Position numbers and translations under genes: made by a program. A DNA stretch of 64,000 bases from Vulgatibacter incomptus. GTDB lineage: Bacteria; Myxococcota; Myxococcia; Myxococcales; Vulgatibacteraceae. A model generated the notes under the pieces. That model was given only the letters and a program-made list of their open reading frames with translations. It was not told the DNA's origin and did not search any database. Within the stretch, counting starts at the first letter, position 1, and each line of letters opens with the position of its first letter. This document shows, piece by piece, positions 1 to 64,000 of the stretch. The stretch covers positions 2,167,501-2,231,500 of the forward strand of contig NZ_CP012332.1 in NCBI RefSeq assembly GCF_001263175.1, read 5' to 3'.

Positions 1-123
1 AAGCGCAAGGGCCGCAACCCGGCCACCGGCGAGGAGATCACCATCGCGGCCAAGAAGGCCGAGAACGTGATCAAGTTCCGCCCGGCGAAGGTCTGGAAGG
101 AAGCAGTCAAGAAGTCGAAGTAG
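1..123 (+). CDS. HU-family DNA-binding protein, C-terminal part
   Basis: The window opens inside this gene; 40 codons remain before the TAG at 121-123. The visible tail contains [11 protein letters not shown] followed by a Lys-rich end ([15 protein letters not shown]). This is the conserved end of HU/IHF-type histone-like proteins: the beta-arm return (RNPxTGE) and the last helix. Such proteins bind and bend DNA as dimers in the nucleoid. The start and N-terminal dimerisation helices lie outside the window, so HU cannot be separated from IHF-alpha with certainty. Confidence 0.85.
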
Positions 124-186
124 TCTCGCCTGGCCTCGATCCTCCGGGTCTGAAACGCCCGGAATCGGCATGTGTCGGCAGATTCG

Positions 187-255
187 GAGCCCCACTCCCC
201 CGAAACAATCCGCCCCGAAGCGCTCGGGGCCGATTCGCTCGGGGAAGTGGGGCTC
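187..255. terminator. Long imperfect palindrome after the HU gene, possible terminator
   Basis: Outer arms GAGCCCCACTCCCCC and GGGGAAGTGGGGCTC pair almost fully. An inner stem GCCCCGA (212-218) pairs with TCGGGGC (224-230) around a 5-nt loop, and the bases between are partly complementary. The whole 69-nt segment can fold into one long hairpin. It lies 63 bp after the HU stop and before treY, so it could end HU transcription, but no T-tract follows. It could also be a REP-like palindrome. Confidence 0.45.
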
Positions 256-323
256 GATTCGTTCCGGCCCCGACCGCGCCGTGCCCTTGCCGGGAGCGGA
301 GCCGCTTCCCATCATCCTGCATC

Positions 324-3300
324 GTGACGCGGCCGGACTCCCACCCAGACGAGCGCGCCGCTCGGCTCCACGACGAGGCCGCCTCCCGGCTTCGAGGCTC
401 GCGGATCCCCTCGTCCGTCTACCGCCTCCAGCTCTCCGCCGACTTCCCCTTCTCGCGAGCGGCCCGGGTCGTCCCCTACCTGCGCGAGCTCGGCATCGGC
501 GACCTCTACCTCTCCCCCTACCTGCGGGCGGCACCAGGCTCCGCCCACGGCTATGACGTCGTCGCCCACGACGAGATCAGCCCGGAGCTCGGCGGCGCCG
601 AGGGCCTCGAGCTCCTCGCCGCGGCGCTCCGCGAGCATGGGATGGGTCACCTCCTCGACTTCGTCCCGAACCACATGGGCATCGGCAAGGACAACGCCCT
701 CTGGCAGGACCTCCTCGAGAACGGGCCCTCGTCGCACTACGCCCGCTTCTTCGATGTCGTCTGGAAGCCGGTGAAAGCGGAGCTCGAGAACAAGGTGCTG
801 CTCCCGGTGCTCGGCGATCAGTACGGCGCCGTCCTCGAAGCGGGCGATCTCCAGCTCGAGCTCGTGCAGGGGACCTTCTCGCTCCGCTATTACGACCACG
901 TCTTCCCGATCAATCCGAGACACTATCCGTCGATCCTCCGCCATCGGCTGGACGAGCTCTCCGACGACGATGGCGGAGCCAAGGACGAGCTCCTCTCGAT
1001 CTGCACCGCGTGCGACAACTTGCCGTCGCGGACCGAGACCGATCCCGAGAAGGTCGCGGAGCGGCGGCGCGAGAAGGAGGTGATCAAGCGCCGCCTGGAC
1101 GCGCTCTGTCAGGCCTCGCCACTCGTCTCGGCGTTCATCGAGCGGAACGTCCGCGATCTCAACGGGACGCGGGGCGACTCGGCGAGCTTCGATCTCCTCG
1201 ATCGGCTCCTCGACGAGCAGGCGTACCGCCTCGCCCACTGGCGCGTCGCCGGAGAGGAGATCAACTATCGGCGCTTCTTCGACGTCAACGATCTCGCGGC
1301 GATCCGGATGGAGGATCCCGAGGTCTTCGGCCATACGCATCGGCTGGTGCTGAAGCTCCTCGCGGACGGCTTGGCCCAGGGGATGCGGATCGACCACCCC
1401 GACGGCCTCTTCGATCCGAAGGCCTACTTCCGGCGGCTGCAGGAGGAGCACTTCGTGGAGACCTGCCGCCGGATCGCCGAGGAGGAGGCGCTGCCCTTCG
1501 ACGAGCTCGAGCCACGGCTTCGCTCGATGTACGAGCTCCATGCCCGCGACGGAAGGGACGCACGGCCCCTCTACGTCGTGATCGAGAAGATCCTCGGCCT
1601 GGGCGAGAGGCTTCCAGACGACTGGGCGGTCGAGGGGACCACCGGCTACGAGTTCCTGAACTCGGTGAACGGCCTCTTCGTCGATCCGGCGAACCTGCGC
1701 GCGATCGACGACGTCTTCTCCCGCTTCACCGGCCTGCGCCTGGACCTGGGCGAGCTCGTCTACCGCAAGAAGAAGCTGATCATGAGCACCTCGATGGCGA
1801 GCGAGGTGAACATCCTCGCGTTCCTGCTCAACCGCGTTAGCGAGATGAACCGGCGCTCCCGGGACTTCACGCTCAACGCGCTGCGGTCGGCGATCGTGGA
1901 GTACGTGGCCTGCTTCCCCGTGTACCGCAGCTACGTCACAGCGAAGGGCGTGGACGACCGTGACCGCCGCTACGTCGAGCAGGCCATCTCCGCCGCCAAG
2001 CGGCGCTCGCCCGTCACCAATGTCTCGATCTTCGACTTTCTCCGGAACGTCCTGCTGCTCCGCCACGGCGCCCACCTCGGCGACGAGGAGAAGCGGATGC
2101 AGCTCGACTTCGCCATGAAGCTCCAGCAGCTCACCGGCCCGGTGATGGCGAAGGGCCTCGAGGACACGAGCTTCTACGTGTTCAACCGCCTCGTCTCGCT
2201 GAACGAGGTCGGCGGCGAGCCACGGCACTTCGGGACCTCTCCCGAGGAGTTCCACGCCCAGAACGCCGAGCGTCTCATGACGGCCCGCGGATCGCTCCTC
2301 GCCACCACCACCCACGACTCCAAGCGCAGCGAGGACGTCCGGGCGCGGATCGACGTGCTCTCCGAGCTCCCAGGCGAGTGGAAGAGCGTGCTCGCCCGGC
2401 TCTCGAAGGCCGCGCGCCGCCATAGGGTGAAGGTCGGGGCCGATCGCGTCGCGCCGGATCGGAACGAGGAGCTGATGCTCTACCAGAGCCTGATCGGCGC
2501 CTGGCCCTTCGGCGAGCTCGACACCGCCGGGAGGCAGGAGCTCACGGCTCGCTTCGACGCGTGGGCCCTGAAGGCGGCCAAGGAGGCCAAGGTCAACACG
2601 AGCTGGATCAACCCCGACGTGGCCTGGGACGAGGCGCTGTCTTCCTTCGTGCGCCGCATCCTCGCCGACGACGCCTTCCTGCGGGAGCTCCTCCCCTTCC
2701 AGCGAAAGGTGGCCAGGGTCGGGATCCACAACTCCCTCGCCCAGCTCCTGCTCAAGCTGGTGTCTCCGGGTGTTCCAGACATCTATCAGGGGTGTGAGAG
2801 CTGGAGCCTCTCCCTGGTGGATCCCGACAACCGCAGGCCGATCGACTTCGACGGCCTCGCGGCGCGCCTCGACGAGATCCGCTCCCGGCGGGAGCGGGCC
2901 GCCGACGGCGGCAGCTTCGCCAGGGAGCTATGGGAGCGGCGGGAGGACGGGGACGTCAAACAGTTCGTCACCTGGCGGGCGCTCCAGCTGCGGCGCGGGA
3001 ACCCCGCCCTCTTCCTCGACGGCGACTACGTCCCGGTGGACTGCGGCGGGCCGCGGGCCCAGAACGTCGTCGCCATCTGCAGGCGCAGGGGCTTCCAGCA
3101 GGTGATCGCGGTGGTCCCCCGACTCGTCGCTCGTCTCCTCGACGAGGTGGACGAGGGGCGCGATCCCTGGGAAGGCAGCTACCTCCTCCTGCCCGGCGGA
3201 TCCGGCGGCGCCTCCTGGACCTGCGCGCTCACCGGCGCGGTCCACCGGCCGATCGCGGTGCGCAGGAGCGCCACCCTGCCCCTCTCGGCCCTCTTTCGCG

Positions 3301-3332
3301 ATCTGCCCGTGGCGCTCCTCCAGCTCGGTTGA
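324..3332 (+). CDS. treY: Malto-oligosyltrehalose synthase (TreY)
   Basis: GH13-type enzyme that isomerises the reducing-end alpha-1,4 bond of maltodextrins to an alpha,alpha-1,1 bond, giving maltooligosyl trehalose; TreZ then releases trehalose. The 1002-residue length is somewhat above the usual size for TreY. The N-terminus carries the characteristic PSSVYRLQL start of the barrel and LLDFVPNHMG. The catalytic region has GMRIDHPDGL (about residues 354-363, nucleophile Asp) and YVVIEKILG (about 416-424, acid/base Glu); TTTHDSKRSEDVRAR at about 660 is also typical. Start taken at GTG 324; a purine-rich stretch lies rather far upstream, so a start slightly inside is possible. malQ follows 103 bp later. 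No treZ is in the window. Confidence 0.93.
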   Translation: MTRPDSHPDERAARLHDEAASRLRGSRIPSSVYRLQLSADFPFSRAARVVPYLRELGIGDLYLSPYLRAAPGSAHGYDVVAHDEISPELGGAEGLELLAAALREHGMGHLLDFVPNHMGIGKDNALWQDLLENGPSSHYARFFDVVWKPVKAELENKVLLPVLGDQYGAVLEAGDLQLELVQGTFSLRYYDHVFPINPRHYPSILRHRLDELSDDDGGAKDELLSICTACDNLPSRTETDPEKVAERRREKEVIKRRLDALCQASPLVSAFIERNVRDLNGTRGDSASFDLLDRLLDEQAYRLAHWRVAGEEINYRRFFDVNDLAAIRMEDPEVFGHTHRLVLKLLADGLAQGMRIDHPDGLFDPKAYFRRLQEEHFVETCRRIAEEEALPFDELEPRLRSMYELHARDGRDARPLYVVIEKILGLGERLPDDWAVEGTTGYEFLNSVNGLFVDPANLRAIDDVFSRFTGLRLDLGELVYRKKKLIMSTSMASEVNILAFLLNRVSEMNRRSRDFTLNALRSAIVEYVACFPVYRSYVTAKGVDDRDRRYVEQAISAAKRRSPVTNVSIFDFLRNVLLLRHGAHLGDEEKRMQLDFAMKLQQLTGPVMAKGLEDTSFYVFNRLVSLNEVGGEPRHFGTSPEEFHAQNAERLMTARGSLLATTTHDSKRSEDVRARIDVLSELPGEWKSVLARLSKAARRHRVKVGADRVAPDRNEELMLYQSLIGAWPFGELDTAGRQELTARFDAWALKAAKEAKVNTSWINPDVAWDEALSSFVRRILADDAFLRELLPFQRKVARVGIHNSLAQLLLKLVSPGVPDIYQGCESWSLSLVDPDNRRPIDFDGLAARLDEIRSRRERAADGGSFARELWERREDGDVKQFVTWRALQLRRGNPALFLDGDYVPVDCGGPRAQNVVAICRRRGFQQVIAVVPRLVARLLDEVDEGRDPWEGSYLLLPGGSGGASWTCALTGAVHRPIAVRRSATLPLSALFRDLPVALLQLG

Positions 3333-3435
3333 GCGGTCACACTTCACGCGCTCGGCGCCCCAATCGGGGAGGCCTGGATCGACGCGGGCGGCCCTATCGT
3401 GGGCCGAAAACGCATTCGGGATTTCGGGAGAGCTC

Positions 3436-5004
3436 GTGTCGAGAGACCAGGGTCGGAGCGCCGGCGCGCTCGTGCCTCTCTTTTCGGTGAGGGACGAGGG
3501 CGATTGGGGCGTGGGCGAGCTGCCCGACGTCGCGAGGATCGCCCCATGGCTCAGACGGGCGGGGCTCTCGTCGATGATGGTGCTCCCGCTGATCGAGGCG
3601 GCCGTCGGGCAGGACAGCCCCTACTCCGGCCTCTCCGCCTTCGCGCTCGATCCGGTCTACGTCTCCCTGGAAGCGATCCCCGACTTCTCGGAGCTCGGCG
3701 GAGAAGCGGCACTGGGAGACGAGGAGCGCCGGGAGCTGGAGAGGCTGCGGTCGCGCCCAACCGTCGACTGGGCCGCGGTGCGCCACCTCAAGGGGCGCTG
3801 GCTCCGGCGCTGCTTCGAGCGCTTCGTGTCGAGCGGCGCGTCCCGGAGCTCGGATCGCGCGAGGGACCTCGAGCGATTCCGCGAGCAGGAGCGGAGCTGG
3901 CTGACCGACTACTCGCTCTTTCGCGCGCTCAAGGAGGCCCACGCCCTCGACTGGTGGAAGGGCTGGCCGCCGCCTCTTCGGGACCGCGATCCCGCCGCGC
4001 TCGCCGCCGCCCGCGAATCCCTTGAAGCGGACTGTCGATACTTCGAGTACCTGCAGTGGAACGCCTACCGGCAGCTCGGCGCGGCTCGGCGCGAGGCCGC
4101 GAGAGAAGGCGTCCGGCTCGCGGGCGATCTGCCCTTCATGGTCGCCGAGGACAGCGCGGATGTCTGGTCGCGGCGGGACGCCTTCCGACTCGACGCGACC
4201 GTCGGAGTTCCACCGGACGCATACTCGGACGTGGGGCAGGATTGGGGACTGCCAGTCTACCGCTGGGACGTCCTCGCGGCCCGCGGCTACGACTGGCTCG
4301 CCGAGAGGGGGCGCCACTCCGCCGAGCTCTTCGACCTGCTCCGCATCGACCACGTGGTCGGCTTCTATCGAACCTTCGCCCGGCCGCGGGACGGGGCCAC
4401 GCCCTTCTTCCTACCGGGGGACGAGGACGCCCAGCGCCGTCAGGGTGAGGCCGTGATGTCGACGTTCCGCGGCGCCGGCGTGGAGCTCGTCGCCGAGGAT
4501 CTGGGGACCGTTCCACCTTTCGTTCGCCGCTCCCTGGCCTCCATCGGCGTTCCCGGCTACCGGGTGCTCCGCTGGGAGAAGGACGACGACGTCTTCCGAG
4601 ATCCGCGCAACTGGCCCGCGCTCTCGCTCGCCACCACCGGGACCCACGACACCGAGCCCGTGGCCTCGTGGTGGGACGCCCTCCCCGAGGCCGAGCGCCG
4701 CGCCGCCCGCGCCCTCCCCGCGCTCCGGCACCTGCGCGACGACGAGGCGGCCGCCTTCGGCCCCGCGGTACACGAGGCCCTCCTCGAGGCGGTCTTCGGC
4801 AGCGGCTCCGACCTCCTGATCCTCCCGGTCCAGGACCTCTTCGGCGCCCGCGAGCGCATCAACCTCCCGGGCACCGTGGGCCCCCACAACTGGTCCTACC
4901 GGCTGCCCTGGACCATCGGCGAGCTCGCCACCGACGCCTTCGTGCGCGACCGCACCGCCGTCCTCTCCGAGCTGGGCTCACGTCACCGCCGAACCTCGCG
5001 CTGA
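3436..5004 (+). CDS. malQ: 4-alpha-glucanotransferase (amylomaltase, MalQ)
   Basis: GH77 enzyme that moves maltodextrin segments between alpha-1,4-glucans, releasing glucose; cytoplasmic. The protein is 522 residues, the length of short bacterial amylomaltases. Visible family motifs are an N-terminal QDSPYSGLSAFALDPVY, LRIDHVVGFYR with the nucleophile Asp near residue 304, VAEDLGTVP with the acid/base Glu near 353, and TGTHDTEP. GTG start at 3436 is supported by GGGAG at 3426-3430 with 5-nt spacing. It lies downstream of treY on the same strand; the pair fits glycogen/maltodextrin turnover feeding trehalose synthesis. The GH57 protein at 57.7 kb is a separate glucan-active candidate. Confidence 0.93.
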   Translation: MSRDQGRSAGALVPLFSVRDEGDWGVGELPDVARIAPWLRRAGLSSMMVLPLIEAAVGQDSPYSGLSAFALDPVYVSLEAIPDFSELGGEAALGDEERRELERLRSRPTVDWAAVRHLKGRWLRRCFERFVSSGASRSSDRARDLERFREQERSWLTDYSLFRALKEAHALDWWKGWPPPLRDRDPAALAAARESLEADCRYFEYLQWNAYRQLGAARREAAREGVRLAGDLPFMVAEDSADVWSRRDAFRLDATVGVPPDAYSDVGQDWGLPVYRWDVLAARGYDWLAERGRHSAELFDLLRIDHVVGFYRTFARPRDGATPFFLPGDEDAQRRQGEAVMSTFRGAGVELVAEDLGTVPPFVRRSLASIGVPGYRVLRWEKDDDVFRDPRNWPALSLATTGTHDTEPVASWWDALPEAERRAARALPALRHLRDDEAAAFGPAVHEALLEAVFGSGSDLLILPVQDLFGARERINLPGTVGPHNWSYRLPWTIGELATDAFVRDRTAVLSELGSRHRRTSR

Positions 5005-5043
5005 TCGATTGGACGGTGGACAATTCGGGACCCCGCTCCCAGC

Positions 5044-5673
5044 TTGAGTCACGTGGACACGGGTCTGCTCATCGTCGACGTGCAGAACGACTTCTGCGCG
5101 GGGGGCTCGCTCCCCGTGCTCGGCGGGGAGGAGGTCGCCCGGCCCCTGAGCAGGCTCGCGCACCTCGTCGCGCTGGCCGGCGGCCCGGTCTTCGCCTCGC
5201 GCGACTGGCATCCCGAGAAATCGAGCCACTTCGTGGAGTGGGGCGGGAAGTGGCCGCCCCATTGCGTGCAGGGGACCGAGGGCGCGGAGTTCCACCCGGA
5301 CCTCGAGCTCCCCGAGGACGCGGAGACGATCTCCGAGGGGACCACCTTCGGAGACGAAGGCTACTCGGCTTTCGACGGCACGGACGGCGACGGCCGGCCC
5401 CTCGATTTGCTCCTGAAGCGCGCGGGCGTGAGCCGCCTCTACGTTGGGGGCCTCGCCACCGACGCCTGCGTCCAGGCCAGCGTCTTCGACGCCATCGGCA
5501 AGGGCTACGAGGTCCGGCTGATCGTCGACGCGATTCGGGCCCTCGACCTGGACCCGGGCGATGGGGAACGCGCCGTGACGGAGATGCGCATCGCCGGCGC
5601 CCGGCTAACGACCGTCGAGGCTGTCGTGCGCGACCTCGAGCTCGTCCTCGAAACCCGCAGCGGAGCCCCGTGA
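5044..5673 (+). CDS. pncA: Nicotinamidase/pyrazinamidase (PncA-like isochorismatase fold)
   Basis: Hydrolyses nicotinamide to nicotinate for NAD salvage. Motifs are complete: LLIVDVQNDFC with the catalytic Asp, RDWHPEKSSHF supplying the His metal ligands, PPHCVQGTEGAEFHP, and GLATDACVQAS with the nucleophilic Cys. The length of 209 residues is normal for the family. The start is uncertain: TTG at 5044 or GTG at 5053 three codons later, neither with a strong ribosome site. The stop overlaps the start of the next gene by one base (TGATG at 5671-5675), so the two are translationally coupled. Confidence 0.9.
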   Translation: MSHVDTGLLIVDVQNDFCAGGSLPVLGGEEVARPLSRLAHLVALAGGPVFASRDWHPEKSSHFVEWGGKWPPHCVQGTEGAEFHPDLELPEDAETISEGTTFGDEGYSAFDGTDGDGRPLDLLLKRAGVSRLYVGGLATDACVQASVFDAIGKGYEVRLIVDAIRALDLDPGDGERAVTEMRIAGARLTTVEAVVRDLELVLETRSGAP

Positions 5674-6101
5674 TGAACATCCCCCTCCTCGACCTGAAGA
5701 CCCCCTCCGGCGCTCCGGCGCCCTGGAAGGATCTCTGGCAGAAGCGCAACGTCCTCCTCCTCATCGGCGACGAAGAATGCGCCCCGTGCCGCAAGGTGCT
5801 CGACGCCTGGGCCGGGCTTGGCGATGAGCTCCGCTCCGAGCACGCTGCCGCCCTGGCGATCTTCCCTCGCGATCCGGGCGGCGTCGCCGACGGGATCGTC
5901 CTGCTCGAGGATCCGGACGGTCGCATGGCGGAAGCGCTCGGGGCCAGGCCCGGGACGATCGTGGCCGCCGACCGCTACTTCGAGATCCAGCAGTGCGAGT
6001 CGCTGCACGACCGCGATGTCGACGAGGTCGTGCGCGACACCCTGGAGTGGATCGACCTGGCCGAGCGGACCTGCGACGAATGCGGTGTGAGCACGTGGTG
6101 A
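5673..6101 (+). CDS. Thioredoxin-like protein with CAPC motif
   Basis: A 142-residue protein with CAPC near residues 33-36, preceded by a hydrophobic strand (NVLLLIG) and followed by a helix, as in thioredoxin-like folds. There is no signal peptide, so it should be cytoplasmic. A pair of cysteines at the C-terminus (TCDECGVS) could form a second redox or metal site. The ATG at 5673 overlaps the pncA stop. The gene ends only 3 bp from the convergent cydB stop. The partner and substrate cannot be told from sequence. The fold call is moderate to good; a specific function is not claimed. Confidence 0.7.
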   Translation: MNIPLLDLKTPSGAPAPWKDLWQKRNVLLLIGDEECAPCRKVLDAWAGLGDELRSEHAAALAIFPRDPGGVADGIVLLEDPDGRMAEALGARPGTIVAADRYFEIQQCESLHDRDVDEVVRDTLEWIDLAERTCDECGVSTW

Positions 6102-6104
6102 CGC

Positions 6105-7145
6105 CTATTCCGCTCGCTCGCGCCCCATCTCCTCGAAGATCGGCTCGCGCTTGAAGACGCGATAGAGCCAGTAGAGCGACGGGAAGAGGATCACCACGCC
6201 AGCAGCCAGGACGATGACGAGCAGTCGCAGAGTGGCGACGGGCGCCGCCGCGTTCGCAATGGTGACGTCCGGAGCGATGAGGAAGGGCTGGTGGGCGAAG
6301 CCCCAGCCGGCGACCACGATCGCCGCCTCCGCCGCCGCGAGGATCCGGGCGAGCTCGTACATCCGATAGAGGAGGAGCGCCGTGCTCGCCGTGGCCACGA
6401 AGCAGGCGGCGGCGAAGAAGAGCCAGCTCCACCAGGAGCCCAGGAGGGCAATGGCGAATTGCTCGTGCGCGCCGACACGCGCGGTGAACGCAGAGATCAC
6501 CGCGAACACGAGCACCCCGCCCTGGGCGACGAGCGCCCGCACGCGGAAATCCTCCTGCAGCTCGGGATCGCGCGTCTCGCGGATCAGGTAGGAGGCGGCG
6601 ACGAACGCGAACAGCGACAGCGTGAAGAAGCCGACGGCAAATGGAAACACCCGGACCCAGGGCGCGAAGAAGCCGGTGAGCACCCGGAAGCCCTCCTCCG
6701 GCGCCACACGGATTGCGCCGGAGGAGATCGCGCCAACCACGACTCCCAGGAGCACGGGCGTGACGACGCTCGCGTAGGCGAAGAGGTTTCCCCAGCGACG
6801 TTGCACGCGGTCTCCGGCGACGTCGTAGTTCCGGAAGACATAAGACGAGGCCCGCGCCACGATCCCCAGGAGCATGAGGGCGAGGGGAACGTGGAGCGCA
6901 ATGGTCAGGGTGGAGAACGCCGGCGGGAAAGCGGTGAAGAGCAGCACCACCACGAGGACCAGCCAGACGTGGTTCGCCTCCCACACGGGCCCGATCGCCA
7001 GGGCGACGAGGTCGCGCTGACGAGCCGCCCGCGGTCCACTGGCGAAGAGATCCCAGAAGCCCGCCCCGAAGTCGGCGCCCGCGAGGACCGCGTAGAGGAT
7101 GAGCGCGACGAGGAGGATCGCGGCGAGGATCCAGGCGAGGATCAT
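6105..7145 (-). CDS. cydB: Cytochrome bd ubiquinol oxidase subunit II (CydB)
   Basis: Membrane subunit of the high-affinity bd-type quinol oxidase, a non-proton-pumping terminal oxidase used at low oxygen. The 346-residue protein has about eight to nine hydrophobic helices. The N-terminal helix holds the conserved GADFGAGFWDLF, followed by IGPVWEANHVWLV, both signatures of CydB. Its ATG overlaps the cydA stop by 2 bp, giving a coupled cydAB operon read leftward. The gene ends 3 bp from a convergent gene, so no cydX-like small subunit follows it. Confidence 0.95.
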   Translation of the reverse strand: MILAWILAAILLVALILYAVLAGADFGAGFWDLFASGPRAARQRDLVALAIGPVWEANHVWLVLVVVLLFTAFPPAFSTLTIALHVPLALMLLGIVARASSYVFRNYDVAGDRVQRRWGNLFAYASVVTPVLLGVVVGAISSGAIRVAPEEGFRVLTGFFAPWVRVFPFAVGFFTLSLFAFVAASYLIRETRDPELQEDFRVRALVAQGGVLVFAVISAFTARVGAHEQFAIALLGSWWSWLFFAAACFVATASTALLLYRMYELARILAAAEAAIVVAGWGFAHQPFLIAPDVTIANAAAPVATLRLLVIVLAAGVVILFPSLYWLYRVFKREPIFEEMGRERAE

Positions 7146-8464
7146 CGCTCCGCCTCGGGCGTCGTCGCGGCCATGCCGGGCCCGATCCGGATCTGGCGCA
7201 GGAGGACGGCGACCACCGCAGCCGATAGCCCGAGATAGACCAGGATCGAGATCGTCAGCGGGATGATCAGGCTCGGCATCGGCGTGACCGCATGGGCGGT
7301 GCGCATGACGCCGTAGATCACCCAGGGTTGTCTCCCGACCTCGGTGACGATCCACCCGAACTCGATCGCCGCCATGCCCAGGGGCCCCGCAGCCACCGTG
7401 CACCAGAGGAAGGCCCTCCGATCCGGCAGGCGTCGCCTCCGGATCCAGGAGATCGCCGCCCACAGCGAGAGCAAGAACATGAGCAGGCCGCAGAGGACCA
7501 TGAGCTGGAAGGCGTAGTGGAGCGTCGTCGAGGGCCAGTCGTTTTCCGGAAAGGCCTCGAGGCCCAGCACCGTCGCGTTCCGGTCGGAGTAGGCAAGCCA
7601 GGAGAGCATCCCCGGCAGCTCGATGGCGAGGCGGGTCTCCCGCGCCTGGTGGTCGGGGATCCCCAGGATCCGCAGCGGCGCGTGGGTCTCGGTCTTGAAC
7701 TGGCTCTCCATCGCCGCGAGCTTGAGGGGCTGGTATTTCGCCACCTGCTTGGCGGACCAGTCGCCAACGAGGGGCTGGACCAGGGCTGCGGGAACCACCA
7801 TCGCCATGGAGATGGCCAGCGCCTTTCGATGGACGGCGCTCCCCGGCCGGCGGAGGAGAATCCAGGCGTGGATCGCAGCGACCAGGATCCCCGTGGCCTG
7901 ATACGCCGCCACGAGCATGTGAACGATCTCGTGGGCCGCGTACGGGGTGGTCATCGCCGCCACGGGATCGATGTCCACGAAGGCGCCCTCCTCGAGACGG
8001 AAGCCCCTGGGGAGGTTCATCCAGGCGTTGGCGGTGATCACGAAGACGGCCGAGAGGGCCCCGCTCGCCGCGACGACGACCCCGGAGGCCAGGTGCAGGG
8101 AGGGGCGGACCCGGTTCCAGCCGTAGAGGTAGATCCCCACGAAGATCGCCTCGGCGAAGAAGGCGAAGCCCTCCAGGGAGAAGGGCATGCCGATCACCGC
8201 CCCCGCGTGGCGCATGAAGCCGGGGAAGAGGAGACCGAGCTCGAAGGAGAGGACCGTGCCCGAGGCCGCGCCGATGGCGATCAGGACCGCGGTGCCCTTC
8301 GCCCAAGCCTTGGTGAGCTCGAGGTAGTCCGGATCCCGCGTCCGGAGCCAGGCCGCCTCCGAGATCACCATCAGCAGCGGCATGGCGATGCCGATCGCGG
8401 CGAAGACGATGTGGAAGCCCAGGGAGATCGCCATCTGCAGCCGGGCAAAGAGGAGATCGTCCAT
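7142..8464 (-). CDS. cydA: Cytochrome bd ubiquinol oxidase subunit I (CydA)
   Basis: Haem-bearing, quinol-oxidising subunit of cytochrome bd. The first helix carries the conserved His in MAISLGFHIVFAAIG. EGFAFFAEAIFVGIYLYGW and GWIVTEVGRQPW are strong CydA signatures; the GRQPW segment lies near the quinol and haem sites. At 440 residues it is much shorter than the 522-residue Escherichia coli protein, which points to the short-Q-loop form. It is first in a cydAB operon read leftward. The promoter should lie in the 146-bp gap to the divergent MATE gene. Confidence 0.95.
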   Translation of the reverse strand: MDDLLFARLQMAISLGFHIVFAAIGIAMPLLMVISEAAWLRTRDPDYLELTKAWAKGTAVLIAIGAASGTVLSFELGLLFPGFMRHAGAVIGMPFSLEGFAFFAEAIFVGIYLYGWNRVRPSLHLASGVVVAASGALSAVFVITANAWMNLPRGFRLEEGAFVDIDPVAAMTTPYAAHEIVHMLVAAYQATGILVAAIHAWILLRRPGSAVHRKALAISMAMVVPAALVQPLVGDWSAKQVAKYQPLKLAAMESQFKTETHAPLRILGIPDHQARETRLAIELPGMLSWLAYSDRNATVLGLEAFPENDWPSTTLHYAFQLMVLCGLLMFLLSLWAAISWIRRRRLPDRRAFLWCTVAAGPLGMAAIEFGWIVTEVGRQPWVIYGVMRTAHAVTPMPSLIIPLTISILVYLGLSAAVVAVLLRQIRIGPGMAATTPEAER

Positions 8465-8610
8465 CCAGAGCAGATAGGCAGCCGTGCGCCCGGCGGCACG
8501 GCTCCGTTCCGGCCGGATGGACGATCCGGAAAGCCTCCGTGGCCCGGAACGGTTATGTTGCGCGGCCTCGTCTTCGCGGACGGCCTGCCAACCCTGGACG
8601 TCTTCCCACC

Positions 8611-10026
8611 ATGAGCCTCGGATCCTCCCGTCTCCTCGAGCTGCGAAAGCTCGCCCGCCTCGCCGCCCCGCTCGCCCTCGTCCACGCGGGAAACCAGCTC
8701 ATGACCCTGGTGGACATGGCCTTCGTCGGCCGCCTGGGCGCGGTCGCCCTGGGGGGAATCGGGATCGCGAACGGGATCTTCTTCACGGTCTCCACCCTCG
8801 GGATGGGCGCGATGATGGGCCTCGATCCCCTGGTCTCGCAGGCCGTCGGCGCCGGCGACCCCGCCAGGGCGAGGCGCTGGCTCTGGCAGGGCATCTGGCT
8901 GGCGCTCTTCGTGACGATCGTGCTCTCGATCCCGATCGCGATCGCGCCGAACTTCCTCGTCCCCTTCGGGATCGAAGAGGCCGTGGCCCGGGAGGCGACC
9001 ACCTACCTGAACATCCGCCTCGTCGGCCTCTACCCCATGCTCGTCTACGTCGCGGTTCGGGCGTACCTGCAGGCCATGGGCGTGACCCGGCCGATGTTCA
9101 TCTCGGTGGTGGCGGCGAACCTGCTGAACGTGGCGGCGGACGCGCTCCTGGTCTTCGGGGGCGAGATCCTGCCCGCCTGGGCCGGCCCGTTGCGGAGCCT
9201 CCCGGCCTTCGGCGTCGCCGGGGCCGCCGTGGCGACCACCCTCTGCACCATCCTCCAGCTCGCGATCATCACGTCTGCCGTCGGCTCGGTGGAGGTGCCG
9301 GGCTTCGAGAGGGGCATGCGCCGCTGGCTCCGGAGCGACCTCCTGGCCGCGCTGAAGGTCGGCCTGCCGATCGGCCTCCAGATGGCGGCGGAGGTGAGCA
9401 TCTTCGCCCTCGTCGGCCTCCTCGTGGGCCGCATGGGCGCCGCGAACCTCGCCGCCCACCAGGTCTCCCTCACCCTGGCGAGCTTCACCTTCACCGTGGC
9501 AGTAGGAATCGGCGCCGCCGGCTCCGTGCGGGTGGGCCGCGCAGTTGGCGCGAGAGACATCGCTGGAGTGCGCGCCGCGGGCCTCACCGCCATCGCCGCG
9601 GGCGGGGGCTGGATGGCCCTGTCGGCCCTGGTCTTCCTCCTCGCCCCGAAGGCCCTCGCAGGCCTCCTCACGGATCAGGCGGGCGTGATCGAGGCGGCGG
9701 CGCCGCTCCTGATGATCGCGGCGGTCTTCCAGCTCTCGGACGGCCTCCAGGCCGCCGGGTCCGGCGTGCTCCGAGGAGCGGGCGACACCCGCTTTCCCTT
9801 CCTCGCGAACCTCTTCGGCTACTACGTGATCGCCCTGCCCCTGGGCCTCTGGCTCGCATGGGGCATGAACCTCGGCGCCGCCGGCCTGTGGTGGGGGCTC
9901 TGCACCGGCCTCACCGTGGTCGCGATCGCCCTGATCGCGCGGTTCCGCCGGATCTCCTCGCGGCCGATCGCCCCGCTCTCGCCGATGGCGCCCGCCGCGG
10001 CGGCGGGCGTCGCAGGGGAGGCCTGA
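8611..10026 (+). CDS. MATE-family multidrug/organic cation exporter
   Basis: A 471-residue polytopic protein with about 12 transmembrane helices in two related halves, typical of MATE transporters (Na+- or H+-coupled efflux). Visible family features include the N-terminal LALVHAGNQLMTLVDMAFVG, the start of helix 1 with its conserved D, and GSGVLRGAGDTRFPF in the second half. ATG 8611 is preferred because the reading frame upstream of it looks non-coding and helix 1 follows directly. It is divergent from cydA and convergent with aconitase. Substrate unknown. Confidence 0.9.
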   Translation: MSLGSSRLLELRKLARLAAPLALVHAGNQLMTLVDMAFVGRLGAVALGGIGIANGIFFTVSTLGMGAMMGLDPLVSQAVGAGDPARARRWLWQGIWLALFVTIVLSIPIAIAPNFLVPFGIEEAVAREATTYLNIRLVGLYPMLVYVAVRAYLQAMGVTRPMFISVVAANLLNVAADALLVFGGEILPAWAGPLRSLPAFGVAGAAVATTLCTILQLAIITSAVGSVEVPGFERGMRRWLRSDLLAALKVGLPIGLQMAAEVSIFALVGLLVGRMGAANLAAHQVSLTLASFTFTVAVGIGAAGSVRVGRAVGARDIAGVRAAGLTAIAAGGGWMALSALVFLLAPKALAGLLTDQAGVIEAAAPLLMIAAVFQLSDGLQAAGSGVLRGAGDTRFPFLANLFGYYVIALPLGLWLAWGMNLGAAGLWWGLCTGLTVVAIALIARFRRISSRPIAPLSPMAPAAAAGVAGEA

Positions 10027-10066
10027 TTCCAGGCAGCCGGCGGGCGCGGCTCGGCCTTGCGGGGCA

Positions 10067-12730
<2,664 letters not shown>

Positions 12731-12907
12731 CCTTCTCCTCCTTCGAATGCCTCGGCTGCTCGCGCGCATCCCGGGCAGGCGGGCGGGCACCGGAGGGGCG
12801 TCCGCCGGGCGGCGGGAATCCTTGCACGGGAGGTGCGTTCTCGGGCGTCGAAGCACCGCGCCTTGCGCATGCGATAGTCGCATCCCCGACACGACCTTTC
12901 GGGTAGG

Positions 12908-13702
12908 ATGCGCCCCGTTTCGGAGGATTTCGCCGTGATTGCCGACCTTCCCATCCCCTGGCCCCGTCCCCGCTACGTCTCCGCGGGCCCCGCGCGCGTC
13001 GCCTACCTCGCGCTCCTTCCGGAAGCGGGCGAGCTGGCGCAGAAGGGACATCCCCTCTTCGAGGGCTTCGAGATCACCGCCCGTTACCGCGGCGAGGACC
13101 CGGAGTGGTTCGACGGCTGGGTGAACCCCAAGGGGACCTTCGGCTCCCTGCTGCTGCGCACGCCGGGCATCGACATGGTCGCGCTGACGACCTGCAAGGC
13201 CGCCGTGGTGCTCTCCGGCGAGTTCGCCGAGCCGAAGGATCTCGGCTACATCCAGCGGGCGTTCCGGATCATGCAGCTCCTGGCGAAGGCCGGCGCCGTC
13301 GCCGTCTGCGACGTGGAGTCGATGGTCTGGTGGCCGCGCTCCGACATCGAGGAGCTCGGCGCCGATTGGGACTTCGACGTCTCCGACCACGTGCGCGTGG
13401 TCTTCGAGAGCGCGGAGCGGGAGCCGGGCGCCGGCCACCTCTGCCACACGCTGGGGATGGCGAAGTTCGGCAGGCCCGATCTGGCGATCGCAGGCCTCGA
13501 GCGCGAGCACGCCGAGGCGGCGGGCGAGATGCTCCTCAACCTTGCGACCGCCCTCGCGCAGGGCGATCAGTTCGAGACCGGCGACGTGGTGGAGCCCGAC
13601 GGCTTCCCGCCTCTTCGCTGCGAAGAGCTCGGCGACGACACCGGCTCGCCGGACTCCACCTTCGGCAACCGCTCGCTCTGGCTCGTTCCAGAGGAGGCGT
13701 AG
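12908..13702 (+). CDS. Conserved-looking protein of unknown function
   Basis: A 264-residue soluble protein with no signal peptide or membrane segment. It is rich in short hydrophobic strands alternating with acidic loops. Noticeable segments are [43 protein letters not shown] and [19 protein letters not shown]; the last resembles DUF-type families of the DUF4261 kind, but this is not a confident match. The start may be ATG 12908 or the GTG at 12935. It is divergent from acnA and followed at 53 bp by the antiporter pair. No function is proposed. Confidence 0.75.
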
Positions 13703-13755
13703 TCGCAGCGGCGGGGATTCGATGTGCCCCGCAGGCTGCGATAGACTCGGACGGC

Positions 13756-15417
13756 ATGCCGCACACTCCGAATCCATGCGCCGTGAGGCGAAGGGGCCCG
13801 CTGCTGTTCGCTCTCGCGGCCCTGCTCCCAGCGGCGCTCTTGTCGATTTCCGCGCGGTCCGCCCTCGCGGAGGCACCGGCCTCCGATGCGGACGCGGCCC
13901 AGGTAGCGACGTCGTCGCCGGCCGATCCTACGCAGGCTGATCCGGCGCCGGCTGTTTCGGCGCCGGATGCGGAAGCTGCGCCCGACGCGGTCCCGCAGGA
14001 GCCGGGGGTTTCGCCATCTCCACCTACGGTCGGCGCGTCCCATGCCGCCGACCTGGCCAGCGCTCCCTCGGTCGAAGTGGAAGCCGCCGCCGCATTCTCT
14101 ACCCCGCCGGCTACTCCGCCGGCGCAGCGCCCCCAGGTGGTCATCAAGACCATCCTCGGCCTGATCGCGCTCCTCGCCCTCGCCTACCTGGGCGGCCATC
14201 CCCGCATGCGGCGGCTGGAGGAGCGGCTCCGGATCTCGCAGGTCGTCACCGCGGGCTTTCCCTTCATCGCCCTGGGCGTCGTCGCCAACCTCCCCAGCGT
14301 CGGGATCCTCACCGACACGGTGCTGGCCGAGCTTTCCCCGATGCTCCGCTTCGGCCTCGGCTGGATCGGCTTCTCCGTGGGCTTCCGCTTCGAGGCCCGG
14401 CGCTTCGACGACCTCCCCAGGGGCACCGCCGGCGCCGTGGCCCTCGCCACCGCAACGCCCTTCGCAACGGTGGTCGCCGCAGCGAGCCTGTTGCTCCTCG
14501 TCGCGAGCGACTGGAGCGAGGCCACGTTCCGTGACCCCATCTTCCTCCGCGACGCCCTGATCCTGGGCACCGCCGGCGCGATGACGGCGCGGACGGCCGC
14601 GCGCTTCGCGGGCAGCGAGCGGTCGAGCGGCAGCCTCTTCCGGATCATCCAGATCGAGCAGCTCGCCGGCATCGTGGGCCTGGCCTTCATCACCGCCTAC
14701 TTCCGCCCCCACGGCCAGGCTGTCGCCTGGGTGCTGCCCGGCACTGCCTGGCTCTTCATCACCATCGGCCTCGGCGCCTCGATCGGGATCCTCGCCTACA
14801 TGATCCTCCGCAGGCCCGCCTCGGGCCCGGAGTCCGTGGTCCTCCTCCTCGGCAGCGTCGCGTTCGCCGCGGGCCTCGCGAGCGCCCTCCACCTCTCCCC
14901 GCTCGTGGTCTGCTTCGTGGCCGGCGTCTTCCTCGCCAACTTCCCCGGCGCGTACAAGGAGCGGCTGGGCCGGGCCCTCGAGGGCCTCGAGCGTTCGATC
15001 TACCTCCTCTTCCTCGTGATCGTCGGGGCGATCTGGAACCTCGACGACTGGCGCGGTTGGGTGCTCCTCGTGGTCTTCGTCGTGGCGCGCCTGTTGGGCA
15101 AGTGGCTCGGCGCACGCTTCACGGACCGTTACACCGACTACGACGTGCAGCTCGGGGACAACTGGGTGGCCACCCGCGCCCCGATGGGCCAGCTCTCCAT
15201 CGCGATCGTGGTGAGCGCCCAGCTCCTCTTCCCGTACGGGACGATCCCCATCATCGACACCGCGGTGATCGGCGGCGCCATCGTCACCGAGATCCTCGTG
15301 CAGATCTTTACGCGCGGCGCGGCCAAGGCGGCCCCTGCCGCTCCTGCGCCGATTGAGCTCACGATCGCGGAGCCCGGCGCCATCGAGAGCGCGGCCGCAC
15401 CGGGAGAGGTCGCCTGA
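13756..15417 (+). CDS. Kef/CPA2-type cation-proton antiporter with long Ala/Pro-rich N-terminus
   Basis: A 553-residue membrane protein. Residues 1-35 resemble a cleavable signal peptide ([23 protein letters not shown]). They are followed by about 95 residues rich in Ala, Pro, Asp and Ser with no hydrophobic helix, then roughly 12 transmembrane helices. The core resembles the Na+/H+ exchanger fold of Kef-type proteins ([31 protein letters not shown]). A signal peptide and periplasmic linker ahead of such a transporter are unusual. The stop overlaps by one base the region before the next antiporter, suggesting an operon. Ion specificity is not readable from sequence. Confidence 0.8.
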
Positions 15418-15418
15418 A

Positions 15419-16753
15419 ATGAGCCTCCTCCTGATCCTCCTCCTTGGCGGGCTGATGCAGGCGGCTCGCTCCTTCGCCATCGGGGGCCGGCCCATGGGCT
15501 CGGGGACCGCCCTCGCCTTCGGCTTCGTGCTCCTCACCGCCTTCTTCGCCGGCCGGATCTTCAAGCAGGTCCGGCTGCCGAAGCTCACCGGCTACATCGC
15601 CGCGGGCATCGTGATCGGGCCGTCGGTCCTCGGCCTGGTCACACCGACGATGGTCGAGCACCTCAAGATCGTGAACGGCGCGGCCATCGCGTTGATCGCC
15701 CTCACCGCAGGCAACGAGCTCGACTTTCGATCCTTCCGGCCCCTCTTGCGCTCGGTGAAGTGGATCACGCTGGTGGCGGTGGTCGGCACCTCCGCCCTCC
15801 TCTCGCTGGCGGTCTTCGCCGTCCGGGATCTCCTCCCCTTCATGGGGGAGATGTCCCTCGAACAAGCGATCGCGGTCTCCCTCGTGCTCGGCGTGACCAT
15901 GGTGGCCCAGTCGCCCGCGGTGGTCGTCGCCCTCCGCGACGAGATGGAGGCCGACGGGCCGATGAGCCGCACGGTGCTCGGCGTGGTGGTCATCGCCGAC
16001 CTCGTGGTCATCCTGCTCTTCGCCCTCGTCTCGTCGTTCGCCAAGTCGACCTTCGGCGCGGCGGGCGACGTCCTCGATACCATCGGCCAGCTCTCCTGGG
16101 AGATCCTGGGCTCGCTCGGGGCGGGGCTCCTCGTCGGCGTCCTGCTCGCGGTCTATTTGCGCAAGGTCGCCTCGGGCGCGGCGCTATTCGTGGTCACGGT
16201 CACCTTCGTCATGGCCGAGGTCGGCCAGCGGCTGCACTTCGATCCCCTGCTCGTCGCCCTGGCCGCCGGCGTTCTGATCCGCAACGTCACCAAGGCGGGC
16301 GACAGGCTGCACCACGAGATCGAGGCGTCTTCTCTACCGGTGTACGTGGTCTTCTTCGCGGTGGCGGGCGCCAACATCCACCTCGACGTGCTCGCCGTGG
16401 TGGGCATCCCCGCGGCGATCTTCGTCCTCGTCCGCGGCGCCGGCCTCCTGGCGGGTACACGGCTGGGCGCGAAGATCGCCGGGGCGCCGGACGAGGTGCA
16501 GCGCTATGCCGGCATGGGACTCCTGCCCCAGGCGGGCCTCGCACTGGCCCTCGCACTCCTCTTCGCCAAGACCTTCCCCGAGTTCGGCGACGACGCCGCG
16601 GCTCTCACCCTGGGTGTCGTCGCGTTGAACGAGATCATCGCGCCGGCGATCTATCGCCTCGCGCTGGTCCGAAGCGGCGAAGCGGGGACGCGGGCGCCCC
16701 CGGAGGAGCCGCAGGCGACGACGGCGGCCGAGCTCGCCCCGCCGATCGGCTGA
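15419..16753 (+). CDS. Kef-type cation/proton antiporter (CPA2)
   Basis: A 444-residue polytopic protein with about 12-13 helices. KLTGYIAAGIVIGPSVLGL near residue 50 is the typical start of a Kef/CPA2 Na_H_exchanger domain, and LLPQAGLALALALLFAKTFPE the typical late helix. There is no TrkA-N (RCK) regulatory domain at the C-terminus. ATG 15419 begins one base after the previous stop (TGAAATG), so it is co-translated with the first antiporter. The two may form a heteromeric system or have arisen by duplication, although they are clearly divergent in sequence. Confidence 0.85.
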   Translation: MSLLLILLLGGLMQAARSFAIGGRPMGSGTALAFGFVLLTAFFAGRIFKQVRLPKLTGYIAAGIVIGPSVLGLVTPTMVEHLKIVNGAAIALIALTAGNELDFRSFRPLLRSVKWITLVAVVGTSALLSLAVFAVRDLLPFMGEMSLEQAIAVSLVLGVTMVAQSPAVVVALRDEMEADGPMSRTVLGVVVIADLVVILLFALVSSFAKSTFGAAGDVLDTIGQLSWEILGSLGAGLLVGVLLAVYLRKVASGAALFVVTVTFVMAEVGQRLHFDPLLVALAAGVLIRNVTKAGDRLHHEIEASSLPVYVVFFAVAGANIHLDVLAVVGIPAAIFVLVRGAGLLAGTRLGAKIAGAPDEVQRYAGMGLLPQAGLALALALLFAKTFPEFGDDAAALTLGVVALNEIIAPAIYRLALVRSGEAGTRAPPEEPQATTAAELAPPIG

Positions 16754-16779
16754 GGAGGGCCGCGATCACGCGCTCCTCC
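16754..16779. terminator. Hairpin between convergent genes
   Basis: Immediately after the antiporter stop, GGAGGG and CGCG pair with CGCG and CCTCCC around an ATCA loop, with one internal mismatch. No clear T-tract follows. Its position between convergent transcription units (stops at 16753 and 16828) suggests a bidirectional terminator. Confidence 0.4.
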
Positions 16780-16827
16780 CTCGTCCCTCGCGGAGTCGAC
16801 GAAGGCGCGGGATGCGCCCCGCTTGCA

Positions 16828-17421
16828 TCAATTCCTCGGCTTCACGGTGTTCGAGCATGTAGCGCTCGGACGGACGAGGGCGAGCGGCGCCATTCGCGCC
16901 GGATTGCCCGAGGCCATGAATCGGGACGGAACGTCATCGGTGACCACGCTACCCGCCGAGACGACCGCGCCCGCGCCGATGTGGACCCCGGGCTGAATCA
17001 GCGCGCCGTGGGCGATCCAGACGTCGTCTTCGATGACGACCGGGCCGGTGCGGGTCCCGTCTCGGTCGCAGATCCGGGACATCGAGGCGATCATCGCTCG
17101 CGCACCGATCTCCACCCGATCGTGCACCTCGATTAGCACCCCGTAGTTGACGACCGCGTCCTCCCCGACGGTCAGCGTACCTCCACGATGCACTCGAAGC
17201 TGCGTCGGGATCATGCCTCCGCGGAAGGTCACTCGCGCCCCGAGGCGGCAGACACCTTCGAGGGTGGCGTCAACGCGACCCTTCGCGCCGACCCTCGGGC
17301 CGAGGGTCGCTCCGCGAAACAGGGCGCGCGCCCGGAGGATCGCCGCGGCTCGCTCGAAGTAGTACCAGGGCTCGTCGACGAGCTTCCCGAGAGAGGTGAC
17401 GACGAACCCTCGCTGGCTCAC
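16828..17421 (-). CDS. Left-handed beta-helix (hexapeptide-repeat) acyltransferase
   Basis: A 197-residue protein whose middle consists of hexapeptide turns (VNYGVLIEVHDRVEIGARAM; VVIEDDVWIAHGALIQPGVHIG; AGSVVTDDVP). It ends with GNPARMAPL, as in O-acetyltransferases of the WbbJ/LacA type that act on sugars or lipopolysaccharide. Start taken at GTG 17421, which overlaps the upstream gene's stop by 4 bp (GTGA), so the two are coupled. The acyl donor is probably acetyl-CoA by family analogy; the acceptor is unknown. Confidence 0.82.
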   Translation of the reverse strand: MSQRGFVVTSLGKLVDEPWYYFERAAAILRARALFRGATLGPRVGAKGRVDATLEGVCRLGARVTFRGGMIPTQLRVHRGGTLTVGEDAVVNYGVLIEVHDRVEIGARAMIASMSRICDRDGTRTGPVVIEDDVWIAHGALIQPGVHIGAGAVVSAGSVVTDDVPSRFMASGNPARMAPLALVRPSATCSNTVKPRN

Positions 17422-17996
17422 GGGATGCCCCCAACGGCCGCGCGGCGCGGCGGAGACCCCTCGAGCGCGACCCGAGCGGGGACGCGCCTTCCGACGACCA
17501 CACCGTGCCCAAGACGAACGCCCTCCTCGAGGTGGGCGCCCGGGAGGACCACGCACCGCTCCCCGATCCGGACGCCGCGATCGATGCGCACGGGCACGGA
17601 CCGCGGACGGGAACACCGATCGCCGTTCGGGATGTGGAAGTGGTTGTCGATCACCTTCGACCAGGAACCGATCTCGACGCCGTCCCCGATCTCGACGAAC
17701 TCGGTCGCCTCGATCGAGGTGCCTCCGTTGATCCGGACGTCGTCCCCGATCAAGAGCCTCGCGCCGCGGCTGACGTGGAGCTCGATCGGCCCGATGGATC
17801 CGTCGAGGAACACGCGGTCGCCGAGGTGGATTCGTCCGCCTCCGTAGACCTCGATCTGGCCGATCACCCTCAAAGCGCGTCCTGCTCTCGCAGCTCGCGC
17901 GATCCGCAATCGGCTCCGAAGGCCCTGGAGTTGAACGGAGATCCAAGACATCCGCTCAGCCCTCGTCCGGTGCTCTGGCAGGTCGTTCGGTTCCAT
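17418..17996 (-). CDS. Second hexapeptide-repeat acyltransferase
   Basis: A 192-residue beta-helix protein with the same type of turns (IHLGDRVFLDGSIGPIELHV, LIGDDVRINGGTSIEATEFV, GVRIGERCVVLPGAHLEEG). The catalytic-type His lies in the loop around VIDNHFHIPNG. The ATG at 17996 follows a G-rich GGGGGGA ribosome site; ATG 17951 is an alternative. It precedes and overlaps the related gene at 16828-17421. The two differ enough to have separate acceptors or to form a heterotrimer. The role is probably polysaccharide or lipid decoration. Confidence 0.78.
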   Translation of the reverse strand: MEPNDLPEHRTRAERMSWISVQLQGLRSRLRIARAARAGRALRVIGQIEVYGGGRIHLGDRVFLDGSIGPIELHVSRGARLLIGDDVRINGGTSIEATEFVEIGDGVEIGSWSKVIDNHFHIPNGDRCSRPRSVPVRIDRGVRIGERCVVLPGAHLEEGVRLGHGVVVGRRVPARVALEGSPPRRAAVGGIP

Positions 17997-18047
17997 TCGT
18001 CCCCCCCATGAGCGGATGGTAGCGGGACCGAATCGAGCGACAAGGGC

Positions 18048-18083
18048 ACAGGGGCGTCGGCTGTCTACGAGCCGACGCCCTGT
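18048..18083 (-). terminator. Terminator hairpin downstream of the DEAD-box helicase gene
   Basis: ACAGGGGCGTCGGCT and AGCCGACGCCCTGT form a 14-bp stem with one bulged G around a 7-nt loop. It lies 27 bp past the helicase stop (reading leftward) and ahead of the acyltransferase pair. The T-tract is weak (CCCTTGTCGCTC). The stem is the strongest one in this gap. Confidence 0.6.
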
Positions 18084-18109
18084 CGTGGCCGGGTGTCGAG
18101 GGCCGCCGA

Positions 18110-20011
18110 TCAGCGACGCGGCGGGCGGCGCCGGGCCTTCTCGACCTTGAGCTCCTTCTCGCCCCGCGCCTTTCCGTTGGCCGCGAGGAAGGCCTCGGCC
18201 GCGTCGGTCGGCACGAAGACGAAGGAGTGGGCGGGGCGGACCTCGACCCGCTCGATCGCCGCCGCGTCTGCGCCGGCTGCCTCCGCGAGCGCGGCCTTCA
18301 CGCCCTCCGCGTCGAGGCCGTCGTCCTCGCCCAGGGACACCCAGAGCTTCGCCGAACGGGGCGCACGCGCCTCCTTGCCGAGCTCGTCCATCGGAGGCGT
18401 GTCGGGCGTCTCGACGCCGGGCGCCGGGGCCACGTGCACGGCAGGCTCGAGCGACGAGAGCTCGCCTTCGGCCTTCTTCTCGCCGCGGCGGGGGCGCCGG
18501 CCCTCGGCCTCCTTCGGTTTGCGGCGCCCTTCGGCCCGCTCACTGCCCCTGCCCTTTCCCTCTGCGCCGCGCGAAGGCTTCGCGCGCGGCGGCGGCGCTG
18601 CCTCCACCTCGCCCTCGGCCTTTTGCTGCAGAGCGATCTTCTCCATGCGGCGGTGGGTGAAAAACTGCTTGAGCGCGTAGGCGATGAGGAATTCGCCGTC
18701 CGTCCGCTTCTTCAGCTCCTGCGCCAGCGGGATGAAGGCCTCGAAGGCCGACGATCCCATCCCCTCCCGGAGCTCCACCACGTGCCGCTCGGTCCAGAGC
18801 TTGCGCGCCTCCTCCGCGGAGGGGAGGGTCCGCTTCTCGAACTCGATGGTGTACTGCCGCTCGAGCGTCGCCTGGATCATGTAGTCGCGGCCGCCCACCA
18901 GCGAGATCGCGGTGCCGGTCTTTCCGATCCGGCCGGTGCGGCCCACCCGGTGGAGGTAGACGGCGGGGTCCTCGGGGAGCGAGTAGTTGATCACGTGGGT
19001 GAGGTCGGAGATGTCGATCCCGCGGGCCGCGATGTCGGTCGCCACCAGGTAGCGCACCTCGCCCCGCTTCACCTTCGCCATCACCCGCTCGCGCTCCTTC
19101 TGCGCGAGCTCGCCGGAGAGCATCTCGGCATCGTAGCCGTTGCGGTTCAGCACCGCCGCCACCAGCGCCGTGTCGTCCCGGGTGTTCGCGAAGATGATCG
19201 CGTTCTCCGGGTTCTCCAGCTCGAGGAGGTAGAGGAGGTTCCGGGGCTTCGGATAGTCCTCCACCATCTTGTAGGCGACGTGGGTGATCCCCTCCACGGT
19301 GTAGACGTCGCCGGAGAGCAGCAGCGTCTCCGGGGAGCGCAGGTACTTGCGGATCATCCGCTCGATCTCGGGCGGCACCGTCGCGGAGAAGAGCAGGGTC
19401 TGGCGGGTCTTGGGCAGGCAGTCGAGGATCCGGGTCACCTCCTCGAAGAAGCCCATCGAGAGCATCTCGTCGGCCTCGTCGAGGACGCCGAAAATAGCCT
19501 GCGAGAGGTCGAGGGTGCCGCGGCGGATGTGGTCGTAGACCCGCCCCGGCGTGCCCACGATGATCTCCGCCCCCTCCTGCAGCGCCGTGATCTGGGCGCC
19601 CATCGAGGCGCCGCCGTAGATCGCGGCCACGCGCAGGTCCTTGTACTTCGCCAGCTCGGTGGCCTCCTGGGCCACCTGGATCGCCAGCTCGCGGGTGGGG
19701 CAGAGCACCAGGGCCTGGGCCTTACGGCTCCCCTCGGGGATCTTCTCGATCACGGGGATCGAGAACGCGGCCGTCTTCCCGGTCCCGGTCTTGGAGCGGA
19801 CGATCAGGTCGCCGCCCGCGAGCACCTTCGGGATGGCCTGGGCCTGAACGGGGGTTGGATGGGTATAGCCGTGCTCCGCGATCGCGCGCTGAAGCTCGGG
19901 CGAGAGGGGGAGCTCGGTGTAGGGGATCCCGGCGACGTAGTCGCTCGGGCTTTCGCCAGCCGGCATCGCCGGCGTCTCCGGCGTCTCGGCCGGCAGGTTC
20001 TTTTCGTCCAT
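18110..20011 (-). CDS. DEAD-box RNA helicase with DbpA-type RNA-binding C-terminus (DeaD/CsdA-like)
   Basis: ATP-dependent RNA helicase of the ribosome-assembly or cold-shock type. In 633 residues the core motifs appear in order: Q motif (THPTPVQAQAIP), SKTGTGKT, PTRELAIQ, GTPGRV, LDEADEML, FSAT, ATDIAARGID and HRVGRTGR. After about residue 430 comes a Lys/Arg/Glu-rich low-complexity linker. The last 75 residues match the DbpA/CsdA RRM-like domain (LWVSLGEDDG, RPAHSFVFVP). ATG 20011 is chosen because upstream codons look non-coding; the ribosome site is weak. Divergent from an RpoH-like sigma gene. Confidence 0.92.
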   Translation of the reverse strand: MDEKNLPAETPETPAMPAGESPSDYVAGIPYTELPLSPELQRAIAEHGYTHPTPVQAQAIPKVLAGGDLIVRSKTGTGKTAAFSIPVIEKIPEGSRKAQALVLCPTRELAIQVAQEATELAKYKDLRVAAIYGGASMGAQITALQEGAEIIVGTPGRVYDHIRRGTLDLSQAIFGVLDEADEMLSMGFFEEVTRILDCLPKTRQTLLFSATVPPEIERMIRKYLRSPETLLLSGDVYTVEGITHVAYKMVEDYPKPRNLLYLLELENPENAIIFANTRDDTALVAAVLNRNGYDAEMLSGELAQKERERVMAKVKRGEVRYLVATDIAARGIDISDLTHVINYSLPEDPAVYLHRVGRTGRIGKTGTAISLVGGRDYMIQATLERQYTIEFEKRTLPSAEEARKLWTERHVVELREGMGSSAFEAFIPLAQELKKRTDGEFLIAYALKQFFTHRRMEKIALQQKAEGEVEAAPPPRAKPSRGAEGKGRGSERAEGRRKPKEAEGRRPRRGEKKAEGELSSLEPAVHVAPAPGVETPDTPPMDELGKEARAPRSAKLWVSLGEDDGLDAEGVKAALAEAAGADAAAIERVEVRPAHSFVFVPTDAAEAFLAANGKARGEKELKVEKARRRPPRR

Positions 20012-20159
20012 GTTGTGCAAGGCCCCTTCGATGGGGTGAAGGCGCCCTGCGCTACGAGAACGAGATTGTCCAGGATCCATCGGGAGGCGGGCGCTTGATC
20101 GGATGGCGCCACGCCTATATCAGAGTCGACTTTCGGCGTGCAACGCCAGGGACGCCCGC

Positions 20160-32487: not shown

Positions 32488-32512
32488 CGGCGAGCGGCAT
32501 GCCCGCTCGCCG
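32488..32512. terminator. Strong hairpin between convergent carA and VWA genes
   Basis: CGGCGAGCGG (32488-32497) pairs perfectly with CCGCTCGCCG (32503-32512) around a 5-nt loop. It sits 15 bp after the carA stop and 16 bp before the stop of the convergent gene. No long T-tract exists on either side. The placement suggests a shared bidirectional terminator. Confidence 0.6.
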
Positions 32513-32528
32513 TCCGCTCCGGCGACGC

Positions 32529-34802
32529 CTAGAAGTACCCCCACCTGCGGCGGAGGACCCACTCGCTGCCGAGGCAGACAGCGAGGATCGCCAGCGGCCA
32601 GAACCGGTCCCAGATGGGCCGGTCCTGCGCGCGGCCGATCTCCACCACGTCGGGAGGGGCCAGGGCGAGGTCGGGGAGCTCACGGGCGGAGGACTCGATG
32701 AAGCCGCCGCCGGTCGCCTCGGCGATGGCGCGCAGGAGCGCGGGCCGTGGCCTCACCTCGGAGCGCTCGACGGAGGTGGCGCGAACGGCGACCACGTCCT
32801 CACCGCTGCCGAGGGGTGCGCCGCCGAGGGACGCCCGCGCCAGCAGCTTGTAGGCGCCCGGTCCTGGCGATGCGACCTCGAAGCGCGCGGTTCCGTCGGT
32901 TCCCGACGCCAGGTGCTCCTGGTGCACGAGCCTGCCACTCTCCGCGTCGACGACCGAGACATCGACCTCCGCGTCGGCGGCGGGTCCGTAGTCCGAGCGG
33001 CGGACCGTGATGGTGGCGACGACGGGCTGCCCCGGCTCGACGGAGCGCTGCGCCGCCTGGACCTGCACCGGCGTCAGCTCGGGATCGCGCACGAGCCAGC
33101 GGATCGCGTTGGACCAGAGGCGCTCGTACGCCCGCGAGGTGCCGCCGCCCTCCCCCGACGCCACCAGCGACCAGAACCACGACGAATCGGTGGTGAGCGC
33201 CATCACACGGCCCTTCCCCACCTCGCTCACGACGAGCACCGGCGCGTTCTCGTTGCCCACGGGGAGGTGCGGATGATCGAGGAGGACCCTCGCCCCCGGC
33301 TTGGCGCGGGTGACGTTGATCCCGGGGAGCTGCGGGAGCTTCTCCCAGGCGCTCTGGTTCGCTTCGGCGCCTGCGGCGAGCCGCGTGATCGGGTGGCGCA
33401 GGCCCGCCTCGGTGAGCCGCGGCGGGAAGAGCGCCTCGACCGGCGCGGTCCCGGCGGGCTCCACCGGGAGGATGTCGCCGAGGGGGCTCTGGTCGTAGCC
33501 GCCCTCGCCGAACGAATTCTCACCACCGATCATCACGAAAGCGCCGCCTTCTTCCACGTAACGCCGGATGTTCGGCAGGTACGCGTCCATCCGGTACGGG
33601 CGGTACGCGAAGTTCTGGAAGATCACCAGGTCGAAGCTCTTGAGCTGGCGGTCGAAGATCTCCTGGACCGGGAACGGGATCAGCGAGAGCTCCGCCTCGC
33701 CCGCCTTGGGCTGATCCTGCGCGGTCCGGAGGATGAAGAAGGAGATCAGATCGACGTTCGGATCGTTCTTGAGCAGCGTGCGTAGGAAGCGCTGGTCCCA
33801 GGACGGCCGACCCACAACCAGGAGCGCACGGACGCGATCGCGGATCACCTTGAGCACGAAGCTCCGGGCGTTGTTCGACTCGACCGCCTCGCCCTCGAAG
33901 ACCGGCGCGGAGACAGTGAAGACGAACTCGCCGATCTCCTCGGGCACGAAGGAGAGCTTCACCGAGTACCGCGTCTCGTCAGGCCGGAGGCGCACGGTCT
34001 GCTGCGAGACCACCTGCCCTTCGCGCCGCAGCGTGACGGGCACCTCGACCTCGCCCATGCCGCTCGCGACGATGGTGGCCTCGACCTCAACCGTGTTGCG
34101 CACGAAGGCGAAATCCTCCACGTGGACGGACTCGATGGAGAGGTCCTTCACCGTGCCGCTGACGACGGCCACCGTGGACACGGGGATCTTCAGCGCCTCG
34201 AGCGCCTTTCTCGATGCGCCGTTCACGCCGCCCGCGAGCTCTGCGTTGTCCGCGCCGTCGGAGACGACGACGGCCCCGGCGAGCTTTCGGCCCGATCCGG
34301 CGCCGCCCGCCAGAGAGCGGAGCGCGCCGAGGAGATCGGTCTTCTCGGCCCTGGCCTCGAGGCCGGTCCTCGCGGCCTCGGCCTCGATCGGCGTCAGGGA
34401 CTCGCCGAGCTCGTAGTACTCCAGCGAGTAGTCGTGCTCGAGGCCGGCGAGCTTCGGCGACACGGCGGAGAGCCACGCCGCCGCCTCCGCCGAGCGGGAC
34501 GCCCCCTTGGCCTCGGTGGGGAACTGCATCGACGCCGAGCCATCCACCAGCACCGCGAGCCGGCTGCGCACCCGGGCGGTCTGGAGGAGGCGCACGCCCG
34601 GCTCGAGCACCACGAAGAGCGCGGCGAGCATGGAGATTGACCGCAACGCCAGCAGCGACGCCCGGCGCCAGCGGCGAGGCTCCTTGCGGAGGCCGCGGGC
34701 CGCGAGCAGCACGCCGCCCACCGCGAGGAGGCCCAGGAGGCCGAGCGCCCAGGTCGGCCAGGGCGAGAGCGTCACCAGACGCCAGTCGTTGTAGGCCTCC
34801 AC
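32529..34802 (-). CDS. Membrane-anchored VWA/GATase-like protein
   Basis: A 757-residue inner-membrane protein. It has two hydrophobic helices at the N-terminus (about residues 15-35 and 50-68), then a VWA domain with a MIDAS-like DGSASM near residue 87. A class-I-amidotransferase-like segment is seen around VEEGGAFVMIGGENSFGEGG, followed by beta-rich domains, and a last helix before a basic tail (WVLRRRWGYF). Proteins of this layout usually sit with MoxR, DUF58 and DUF4159 genes; here only DUF4159 is present. GTG 34802 abuts the upstream stop with no gap. The role in envelope stress or assembly is inferred from family context. Confidence 0.8.
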   Translation of the reverse strand: MEAYNDWRLVTLSPWPTWALGLLGLLAVGGVLLAARGLRKEPRRWRRASLLALRSISMLAALFVVLEPGVRLLQTARVRSRLAVLVDGSASMQFPTEAKGASRSAEAAAWLSAVSPKLAGLEHDYSLEYYELGESLTPIEAEAARTGLEARAEKTDLLGALRSLAGGAGSGRKLAGAVVVSDGADNAELAGGVNGASRKALEALKIPVSTVAVVSGTVKDLSIESVHVEDFAFVRNTVEVEATIVASGMGEVEVPVTLRREGQVVSQQTVRLRPDETRYSVKLSFVPEEIGEFVFTVSAPVFEGEAVESNNARSFVLKVIRDRVRALLVVGRPSWDQRFLRTLLKNDPNVDLISFFILRTAQDQPKAGEAELSLIPFPVQEIFDRQLKSFDLVIFQNFAYRPYRMDAYLPNIRRYVEEGGAFVMIGGENSFGEGGYDQSPLGDILPVEPAGTAPVEALFPPRLTEAGLRHPITRLAAGAEANQSAWEKLPQLPGINVTRAKPGARVLLDHPHLPVGNENAPVLVVSEVGKGRVMALTTDSSWFWSLVASGEGGGTSRAYERLWSNAIRWLVRDPELTPVQVQAAQRSVEPGQPVVATITVRRSDYGPAADAEVDVSVVDAESGRLVHQEHLASGTDGTARFEVASPGPGAYKLLARASLGGAPLGSGEDVVAVRATSVERSEVRPRPALLRAIAEATGGGFIESSARELPDLALAPPDVVEIGRAQDRPIWDRFWPLAILAVCLGSEWVLRRRWGYF

Positions 34803-35558
34803 CTAGCGGCGCCTCTTCATGATGAACGGGAGGTGCACCTGGTCGTCCTTGTAGTCGGTGCACATCGAGTACATGACGATGTTCACACCCAGCCGAAACG
34901 CGATCTCGCGCTGGGACTCGCCCCCCGGAACGACCTCGTACTCCCAGCTCCCGAGCTCGTCACGAGCCCACGCGCCGCCGAGGTCGTTCGCGGAGACCAC
35001 CGCCATGAGGCGCGAGCCCTCCGAATAGGCGGAGAGGTAAGGGCTCGCCAGGGTGCGGCCGGCGGGGTGATTGACGAGGTAGAAACTCTTGTAGAGCACA
35101 TGCTCCGCCGGGATCCGGCCCGCCGTCCTGCCGGGCAGGATCCGGGCGAGCTCCCTCTCGCACGAGGCGGCGAAGCGGCCGTCTCCGGCGTCATCGCAGA
35201 GGAGGAAGCCGCCGTAGGTCAGGTAGCGCCTGAGGTTGTCCACCTCGGCTGCGGAGAGCGGCGGCAGCTCGCGCTTCCCGGCGAGATAAAGGAAGGGGTG
35301 GCGGAAGACCTCCGGGGAGTCGAGCGGGAGGGCCTTCTCCTCGGGGACCGTGGCGATGCTGGTCCGGGTGCCGATCTCGAAAGCCAGGCGCCGAAGGGCC
35401 GAGGGCCGCGGGTTCCAGTCGCCGGCGTACTTTCCCTGGACGAAGACCAACCGGGAGGTCTCGCCGAACGCGGCGGCGCCCTGCGGGATCGCGACGATCA
35501 GGAGCGCGATTAGGAGGGCTCGGGCCAGCGGTGCTCTGGAGACGTCGCGCTCGTTCAT
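34803..35558 (-). CDS. DUF4159 family secreted protein
   Basis: A 251-residue protein with an N-terminal signal peptide (about residues 10-30, ending near GAAAFG). The DUF4159 region includes FVQGKYAGDWNPRPSALRRLAFEIG, HPFLYLAGKRELPPLSAAEVDNLRRYLTYGGFLLCDD and the C-terminal LGVNIVMYSMCTDYKDDQVHLPFI; each of these is characteristic. It is followed with zero spacing (TAG then GTG) by the VWA gene, so the two proteins probably work together at the inner membrane or periplasm. Molecular role unknown. Confidence 0.85.
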   Translation of the reverse strand: MNERDVSRAPLARALLIALLIVAIPQGAAAFGETSRLVFVQGKYAGDWNPRPSALRRLAFEIGTRTSIATVPEEKALPLDSPEVFRHPFLYLAGKRELPPLSAAEVDNLRRYLTYGGFLLCDDAGDGRFAASCERELARILPGRTAGRIPAEHVLYKSFYLVNHPAGRTLASPYLSAYSEGSRLMAVVSANDLGGAWARDELGSWEYEVVPGGESQREIAFRLGVNIVMYSMCTDYKDDQVHLPFIMKRRR

Positions 35559-35759
35559 CCTGCTCGTCCTCGTTCGGAGGGCGCCTCTCTCGGGCGTTCG
35601 AAAATGGTCCGGCACGTGTGCCCGTTTGATACCGCAATCCGCGCCCCGCCGGGCCCCCAACCGCTGCCGGGGCGGCCGGATTCCCGCCCGCCCGTCCGGC
35701 GGGCCCTCGCATGACACACGAGCTTGCCGCTGGGAGCCCGGGCCCGTAGAGTCCGGTCG

Positions 35760-36005
35760 ATGAGCGCCAAAGCCAAACAGGAATCCTCGCCGTCCGCGAG
35801 CATGCGCGCTACCTATGCCACCGGCGACGTGAAGGGCGCACGCAGGCTCGCCCTCGCGATCACCGCCGACGAGTCCGCCGGCGCCGACGCCAGAGCCGAC
35901 GCGCTGCACCTGTTGGAGCAGACGGACGTCGATCCCCGGGCGCTCGCGATCGGCGCGTTCGCGCTCGTGCTCGCGGCGGTCTTCATTGGCTTCTTCCTCT
36001 TCTAG
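35760..36005 (+). CDS. Small tail-anchored membrane protein
   Basis: An 81-residue protein with a Ser/Ala/Lys-rich start, a central helical charged part (RATYATGDVKGARRLALAI) and a single hydrophobic segment filling the last 20 residues, ending FIGFFLF. This layout suggests a C-terminal tail anchor with the body in the cytoplasm. ATG 35760 is used; no strong ribosome site is seen. It is divergent from the DUF4159 gene (201-bp gap) and 22 bp ahead of another membrane-protein gene. I do not recognise the family. Confidence 0.65.
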   Translation: MSAKAKQESSPSASMRATYATGDVKGARRLALAITADESAGADARADALHLLEQTDVDPRALAIGAFALVLAAVFIGFFLF

Positions 36006-36027
36006 CGACCAGCTCCGCGGCCCCGCA

Positions 36028-36741
36028 ATGGCTGCGGCTGCGCTGCTGGCGCCATTGGTGGCCTCCGCGGCAGACGCCGGCGCCCTCTCCTCCTCGATCG
36101 CCGATCGAGCGGAGGCGCTCGACCTCCGCGCGATCGGCGAGGCCGCCAATCTCTGGCCCTGGTGGCTCGCCCTCCCGTTGCTGGCGGTGGGGCTCTTGGT
36201 CTGCGGCTTCGGCTCCCGTGGCCCGGGGAAGCGGGTGGTGGTCGCCGCCCTCGCCGGCGGCGTCGCGTGGCAGCTCGGCGGGATGCTGCCCTCCTGGCTC
36301 TCGAGCGCCTCGTTGCCGTGGCTCCCGGCCGCGATCTTCGCCGCCGTCGGCCTTGTGCTCCCCTCCCTCGGCGCCGCGGCCGGCGGCGCGCTCGTCGGGG
36401 CCTGGCTCGGAACCCGCCTGGGCCCGGAGGAGCGGCGGCTCTACGTCCAGCTCGCAGCGGGACTGGCTCTCGGTGTCGCAGCGATGGTCGCCGCCCGGCG
36501 GATCGCCGCGATCGCCTCCGCGACCGCCGGCGCCATCGTCGCAACCGTCGCCGCCATCGCCCTTCTCCCGGCCCCGGTACGCGAGACGCTCGCGAAGTAC
36601 CCGGCGGCGCCGCTGCTCCCGATGGTCGTGATCGCGATCGCGGGCGCCGCGTTCCAGATCGCGCGAAAGAAGCGCTCCGCCGTGGAGAAGCCTCGAAAGC
36701 CGTCCAAGAAGAAGGACGAGCCAGAGAGCGAGGCGGCGTGA
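36028..36741 (+). CDS. Polytopic membrane protein of unknown function
   Basis: A 237-residue protein with a possible signal peptide (residues 1-20), then about six hydrophobic Ala/Gly/Leu-rich helices from residue 42 to 210. A strongly basic/acidic C-terminal tail follows (RKKRSAVEKPRKPSKKKDE). The overall look is like small TMEM198/DUF4203-type membrane proteins, but no diagnostic motif is present. ATG 36028 is chosen at the signal peptide. The stop overlaps the next gene's ATG by 1 bp (TGATG), so it is co-expressed with the D-Ala-D-Ala dipeptidase. Confidence 0.65.
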   Translation: MAAAALLAPLVASAADAGALSSSIADRAEALDLRAIGEAANLWPWWLALPLLAVGLLVCGFGSRGPGKRVVVAALAGGVAWQLGGMLPSWLSSASLPWLPAAIFAAVGLVLPSLGAAAGGALVGAWLGTRLGPEERRLYVQLAAGLALGVAAMVAARRIAAIASATAGAIVATVAAIALLPAPVRETLAKYPAAPLLPMVVIAIAGAAFQIARKKRSAVEKPRKPSKKKDEPESEAA

Positions 36742-37421
36742 TGCGAGCCTCGTTGGCCGTCCTGCTGGCCCTCGCTCTCGCGCCTGCCCTCGCGGCTGGC
36801 GCGGAGGCGCCCTCCAGCGGAACCGCTGCCGCCTCGTATGCGACCGCGGCTGCGGGGAGAGGCTCCGCCGACCTAGTCGACGTCGCCTCGCTCATCCCGG
36901 ACGCGATCGTCGACCTCCGCTACGCGACCGACGCGAACTTCATGAAGCGCGCCGTCTACCCGAAGAGCGCCCGCTGCTTGCTCCGGCCCGGGACCGCGAA
37001 GCGCCTGGTGAAGGCTGCAGACGCTCTCCGTGCCCAAGGCGGCATTCGCCTCGTGCTCTACGACTGCTATCGGCCGCTCTCCGTGCAGAAGACGATGTGG
37101 GAGATCTTCCCGGTTCGGGGCTACGTCGCGCCCCCGTCCGGCGGCAGCATCCACAACCGGGGCGCCGCCATCGACCTCGGCCTCGCCTCCGCAGACGGAG
37201 CGATCCTGCCGATGCCCTCCGCCTACGACGAGTTCTCCGAACGCGCCTGGCACGCCTACGACGGCGGCACCGCCGAGGAGCTCCGAAACCGCTCTCGCCT
37301 CAAGTCGGCGATGGTCGCCGCGGGCTTCTCGACCATCCGCATGGAGTGGTGGCACTACGAGGATCCGGGGGAGCGAAAGGCCCCCCTGCTGGACCGCCCG
37401 TTCGCGCTCGACCCGCCATAG
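36741..37421 (+). CDS. D-alanyl-D-alanine dipeptidase (VanX/DdpX family), exported
   Basis: Zinc metallopeptidase that cleaves D-Ala-D-Ala. The VanX motifs are present: GGSIHNRGAAIDLGL (SxHxxGxAxD, His and Asp zinc ligands) and RMEWWHYEDPG (ExxWWH, catalytic Glu and third ligand). LYDCYRPLSVQKTMWEIFP carries the conserved Arg. The N-terminal 22 residues form a signal peptide, so it acts in the periplasm, pointing to peptidoglycan turnover rather than vancomycin resistance. Length 226 residues; no vanHA-like neighbours are present. Confidence 0.9.
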   Translation: MRASLAVLLALALAPALAAGAEAPSSGTAAASYATAAAGRGSADLVDVASLIPDAIVDLRYATDANFMKRAVYPKSARCLLRPGTAKRLVKAADALRAQGGIRLVLYDCYRPLSVQKTMWEIFPVRGYVAPPSGGSIHNRGAAIDLGLASADGAILPMPSAYDEFSERAWHAYDGGTAEELRNRSRLKSAMVAAGFSTIRMEWWHYEDPGERKAPLLDRPFALDPP

Positions 37422-37476
37422 GCCGATCCGCGAGGACCAAACCTGAGTTCGCCGCCCGACTCGCCTGCGCCGCAGG

Positions 37477-38253
37477 TCAATACCAGCGGCGGATCCGCAG
37501 CTCGATTCCCGGCTGGCTCGCGAGCGCCGCCTCGAGCTCACCCAGGTTCGAGCCGCGGAAGTGGTACGGGTACATCACCTTCGGCCGGAACGCCTGGATA
37601 CACACGGCCGCCTCCGACGGCGGCATCGTGTACGGAAGATTCATCGAGACGAACGCCACGTCTACGTTTCGCAGCGCCTTCATCTCGTCGGTGCACTCGG
37701 TATCGCCTGAAATATAGATACGCTTGTCACCGACAGTGAGCAGGTATCCGTTCCCCCTGCCCTTGTCGTGGAAGAGCTTCCCCGGCGCCGGTCCCCGCTC
37801 GAGGTTGTACATCGGGATCGCCTCCACGCCGAGCTTGCCGAGATCCCGCGACTCCCCGTTCCGCAGCACCACCGCGCCGGGCACCTGATCCGCGACCACC
37901 GGCGGCGCCACGACGACGGTTCCCTCCTTGACCACCTTCGACAACGCCGAAGCGTCGAAGTGGTCGGGATGGATGTCCGTGATCAGGACGTAGTCCGCCT
38001 TCGGTCCGGAGAGATCCCCCTCGGACCAGGGATCGATCCAGACCACCGCGCCATCCAGCTCGAGGCGAAGCGTGCCGTGGTGCACCGGCACGATCCGCAA
38101 CGGCCCCGCCGACGTCGACAGAACGTCGTCTCCCGCTGCCAGGGCTGTCGTGGCGGCTGCGGGAACCGCCGAAGCGGCTCCAGTAGCGGACCCGGTGCAT
38201 CCGGCTCCAACCAAAGCGCAAGCGACGAGGGAAACGATGCGACGGTCGATCAT
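37477..38253 (-). CDS. Metallo-beta-lactamase-fold lipoprotein (UlaG-like)
   Basis: A 258-residue MBL-fold hydrolase with a lipoprotein signal (SLVACALVGAGC, Cys 19). Metal-site motifs: VHHGTLRLELDGAVVWIDPW, then ITDIHPDHFD (the HxHxDH-like motif begins IHPDHFD, lacking the first His), YISGDTECTDEM (Asp ligand) and VMYPYHFRG (last His). This matches the UlaG/YfkN-like L-ascorbate-6-phosphate-lactonase branch of the fold. The substrate is unknown; its lipid anchor places it in the periplasm. Convergent with the VanX-like gene. Confidence 0.85.
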   Translation of the reverse strand: MIDRRIVSLVACALVGAGCTGSATGAASAVPAAATTALAAGDDVLSTSAGPLRIVPVHHGTLRLELDGAVVWIDPWSEGDLSGPKADYVLITDIHPDHFDASALSKVVKEGTVVVAPPVVADQVPGAVVLRNGESRDLGKLGVEAIPMYNLERGPAPGKLFHDKGRGNGYLLTVGDKRIYISGDTECTDEMKALRNVDVAFVSMNLPYTMPPSEAAVCIQAFRPKVMYPYHFRGSNLGELEAALASQPGIELRIRRWY

Positions 38254-38304
38254 GCGTTCACCCTATCCCACGCGGGAGCCGCCCGGGTCGGGAGGAAAGG
38301 CGAC

Positions 38305-39669
38305 CTACGGCGCGGTCATGAAAAAGCCGGGACCCGTGCCGTACATCGTCAGCTCGTCGGCGAGGCGGGAGCGCTGGAGCCCCCTTCCGCTCCCGTCGGT
38401 GACGTCGTCCGCGGCGAATCCCGCGTCGAGGAAGGCGCGGACCTCCCAGCTGTAGCCCTCCCCGGCGCTCAGTCCGCCGAGGGCGCCGAAGTCCGGAACG
38501 TCCAGGCGCGTTTCGGCGCCCGGGAGAACGAAGGTCAGCGATCCGACGGTCAGCCAATAGCTCCGAGCGCCCGCCACCGGCTTCCACTCGAGGGTCGGGG
38601 TCCGCGACACGCCCTGCGCATTGTATGCGGGCGCCGTGGTCATGAGGGCCACCGGCGCGGCCAGGCTCAAGGACGTGTCACCACCCATCACAACCGGCAT
38701 GACCCTCACAGCCATGTTCTCGCTCTCGTCGTTCGCGCGGCTCGAGATCCCCGCCGCGCCGGGGAAGCGCAAGGTCGCCTGAGAGGGCATCCATTCCCCA
38801 GGTGATGGCCGGAAGCGAACGCCCTGCACGTCGAACCACTCGACCTGGTTCGTCCAGAACGTGCGGTAGGCGCCGGGGTCGACGGTAATGGTCGTCCCCT
38901 CGGTCTGGAGATCGTCGAGGGCCGCGAGAGGCACGGTGAGGTCGCCGACCGAGCCACCGTGCTCGATCGAGAAGCTCGCCGTCTTCCCGAAGGCGAGAAC
39001 CTCGTAGCGACCGTCGGAGTCGGTGCGTGCGCGGATCGCCGTGAGAGCGACCTCCCGCGCGCCATCCCCGTACCACTTGAAGTCTGCATCGAAGGCGCCG
39101 TCGACACCTGCGGCGACGGCGAGGGTGTCCGAACCGATGGTCAGGAGGATTCGCTCGTCCCGAGCCAACGGAAGCATCCCGCCCGCCACCTGGCCGGCGA
39201 GACGCACCTTCCGTTCCACGGTCCAGCCCGCCGAGGCCGGCACGACCGGATTGGCCCGGGTCAACCCCCGCAGCTCGTAGACAGCGCGAGACACGCTCAC
39301 GGTGAGGTCGTAGGGCGCTCGCACGTCCGCGAAGGTGAAGGTACCGTCGGCCCCGGTCGAGATCGCATCGCCATAGACGCCGTCCAGCGCCACGAGCGCG
39401 CCAGCCACCGGCTTCCCCGTCTCATCGATGACGCGGCCGGCGACGTCGAATTCCGTGGGGGTCGTCCCGCCCGAGCCCGCTTCGCCTTCCGAGCCCGCGA
39501 CTCCGCCAACGCCGCCGACTCCGCCTTCGCCTCCGGCGCCGGCGCCGGCATCTCCTCCGGCTCCGCCGGTCCCAGGCGTCCCGGATTTGCTCTCCGAGGA
39601 ACTGCAGGCGGCCAGGAGCGCCAGCGCTGCGAAAAGGGCCAGACTCCCTCCGAATCCACGAAGACGCAT
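38305..39669 (-). CDS. Gly-rich-linker lipoprotein with carboxypeptidase regulatory-like domain
   Basis: A 454-residue predicted lipoprotein: signal peptide ending LALLAAC (Cys 22), then about 45 residues of Gly/Ala-rich spacer. From residue 73 comes a carboxypeptidase-regulatory-like beta-sandwich (FDVAGRVIDETGKPVAGALV, followed by GADGTFTFADV). The rest is beta-rich with a possible fibronectin-like segment near APAYNAQGVSRTPTLEWKPV. Such Gly-rich spacers after the lipid Cys are common in myxobacterial surface lipoproteins. No enzyme motif is visible; binding or structural role inferred. Confidence 0.8.
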   Translation of the reverse strand: MRLRGFGGSLALFAALALLAACSSSESKSGTPGTGGAGGDAGAGAGGEGGVGGVGGVAGSEGEAGSGGTTPTEFDVAGRVIDETGKPVAGALVALDGVYGDAISTGADGTFTFADVRAPYDLTVSVSRAVYELRGLTRANPVVPASAGWTVERKVRLAGQVAGGMLPLARDERILLTIGSDTLAVAAGVDGAFDADFKWYGDGAREVALTAIRARTDSDGRYEVLAFGKTASFSIEHGGSVGDLTVPLAALDDLQTEGTTITVDPGAYRTFWTNQVEWFDVQGVRFRPSPGEWMPSQATLRFPGAAGISSRANDESENMAVRVMPVVMGGDTSLSLAAPVALMTTAPAYNAQGVSRTPTLEWKPVAGARSYWLTVGSLTFVLPGAETRLDVPDFGALGGLSAGEGYSWEVRAFLDAGFAADDVTDGSGRGLQRSRLADELTMYGTGPGFFMTAP

Positions 39670-39777
39670 GTCGGCATTCCCTTTGGTGACGAGATCCCTT
39701 CCGGATCGCGCGAGGCCGGAAGGACACCCGATGCAAGGTTCACTGTCAACGACAAGCCGATCGTCGAACGTCGCGGG

Positions 39778-40602
39778 TCAGGGCGTGGCGCCGGTGGCCT
39801 GGAGGCGCCCGCTTCGGCACCACTCGCTCCACGATCCCACGTAGAGAGCGGCGCCGTGAAGTCCAGCGATCTCGAGGGCGAGGAGCGTATGACAAGCGGT
39901 GACCCCGGAGCCGCAGTGGACGACGAGGCGCTCCGGGGGCACATCGCCGAGGAGGGCCTGGTACTGGCGACGCAGCGCTTCGGGCGAGAGGAAGCGGCCG
40001 TCGGGACCAAGGTTCTCGGTTAGAGGCAGGTTGCGGGCGCCCGGGATGTGCCCGGCCACTGGATCGAGGGGCTCGACCTCCCCGCGGTAGCGGGGGGCGG
40101 CGCGCACGTCGAGGACGAGGTGGCCGGCGATGTCCCGGCGCTCGTCCACCTCGTCGATGGTCGCCTGAGGCCAGGAAAACGGCCGCGCGGGTCCGACTGC
40201 CGCCGGGGAGGCGTCGGCAGCCTCGATCGTCGTCTGCCAGCCCGCGGCGATGGCGGCCTGGAGGCCACCGTCGAGGACGAAGGCGTGCTCGTGGCCCACG
40301 CTCCGGAGCATCCACCACATCCGCGCCGCCGCGTTGGCGCCGCCCTGATCGTCGTAGATCACCACCCGCGTCTCGGGCCGGATTCCCCACGAGGCCAGGC
40401 GCGCCGCCCAGGCCGCCGGATCCGGCAGCGGGTGCCTGCCGCCCCGGGCCGGAATGTCCGCCGGGCCGGCGAGGTCCCGATCGAGGTCGGCGTGCAACGC
40501 ACCTGGGAGATGGCCTGCGGCGTAGGCGGGCGCGGGCCTGGTGTCGAAGAGGAGGTACGGGGGTTTCAGCTCGGAGACCTGTACGAGAGGCGATTCGCTC
40601 AT
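39778..40602 (-). CDS. sseA: Sulfurtransferase with two rhodanese domains (SseA-like)
   Basis: A 274-residue tandem-rhodanese protein. The N-terminal inactive domain has LLFDTRPAPAYAAGHLPGALH and RVVIYDDQGGANAAARMWW. The C-terminal domain carries the active loop VVHCGSGVTACHTLLAL with the catalytic Cys. CGSGVTA is the loop of mercaptopyruvate sulfurtransferases rather than the CRKGVTA of thiosulfate sulfurtransferases, so 3-mercaptopyruvate is the likelier donor. No signal peptide, so cytoplasmic. Divergent from dnaE with a 159-bp gap. Confidence 0.9.
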   Translation of the reverse strand: MSESPLVQVSELKPPYLLFDTRPAPAYAAGHLPGALHADLDRDLAGPADIPARGGRHPLPDPAAWAARLASWGIRPETRVVIYDDQGGANAAARMWWMLRSVGHEHAFVLDGGLQAAIAAGWQTTIEAADASPAAVGPARPFSWPQATIDEVDERRDIAGHLVLDVRAAPRYRGEVEPLDPVAGHIPGARNLPLTENLGPDGRFLSPEALRRQYQALLGDVPPERLVVHCGSGVTACHTLLALEIAGLHGAALYVGSWSEWCRSGRLQATGATP

Positions 40603-40761
40603 GGAGCGACTCTACTGCCCCCGTGGCCAAGCTCCCACCGGTCCTCGCGCCTCGGCACGCGGGTCGATCCCACAAGAATTCCGATGGGCACCACGCCGTC
40701 CCGATGGACCGGCACGCCCGATCGGGTCGCGGACGCTCGCACCATGTGCTAGGCCAAGGAC

Positions 40762-43700
40762 ATGTCCGACTTCGTCCACCTACATCTCCACACCCTCTAT
40801 TCGCTCCTCGACGGCGCGATCCGGATGAAGGACCTGATCAAGGGGGTCAGCGAGAAGAAGATGTCGACCGTGGCCGTGACGGACCACGGCAACATGTTCG
40901 GCGCGGTGGACTTCTACAAGACCGCCAAGGCCGCGGGGATCAAGCCGATCTTCGGCTGCGAGGCCTACGTGGCCGGGCCGAAGGGGCGCGGGGATCGCAG
41001 CGAACGGGTCTCGAACCACCTCGTGCTCCTTGCGAAGGATCAGGAGGGGTGGCGGAACCTGCGCTACCTCGCGTCGATGGGCTACGTGGAGGGGCACTAC
41101 TACCACCCGCGTATCGACAAGCAGCTCCTCAAGAAGCACTCGAAGGGACTCTTCGGCCTCACCGCCTGCCTGGGCGGCGAGGTTCCCCAGCTCGCGAAGC
41201 GCGGCGACATGGACGGCGCCCGTCGGGCGGCGCTCGAATACAAGGAGATCTTCGAGCCGGGACACTTCTTCCTGGAGATCCAGTCGAACGGGATGGCGGA
41301 TCAGGAGATCGCCAACGCCGAGCTGAAGCAGCTCTCCCGCGACCTGGAAATCCCCCTCGCTGCCACCGCGGACGCGCACTACGTGAAGCGCGAGGACGCG
41401 AAGGCCCACGAGCTCCTGATGTGCATCGCGCAGGGGAAGCTCTATGACGATCCCAAGCGGATGCGCCACGAGACGGAGGAGCTCTACATCAAGAGCCCCG
41501 AGGAGATGCTGGCGCACTTCACCGACGTCCCCGAGGCGGTGGAGAACACCGTCCTCATCGGCCAGCAGTGCAACGTGGAGCTGGAGCTCGGCAAGGTCTA
41601 CCTCCCGAAGTTCCGGGTGCCGGACGGCCACGACAACGACAGCTTCCTCGCGCACCTGGCGCGGACGGGCCTCGACCGCCGCTTCAAGGAGCTGGAGAAG
41701 CGCTATCCCCTCGACCGGGACGAGTACCGGCGCCGGTTGGAGATGGAGATCGCCGTCATCCAGTCGATGGGGTTCTCCGGCTACTTCCTGATCGTCCAGG
41801 ACTTCATCAACTGGTCGAAGGAGCACGGGATCCCGGTGGGGCCGGGCCGCGGCTCGGGTGCGGGCTCGCTGGTGGCGTACACCCTGCGGATCACGGACAT
41901 CGATCCCATCCCCTACGCCCTCCTCTTCGAGCGCTTCCTCAACCCCGAGCGCGTCTCGATGCCGGACTTCGACGTCGACTTCTGCCAGACCCGCCGCGGG
42001 AAGGTGATCGACTACGTCACCCAGAAGTACGGCGAGGACAACGTCGGCCAGATCATCACCTTCGGCCAGCTCTCGGCCAAGAGCGCGATCAAGGATGTGG
42101 GCCGGGTGCTCGGTCTCACCTTTGGTGAATGCAACGAGCTCACCAAGAACATCCCCAACCTCGTCGATGGCAAGCCGCCCACGATCGAGAAGGCCCTCGA
42201 GGCGGATCCCGCGCTGCAGGAGCGGGTGAACGGCGACGCGCGGATCGGCGAGGTCTTCCGGATCGCGAAGGCGCTCCAGGGGCTGAACCGCCAGGCCGGC
42301 ATGCACGCCGCGGGCGTGGTGATCTCGGACAAGCCGCTCTGGGAGTACGTCCCGCTCTACCAGCCCTCGGGCGAGAAGTTCCTGGTCACGCAGTACGCCA
42401 AGGACGAGGTGGAGGAGGCGGGCCTGGTGAAGTTCGACTTCCTGGGCCTGAAGACGCTCACCGTGATCGACGACGCGATCGCGATGATCAACGAGAACAA
42501 CCCGGGGCAGACGCCGCTCAGCCCCGAGGTGATCCCGATCGACGACGCGAAGACCTACGAGATGCTTTCCCGGGGAGACACCCAGGGCGTCTTCCAGCTC
42601 GAATCGTCGGGCTTCACCGAGCTCCTCAAGAAGCTCAAGCCGGACCGCTTCGAAGACATCGTCGCCGCCGTGGCGCTCTATCGCCCGGGCCCGCTGCAGT
42701 CGGGCATGGTCGACGACTTCATCGAGCGAAAGCACGGGCGGCAGAAGGTCACCTACCCCCACCCCGACCTGGAGCCGATCCTGCGCCCGACCTACGGCGT
42801 GATCGTCTACCAGGAGCAGGTGATGCAGATCTCGCAGGTGCTCGGGGGTTACACCCTGGGTCGCGCCGATCTGCTCCGCCGCGCCATGGGCAAGAAGAAG
42901 GCGGAGGTGATGCAGCAGGAGCGCGTCGGCTTCGTGGACGGCGCGAAGAACAACTCGGTCGATCCGAAGCTGGCCGGCGAGATCTTCGACCTCATGGAGA
43001 AGTTCGCCGCGTACGGCTTCAACAAGTGCGTGGTGGGCGAGACGCGGGTCGTGGACGCGCACACTGGCGCCCTTGTGCGGGTGGACGAGCTCTTCGCCAG
43101 GCGTCCGGCGGGCTTCGAAACCCTCTCCCTCGACGAGACCACCGGCAAGATGGTGGCCCGCCGCGTCACCGACGTGATGCAGAACGGTGTGAAGCCCGTC
43201 TTCACCGTCACGACGGCCCAGGGAAAGAAGGTGACCGCCACCGGAAACCACCCTTTCCTCACCAAGACGGGCTGGAAGTGGCTCGAGGAGCTGCGGCAGG
43301 GAGAGGAGATCGCGACGCCGCGAGCTCTGCCCCTCGCCAGGGGCGCCTCGTGGCCGCGGCACCAGCTCGTGGTGCTGGCAGGCATGCTCTCCGGTGCGGC
43401 TTCGCGCGTGGACGGCGCGTGGGAGATCCGCCTGGGCTCCGAGGCGCTGGCGGAGGACTTCGAGCACGCGGCGCGCTGCTTCCGGCACACCGCGGTCACC
43501 GAGGTTCGCGGCTCCCGGATCCGCATCCAGGCGCCGCAGCCTTTCCTCGCCTCCGGCGGCGCCGCACCGCAGCTCCGGCCCGCCGGGGACTGCGAGCTCG
43601 GGACCTGGGCCAAAGCTCTCGGCGTCCTTTGCCACGAATCGACTCCCCAGCCGAGCGCTCAAGAGGCCCGAGGCGCTACCGCCGCGGCCTCGCTGCCCGC

Positions 43701-45546
43701 CGAGCTGTTCACGCTGCGCGACGGCGACCTCGAGCTCTTCCTCGGGCGGCTCTGGTCCGCGTCGGGGACGCTCTCGTCGACCCCTCTCCTCGCGGTCGCG
43801 AACGAGGGGCTCGCGCGGGATCTCCAGCACCTCCTCTCCCGCCTCGGCATCGTCGCCGCCGTGCGCCAGGGGAGAGCTCGTGAAACGAGCTCTCGCGGAG
43901 CCGAAGGCGGAGCAGACAAGAAGAGGAGCGTTTCCGCGCGGAGCGCGGGTGAAGAACTCGGGCCCGCTTCTGCGGGACCGAGTTCTTCACCCGCTCTGGC
44001 CGGGTGGAAGGTGAAGCTCCTGGGCGGCGACGCGGTCGAGGCCTTCCACCACCGGGTGGGCCCGCACCTGGTGGGCCGCGAGGAGGAGCGCCGTGCGATG
44101 GCGGAGCAGATCCTCGCCCGCAAGCGCACCAAGAGGCCCGAGGACGAGATCCACTGGGACGAGATCGTCTCGATCGAGCCCGCCGGCGAGGCGATTACCT
44201 ACGACCTCACCGTCGACGAGACCCACAACTTCGTGGCCGACGGGGTGATCGTCCACAACTCGCACTCGGCGGCCTACGCGCTGATCACCATGCAGACGGC
44301 GTGGCTCAAGTGCCACCACCGGGCCGAGTTCATGGCGGCGCTCCTCACGAGCGACGCGGACAAGACCGAGAAGCTCGTGGCCCACATCGCAGACTCGCGC
44401 GACCGCGATCTAGAGGTGCTGCCGCCCGACATCAACGAGTCGGCCCGCTCCTTCAACGGCCGCGGCAAGCAGATCCGCTTCGGCCTCGGCGGCGTGAAGG
44501 GAGTCGGCGAGACGGCGATCGACTCGATCCTGGAGGCCCGCCAGCGCAAGGGCGAGGATGGCCCCTTCTTCGGCCTCTACGACTTCTGCGAGCGGGTCGA
44601 CCTGCGGCGCGTGAACCGCAAAGTGATCGAGTGCCTGGTGCGCTGCGGCGCCTTCGACTTCACCGCGATCCCCCGGTGGCGCCTCTTTGGCTCCATCGAG
44701 CGTGCCCTCGAGAGGGGGCAGTCCACGCAGCGCGATCGCGCCAGCGGCCAGTCCTCACTCTTCGGCCTCCTGGCCGGTCCGGCGAAGGCCGAGGAGAAGA
44801 CGCCCGGCGGCGACGGCGACTATCCCGAGTCGGACCCGTGGACCGACAAGGAGAAGCTCGCCGGCGAGCGCGAGACCCTCGGCTTCTACATCACCGGCCA
44901 TCCCCTGGATCAATACGCGGACGAGATCCGCCGGGTCGCGACCCACACCACCGCCCGGGTGCTCTCGAGCGCCAGGAACGGAGACAGCGTCAAGGTCGTC
45001 GGCGTGGTCTCGGCCCTGCGCTCGCGGCCGACCAAGACGGGCAAGCTCATGGGCTTCGCCACGATCGAGGATCTCACGGGTACCGTCGAGGTGATCTGCT
45101 TCGCCGGCGGAAGACGGCCCGGGCCTCCCGGTCCCGGCAGGCCCGCAGCCCGCACCGGCGGCTTCGAGGTCTGGCAGCCGCTGCTGGAGACCGATCAGCC
45201 CCTGCTCGTGTCGGGGACGGTCCAGCTCAACACGCGCGACGAGGAGAACCCGATCGCGGAGCTCATCGCGGACGACATCACGCCGCTCGCTGAGGTCCGG
45301 GCGCGCCACGCGTCCCGGTTCACGCTCACGCTCGACGCCGATCAGGCCTCCGCCGACAAGCTGCAGCGGGCCCGCGCCCTCCTCGGCCAGCATCCGGGGC
45401 CGCTGACGGTCGAGCTCCACATCCGGATCCCGGATCGCTCCACCACGCGCGTCGTCGTCCGCGACCTGAAGGTCGCCCCGACCGACGAGCTCGGCGAGCG
45501 GCTCAACCTCCTCTTCGGCGCTCGGGTGGTCGGCGTCGGCGCCTGA
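40762..45546 (+). CDS. dnaE: DNA polymerase III alpha subunit (DnaE) interrupted by an intein
   Basis: Replicative polymerase catalytic subunit. The 1594-codon frame encodes about 1183 residues of DnaE plus a 411-residue intein (residues 756-1166). The PHP domain starts at FVHLHLHTLYSLLDGAIR, the polymerase metal-binding aspartates are in MPDFDVDF near residue 400, and HhH and OB domains follow (SVKVVGVVSALRSRPTKTGK). The intein interrupts EKFAAYGFNK/SHSAAYALI; precise excision restores an intact DnaE1. ATG 40762 is well supported by the PHP start. The frame stays open throughout, so active polymerase depends on splicing. Confidence 0.97.
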   Translation: MSDFVHLHLHTLYSLLDGAIRMKDLIKGVSEKKMSTVAVTDHGNMFGAVDFYKTAKAAGIKPIFGCEAYVAGPKGRGDRSERVSNHLVLLAKDQEGWRNLRYLASMGYVEGHYYHPRIDKQLLKKHSKGLFGLTACLGGEVPQLAKRGDMDGARRAALEYKEIFEPGHFFLEIQSNGMADQEIANAELKQLSRDLEIPLAATADAHYVKREDAKAHELLMCIAQGKLYDDPKRMRHETEELYIKSPEEMLAHFTDVPEAVENTVLIGQQCNVELELGKVYLPKFRVPDGHDNDSFLAHLARTGLDRRFKELEKRYPLDRDEYRRRLEMEIAVIQSMGFSGYFLIVQDFINWSKEHGIPVGPGRGSGAGSLVAYTLRITDIDPIPYALLFERFLNPERVSMPDFDVDFCQTRRGKVIDYVTQKYGEDNVGQIITFGQLSAKSAIKDVGRVLGLTFGECNELTKNIPNLVDGKPPTIEKALEADPALQERVNGDARIGEVFRIAKALQGLNRQAGMHAAGVVISDKPLWEYVPLYQPSGEKFLVTQYAKDEVEEAGLVKFDFLGLKTLTVIDDAIAMINENNPGQTPLSPEVIPIDDAKTYEMLSRGDTQGVFQLESSGFTELLKKLKPDRFEDIVAAVALYRPGPLQSGMVDDFIERKHGRQKVTYPHPDLEPILRPTYGVIVYQEQVMQISQVLGGYTLGRADLLRRAMGKKKAEVMQQERVGFVDGAKNNSVDPKLAGEIFDLMEKFAAYGFNKCVVGETRVVDAHTGALVRVDELFARRPAGFETLSLDETTGKMVARRVTDVMQNGVKPVFTVTTAQGKKVTATGNHPFLTKTGWKWLEELRQGEEIATPRALPLARGASWPRHQLVVLAGMLSGAASRVDGAWEIRLGSEALAEDFEHAARCFRHTAVTEVRGSRIRIQAPQPFLASGGAAPQLRPAGDCELGTWAKALGVLCHESTPQPSAQEARGATAAASLPAELFTLRDGDLELFLGRLWSASGTLSSTPLLAVANEGLARDLQHLLSRLGIVAAVRQGRARETSSRGAEGGADKKRSVSARSAGEELGPASAGPSSSPALAGWKVKLLGGDAVEAFHHRVGPHLVGREEERRAMAEQILARKRTKRPEDEIHWDEIVSIEPAGEAITYDLTVDETHNFVADGVIVHNSHSAAYALITMQTAWLKCHHRAEFMAALLTSDADKTEKLVAHIADSRDRDLEVLPPDINESARSFNGRGKQIRFGLGGVKGVGETAIDSILEARQRKGEDGPFFGLYDFCERVDLRRVNRKVIECLVRCGAFDFTAIPRWRLFGSIERALERGQSTQRDRASGQSSLFGLLAGPAKAEEKTPGGDGDYPESDPWTDKEKLAGERETLGFYITGHPLDQYADEIRRVATHTTARVLSSARNGDSVKVVGVVSALRSRPTKTGKLMGFATIEDLTGTVEVICFAGGRRPGPPGPGRPAARTGGFEVWQPLLETDQPLLVSGTVQLNTRDEENPIAELIADDITPLAEVRARHASRFTLTLDADQASADKLQRARALLGQHPGPLTVELHIRIPDRSTTRVVVRDLKVAPTDELGERLNLLFGARVVGVGA
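43027..44259 (+). mobile_element. DnaE intein with degenerate LAGLIDADG endonuclease
   Basis: Block A starts CVVGETRV (Cys 1). Block B has TGNHPFLT with the TxxH histidine at intein position 75. Block F/G ends YDLTVDETHNFVADGVIVHN followed by Ser as the +1 residue, so all splicing residues are present. The endonuclease region has two recognisable but degraded LAGLIDADG helices, VVLAGMLSGAAS (about residue 870) and LELFLGRLWSASG (about 990), in which the acidic residue is replaced by Ala or Ser. The insertion point is three residues beyond the site used by the cyanobacterial split DnaE intein. Confidence 0.93.
43872..43998 (-). repeat. Palindromic element, copy 2, in frame inside the dnaE intein
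   Basis: Read on the minus strand, this 127-bp stretch matches copies 1 and 3 in order: first hairpin (43947-43992, a 15-bp perfect stem GGGTGAAGAACTCGG plus a 5-bp inner stem), second hairpin CCGCGC/TCC/GCGCGG, the AACGCTCCTCTTC core, the CGCCTTCGGC segment and a terminal hairpin GAGAGCTCGT/GAA/ACGAGCTCTC (43872-43894). On the plus strand it is translated as about 42 residues (1037-1079 of the DnaE frame) rich in Ala, Ser, Gly and Arg, between LGIVAAVRQ and WKVKLLGG of the endonuclease domain. Confidence 0.9.
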
Positions 45547-45558
45547 GCGTCGTCGGCC

Positions 45559-46197
45559 TCAAGGCTCGACGAGGTCGAGGAGCGCGGCGTTGTCGTATTC
45601 GGCGAGCACGACGCGGGCCGGATTGCCCATCACCAGCGCACCCGGGGGCACGTCGCGGGTGACGATGCTCCCGGCGCCGACCGTCGCGCCGTCCCCGATG
45701 TGGATGGGCCCCGTCAGCACGGAGTTTGGCCCGATCCAGACGTTGTTTCCGATCGTGGGGACGCCGCCGCGGCCGGCGGACAGGCCCATCCCGATCGTCA
45801 CGCCGTGCGTCACGTTGCAATTGGAGCCAATCCGGGTCGGCCCGATGATGATCGAGTAGGGGTGGCCCAGGTGGAAGCCCGGACCGATCTCGCAACGCGG
45901 CGAGATCTCGACGTGCAGCACCAGCCGCACGAAGGCCTGGAGTACGACGTAGATCGCGTAGGGGATCACCGCGAAGGCCACGTGTTCCCTGTGCAGCGTC
46001 TGCGCGAGCTGGCCCAGGCGGTAGACGGCCACGCAGGGGATCTCGAGCTGCCAGAGCCACGCCTTCAGTTTTCCCGAGAACGAGGGCGTGCGCGTCCGCA
46101 GGCCGATCCGGTAGCCCTTCTCGCAATCCTCGCGCAGGTGCCAATGACGCTTTGGGAGCGCGACCCCTTCTGCGTGGTGGCCGGCGTCGGAGATCAT
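45559..46197 (-). CDS. Serine O-acetyltransferase-like (CysE/LbH) protein
   Basis: A 212-residue left-handed beta-helix acetyltransferase. The C-terminal half has CysE-like signatures: GPGFHLGHPYSIIIGPTRIG, NCNVTHGVTIGMG, GVPTIGNNVWIGPNSVLTGP, and GNPARVV at the end. The catalytic-type His are in LGHPYS and THGVT. The N-terminal half, with a hydrophobic segment near residues 75-95, differs from standard CysE. Its position, overlapping by 1 bp an SGNH-type lipoprotein gene, suggests acetylation of a cell-surface glycan rather than cysteine synthesis. The dnaE stop is only 12 bp away. Confidence 0.8.
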   Translation of the reverse strand: MISDAGHHAEGVALPKRHWHLREDCEKGYRIGLRTRTPSFSGKLKAWLWQLEIPCVAVYRLGQLAQTLHREHVAFAVIPYAIYVVLQAFVRLVLHVEISPRCEIGPGFHLGHPYSIIIGPTRIGSNCNVTHGVTIGMGLSAGRGGVPTIGNNVWIGPNSVLTGPIHIGDGATVGAGSIVTRDVPPGALVMGNPARVVLAEYDNAALLDLVEP

Positions 46198-47054
46198 CAC
46201 CGGACCATACCCGCAGGCGCGACCTGCCTCCGGGCGGAGTCCTGCTCGAGCGAGGCCAGGAGCGCCACGAGCGCCCTCGCCACGTGCTCGCGCCCTGCTT
46301 CGTTGAGGTGCGAGCCGTCGTAGGTGTACGCCGGGATCAGCATCGGAACGTCGCGGCCCCCGAGACTCGAAGTGGTGACGCTTCCGTCGGTCCCGGTCGA
46401 CTCGACACGGGCGAGGTCGAACACGGGCTCCCGGCCGCGGTAGGTCTCCCGAATCAGCGTGTTGAATTTCTCCCGAATCGCGTTCATCGACACCGAGGTA
46501 GGCCGTCCCATCATCGACTTCACGAGCGACTTCACGCCGCCCTGCCGGGCCGTGAGCGGCACGGTTACGTGGACGAAGGTCGTGGACGGAAACAGCCGTC
46601 GAAGCTCCTCGACCGAAGCCCGGTAGCCGGAGAAGAGCGCCGCCACGTCGGTCGATCCGTCGAAGTCGACGTAGCAGAGCTTCATCAACGCCAGCTCGGG
46701 GGCCTGCGCCGGATCGCCGCCGAACGCCCTCCGGAACGATTCCACTTTGGTCGAAGGCGCGCCGTTCTCGCCGATGAACGAGTGCCCGATCGTACCGGGA
46801 GCGAGCCCACACGCGTCCCGGGTCTCGACGACCCGCAGGGGGATTCCTTCACGCGCGGCAAGCGATGCCACCCCGGCGAGGATGTCGGCGCCCACCGACT
46901 GGTGTCCGAAGAAGATCGTCGCCCGCGAGAGGCGCTCCAGGTCGCTTCGGAGCGTCTCGTCTCGAGAGACGGGCGAGGATTCCGGAGCCGCGCACGCGCC
47001 GGCGACGACGCCCGCGACCATGGCGCTCAATACAAAAATTATCTGATTGGTCAT
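46197..47054 (-). CDS. SGNH/GDSL-like lipoprotein
   Basis: A 285-residue protein with a lipoprotein signal (FVLSAMVAGVVAGACAAPE; Cys 21). After it, IFFGHQSVGADILAGV resembles block I of SGNH hydrolases with His-Gln in place of the usual GDS. KLCYVDFDGSTDVAALFSGY and TFVHVTVPLTA fit the middle strands, and YTYDGSHLNEAGREHVARAL supplies the block V D-x-x-H motif (DGSHL). Possibly an esterase or acetyl-transfer partner of the adjoining acetyltransferase. ATG 47054 is preferred over TTG 47090. Divergent from the Ig-repeat gene. Confidence 0.72.
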   Translation of the reverse strand: MTNQIIFVLSAMVAGVVAGACAAPESSPVSRDETLRSDLERLSRATIFFGHQSVGADILAGVASLAAREGIPLRVVETRDACGLAPGTIGHSFIGENGAPSTKVESFRRAFGGDPAQAPELALMKLCYVDFDGSTDVAALFSGYRASVEELRRLFPSTTFVHVTVPLTARQGGVKSLVKSMMGRPTSVSMNAIREKFNTLIRETYRGREPVFDLARVESTGTDGSVTTSSLGGRDVPMLIPAYTYDGSHLNEAGREHVARALVALLASLEQDSARRQVAPAGMVR

Positions 47055-47303
47055 ACAGCCATGGTGATGCGATGGAACCGATCCGGTCAACGCGGCTCGG
47101 ATCCTGCGAGTCTCGTTTTCAACAGGGACGCGAGATCACTTCGGAGAATCGAGGCGTGAGCGATGCTGTTGCTCCTGCATTCAATGAAAATCTAAGTATC
47201 CAATACACCCATTCGGGCCATTGTCTCGAGCCCGACGGGCCTTTCCAGCGCCATTCGACTGGGGTAAGCGTTCGCAGTTCCCGCCGCCGCAATGGAGTCA
47301 CCG

Positions 47304-47636
47304 ATGCTCCCTGGACGCATGTTCTGCCTTGCGCTGGCTTTCTCCTATTTGTCGATCGCCGGCGCGTGTAGCGACGGTGCTTCTTCGCATGGATCGGAGT
47401 CGAAGCCGACGCCGATCGAAGTCGAGCCGGCCAGCGCAGAGGTGAGAACCGGGGAACGACAGACGTTCACAGCCGTCGACGTCGAAGGCGCCGCCGTGGC
47501 GGTGGTCTGGTCGGTCGCGGAGGCCCACGGCGGAACCATCGACCCGAAGGGTCGGTACACGGCCCAGCGTTGCCCGGGACGTTCACGTTGGTCGCGTCCC
47601 GGATCGGCAATCCGGAGATCCGCGCGACGTCCGTGA
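47304..47636 (+). pseudogene. 5' part of the giant Ig-repeat gene, frameshifted off
   Basis: Encodes a lipoprotein signal (MFCLALAFSYLSIAGAC, lipobox AGAC), a short Ser-rich spacer and the first Ig-like repeat up to GGTIDPKGRYTA. Codons after about 47562 (QRCPGRSRW...) no longer fit the repeat, whereas frame +2 from there reads ALPGTFTLVAS, the expected continuation. Adding one C at 47563-47565 would give YTAPALPGTF and a single 2644-residue reading frame ending at 55237. ATG 47304 has GGAG 6 nt upstream. This is either a true frameshift or a sequencing error. Confidence 0.75.
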
Positions 47637-50600
47637 TCCGGGTCCGTGCCGGCCCGGACGACTCGCCCATCGTCCTCGAGCCACCATCGGCGACAGTGGA
47701 CGCTGGCGGGCGCCGCCAGTTCCACGCCGTTGTCCTGGGCAGCGACGACCAGGCCGTGATCTGGCGCGTCGACGAAGGCGCACGGGGAGGCGCGGTCGAT
47801 CCCACGGGCCTCTACACGGCTCCTTCGGCACCAGGTGTATTCACTTTAGTCGCAACCAGCGTCATCGACCCCGATCTCAGCGCGTCAGCCTCTATCACCG
47901 TGAGGGAACGGGAGCCGGTGGTCGTCACAGTCGAACCGGCCACGATCGACCTCCTCGCCGCGGAGCGCCTGCGATTCCAGGCCATCGTCTCCGGTGCCGA
48001 CGACACGACCGTGAGCTGGACCACGTCGGCCGGAACAATCGACGCCACCGGCCTCTACACCGCTCCATCCGAACCGGGCACCTACTCGGTGATCGCTACC
48101 AGCCTCGCCGATCCGCAGGCCAGCGCCACCGCGCAAGTCACCGTGCGGGCGCAAGAGCCGGTGGTCGTCACGATCGACCCCGCCGAAATCGGCCTTCTCA
48201 GCTCCGAGAGCCACCGGTTCCAAGCTCGGGTGTCAGGCATCAACGATCACTCGGTGAACTGGTCCGCGTCGGGCGGCACGATCGACTCCACCGGGCTCTA
48301 CACCGCTCCGACCGAACTCGGCCTGTACACGGTTGTCGCCACCAGCCTGGTGGATCCGCAGGCGACCGGCACGGCGCAAGTCACAGTGAGGGCGCGAGAA
48401 CCCGTCGTGGTCTCGATCGACCCGACCTACGTCGAGCTCCTCACCTCAGAGAGCCAGCGGTTCCAAGCCTGGGTGTCCGGCACCGACGATCATTCAGTGA
48501 GCTGGTCCGCGTCGGGAGGCACCATCGACTCGACCGGGCTCTACACCGCCCCATCCGAGCAGGGAACCTACTCCGTAGTCGCCACCAGCCTGGCCGACCC
48601 GCAGTCCAGCGCCACTGCGCAAGTCGTCGTGAGGGCGCGAGAGCCGGTCGTCGTCACGATCGAACCCGCCGAAATCGAGCTTCTCACTTCCGAGAGTCAC
48701 CTGTTCCAAGCTCGGGTGTCCGGAACCGACGATCACGGCGTGAGCTGGTCCGCGTCGCGCGGCACGATCGACTCTGGCCTCTATACGGCTCCACCCGAGC
48801 CGGGAACCTACACTCTGGTCGCAACCAGCCTGGCCAACCCGCAAAGCAGCGCCACCGCTCAAGTTACGGTCAAGGCACGAGAGCCGGTCGTCGTCACGAT
48901 CGAACCTTCCGATATCGAGCTCCTCACTTCCGAGAGTCACCTATTCCAAGCTCGGGTTTCGGGAACCGTCGACCAAATAGTGAGCTGGACCGCGTCGGGC
49001 GGCACGATCGACTCCACCGGCCTCTACACCGCTTCGACAGAACCAGGCGTGTACACGGTCATCGCCACCAGCCTGGCCGATCCGCAAAGCAGCGCCACCG
49101 CGCAGGTCACGGTCAAGGCACGGGAGCCGGTCGTCGTCACGATTGAGCCTACCGAAATCGAGCTTCTCACTTCCGAGAGCCACCGGTTCCAAGCTCGAGT
49201 TTCCGGCACCGAGGACCACACCGTCAGCTGGTCCGCGTCGGGCGGCACGATAGTCGCCACGGGCCTCTACACCGCCCCCTCTGAGCCGGGAACCTACTCC
49301 GTGGTTGCCACCAGCTTTGCTGATCCGCAGGCCACCGCCACCGCGCAGGTTGTCGTGAGGGCGCGGGAGCCGGTCGTCGTCTCGATCGACCCGATCTACG
49401 TCGAGCTCCTCACCTCCGAGAGCCAGCGTTTCCAAGCGTGGGTGTCCGGCACCGACGACCATACGGTGAGCTGGTCAGCGTCAGGCGGCACCATCGACGC
49501 AGGGGGCCTCTACACTTCACCGTCGGAGCCGGGAACTTACTCCGTAGTCGCCACCAGCCTGGCCGATCCGCAGAGCGGCGCCACCGCGCAGGTCGTCGTG
49601 AGGGCGCGAGAGCCGGTAGTCGTCACGATCGAACCCGCCGAAATCGAGCTTCTCACTTCCGAGAGCCACCTGTTCCAGGCGTCGGTCTCCGGCACCACCG
49701 ACCAGGCCGTGACCTGGTCCGCAACAGCCGGCGCCATCGACTCAACTGGCCTCTACACCGCACCTTCCCAACCGGGAACCTACGCCGTGATGGTGACCAG
49801 CCTCGCCGACCGGCGGGCCACCGCCACGGCGCAGGTCGTCGTGAGGGCGCGAGAGCCGGTCGTCGTCACGATCGAACCCACCGAAATCGAGCTTCTCACT
49901 TCCGAGAGCCGCAGGTTCCAGGCGTCGGTATCCGGCACCAACGACCATACGGTGAGCTGGTCGGCATCGGGCGGCACCATCGACCCGACAGGCCTCTTCA
50001 CCGCCCCGTCTCATCAAGGAACATTCGTGGTCGTCGCGACGAGCCTGGCCGAGCCGCAGAGCAGTGCCACCGCCCAAGTCAGGGTGACGGCGCGAGAGCC
50101 GGTCATCGTCACGATCGAACCCGCCGAAATCGAGCTCCTCACCTCTGAGAGCCGCCGGTTCCAGGCGTCTGTATCCGGCACCACCGACCAGGCCGTGACC
50201 TGGTCCGCACCAGCAGGCGTCATCGACGCAACCGGCCTCTACACTGCCCCTTCGGACCCGGGAACCTACGCCGTGATTGCGACCAGCCTTGCCGATCCGC
50301 AGGCAAGCGCCACCGCGCGGATCATGGTCAAGGCGCGGGAGCCGGTCGTTGTTTCGATCGACCCGATCTTCGTCGAGCTCCTCACCTCCGAGAGCCAGCG
50401 GTTCCAAGCGTGGGTATCCGGCACCACCGACCAGGCCGTGACCTGGTTCGCATCGGCCGGCGCCATCGACGCAACCGGTCTCTTCGCCGCCCCGTCTCAA
50501 CCGGGGACCTACTCCGTGGTTGCCACCAGCTTGGCTGATCCGCAGGCCACCGCCATCGCGCAGGTTGTCGTGAAGGCGCGAGAGCCGATCGTCGTCTCGA

Positions 50601-53600
50601 TCGACCCGATCTTCGTCGAGCTCCTCACCTCCGAGAGCCAGCGGTTCCAAGCGTGGGTATCCGGCACCACCGACCAGGCCGTGACCTGGTTCGCATCGGC
50701 CGGCGCCATCGACGCAACCGGCCTCTTCGCCGCCCCGTCTCAACCGGGAACCTACGCCGTAGTCGCCACCAGCCTCGCCGACCCGCGGGCCAGCGCCACC
50801 GCGCGGATCACGGTGAGGGCCCGAGAGCCGGTCGTCGTCACAATCGAACCCACCGAGATCGAGCTTCTCACGTCCGAGAGCCACCTGTTCGAATCCCGGG
50901 TGTCGGGCACGAACGACGGGCGCGTGAGTTGGTTTGCATCTCACGGGACCGTCGACGACGGAGGCCTTTACACCGCCCCGCCCGAGCCGGGAACCTATGC
51001 CGTGACAGCAACCAGCCTCGCCGATCCGCGAGCAAGCGCCACCGCGCAGGTCGTCGTGAGGGCGCGAGAGCCGGTCGTCGTCACGATCGAACCCGCCGAA
51101 ATCGAGCTTCTCACTTCCGAGAGCCACCGGTTCCAGGCGTCGGTATCCGGCACCACCGACCAAGCCGTGACCTGGTCCGCGTCAGCCGGCTTCATCGACA
51201 CAACTGGCCTCTTCACCGCCCCGTCTCAGCCAGGAACATTCGTGGTCGTCGCGACGAGCCTGGCAGAGCCGCAGAGCAGTGCCACCGCGCGAGTCAGGGT
51301 AATGGCGCGAGAGCCGGTCGTCGTCACGATCGAACCCGCCGAAATCGAGCTCCTCACCTCTGAGAGCCGCCGGTTCCAGGCGTCTGTATCCGGCACCACC
51401 GACCAGGCCGTGACCTGGTCCGCACCAGCAGGCGTCATCGACGCAACCGGCCTCTACACTGCCCCTTCGGACCCGGGAATCTACGCCGTGATTGCGACCA
51501 GCCTTGCCGATCCGCAGGCAAGCGCCACCGCGCGGATCACGGTCAAGGCGCGGGAGCCGGTCATTGTTTCGATCGACCCGATCTACGTCGAGCTCCTCAC
51601 CTCCGAGAGCCAGCGATTCCAAGCGTGGGTCTCCGGCACCGACGACCGTACGGTGAGCTGGTCGGCGTCGGGTGGCACCATCGACGGAGGCGGCCTCTAC
51701 ATTGCCCCGTCGGATTCGGGGACCTACTCCGTGGTTGCCACCAGCTTGGCTGATCCGCAGGCCACCGCCACAGCGCAGGTTGTCGTGAAGGCGCGGGAGC
51801 CGGTCGTCGTCTCGATCGACCCGACCTACGTCGAGCTCCTCACCTCCGAGAGCCAGCGGTTCCAAGCGTGGGTATCCGGCACCACCGACCAGGCCGTGAC
51901 CTGGTTCGCATCGGCCGGCGCCATCGACGCAACCGGCCTCTTCGCCGCCCCGTCTCAACCGGGAACCTACGCCGTGGTCGCCACCAGCCTGGCCGATCCG
52001 CAGAGCAGCGCCACCGCGCAGGTCGTCGTGAGGGCGCGAGAGCCGGTCGTCGTCACAATCGAACCCGCCGAAATCGAGCTTCTCACTTCCGAGAGCCACC
52101 GGTTCCAAACTCGGGTGTCGGGAACCGTCGACCAGACGGTGAGGTGGTCCACGTCGATCGGCACGATCGACTCCAGCGGCCTCTACACCGCTCCGTCTGA
52201 ACCCGGGATGTACGTGGTCGTCGCCACCAGCCTCGCCGATCCACAGAGCAGCGCCACCGCGCAGGTCGTCGTGAGGGCGCGAGAGCCGATCGTCGTCTCG
52301 ATCGACCCGATCTACGTCGAGCTCCTCACCTTCGAGAGCCAGCGTTTCCTGGTTTGGTTGTCCGGCACCGCCGATCAATCAGTGAGCTGGTCGGCGTCGG
52401 GTGGCACCATCAACGCGGGCGGCCAATTCAATGCCCCGTCGGAGCCGGGGACCTACTCCGTGATCGCCACCAGCCTGGCCGATCCGCAGAGCAGCGCCAC
52501 TGCGCAGGTCGTCGTGAGGGCGCGAGAGCCGGTGGTCGTCGCGATCGAACCCGCCGAAATCGAGCTCCTCACTTCCGAGAGCCACCGATTTCAAGCTCGG
52601 GTTACTGGCACAGACGATCACGGCGTGAGCTGGTTCGCCTCGGGCGGCACGATCGATTTCACCGGCCTCTACACCGCTCCGACAGGACCAGGCGTGTACA
52701 CGGTCATCGCCACCAGCCTGGCCGATCCGCAGAGCAGCGCCACCGTGCAGGTCGTCGTGAGGGCACGAGAGCCGGTCGTCGTCACGATCGATCCCGCCGA
52801 AATCGAGCTTCTCACTTCCGAGAGCCACCGGTTCCAAGCTCGGGTATCCGGCACCAACGACCGTACGGTGAGCTGGTCGACGTCGGGTGGCACCATCGAC
52901 GAAGGCGGCCTATTCGTTGCTCCGTCAGAGCCGGGAATCTACGCCGTCATCGCCACCAGCCTGGCCGATCCGCACTCCACCGCAACCGCGCGGATCACGG
53001 TGTGGGAACGAGAGCCCGTGATCGTCTCGATCGTGCCCGTCGAGATTCAGGTCCTCATCTCGGAAAGCTTCCGGTTCCAGGCGTCGGTATCCGGCACCAC
53101 CGACCAGGCCGTGACCTGGTCTGCGTCAGCCGGCGTCATCGACGCAACCGGCCTCTTCACCGCCCCGTCTCGGCCTGGAATCTACGCCGTCGTCGCGACG
53201 AGCCTGGCCGACCCGCGAGGCAGCGCCACGGCGCGAGTCACGGTGAGGCCGCGAGAGCCCGCAGTCGTCACGATCGCTCCCGGTGATATCGAACTCCTCA
53301 CCTTGGAGAGCCATCAATTCTACGCGATGGTCTCGGGCGCGAGCGACTCGGCCGTGACCTGGAGCGCGTCCAGGGGCACGATCGACGCCGGCGGCCGATA
53401 CACCGCTCCGATCGTACCCGGCCTCTACACAGTGGTCGCAACCTCCGTCGCCGATCCTGGCGCCGTCGCCATCGCGTTGGTCACGGTGGTCGAGCCCCCT
53501 GTCGAGGGTCTGCTCCCGGCGGACCGGATCACGCTTTGGGAGCCAGGCCTCATGGCGGTTGGCGGGATCCCTTCGGATCACGACGCCCGCCGTCCAGCGA

Positions 53601-55237
53601 CCATCTACCTACCAGCCGGAAATCCGTACGCGGGCTTCTCGGTGAATCCCGCTCTGGCCGACGGCACGACCGACGCCGCGGCCGCCATCCAGGCCGCCCT
53701 GAACGCCGCTGGCAACCAGGCCCGCGAAACCAGCCGACGGGTCGTGTACCTAGCCGCCGGTACCTACTTCATCAGCGGCGAAGGCCTGAACGTCCCGAGC
53801 TTCGTGACCCTGCGCGGACGCGGGGCCCGCGGCGACACCGTTACGAGGCTCGTCAAAGCCGAAGGAAGCCAAATGTCGGTGATCAACCTCGGCCATCTCT
53901 GGGTGAAGAACACGACGCCGGTCGACGTGACCGCGGATGTCCCCCGCGGAGCGACACGGGTGACGCTGGCGCGCAATCCCGGCTACCGCGTGGGCGAGCT
54001 CGTCTTCATCGACCAGCTCGTCGACTCCGAACGCGTGGGCTCCTGGTGGAATCCGATCAACCAGCCGGAACCGGACGGTCCCGAGCGCAGCTGGTACTCC
54101 CGGCAGAATAGGCCCACCGGCCAAGTGCTCGAGATCGCCGCAATCGACGGGAACACCCTCACCTTCGGCACGCCTGTACGACTCCCGTATTTCACCTCCA
54201 ACCAGGCCCAGGTGGTCCGGTTCGCCGGCGGCGACCAGGGCGGCCCGATGGTGCCGACCAAGAAGTGGTCGGGAGTCGAGGACCTCTACGTCGCCGGCGG
54301 AGAGCAGGGGAACGTCGCCTTCTACGCCACCTCGTACAGCTGGGCGAAGAACGTGGAGAGCGATCGTTCCAACGGAAGCAGCATCGCTTTCGAGAGCACG
54401 TTCCGTTGCGAGGCACGGGACTCGTTCTTCCATAGCACCGCGAACCCCAATCCAGGCGGCGGCGGATACGGCATCGACCTTCGGATCTATGCCTCCGACA
54501 ACCTGGTCGAGAACAACATCTCCTGGAACTTCAACAAGGTGATCACCATGCGCGCCGCCGGCCCCGGCAACGTGGTCGCCTACAACTACTTCGAAGACGG
54601 ATGGGGCGCCGGGTACCCGATGATTCCCGAGGTGGGCTTGAATGCGTCGCATTACTCGACGACTCACTACACGCTCTTCGAGGGAAACCAGGCCTTCAAC
54701 ATCTCCGGCGACGCCTACTGGGGCAACTCGATCTTCAACCTCTATTTCCGCAACCACGCGACGGGGCGCAGGCGCTCCCTCCCGCCGCTCGAGCTGAGCG
54801 ACGAGATCACCAGGCGGTTCGTCGAGGTCCCGGAGTGGCACCTCGCGTGCAGCTATGTCGGGAACGTGCTCGGCAGCAGCGACATGAGCGCCGAGCCGCA
54901 ATCCGGCTTCGTCTACGAAGGCAGGCCGCCCTGGTATTGGGACCCGGTTCCGATTTGGGCAATCGGCGTCGAGCACAACGCCGGACTCGAGGGTCAGGAC
55001 GCTGCGGTCGTCGCCACGACTCTCCGCCACGGCAACTTCGACTACGTCACCCGGGGGATCGTCTGGGATCCCGGGATCGGAGACCACCGGCTCCCGGCGT
55101 CGCTCTATCTGGTCTCGAAGCCCGCCTTCTTCGGTGACCATCCCTGGCCGTGGGTCACGCCGGAGGACGCGGCGAATCGCACAAGGGTCCTCCCTGCGCG
55201 AGAGCGATTCGACTCGCTCCTCTCGAGCAGCAACTGA
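47570..55237 (+). CDS. Giant Ig-like tandem-repeat protein with C-terminal pectate-lyase-like beta-helix
   Basis: A 2555-codon open frame; its TTG at 47570 is merely where the frame opens after a frameshift, and the real N-terminus is the fragment at 47304. It holds 24 further bacterial Ig-like repeats (25 with the first), mostly exactly 81 residues, with consensus elements ELLTSES.RFQA.VSG, V.WSAS.GTID..GLYTAP and PGTY.V.ATSLADP. From about residue 1980 comes a 575-residue right-handed beta-helix domain of the Pectate_lyase_3 type (DGTTDAAAAIQAALNAAGNQ, VVYLAAGTY). Likely a long stalk presenting a polysaccharide-acting domain at the cell surface. Enzyme activity is inferred from fold only. 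Confidence 0.85.
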   Translation: MPGTFTLVASRIGNPEIRATSVIRVRAGPDDSPIVLEPPSATVDAGGRRQFHAVVLGSDDQAVIWRVDEGARGGAVDPTGLYTAPSAPGVFTLVATSVIDPDLSASASITVREREPVVVTVEPATIDLLAAERLRFQAIVSGADDTTVSWTTSAGTIDATGLYTAPSEPGTYSVIATSLADPQASATAQVTVRAQEPVVVTIDPAEIGLLSSESHRFQARVSGINDHSVNWSASGGTIDSTGLYTAPTELGLYTVVATSLVDPQATGTAQVTVRAREPVVVSIDPTYVELLTSESQRFQAWVSGTDDHSVSWSASGGTIDSTGLYTAPSEQGTYSVVATSLADPQSSATAQVVVRAREPVVVTIEPAEIELLTSESHLFQARVSGTDDHGVSWSASRGTIDSGLYTAPPEPGTYTLVATSLANPQSSATAQVTVKAREPVVVTIEPSDIELLTSESHLFQARVSGTVDQIVSWTASGGTIDSTGLYTASTEPGVYTVIATSLADPQSSATAQVTVKAREPVVVTIEPTEIELLTSESHRFQARVSGTEDHTVSWSASGGTIVATGLYTAPSEPGTYSVVATSFADPQATATAQVVVRAREPVVVSIDPIYVELLTSESQRFQAWVSGTDDHTVSWSASGGTIDAGGLYTSPSEPGTYSVVATSLADPQSGATAQVVVRAREPVVVTIEPAEIELLTSESHLFQASVSGTTDQAVTWSATAGAIDSTGLYTAPSQPGTYAVMVTSLADRRATATAQVVVRAREPVVVTIEPTEIELLTSESRRFQASVSGTNDHTVSWSASGGTIDPTGLFTAPSHQGTFVVVATSLAEPQSSATAQVRVTAREPVIVTIEPAEIELLTSESRRFQASVSGTTDQAVTWSAPAGVIDATGLYTAPSDPGTYAVIATSLADPQASATARIMVKAREPVVVSIDPIFVELLTSESQRFQAWVSGTTDQAVTWFASAGAIDATGLFAAPSQPGTYSVVATSLADPQATAIAQVVVKAREPIVVSIDPIFVELLTSESQRFQAWVSGTTDQAVTWFASAGAIDATGLFAAPSQPGTYAVVATSLADPRASATARITVRAREPVVVTIEPTEIELLTSESHLFESRVSGTNDGRVSWFASHGTVDDGGLYTAPPEPGTYAVTATSLADPRASATAQVVVRAREPVVVTIEPAEIELLTSESHRFQASVSGTTDQAVTWSASAGFIDTTGLFTAPSQPGTFVVVATSLAEPQSSATARVRVMAREPVVVTIEPAEIELLTSESRRFQASVSGTTDQAVTWSAPAGVIDATGLYTAPSDPGIYAVIATSLADPQASATARITVKAREPVIVSIDPIYVELLTSESQRFQAWVSGTDDRTVSWSASGGTIDGGGLYIAPSDSGTYSVVATSLADPQATATAQVVVKAREPVVVSIDPTYVELLTSESQRFQAWVSGTTDQAVTWFASAGAIDATGLFAAPSQPGTYAVVATSLADPQSSATAQVVVRAREPVVVTIEPAEIELLTSESHRFQTRVSGTVDQTVRWSTSIGTIDSSGLYTAPSEPGMYVVVATSLADPQSSATAQVVVRAREPIVVSIDPIYVELLTFESQRFLVWLSGTADQSVSWSASGGTINAGGQFNAPSEPGTYSVIATSLADPQSSATAQVVVRAREPVVVAIEPAEIELLTSESHRFQARVTGTDDHGVSWFASGGTIDFTGLYTAPTGPGVYTVIATSLADPQSSATVQVVVRAREPVVVTIDPAEIELLTSESHRFQARVSGTNDRTVSWSTSGGTIDEGGLFVAPSEPGIYAVIATSLADPHSTATARITVWEREPVIVSIVPVEIQVLISESFRFQASVSGTTDQAVTWSASAGVIDATGLFTAPSRPGIYAVVATSLADPRGSATARVTVRPREPAVVTIAPGDIELLTLESHQFYAMVSGASDSAVTWSASRGTIDAGGRYTAPIVPGLYTVVATSVADPGAVAIALVTVVEPPVEGLLPADRITLWEPGLMAVGGIPSDHDARRPATIYLPAGNPYAGFSVNPALADGTTDAAAAIQAALNAAGNQARETSRRVVYLAAGTYFISGEGLNVPSFVTLRGRGARGDTVTRLVKAEGSQMSVINLGHLWVKNTTPVDVTADVPRGATRVTLARNPGYRVGELVFIDQLVDSERVGSWWNPINQPEPDGPERSWYSRQNRPTGQVLEIAAIDGNTLTFGTPVRLPYFTSNQAQVVRFAGGDQGGPMVPTKKWSGVEDLYVAGGEQGNVAFYATSYSWAKNVESDRSNGSSIAFESTFRCEARDSFFHSTANPNPGGGGYGIDLRIYASDNLVENNISWNFNKVITMRAAGPGNVVAYNYFEDGWGAGYPMIPEVGLNASHYSTTHYTLFEGNQAFNISGDAYWGNSIFNLYFRNHATGRRRSLPPLELSDEITRRFVEVPEWHLACSYVGNVLGSSDMSAEPQSGFVYEGRPPWYWDPVPIWAIGVEHNAGLEGQDAAVVATTLRHGNFDYVTRGIVWDPGIGDHRLPASLYLVSKPAFFGDHPWPWVTPEDAANRTRVLPARERFDSLLSSSN
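47918..53496 (+). repeat. Tandem array of 23 near-identical 243-bp Ig-domain units
   Basis: Units begin at the codons for VVVT.EP or VVVSIDP. From the first full-identity unit (47918) to the last (53261) is 5343 bp, which is 22 x 243 minus 3; the sixth domain of the gene lacks one codon (IDSGLY). Two sub-types alternate: VTIEPAEIELLTSESHRFQA and VSIDP.YVELLTSESQRFQAW. Some units are almost identical at the DNA level (50355, 50598 and 51813), and the three-unit block starting near 49849 recurs 1215 bp (five units) downstream. Confidence 0.92.
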
Positions 55238-55432
55238 CACAAACGGAAACAAACGAACTCACACGCCTCCGCTCGCCTGCCCGTCTCCCCCTCATCGAGA
55301 CAGGCAGGGTGCGATATCAACTCCGCTGTACGCCTTTCCTCTCACTTCGAAAATGGGGCATCCTCGTTCGGTCTTGGTCGGATGTGACTCCGGTCGCCTC
55401 CGTTCCAATCGACTGACGGAAAGGCTGTCGCA

Positions 55433-57613
55433 TTGCGTTCGATGTTCCTCGCCCTCGGCCTTTGTGTGTCTGTTTCTCTGACCGCATGTGGCAATGGGCA
55501 CTCCCTCCCTCGCGCTCCTTCTGAAGACGCCGAGGTGAGAGACCCAGATTCGCCCCCCGACGAGAACGAGAGTCCCGAGCTGGAGGATCCCGCAGAGCCG
55601 GACGATCCGACCGACGGCGACACGACCGGCGAGGATCCGCAGCCGGACGATCCGACCGATGGCGAGACGACCGGCGAAGACCCGCAGCCGGACGATCCGA
55701 CGGACGGCGACACGACCGGCGAGGATCCGCAACCCGAGGATCCGAACGATGGCGACACGACCGGCGAGGACCCGCAGCCCGGGGATCCGACCGACGGCGA
55801 CACCACTGGAGAAGACCCGCAGCCCGGAGATCCGAGCGATGGTGACACGACCGGTGGCGACCAGCAGCCCGTGGAGCCAAATCCGACGGCGGTGCTCCCG
55901 GCGGATCGGAGCACGCTCTGGAAGCCGGGCCTGACGGCCGTCGGAGGCATTCCGGCTGACGGCGACGCCCGCCGTCCGGCATCCATCTACCTTCCTTCTG
56001 GCAACCCCTACGGCGGCTTCTCCGTCGATCCGGCCCTCGGGAACGGCTCCACCGACGCCGCCTCTGCCATCCAGGCTGCCCTGAACGCCGCGGGCAACCA
56101 GGCGAGCGAGGCCAGCCGGCGGATCGTCTACCTGAAGGCGGGTACCTACAACATCCGCTCGCAGAGCCTGAACGTCCCCAGCTACGTCACGCTCCGAGGC
56201 CAGGGGACCCGCGGGACCTCGGCTACGCGCCTCCTGAAGGCGGCCGGCTCGCAGACCTCGGTTATCAACCTCGGCCACCTCTGGATCAAGAACACCACGC
56301 CCGTCGACGTGACCGCGGACGTGCCCCGCGGCGCGACCCGGGTCACCGTGGCGCGGAACCCTGGCTACCAGGTGGGCGAGATGATCTTCATCGACCAGCT
56401 CGTCGATCCTGAGCGCGTGGGCTCGTGGTGGAATCCGATCAACCAGGCGAATTCGAACGGCGCCGAGCGCGGCTGGTACTCCCGGCAGAACCGGCCCACC
56501 GGCCAGGTGCTGGAGATCGCCGCCATCGACGGAAACGCCCTCACCTTCAGCACCCCCGTGCGCCTTCCCTACTTCACCTCGAACCAGGCGCAGGTGGTCC
56601 GCTTCGCCGGCGGCGACCAGGGCGGCCCCATGGTTCCTGTCAAGAAGTGGTCCGGAGTCGAGAACCTCTACGTCGCAGGCGGCGAGCAGGGAAACATCGC
56701 GTTCTACGCCGCAGCATACAGCTGGGCGAAGGACGTCGAGAGCGAGCGCTCGAACGGCAGCAGCATCGCCTTCGAGAGCACCTTCCGTTGTGAAGCCCGA
56801 GACTCGTTCTTCCACAGCACCGCCAATCCCACGCCGGGCGGCGGCGGATACGGCATCGACCTTCGGAACTACGCCTCCGACAACCTCATCGAGAACAACA
56901 TCTCCTGGAACTTCAACAAGGTGATCACCATGCGCGGCGCTGGCCCTGGCAACGTGATCGCCTACAACTACTTCGAGGATGGTTGGGGGCGGGATTATCC
57001 CACGATCCCGGAGGTGGGCCTGAATGCGTCGCATTACGCGACCCCTCACTACACGCTCTTCGAGGGCAACCAGGCGTTCAACATCTCCGGCGACGCCTAT
57101 TGGGGCAACTCGATCTACAACGTCTACTTCCGAAACCACGCGACCGGCCGCAGGCGCTCCTTCCCGCCTCTGCAGCTCCGCGACGAGGTCACTCGGCGGT
57201 TCGTGGAGGTCCCGGAGTGGCACCTCTCCTGTAGGTACATCGGCAACGTGCTCGGCAGCAGCGACATGAGCTCCGCGCCGCAATCCGGTTTCGTCTACGA
57301 AGGCAGGCCGCCCTGGAATTGGAACCCCGTCCCGATGTGGGCCATCGGCGTCGAGCACAACGCAGGCAGGCAGGGACAGGACGCGAGGGTGGTCGCCACG
57401 ACCCTCCGGAATGGCAACTTCGACTACGTCAGCCGGCGAATCGTCTGGGATCCCGCCATTGGGGAACACGCGCTCCCCGCGTCGCTCTACCTGAGCTCGA
57501 AGCCCGCGTTCTTCGGCGATCGCCCCTGGCCGTGGGTGATGCCAGAGGACGAGGCGAACACCACCCGGATCCTCCCGGCGCGCGAGCGCTTCGATCGGCT
57601 CATGTCGCAGTAA
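55433..57613 (+). CDS. Lipoprotein with acidic repeat stalk and pectate-lyase-like beta-helix domain
   Basis: A 726-residue protein. The signal ends SVSLTAC (lipobox, Cys about 19), followed by an acidic Pro/Asp/Glu region with six 15-residue repeats (DDPTDGDTTGEDPQP type). From about residue 155 there is a beta-helix domain nearly identical to the end of the preceding giant protein (AVLPADRSTLWKPGLTAVGG, NPYGGFSVDPALGNGSTDAA, YGIDLRNYASDNLIENNISW). TTG 55433 is supported by GGAAAGG 8 nt upstream; ATG 55442 is the alternative. It is clearly a tandem paralogue with a different stalk. Activity is unknown; parallel beta-helix lyases or hydrolases of polysaccharide are the closest class. Confidence 0.88.
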   Translation: MRSMFLALGLCVSVSLTACGNGHSLPRAPSEDAEVRDPDSPPDENESPELEDPAEPDDPTDGDTTGEDPQPDDPTDGETTGEDPQPDDPTDGDTTGEDPQPEDPNDGDTTGEDPQPGDPTDGDTTGEDPQPGDPSDGDTTGGDQQPVEPNPTAVLPADRSTLWKPGLTAVGGIPADGDARRPASIYLPSGNPYGGFSVDPALGNGSTDAASAIQAALNAAGNQASEASRRIVYLKAGTYNIRSQSLNVPSYVTLRGQGTRGTSATRLLKAAGSQTSVINLGHLWIKNTTPVDVTADVPRGATRVTVARNPGYQVGEMIFIDQLVDPERVGSWWNPINQANSNGAERGWYSRQNRPTGQVLEIAAIDGNALTFSTPVRLPYFTSNQAQVVRFAGGDQGGPMVPVKKWSGVENLYVAGGEQGNIAFYAAAYSWAKDVESERSNGSSIAFESTFRCEARDSFFHSTANPTPGGGGYGIDLRNYASDNLIENNISWNFNKVITMRGAGPGNVIAYNYFEDGWGRDYPTIPEVGLNASHYATPHYTLFEGNQAFNISGDAYWGNSIYNVYFRNHATGRRRSFPPLQLRDEVTRRFVEVPEWHLSCRYIGNVLGSSDMSSAPQSGFVYEGRPPWNWNPVPMWAIGVEHNAGRQGQDARVVATTLRNGNFDYVSRRIVWDPAIGEHALPASLYLSSKPAFFGDRPWPWVMPEDEANTTRILPARERFDRLMSQ
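55601..55870 (+). repeat. Six 45-bp units encoding the acidic stalk
   Basis: Six consecutive in-frame units of 15 codons: DDPTDGDTTGEDPQP, two with a single change, then EDPN..., GDPT... and GDPS...TGGDQQP. The DNA units differ mainly at third positions. The array is a likely site of length variation by slippage. Confidence 0.92.
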
Positions 57614-57621
57614 CCGAATTC

Positions 57622-57648
57622 GCGCCCGCCCGCCCCCCGGGCGGGCGC
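57622..57648 (+). terminator. Terminator hairpin after the second beta-helix gene
   Basis: GCGCCCGCCCG (57622-57632) pairs perfectly with CGGGCGGGCGC (57638-57648) around CCCCC, 9 bp after the TAA stop. The stem is very stable, but only a weak T-free tail follows. It probably ends the beta-helix transcript before the GH57 gene. Confidence 0.65.
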
Positions 57649-57748
57649 TGCGGCCCCCAAACAGGCGTGGGGCAGACCCGCGCGGCCCGCTTTAAGTTCG
57701 ACCTCCACGAGGCGCCGGATCCGAAGCTAGCGCGCCGAAGGGACCAGC

Positions 57749-60208
57749 GTGGGCCGGCCTCTGCATCTCTGCATCCACGGACACTTCTACCAGCCGCCAC
57801 GGGAGAACCCCTGGCTGGAGGAGGTGGAGCTCCAGGACTCGGCGGCTCCGTTCCACGACTGGAACGACCGGATCGCCGCCGAATGCTACGGCCCGAACGC
57901 CGCCGCCCGCATCCTCACGCCGGGGCGCCGGATCACGGAGGTCGTGAACAACTACCGATCGCTCTCGTTCAACTTCGGCCCCACCCTCCTCTCCTGGATG
58001 GAGCGCAAGCGGCCGGAGATCTACCGCGCGATCCTCGAGGCGGACCGCGACTCGTGCCGGGAGCGCGGCGGACACGGGAACGCCCTCGCGCAGGCCTACA
58101 ACCACTCGATCCTCCCTCTCGAGCCCCGGCGCGACAAGCGCACCCAGATCCGCTGGGGCCTCGCGGACTTCGCCCACCGCTTCGGCCGGAAGGCCGAGGG
58201 GATGTGGCTCCCCGAGACGGCGGTGGACGCCGAGAGCCTGGAGCTCATGGCGGCGGAGGGGATCCGCTTCACCGTCCTCTCGCCCTACCAGGCGCGCCGG
58301 ATCCGCCCCTTCGGACGGGACGAGTGGGAGTCCGTGGAGGGCGGCCGCGTCGATCCCACCAGGCCCTATCTCGTGCGGCTGCCGAACGGCTCGTCGATTG
58401 CGGTCTTCTTCTACGACGGGCCCATCGCGAAGGGCCTCGCGTTCGAGGGCGGCCTCTCCTCCGCCGACGAGCTCCTCGCCCGCCTCGAGGGCGGCTTCGA
58501 CCCCGGACGCGATCACGAGGAGCTGCTCTCGGTGGCCGTCGACGGCGAGACCTTCGGCCACCACAAGAAAGGCGGGGACGAGATCCTCGCCGCCGCGCTG
58601 CGCCGGGTGGAGGAGCGAGGCTGGAGCCTGACGAACTACGGTCAGTTCCTGGCATCGCATCCGCCGTCCTGGGAGGTCGAGCTGGCCGAGCCGTCGTCCT
58701 GGAGCTGCTCCCACGGGGTGGAGAGGTGGCGGAGCAACTGCGGGTGTTCCACTTCGGGTCAGGATGGATGGCACCAGAAGTGGAGGACGCCGCTGCGGCA
58801 GGCGCTCGAGCTGTTGCGCGACGCGCTGGCGGCCCAGTTCGAGCAGGACGGCGGCCAGCTCTTCCAAGACCCCTGGGAAGCCCGTGACCGCTACATCGAG
58901 CTCACGCTCTCGCGCACGCCGGAGATCGTGGGACGGTGGCTGGAGGCACGAGCGCGCACGCCAGGCCTCCTCTCCTCGTCCGAGAACCGCGTTCAGGCGC
59001 TCCGCCTCCTCGAGGCCCAGCGCCAGGCGATGCGGATGTTCACTTCGTGTGGATGGTTCTTCAACGACGTCTCCAACCTCGAGACCATCCAGATCCTGCG
59101 GTACGCCGCGAAGGCGATGCAGCTCGCGCGGGAGGCGGGAGGCCCCTCCCTCGAGCCCGCCTTCCTCTCCGTGCTGGAGCACGCGCCGTCCAACCTCCCG
59201 GACCTCGGCAACGGCGCGTCGGTCTACGAGCGCTTCGTCCGGCCATCCATCGCCTCCCTGCAGGGGATCGCCGCCCACCACGCGATCGCCCGCCTCTTCG
59301 ATCCGGCGCCGGCGGAGGGAGGCAGGCTCTTCTGCTATCGCTTCGAGCAGCTCGCGTTCCGCCGCGAGACGGCGGGACCGGCGACGCTCTCCGTGGGCCG
59401 GACCCGCCTGACCAGCGAGCTGACCGACGAGAGCCTCGACGCCACCGTGACCGTGCTCCACTTCGGCGGCACCGACTTCCGCTGCGCGGTCCGGGCGTTC
59501 ACCGGCGTGGAGAGCCACAACGAGGCGGAGGTCGCGCTCTTCGACGGCCTGGCGCGCTTCTCCCTCTCGGACGTCGTCCGGGGCCTGGACTCCCGCTTCG
59601 TCGGGCCGGACTTCGGCCTGCGCCACCTCTTCCTCGACGACAGGCGGGCCCTCGCCGGCAGGTTGACGAGGGAGACACAGGCCCGCTGCGAGAAGGACTA
59701 CCGGCTGATCTTCGAAGCCAACCGATCGCTGATGGCCTTCCTGCTGGAGATCAATACGCCGATCCCCCGGGAGCTGATGGCCGCGGCCGAGCTCAGCCTC
59801 TCCTCCGACCTGCGGCGCGCAATCGAGGACCTGGCGGAGGAAGGGATCGACCTGGGGGCAGCCACGGATCGCGCGCTCCAGATCCTCGCCGAGGCCCGGC
59901 GCCTGGGCGCGCGGCTCGCGCTCGACGAGCCGCGGCGATGCGTGGAGGCGCTGGTGGCGCGGCGGATGAGGGAGGCCTCCGCGGGAGGGCTCGCGTCCCG
60001 AGGCGGGGAGCTGGTCGAGCTCATCTCGCTGGGCGACGCGCTGGGCGCCGGCCTCGATCTCTCGGAGCCCCAGAACCTCTTCCGCCAGCTCCTGGACGCA
60101 CCCCTCGGCCCGGTCGAGAGAAACCTCGCCGTGCGGCTCGGCGAGAAGCTCTGGTTCGATCGCGAGGCGCTCGAGCGCCGCCTGTCGGGTGACCCGCCGT
60201 CCCCGTGA
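57749..60208 (+). CDS. Glycoside hydrolase family 57 protein with DUF3536 domain
   Basis: An 819-residue cytoplasmic protein. It opens LCIHGHFYQPPRENPWLEEV, the first conserved region of GH57 alpha-glucan enzymes. EGMWLPETAVD near residue 151 carries the nucleophile Glu of region 3, and VAVDGETFGHHKKGGDE near 265 the acid/base Asp of region 4. The C-terminal half is a DUF3536 domain (CSHGVERWRSNCGCS, MFTSCGWFFNDVSNLE). It is probably a glycogen/maltodextrin-acting amylase or branching-type enzyme. GTG 57749 follows GAAGGGA. It may work with treY and malQ although it is far from them. Confidence 0.88.
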   Translation: MGRPLHLCIHGHFYQPPRENPWLEEVELQDSAAPFHDWNDRIAAECYGPNAAARILTPGRRITEVVNNYRSLSFNFGPTLLSWMERKRPEIYRAILEADRDSCRERGGHGNALAQAYNHSILPLEPRRDKRTQIRWGLADFAHRFGRKAEGMWLPETAVDAESLELMAAEGIRFTVLSPYQARRIRPFGRDEWESVEGGRVDPTRPYLVRLPNGSSIAVFFYDGPIAKGLAFEGGLSSADELLARLEGGFDPGRDHEELLSVAVDGETFGHHKKGGDEILAAALRRVEERGWSLTNYGQFLASHPPSWEVELAEPSSWSCSHGVERWRSNCGCSTSGQDGWHQKWRTPLRQALELLRDALAAQFEQDGGQLFQDPWEARDRYIELTLSRTPEIVGRWLEARARTPGLLSSSENRVQALRLLEAQRQAMRMFTSCGWFFNDVSNLETIQILRYAAKAMQLAREAGGPSLEPAFLSVLEHAPSNLPDLGNGASVYERFVRPSIASLQGIAAHHAIARLFDPAPAEGGRLFCYRFEQLAFRRETAGPATLSVGRTRLTSELTDESLDATVTVLHFGGTDFRCAVRAFTGVESHNEAEVALFDGLARFSLSDVVRGLDSRFVGPDFGLRHLFLDDRRALAGRLTRETQARCEKDYRLIFEANRSLMAFLLEINTPIPRELMAAAELSLSSDLRRAIEDLAEEGIDLGAATDRALQILAEARRLGARLALDEPRRCVEALVARRMREASAGGLASRGGELVELISLGDALGAGLDLSEPQNLFRQLLDAPLGPVERNLAVRLGEKLWFDREALERRLSGDPPSP

Positions 60209-60293
60209 CGCCTTCGTCTCCTGCTTCAGTCGAGCGCGAGCTTCGTAACCGGTCGTTGCTTCCGCTACGCGATCGGCGCTAGCGTTCGCCCTC

Positions 60294-61502
60294 GTGATCG
60301 GCATTCGAGAGATTGAAGAGGCGCGGGCCCGCATCGACGACTTCGTGATCCGGACCCCGTGCCCGCGGTCCGAGACGTTCTCGGCGCTATGCGGCGCCAG
60401 GACCTGGTTCAAGCTCGAGAACCTCCAGATGACCGGCTCCTTCAAGGAGCGCGGCGCCCTCAACCGGATCTTGAGCCTGACGCCGGAGGAGCGCGCCCGG
60501 GGCGTGATCGCGGCGTCGGCCGGCAACCACGCCCAGGGCGTCGCCTACCACGCCGGTCGGCTGGGCATCCCCGCCACGATCGTGATGCCGGACCGGACCC
60601 CGCTGATCAAGGTCGCCAACACGCGACGGTTCGGCGCCAAGGTCGTCCTCGCCGGCGGCAACTTCGACGAGGCCTACGCGGTGGCGCGGCGCCTCCAGGA
60701 GGAAGAGAACCTCGTCTTCGTCCACCCCTTCGACGACGACTCCATCATCGCGGGCCAGGGGACGATCGGCCTGGAGCTCCTGGAGCAGATCCCCGACCTC
60801 GAGGTGGCGATCGTCCCGATCGGCGGCGGGGGCTTGATCTCCGGGGTCGCCGTCGCCCTGAAGGAGACGCGTCCGCGAATCCGCGTCATCGGCGTGCAGA
60901 CCGCCGCCTTCCCGTCGATGAAAGCGAGCGTGGACGCCTCGGAGCCCGTCACCGTCGCCGCCGGGCGGACCATCGCGGACGGGATCGCGGTCAAGCGCCC
61001 CGGCGGCAAGACGCTCGAGTACGTCCGGCGCTACGTCGACGAGGTGGTGACGGTGGACGAGGAGGAGATCGCGAACGCGATCCTCCTCCTGCTCGAGCGG
61101 GAGAAGACGGTGGTCGAAGGCGCTGGCGCGGTCCCGCTGGCCGCCCTGCTGAACCGCCGCTGCTCCGGGACCGAAGGACGAAACGTCGCGATGCTCCTCT
61201 CCGGGGGGAACATCGACGTCAACCTGATCAGCCGGATCATCGAGCGCGGCCTGGTGAAGGACGGGCGGATGGTCCGCCTGATGGTCCGGATCGAGGATCG
61301 CCCCGGCTCCCTGGCCCGCCTCACGGCGCTCGTGGCTGAGCAGGCGGCGAACATCATCGAGATCCACCACGACCGGGCGTTCGGCAAGTCGGGGTACGGC
61401 GAGACCGAGGTCTCCCTCACCCTCGAGACCCGCGGCCGGGACCACGTGGAGCAGCTCACGCAGGCCCTCGACCGGGCCGGCTACCGGATCTCCGAGCTCT
61501 GA
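60294..61502 (+). CDS. ilvA: Threonine ammonia-lyase with ACT domain
   Basis: PLP enzyme that deaminates threonine to 2-oxobutanoate. The 402-residue sequence has TGSFKERGALNRIL with the PLP lysine, ASAGNHAQGVAYHA, and the glycine loop VPIGGGGLISGVA. After about residue 325 a single ACT domain begins (MVRLMVRIEDRPGSLARLTALV), typical of the short TdcB/IlvA forms in which ACT senses an amino acid. Whether it serves isoleucine synthesis or threonine breakdown is not decided by context. GTG 60294. Followed by a palindromic element. Confidence 0.92.
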   Translation: MIGIREIEEARARIDDFVIRTPCPRSETFSALCGARTWFKLENLQMTGSFKERGALNRILSLTPEERARGVIAASAGNHAQGVAYHAGRLGIPATIVMPDRTPLIKVANTRRFGAKVVLAGGNFDEAYAVARRLQEEENLVFVHPFDDDSIIAGQGTIGLELLEQIPDLEVAIVPIGGGGLISGVAVALKETRPRIRVIGVQTAAFPSMKASVDASEPVTVAAGRTIADGIAVKRPGGKTLEYVRRYVDEVVTVDEEEIANAILLLLEREKTVVEGAGAVPLAALLNRRCSGTEGRNVAMLLSGGNIDVNLISRIIERGLVKDGRMVRLMVRIEDRPGSLARLTALVAEQAANIIEIHHDRAFGKSGYGETEVSLTLETRGRDHVEQLTQALDRAGYRISEL

Positions 61503-61523
61503 GGGTGTACCGAGCGACCGCTC

Positions 61524-61652
61524 AGAGCGTGTGAAGAAATCGCCCCCGCGGCGCGGGAGCGATTCCTTCATCTCGCGCTGCGCGCGAGAAGCGCTCCTTT
61601 TCGTTTGCTCGCCTCCGGCTCGCGAGAGCTTGTGAATTCTTCACAAGCTCTC
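61524..61652 (+). repeat. Palindromic element, copy 3 (ilvA / outer-membrane gene gap)
   Basis: A full-length copy of about 129 bp: imperfect first hairpin (GAAGAAATCGC... GCGATTCCTTC), second hairpin CTCGCGC/TGC/GCGCGAG, core AGCGCTCCTTTTCGTTTGCT, CGCCTCCGGCTCGCGAG, and a terminal hairpin GAGAGCTTGTGAA/TTC/TTCACAAGCTCTC with a perfect 13-bp stem (61624-61652). It fills the gap between convergent genes and its last bases overlap the stop codon of the gene at 61651. It may act as a terminator here. Confidence 0.88.
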
Positions 61653-62691
61653 AGTAGAATCCGGTGCCCACGTTCACGAGCCCGCCGTAGGACGCACCCC
61701 GGAACCTGAGGCGAGGCGCCGAAGCCTCGATGACAGCGGTAGCGCCGACGGTGACGCGCGGATCGCCGAGGGGAAAGAAAGCGAAGCCGGGGAGGATGGA
61801 GATCCGATCGCGATTGTGGTCGGTGCCGATCTCGCCGCTCGCCTCCGCGCGGAGCTGCACCGCCGGCCAGATCCTCCACGCGACGAGCGCGCCGTAGAGC
61901 GTGGCAGGGTTGGAGATCCGCTCGCGGAGCTTGAGGACTCCCGCTCGACGGAAGCCATCCGTGAAGCCGATGCGGGCCTGTACGCCGAAGCCTTCGATCG
62001 CGAAGCCGTAGATCCCCTGGATCCGGATGTCGGTGTTGTTCGTCGACCACGCGGTTCCGTCGATCGGGAAGGTCACGCCCGGGAGCAGCGCGAGCTGATG
62101 GTGTCGCCCGAACGTGAACGGCACACGGAGATCGAGGTCCATGTCCGTCTCGTTGTCTCGCGTCCCGGCCACCTGGTTGAAGAAGGTGACGGACGCCTCC
62201 AGCAGGTAGAAGTTGGCGCGGACCCGCTCTGCGAAGACCGGGTTGTCGTGGCCGTCACCCCCGACGAAGGTGAACGCCTCGAAGTTCACGCTCCGCGTGA
62301 GCTGCGGATACGTGTAGGCCTCCGCGAAGTTCCAGTCGTGGAGCTGGTGATTGCTGGGCCAGGGCGGGCCCGGGATGCTGGGGAGATCGCCGCTGTCCAC
62401 CTCGACCTTCTCGCTGGAAGGCGCGGCGTAGAGCTGATGCTCCCGGATTCCCCAGTAGGGCTTGCTCGACTGGAAGCGCGGCCCAGGAGGAATCGCGCCC
62501 TCGTGGACCTTGCCCGTCTCCGTCGTGTTGATTGGGGCGCCGGAGACCTCGCCCTCATCCTCGAAGAAGGCCGAAGCGCCCTCCTCGTCTCCCTCCGCGA
62601 CCACCCATGACCCCTCCGGGGCCGCTTGAGCGATCGCCCCGAGGGGAATGAGGAGCGCGGCGCCGATGGCCACACATCGCCCGAAACCCAT
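61651..62691 (-). CDS. Probable outer-membrane beta-barrel protein
   Basis: A 346-residue protein with a signal peptide (CVAIGAALLIPLGAIAQA) and an acidic, Gly-rich N-terminal part. From about residue 120, alternating hydrophobic/polar strands dominate (VNFEAFTFVGG, ANFYLLEASVTFF, HHQLALLPGVTFPI, GFGVQARIGFTDGF, VQLRAEASGEIG), and the chain ends GTGFY with an aromatic last residue, as in many outer-membrane barrels. No specific family is recognised; a transport or structural role is only inferred. The stop codon overlaps the palindromic element. Confidence 0.68.
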   Translation of the reverse strand: MGFGRCVAIGAALLIPLGAIAQAAPEGSWVVAEGDEEGASAFFEDEGEVSGAPINTTETGKVHEGAIPPGPRFQSSKPYWGIREHQLYAAPSSEKVEVDSGDLPSIPGPPWPSNHQLHDWNFAEAYTYPQLTRSVNFEAFTFVGGDGHDNPVFAERVRANFYLLEASVTFFNQVAGTRDNETDMDLDLRVPFTFGRHHQLALLPGVTFPIDGTAWSTNNTDIRIQGIYGFAIEGFGVQARIGFTDGFRRAGVLKLRERISNPATLYGALVAWRIWPAVQLRAEASGEIGTDHNRDRISILPGFAFFPLGDPRVTVGATAVIEASAPRLRFRGASYGGLVNVGTGFY

Positions 62692-62795
62692 CGTCGGATC
62701 CCCCGGGCGCCGAATGGACGGCGCCCCTGGGGATCACGCTAGGGAGCGGATTCCGGGCATGCAGGCGAGCGCTACCCCGGCGGGGAGAACCGAGA

Positions 62796-62936
62796 TCAGT
62801 AGGGCGCGGCCATCGTGGCGAGGCTGCCGATGATCCCGAGACCCACGCCCAGGGTGATCACGATGAGCAGGACCAGGCGGGGCCCCGTCCACCGATCGTC
62901 CGCTGCGCGCTCCAGCTTGAACTCCGTCTCGTTCAT
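62796..62936 (-). CDS. 46-residue single-span membrane peptide
   Basis: A short frame with a charged N-terminus (MNETEFKLERAADDRWTGP) and one hydrophobic segment (about residues 20-40) ending ATMAAPY. GGAG lies 7 nt before ATG 62936. The coding look, with a ribosome site and clear amphipathic layout, is better than chance, but the length makes it uncertain. It lies alone between the outer-membrane gene and the divergent gene at 63193. Confidence 0.5.
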   Translation of the reverse strand: MNETEFKLERAADDRWTGPRLVLLIVITLGVGLGIIGSLATMAAPY

Positions 62937-63192
62937 CGCTCGTCTCCGGGAAGGAAAAGCGTTCCGCGGGAAACAGCCCCGGCGGGCGCTCCGATCTCGC
63001 ACCTTCCGCCGATCCCGTCAACCGTGCATCGCTGGCGGCGTGGACCCTTCGTCGCGTCCGGCGAAGGGGTGCTCCCATGAAGCGGGGGCTTGGCACGGCC
63101 GACCCTCTCTGCGTAGGATCCGCCCTCGCGCTTCCGCGCCCGTCGGCCCGATATTCGGGCACGCGGCTCCCTGTTTCAAACGCGTCCACTCG

Positions 63193-63996
63193 ATGTCCCG
63201 CGAAAACCTTCCTCCCAACGAACCGAATCGCATGGAGGACCTCCTTCCTGCGGATCCCTCCTCCCAGGCCGCGCTCCTGCTCCAGGCAGGCTACGTTCTC
63301 GATCCGGCGAGCGGAAACTACTGGCATCCCTACGCCCAGCACTGGCTCGAGGTCGCGTCGGGCCAGTATCTGGACGCCGCGGGCGCACGCCTCGATCCGG
63401 CGGTCGCCAGGGCCGCGGTCCACGCCTTGACCGGCTGTGCGGGACCCGCCGCGCCCGCCGAATGGGCTCCCGACGCCTATCCGTCGACGGACTCGGTCCC
63501 GGACGACGCGGAAGGGATCTTCGGACGTGCGGCCGCCGACGAAGCGGAGCCGATCGATGACGAGGATCTGATCGACGACGACGAGGTCGAGCTGATCGAC
63601 CCCACGGCCGGAGTCGAGCCGGGCCAGCTGTCCGCGCAGTTCACCGACTCGTGGCGTGTGGTGATCCACATGGCCTCGGGCGCAGTCCGGCGCGGCAAGC
63701 TCGACGGAGCCGACCTCCACGCAGCGTCCATCCGTCTGGCCACGCCCGCAGGGCCGGAGACCCTCGCCACCGACGCGATCAAGGTCATCTTCTTCATGGG
63801 CACCGAGGCGCCTGCACCCGCCATCGGCGCGAGGCAGGTGCGGCTCATCCTCTCGGATGGCCGCCCCCTCGCCGGCTACGCCCCCGATCCCCTTCCGACC
63901 CAGGGCGGCTTCTTCCTGCTCCCGGCCGATTCCCGCGCGAACACGGCGCGGATCTTCGTCTATCCCCACGCCATCCGCGACGTGGAGCTGACCTGA
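63193..63996 (+). CDS. Unrecognised acidic cytoplasmic protein
   Basis: A 267-residue protein. The first 80 residues include AGYVLDPASGNYWHPYAQHWLEVASGQYLD, resembling a short structural repeat. An Asp/Glu-rich linker follows (about residues 105-135), then a compact beta-rich domain (RVVIHMASGAVRRGKLDGAD, VKVIFFMG-like strand IKVIFFMG, VRLILSDGRPLAGYAPD, ARIFVYPHAIRDVEL). That C-terminal domain looks like the small domain found after DNA-binding or signalling modules in myxobacteria (possibly DUF6982-like). ATG 63193 is chosen; its ribosome site is weak. The gene ends 4 bp before the window edge. Confidence 0.65.
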   Translation: MSRENLPPNEPNRMEDLLPADPSSQAALLLQAGYVLDPASGNYWHPYAQHWLEVASGQYLDAAGARLDPAVARAAVHALTGCAGPAAPAEWAPDAYPSTDSVPDDAEGIFGRAAADEAEPIDDEDLIDDDEVELIDPTAGVEPGQLSAQFTDSWRVVIHMASGAVRRGKLDGADLHAASIRLATPAGPETLATDAIKVIFFMGTEAPAPAIGARQVRLILSDGRPLAGYAPDPLPTQGGFFLLPADSRANTARIFVYPHAIRDVELT

Positions 63997-64000
63997 AGGC

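Follow-up and report, generated by a model that had tools for sequence, protein, structure and literature searches.

The genome of Vulgatibacter incomptus contains, at more than 100 sites, a dispersed palindromic repeat some 130 nt long that occurs in none of the relatives that we searched, and comparison with related proteins indicates that one of its copies inserted in frame into the intein of dnaE. The explanation that we favor, with a probability of roughly 85%, is that the repeat is a non-autonomous mobile element moved in trans, one copy of which landed in the intein without breaking the reading frame. The whole stretch of 64,000 nt that was analyzed is called the window below, and coordinates refer to it unless a genome position is given.

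An element copy in the dnaE intein

The gene for the DNA polymerase III alpha subunit, dnaE (40762–45546, + strand), is an ORF of 1594 aa that carries an intein of 411 aa, insert included (43027–44259, + strand; delimited by Pfam and by relatives). The intein lies between AAYGFNK upstream and SHSAAYA downstream and contains both a splicing domain (PF14890, Intein_splicing; E = 1.6e-24) and an endonuclease domain (PF14528, LAGLIDADG_3; E = 6.5e-5). Its splice-end residues, read by eye, are kept (N-terminal Cys1; C-terminal HN followed by Ser). The LAGLIDADG endonuclease appears to have decayed, as the earlier note had proposed for the site of the insertion: the motif reads LGRLWSASG instead of the LGRLWAGDG of two more distant inteins, the acidic residue being gone. 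Since that residue is also missing from the nearest relative, the intein of a genome of another genus in the same family (G144; LGRLWSARG), its loss probably predates the insertion.

The element copy occupies 43872–43996 (+ strand; 125 nt) and is in frame in the dnaE ORF; the start given in the earlier note was confirmed, and its end, 43998, had to be moved to 43996. The 5′ hairpin (H1; 43872–43894, + strand), a member of a covarying hairpin family, has a shortened loop, and the copy is 6 nt short in this hairpin compared with the commonest, 131-nt H1-bearing form of its subtype. The core (43895–43996, + strand) comprises a GCC-GAA-GGC mini-hairpin, a CCGCGC-GGA-GCGCGG hairpin, and the long H3, within GAGCG/CGCTC. 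The 151 nt around the copy were predicted to fold at −90.6 kcal/mol, against a mean of −64.7 kcal/mol for shuffled sequences (z = −6.2; none of 200 shuffles was as good).

The insert lies between VRQ and GWKV, in the LAGLIDADG endonuclease region, and adds about 42 residues. The G144 intein (60% identity) aligned to residues 1–281 and 322–411 of the V. incomptus intein through stretches of its DNA that touch each other, and the junction LGIVAAVRQ–insert–GWKVKLLGG is matched there by LGIVAAVR-PVQHG-YKVRVLGG. The gap in the DNA alignment falls at the junction, between LGIVAAVRQ and WKVKLLGG, for which an insertion of this size had been claimed. Two further inteins, with 41–42% identity, carry 9–10 other residues at the site, which is therefore filled here and empty in all three closest inteins; this supports the view that a dispersed palindromic element entered an intein within dnaE. 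This comparison covers the three closest inteins; other genomes gave only short or weak matches, which were left unaligned, and tblastn against a genome collection from which the V. incomptus genome itself may be left out found no relatives of the intein.

We give almost no weight to a chance resemblance between the repeats and what would simply be an old, normal segment of the intein. This idea is refuted by the DNA identity of 80–92% between the intein copy and 39 dispersed BLAST matches and by the three closest inteins, in which the same residues were sought and are absent.

Census and distribution

BLAST of the region against the V. incomptus genome returned 44 matches, a number that includes the self-match as well as several hits that are partial or on the opposite strand. 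From 26 copies we built a covariance model, which scored 150 candidates and gave 148 hits with E ≤ 0.1 in the same genome. Flanks were fetched for 124 of these 148 hits, 24 being left unfollowed; the best 115 were counted, and 113 distinct copies were left once copies 46 and 58, which duplicate copies 45 and 57, had been removed. The weak or partial copies 115–123 lay outside the flank counts, with copies 117 and 120 kept in the list of H1 hairpins.

These two duplicates stem from the near identity of the two contig ends: G000:C1:2331-13986 and G000:C1:4336491-4348146 show 39 differences in 11,656 bases, perhaps an untrimmed circular overlap. This amounts to at least one assembly blemish and might lend some color to an assembly or annotation artefact as the source of the insert; however, the window is far from the contig ends, the copies differ among themselves, and six separate ORFs carry the insert between unique flanks, so we regard an artefact as highly improbable.

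The window holds two more copies. Copy 92 (61525–61652, − strand) has an H1, starts on the TGA stop of the upstream sense gene, and is followed by a convergent gene; copy 59 (27921–28018, − strand) is a core without a recognized H1. Replication-strand bias was not seen when copies were counted by contig half (31+/31− and 25+/28−), a crude split with origin and terminus unlocated.

With stricter filters, which may have lost weak copies, the covariance model gave no hit in 141 other genomes of the order or in 194 other genomes of the phylum, two sets that overlap. An exact 24-nt core pattern had no match in 84,980 GTDB species genomes, a core pattern had no exact match in viral contigs, and one 140-nt copy searched in distant mode had no match in plasmid and phage collections; from each of these sets the organism's own record may be left out. 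The best score against Rfam (four sources) was 30.8 bits, a chance-level value compared with the gathering score of 79. Searches of open-license literature listed nothing relevant on the element family, on palindromic repeats in the order, or on inteins that carry an element of this sort.

Modular architecture and preserved pairing

The element consists of the 5′ hairpin H1 (GAGAGCTYGTGA...TCACRAGCTCTC and variants), a GAGCCGAAGGCGGAGC module, the CCGCGC-GGA-GCGCGG hairpin, the long H3, and a CGCTC end. Within the subtype of the intein copy, the most frequent H1-bearing form measures 131 nt; another subtype measures 128–129 nt. Its ends, assigned partly by eye, are GAGAGC and CGCTC, which are partly complementary, the inverted ends reaching 5–6 nt at most. 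Some copies have a doubled module and some have no H1. Composite elements with two tandem GGAGCCGAAGGCGGAGC modules were observed (e.g., the G000 copies at 2955897, 594698, 530996, and 1118935), and the family thus has subtypes assembled from shared parts.

Pairing in H1 is kept through changes on both sides in 4 of 12 pairs (13 cells), a level that none of 500 shuffles reached. This analysis used 22 of the 36 compiled hairpins, mainly after dropping repeats, and the percentage of paired positions is inflated because the compiled hairpins had been chosen for complementarity. Six core pairs, H3 pairs among them, have both sides changed in at least one copy. Pairing is therefore preserved, be it for a transposase or for a role in RNA.

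Placement at gene 3′ ends and the TGA junction

The 3′ end of a gene is the usual home of the element family, a habitat that, together with five host proteins other than the intein, adds to what the earlier note had described. The left flank could be classified confidently in 96 of the 113 copies, of which 75 follow sense-coding and 21 antisense sequence (binomial p = 2.7e-8). A stop codon lies between −60 and +6 of the core in 59 of these 96 copies, compared with 109 of 3499 random points. The 75 sense flanks include six copies inside ORFs and 59 with a stop within that interval. The stops of the 69 sense genes outside the in-ORF copies are TGA in 59 cases, TAG in 6, and TAA in 4 (raw counts). 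On the right-hand side, 37 of the 38 antisense genes listed, duplicates included, have their end between −10 and +67 relative to the end of the core.

Truncation of the upstream genes by the element was considered and ruled out. For 22 upstream genes, G144 has a homologue; in 20 of these a stop was visible, and there the two C-termini always lie within 0–15 residues of each other. The stops thus look natural, and the element sits at gene ends without shortening the genes.

These positions bear on another explanation, in which the copies are domesticated 3′ RNA elements that act behind stop codons on stability, transcription, or translation and are held by selection, the six copies in ORFs being strays. 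We consider it possible but doubtful. It would account for the sense-strand placement at gene 3′ ends and for the covarying pairs of H1 and H3 with both sides changed, and it has a parallel in E. coli, where translation can be reduced by REPs that follow a stop codon closely and those within 15 nt of the stop are reported to stall ribosomes (passages of PMC12306157). It fits less well with the searched relatives, which have no copy even though the corresponding genes have the same end point in them, with the 21 antisense flanks among 96, and with a simple terminator scan, applied to one copy only, that found no T-tailed hairpin.

The junction itself is narrowly defined. Among 41 distinct H1-bearing copies, a TGA stop forms the exact start of 27, and the right edge, CGCTC, is followed by TGA in 21 of these 27 compared with none of the other 14 (p = 1.1e-6). 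Such flanks recall a MITE-type element whose short ends, GAGAGC...GCTCT, would be recognized by a cut-and-paste transposase that duplicates a few bases of the target (e.g., TGA or a single T), and the partly complementary ends would suit such an element as well. We nevertheless think this origin unlikely: the inverted ends span only 5–6 nt, whereas the terminal inverted repeats of MITEs measure 15–30 bp in the portions of PMC3733652 that treat them, and the flanking trinucleotides are mismatched in most of the other 14 H1 copies.

Returning to a repeat moved in trans, we offer one tentative refinement, namely a preference of the machinery for targets that resemble TGA (N|GA). Most landings would then fall harmlessly on TGA stops, and the few within genes would be tolerated because the one sense frame that is free of stops reads as a hydrophilic linker. 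If this were true, Myxococcota would have in this element a natural device for inserting in-frame tags, nested even in an intein with a dead endonuclease inside dnaE. The strict TGA junction makes target choice a testable claim.

Copies inside proteins

At least six copies lie inside ORFs: those of the intein, of apolipoprotein N-acyltransferase (Lnt), of an alpha/beta hydrolase, of a UvrD-type helicase that we take to be HelD-like, and of two proteins without Pfam hits. They were flagged by a codon-usage classifier that was correct for 94% of 40-codon pieces of its own training ORFs and that may miss others, hence the lower bound. The classifier flagged seven copies as lying in one ORF; the antisense copy 23 was set aside by judgement, since its right flank is weakly classified (margin 0.9) and a start codon seems to follow the copy directly. 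Beside the copy inside lnt, a further copy lies antisense in an open frame just upstream of that gene (copy 24; G000:C1:2132670-2132772, − strand; about 3.0 kb into locus L124) and was not counted as being within lnt.

Empty sites were found in the relatives of the other hosts as well, among aligned subsets of the matched proteins: 15 of 15 for Lnt and 18 of 18 each for the first unnamed protein, the hydrolase, and the helicase. For the second unnamed protein, the evidence is one relative in which, judged from coordinates only, 21 codons take the place of the 65 residues present here. The gap in the first unnamed protein spans about 67 columns, as an A/G-rich stretch past the element is also missing in the relatives. 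In the Lnt of one relative (locus L207), a different insertion lies a few residues downstream of the element site.

All six in-ORF copies are on the sense strand and are read in one common frame of the element (...EEVGPASAGPISS.AL). The only stop-free frames across a canonical copy are this sense frame and one antisense frame; were the two equally likely to be used, six sense copies out of six would arise by chance once in 64, which is suggestive and not strong. The peptide of the used frame has a net charge of −3, and that of the sense frame between the edge TGAs +10. Canonical in-ORF copies measure 131 nt (125 nt in the intein), and one more duplicated base or its equivalent is needed for a multiple of three, giving 132 nt or 44 codons (126 nt or 42 codons in the intein).

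An open frame that had evolved for coding was considered for the element and found to be unsupported. Among 101 copies outside ORFs, the used frame is open in 66, compared with 75 expected from shuffles; it is thus not specially kept open, and nothing points to evolution of the element for coding. By comparison, 99 and 86 of these 101 copies are open in two antisense frames of the core.

Candidate mobilizing enzyme

The non-autonomous repeat that we favor could be moved by one of six RAYT-like HUH transposases of V. incomptus, a class that acts on hairpins. One of these is encoded in the window (22435–23115, + strand; 226 aa; Y1_Tnp/IS200-like) and is a candidate mobilizing enzyme, with a PF01797 score of 20.0 bits, below the 23-bit cut-off. 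The other five paralogues are 72–84% identical to it, and G144 has none. NHLHLVV, as a possible HUH motif, and a candidate Tyr were identified by eye in RAYT-like sequence, and one of three proteins scored above the Pfam cut-off for Y1_Tnp.

In the passages of PMC2817692 on the subject, IS200/IS605-type transposases recognize stem-loops and generate no larger target duplications, and the hairpins near both ends of the element together with its fixed left junction recall such transposition. RAYT genes are described there and in parts of PMC3733652 as having REPs on both sides, or TIRs instead in certain species. Unlike RAYT/REPtron systems, in which the repeats around the gene are in inverted orientation, none of the six RAYT-like genes has a listed element copy within 4 kb, and the flanks of three of them contain no element match longer than 15 nt. 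The RAYT-like family occurs in 34 of 142 genomes of the order, with up to 22 matches in one genome, and 33 of these genomes are without the element. Because no copy lies near the RAYT-like genes and these 33 genomes have such genes and no element, we hold mobilization by RAYT at about one in three. Upstream of two of the RAYT-like genes lies a short common block in which a GGGTGACAC motif is repeated (locus L178, approximately 1241–1287; locus L180, approximately 1231–1278).

As to survival, a landing on a stop codon would leave the protein whole, so that the copy persists, and a landing within an ORF would survive only at a tolerant site and through the stop-free sense frame, read as a hydrophilic peptide. 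In the intein, the insert would leave with the intein at protein splicing, and the mature DnaE would stay unchanged.

Relation to known repeats

In-frame palindromic repeats have been known so far from Rickettsia, Wolbachia, and scattered other bacteria. Rickettsia palindromic elements (RPEs) are described in parts of PMC2229807 and PMC3767692 as repeats of approximately 105–146 bp with long stem-loops that occur between genes and in frame in conserved proteins (the first report counted 19 such reading frames), and an extended RPE-4 is reported there in the DNA polymerase III alpha chain. The present element likewise is dispersed and palindromic, measures 128–131 nt, and interrupts conserved proteins in frame at sites that are empty in relatives, whereas it belongs to another phylum, most of its classifiable copies are at gene 3′ ends, and its host within dnaE is an intein. 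The resemblance to RPEs that had been suggested for the copy in dnaE therefore holds for behavior and does not extend to membership, as far as a comparison by description and the lack of an exact match to the 24-nt core pattern in GTDB species genomes can tell.

GTAG/CGTC REPs, according to sections of PMC3733652, are tagged repeats of 20–40 bp that lie mostly near gene 3′ ends, the termini of GTAG REPs often supplying a TAG stop; many of those inside ORFs are in genes for DNA synthesis and repair, including DnaE2 and the DnaE of R. conorii. The present element shares the placement downstream of genes (59 of 96 copies versus 109 of 3499 control points) and differs in its size of 128–131 nt, its modular build with several hairpins, and its ends, which have neither a GTAG nor a CGTC tag and supply TGA. 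YPAL/RU-2, ERIC, and Correia/NEMIS repeats of enterobacteria and Neisseria are structured repeats of approximately 107–168 bp, some of them fused in frame to ORFs, and the inverted repeats of YPAL are internal (parts of PMC2229807); compared by description, the element is like them in size, structure, and in-frame fusion. It is unlike MITEs in that its inverted ends of 5–6 nt fall below terminal inverted repeats of 15–30 bp.

As in-frame palindromic repeats are on record in the parts of PMC3733652 and PMC2229807 that concern them, the behavior of the element is not of a new kind: it is already known in print from other bacteria, and in dnaE too. What is new is the element family, which is private, larger, and TGA-junctioned, with one copy nested in an intein.

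A family that is private within its phylum, combined with empty sites for six host proteins, makes the cost of such inserts to a protein testable, and the intein copy is a useful special case because its insert should be removed together with the intein. Elsewhere in the window, an ORF of 2555 aa (47570–55237) contains 23 tandem units of approximately 243 bp that are 60–85% alike.
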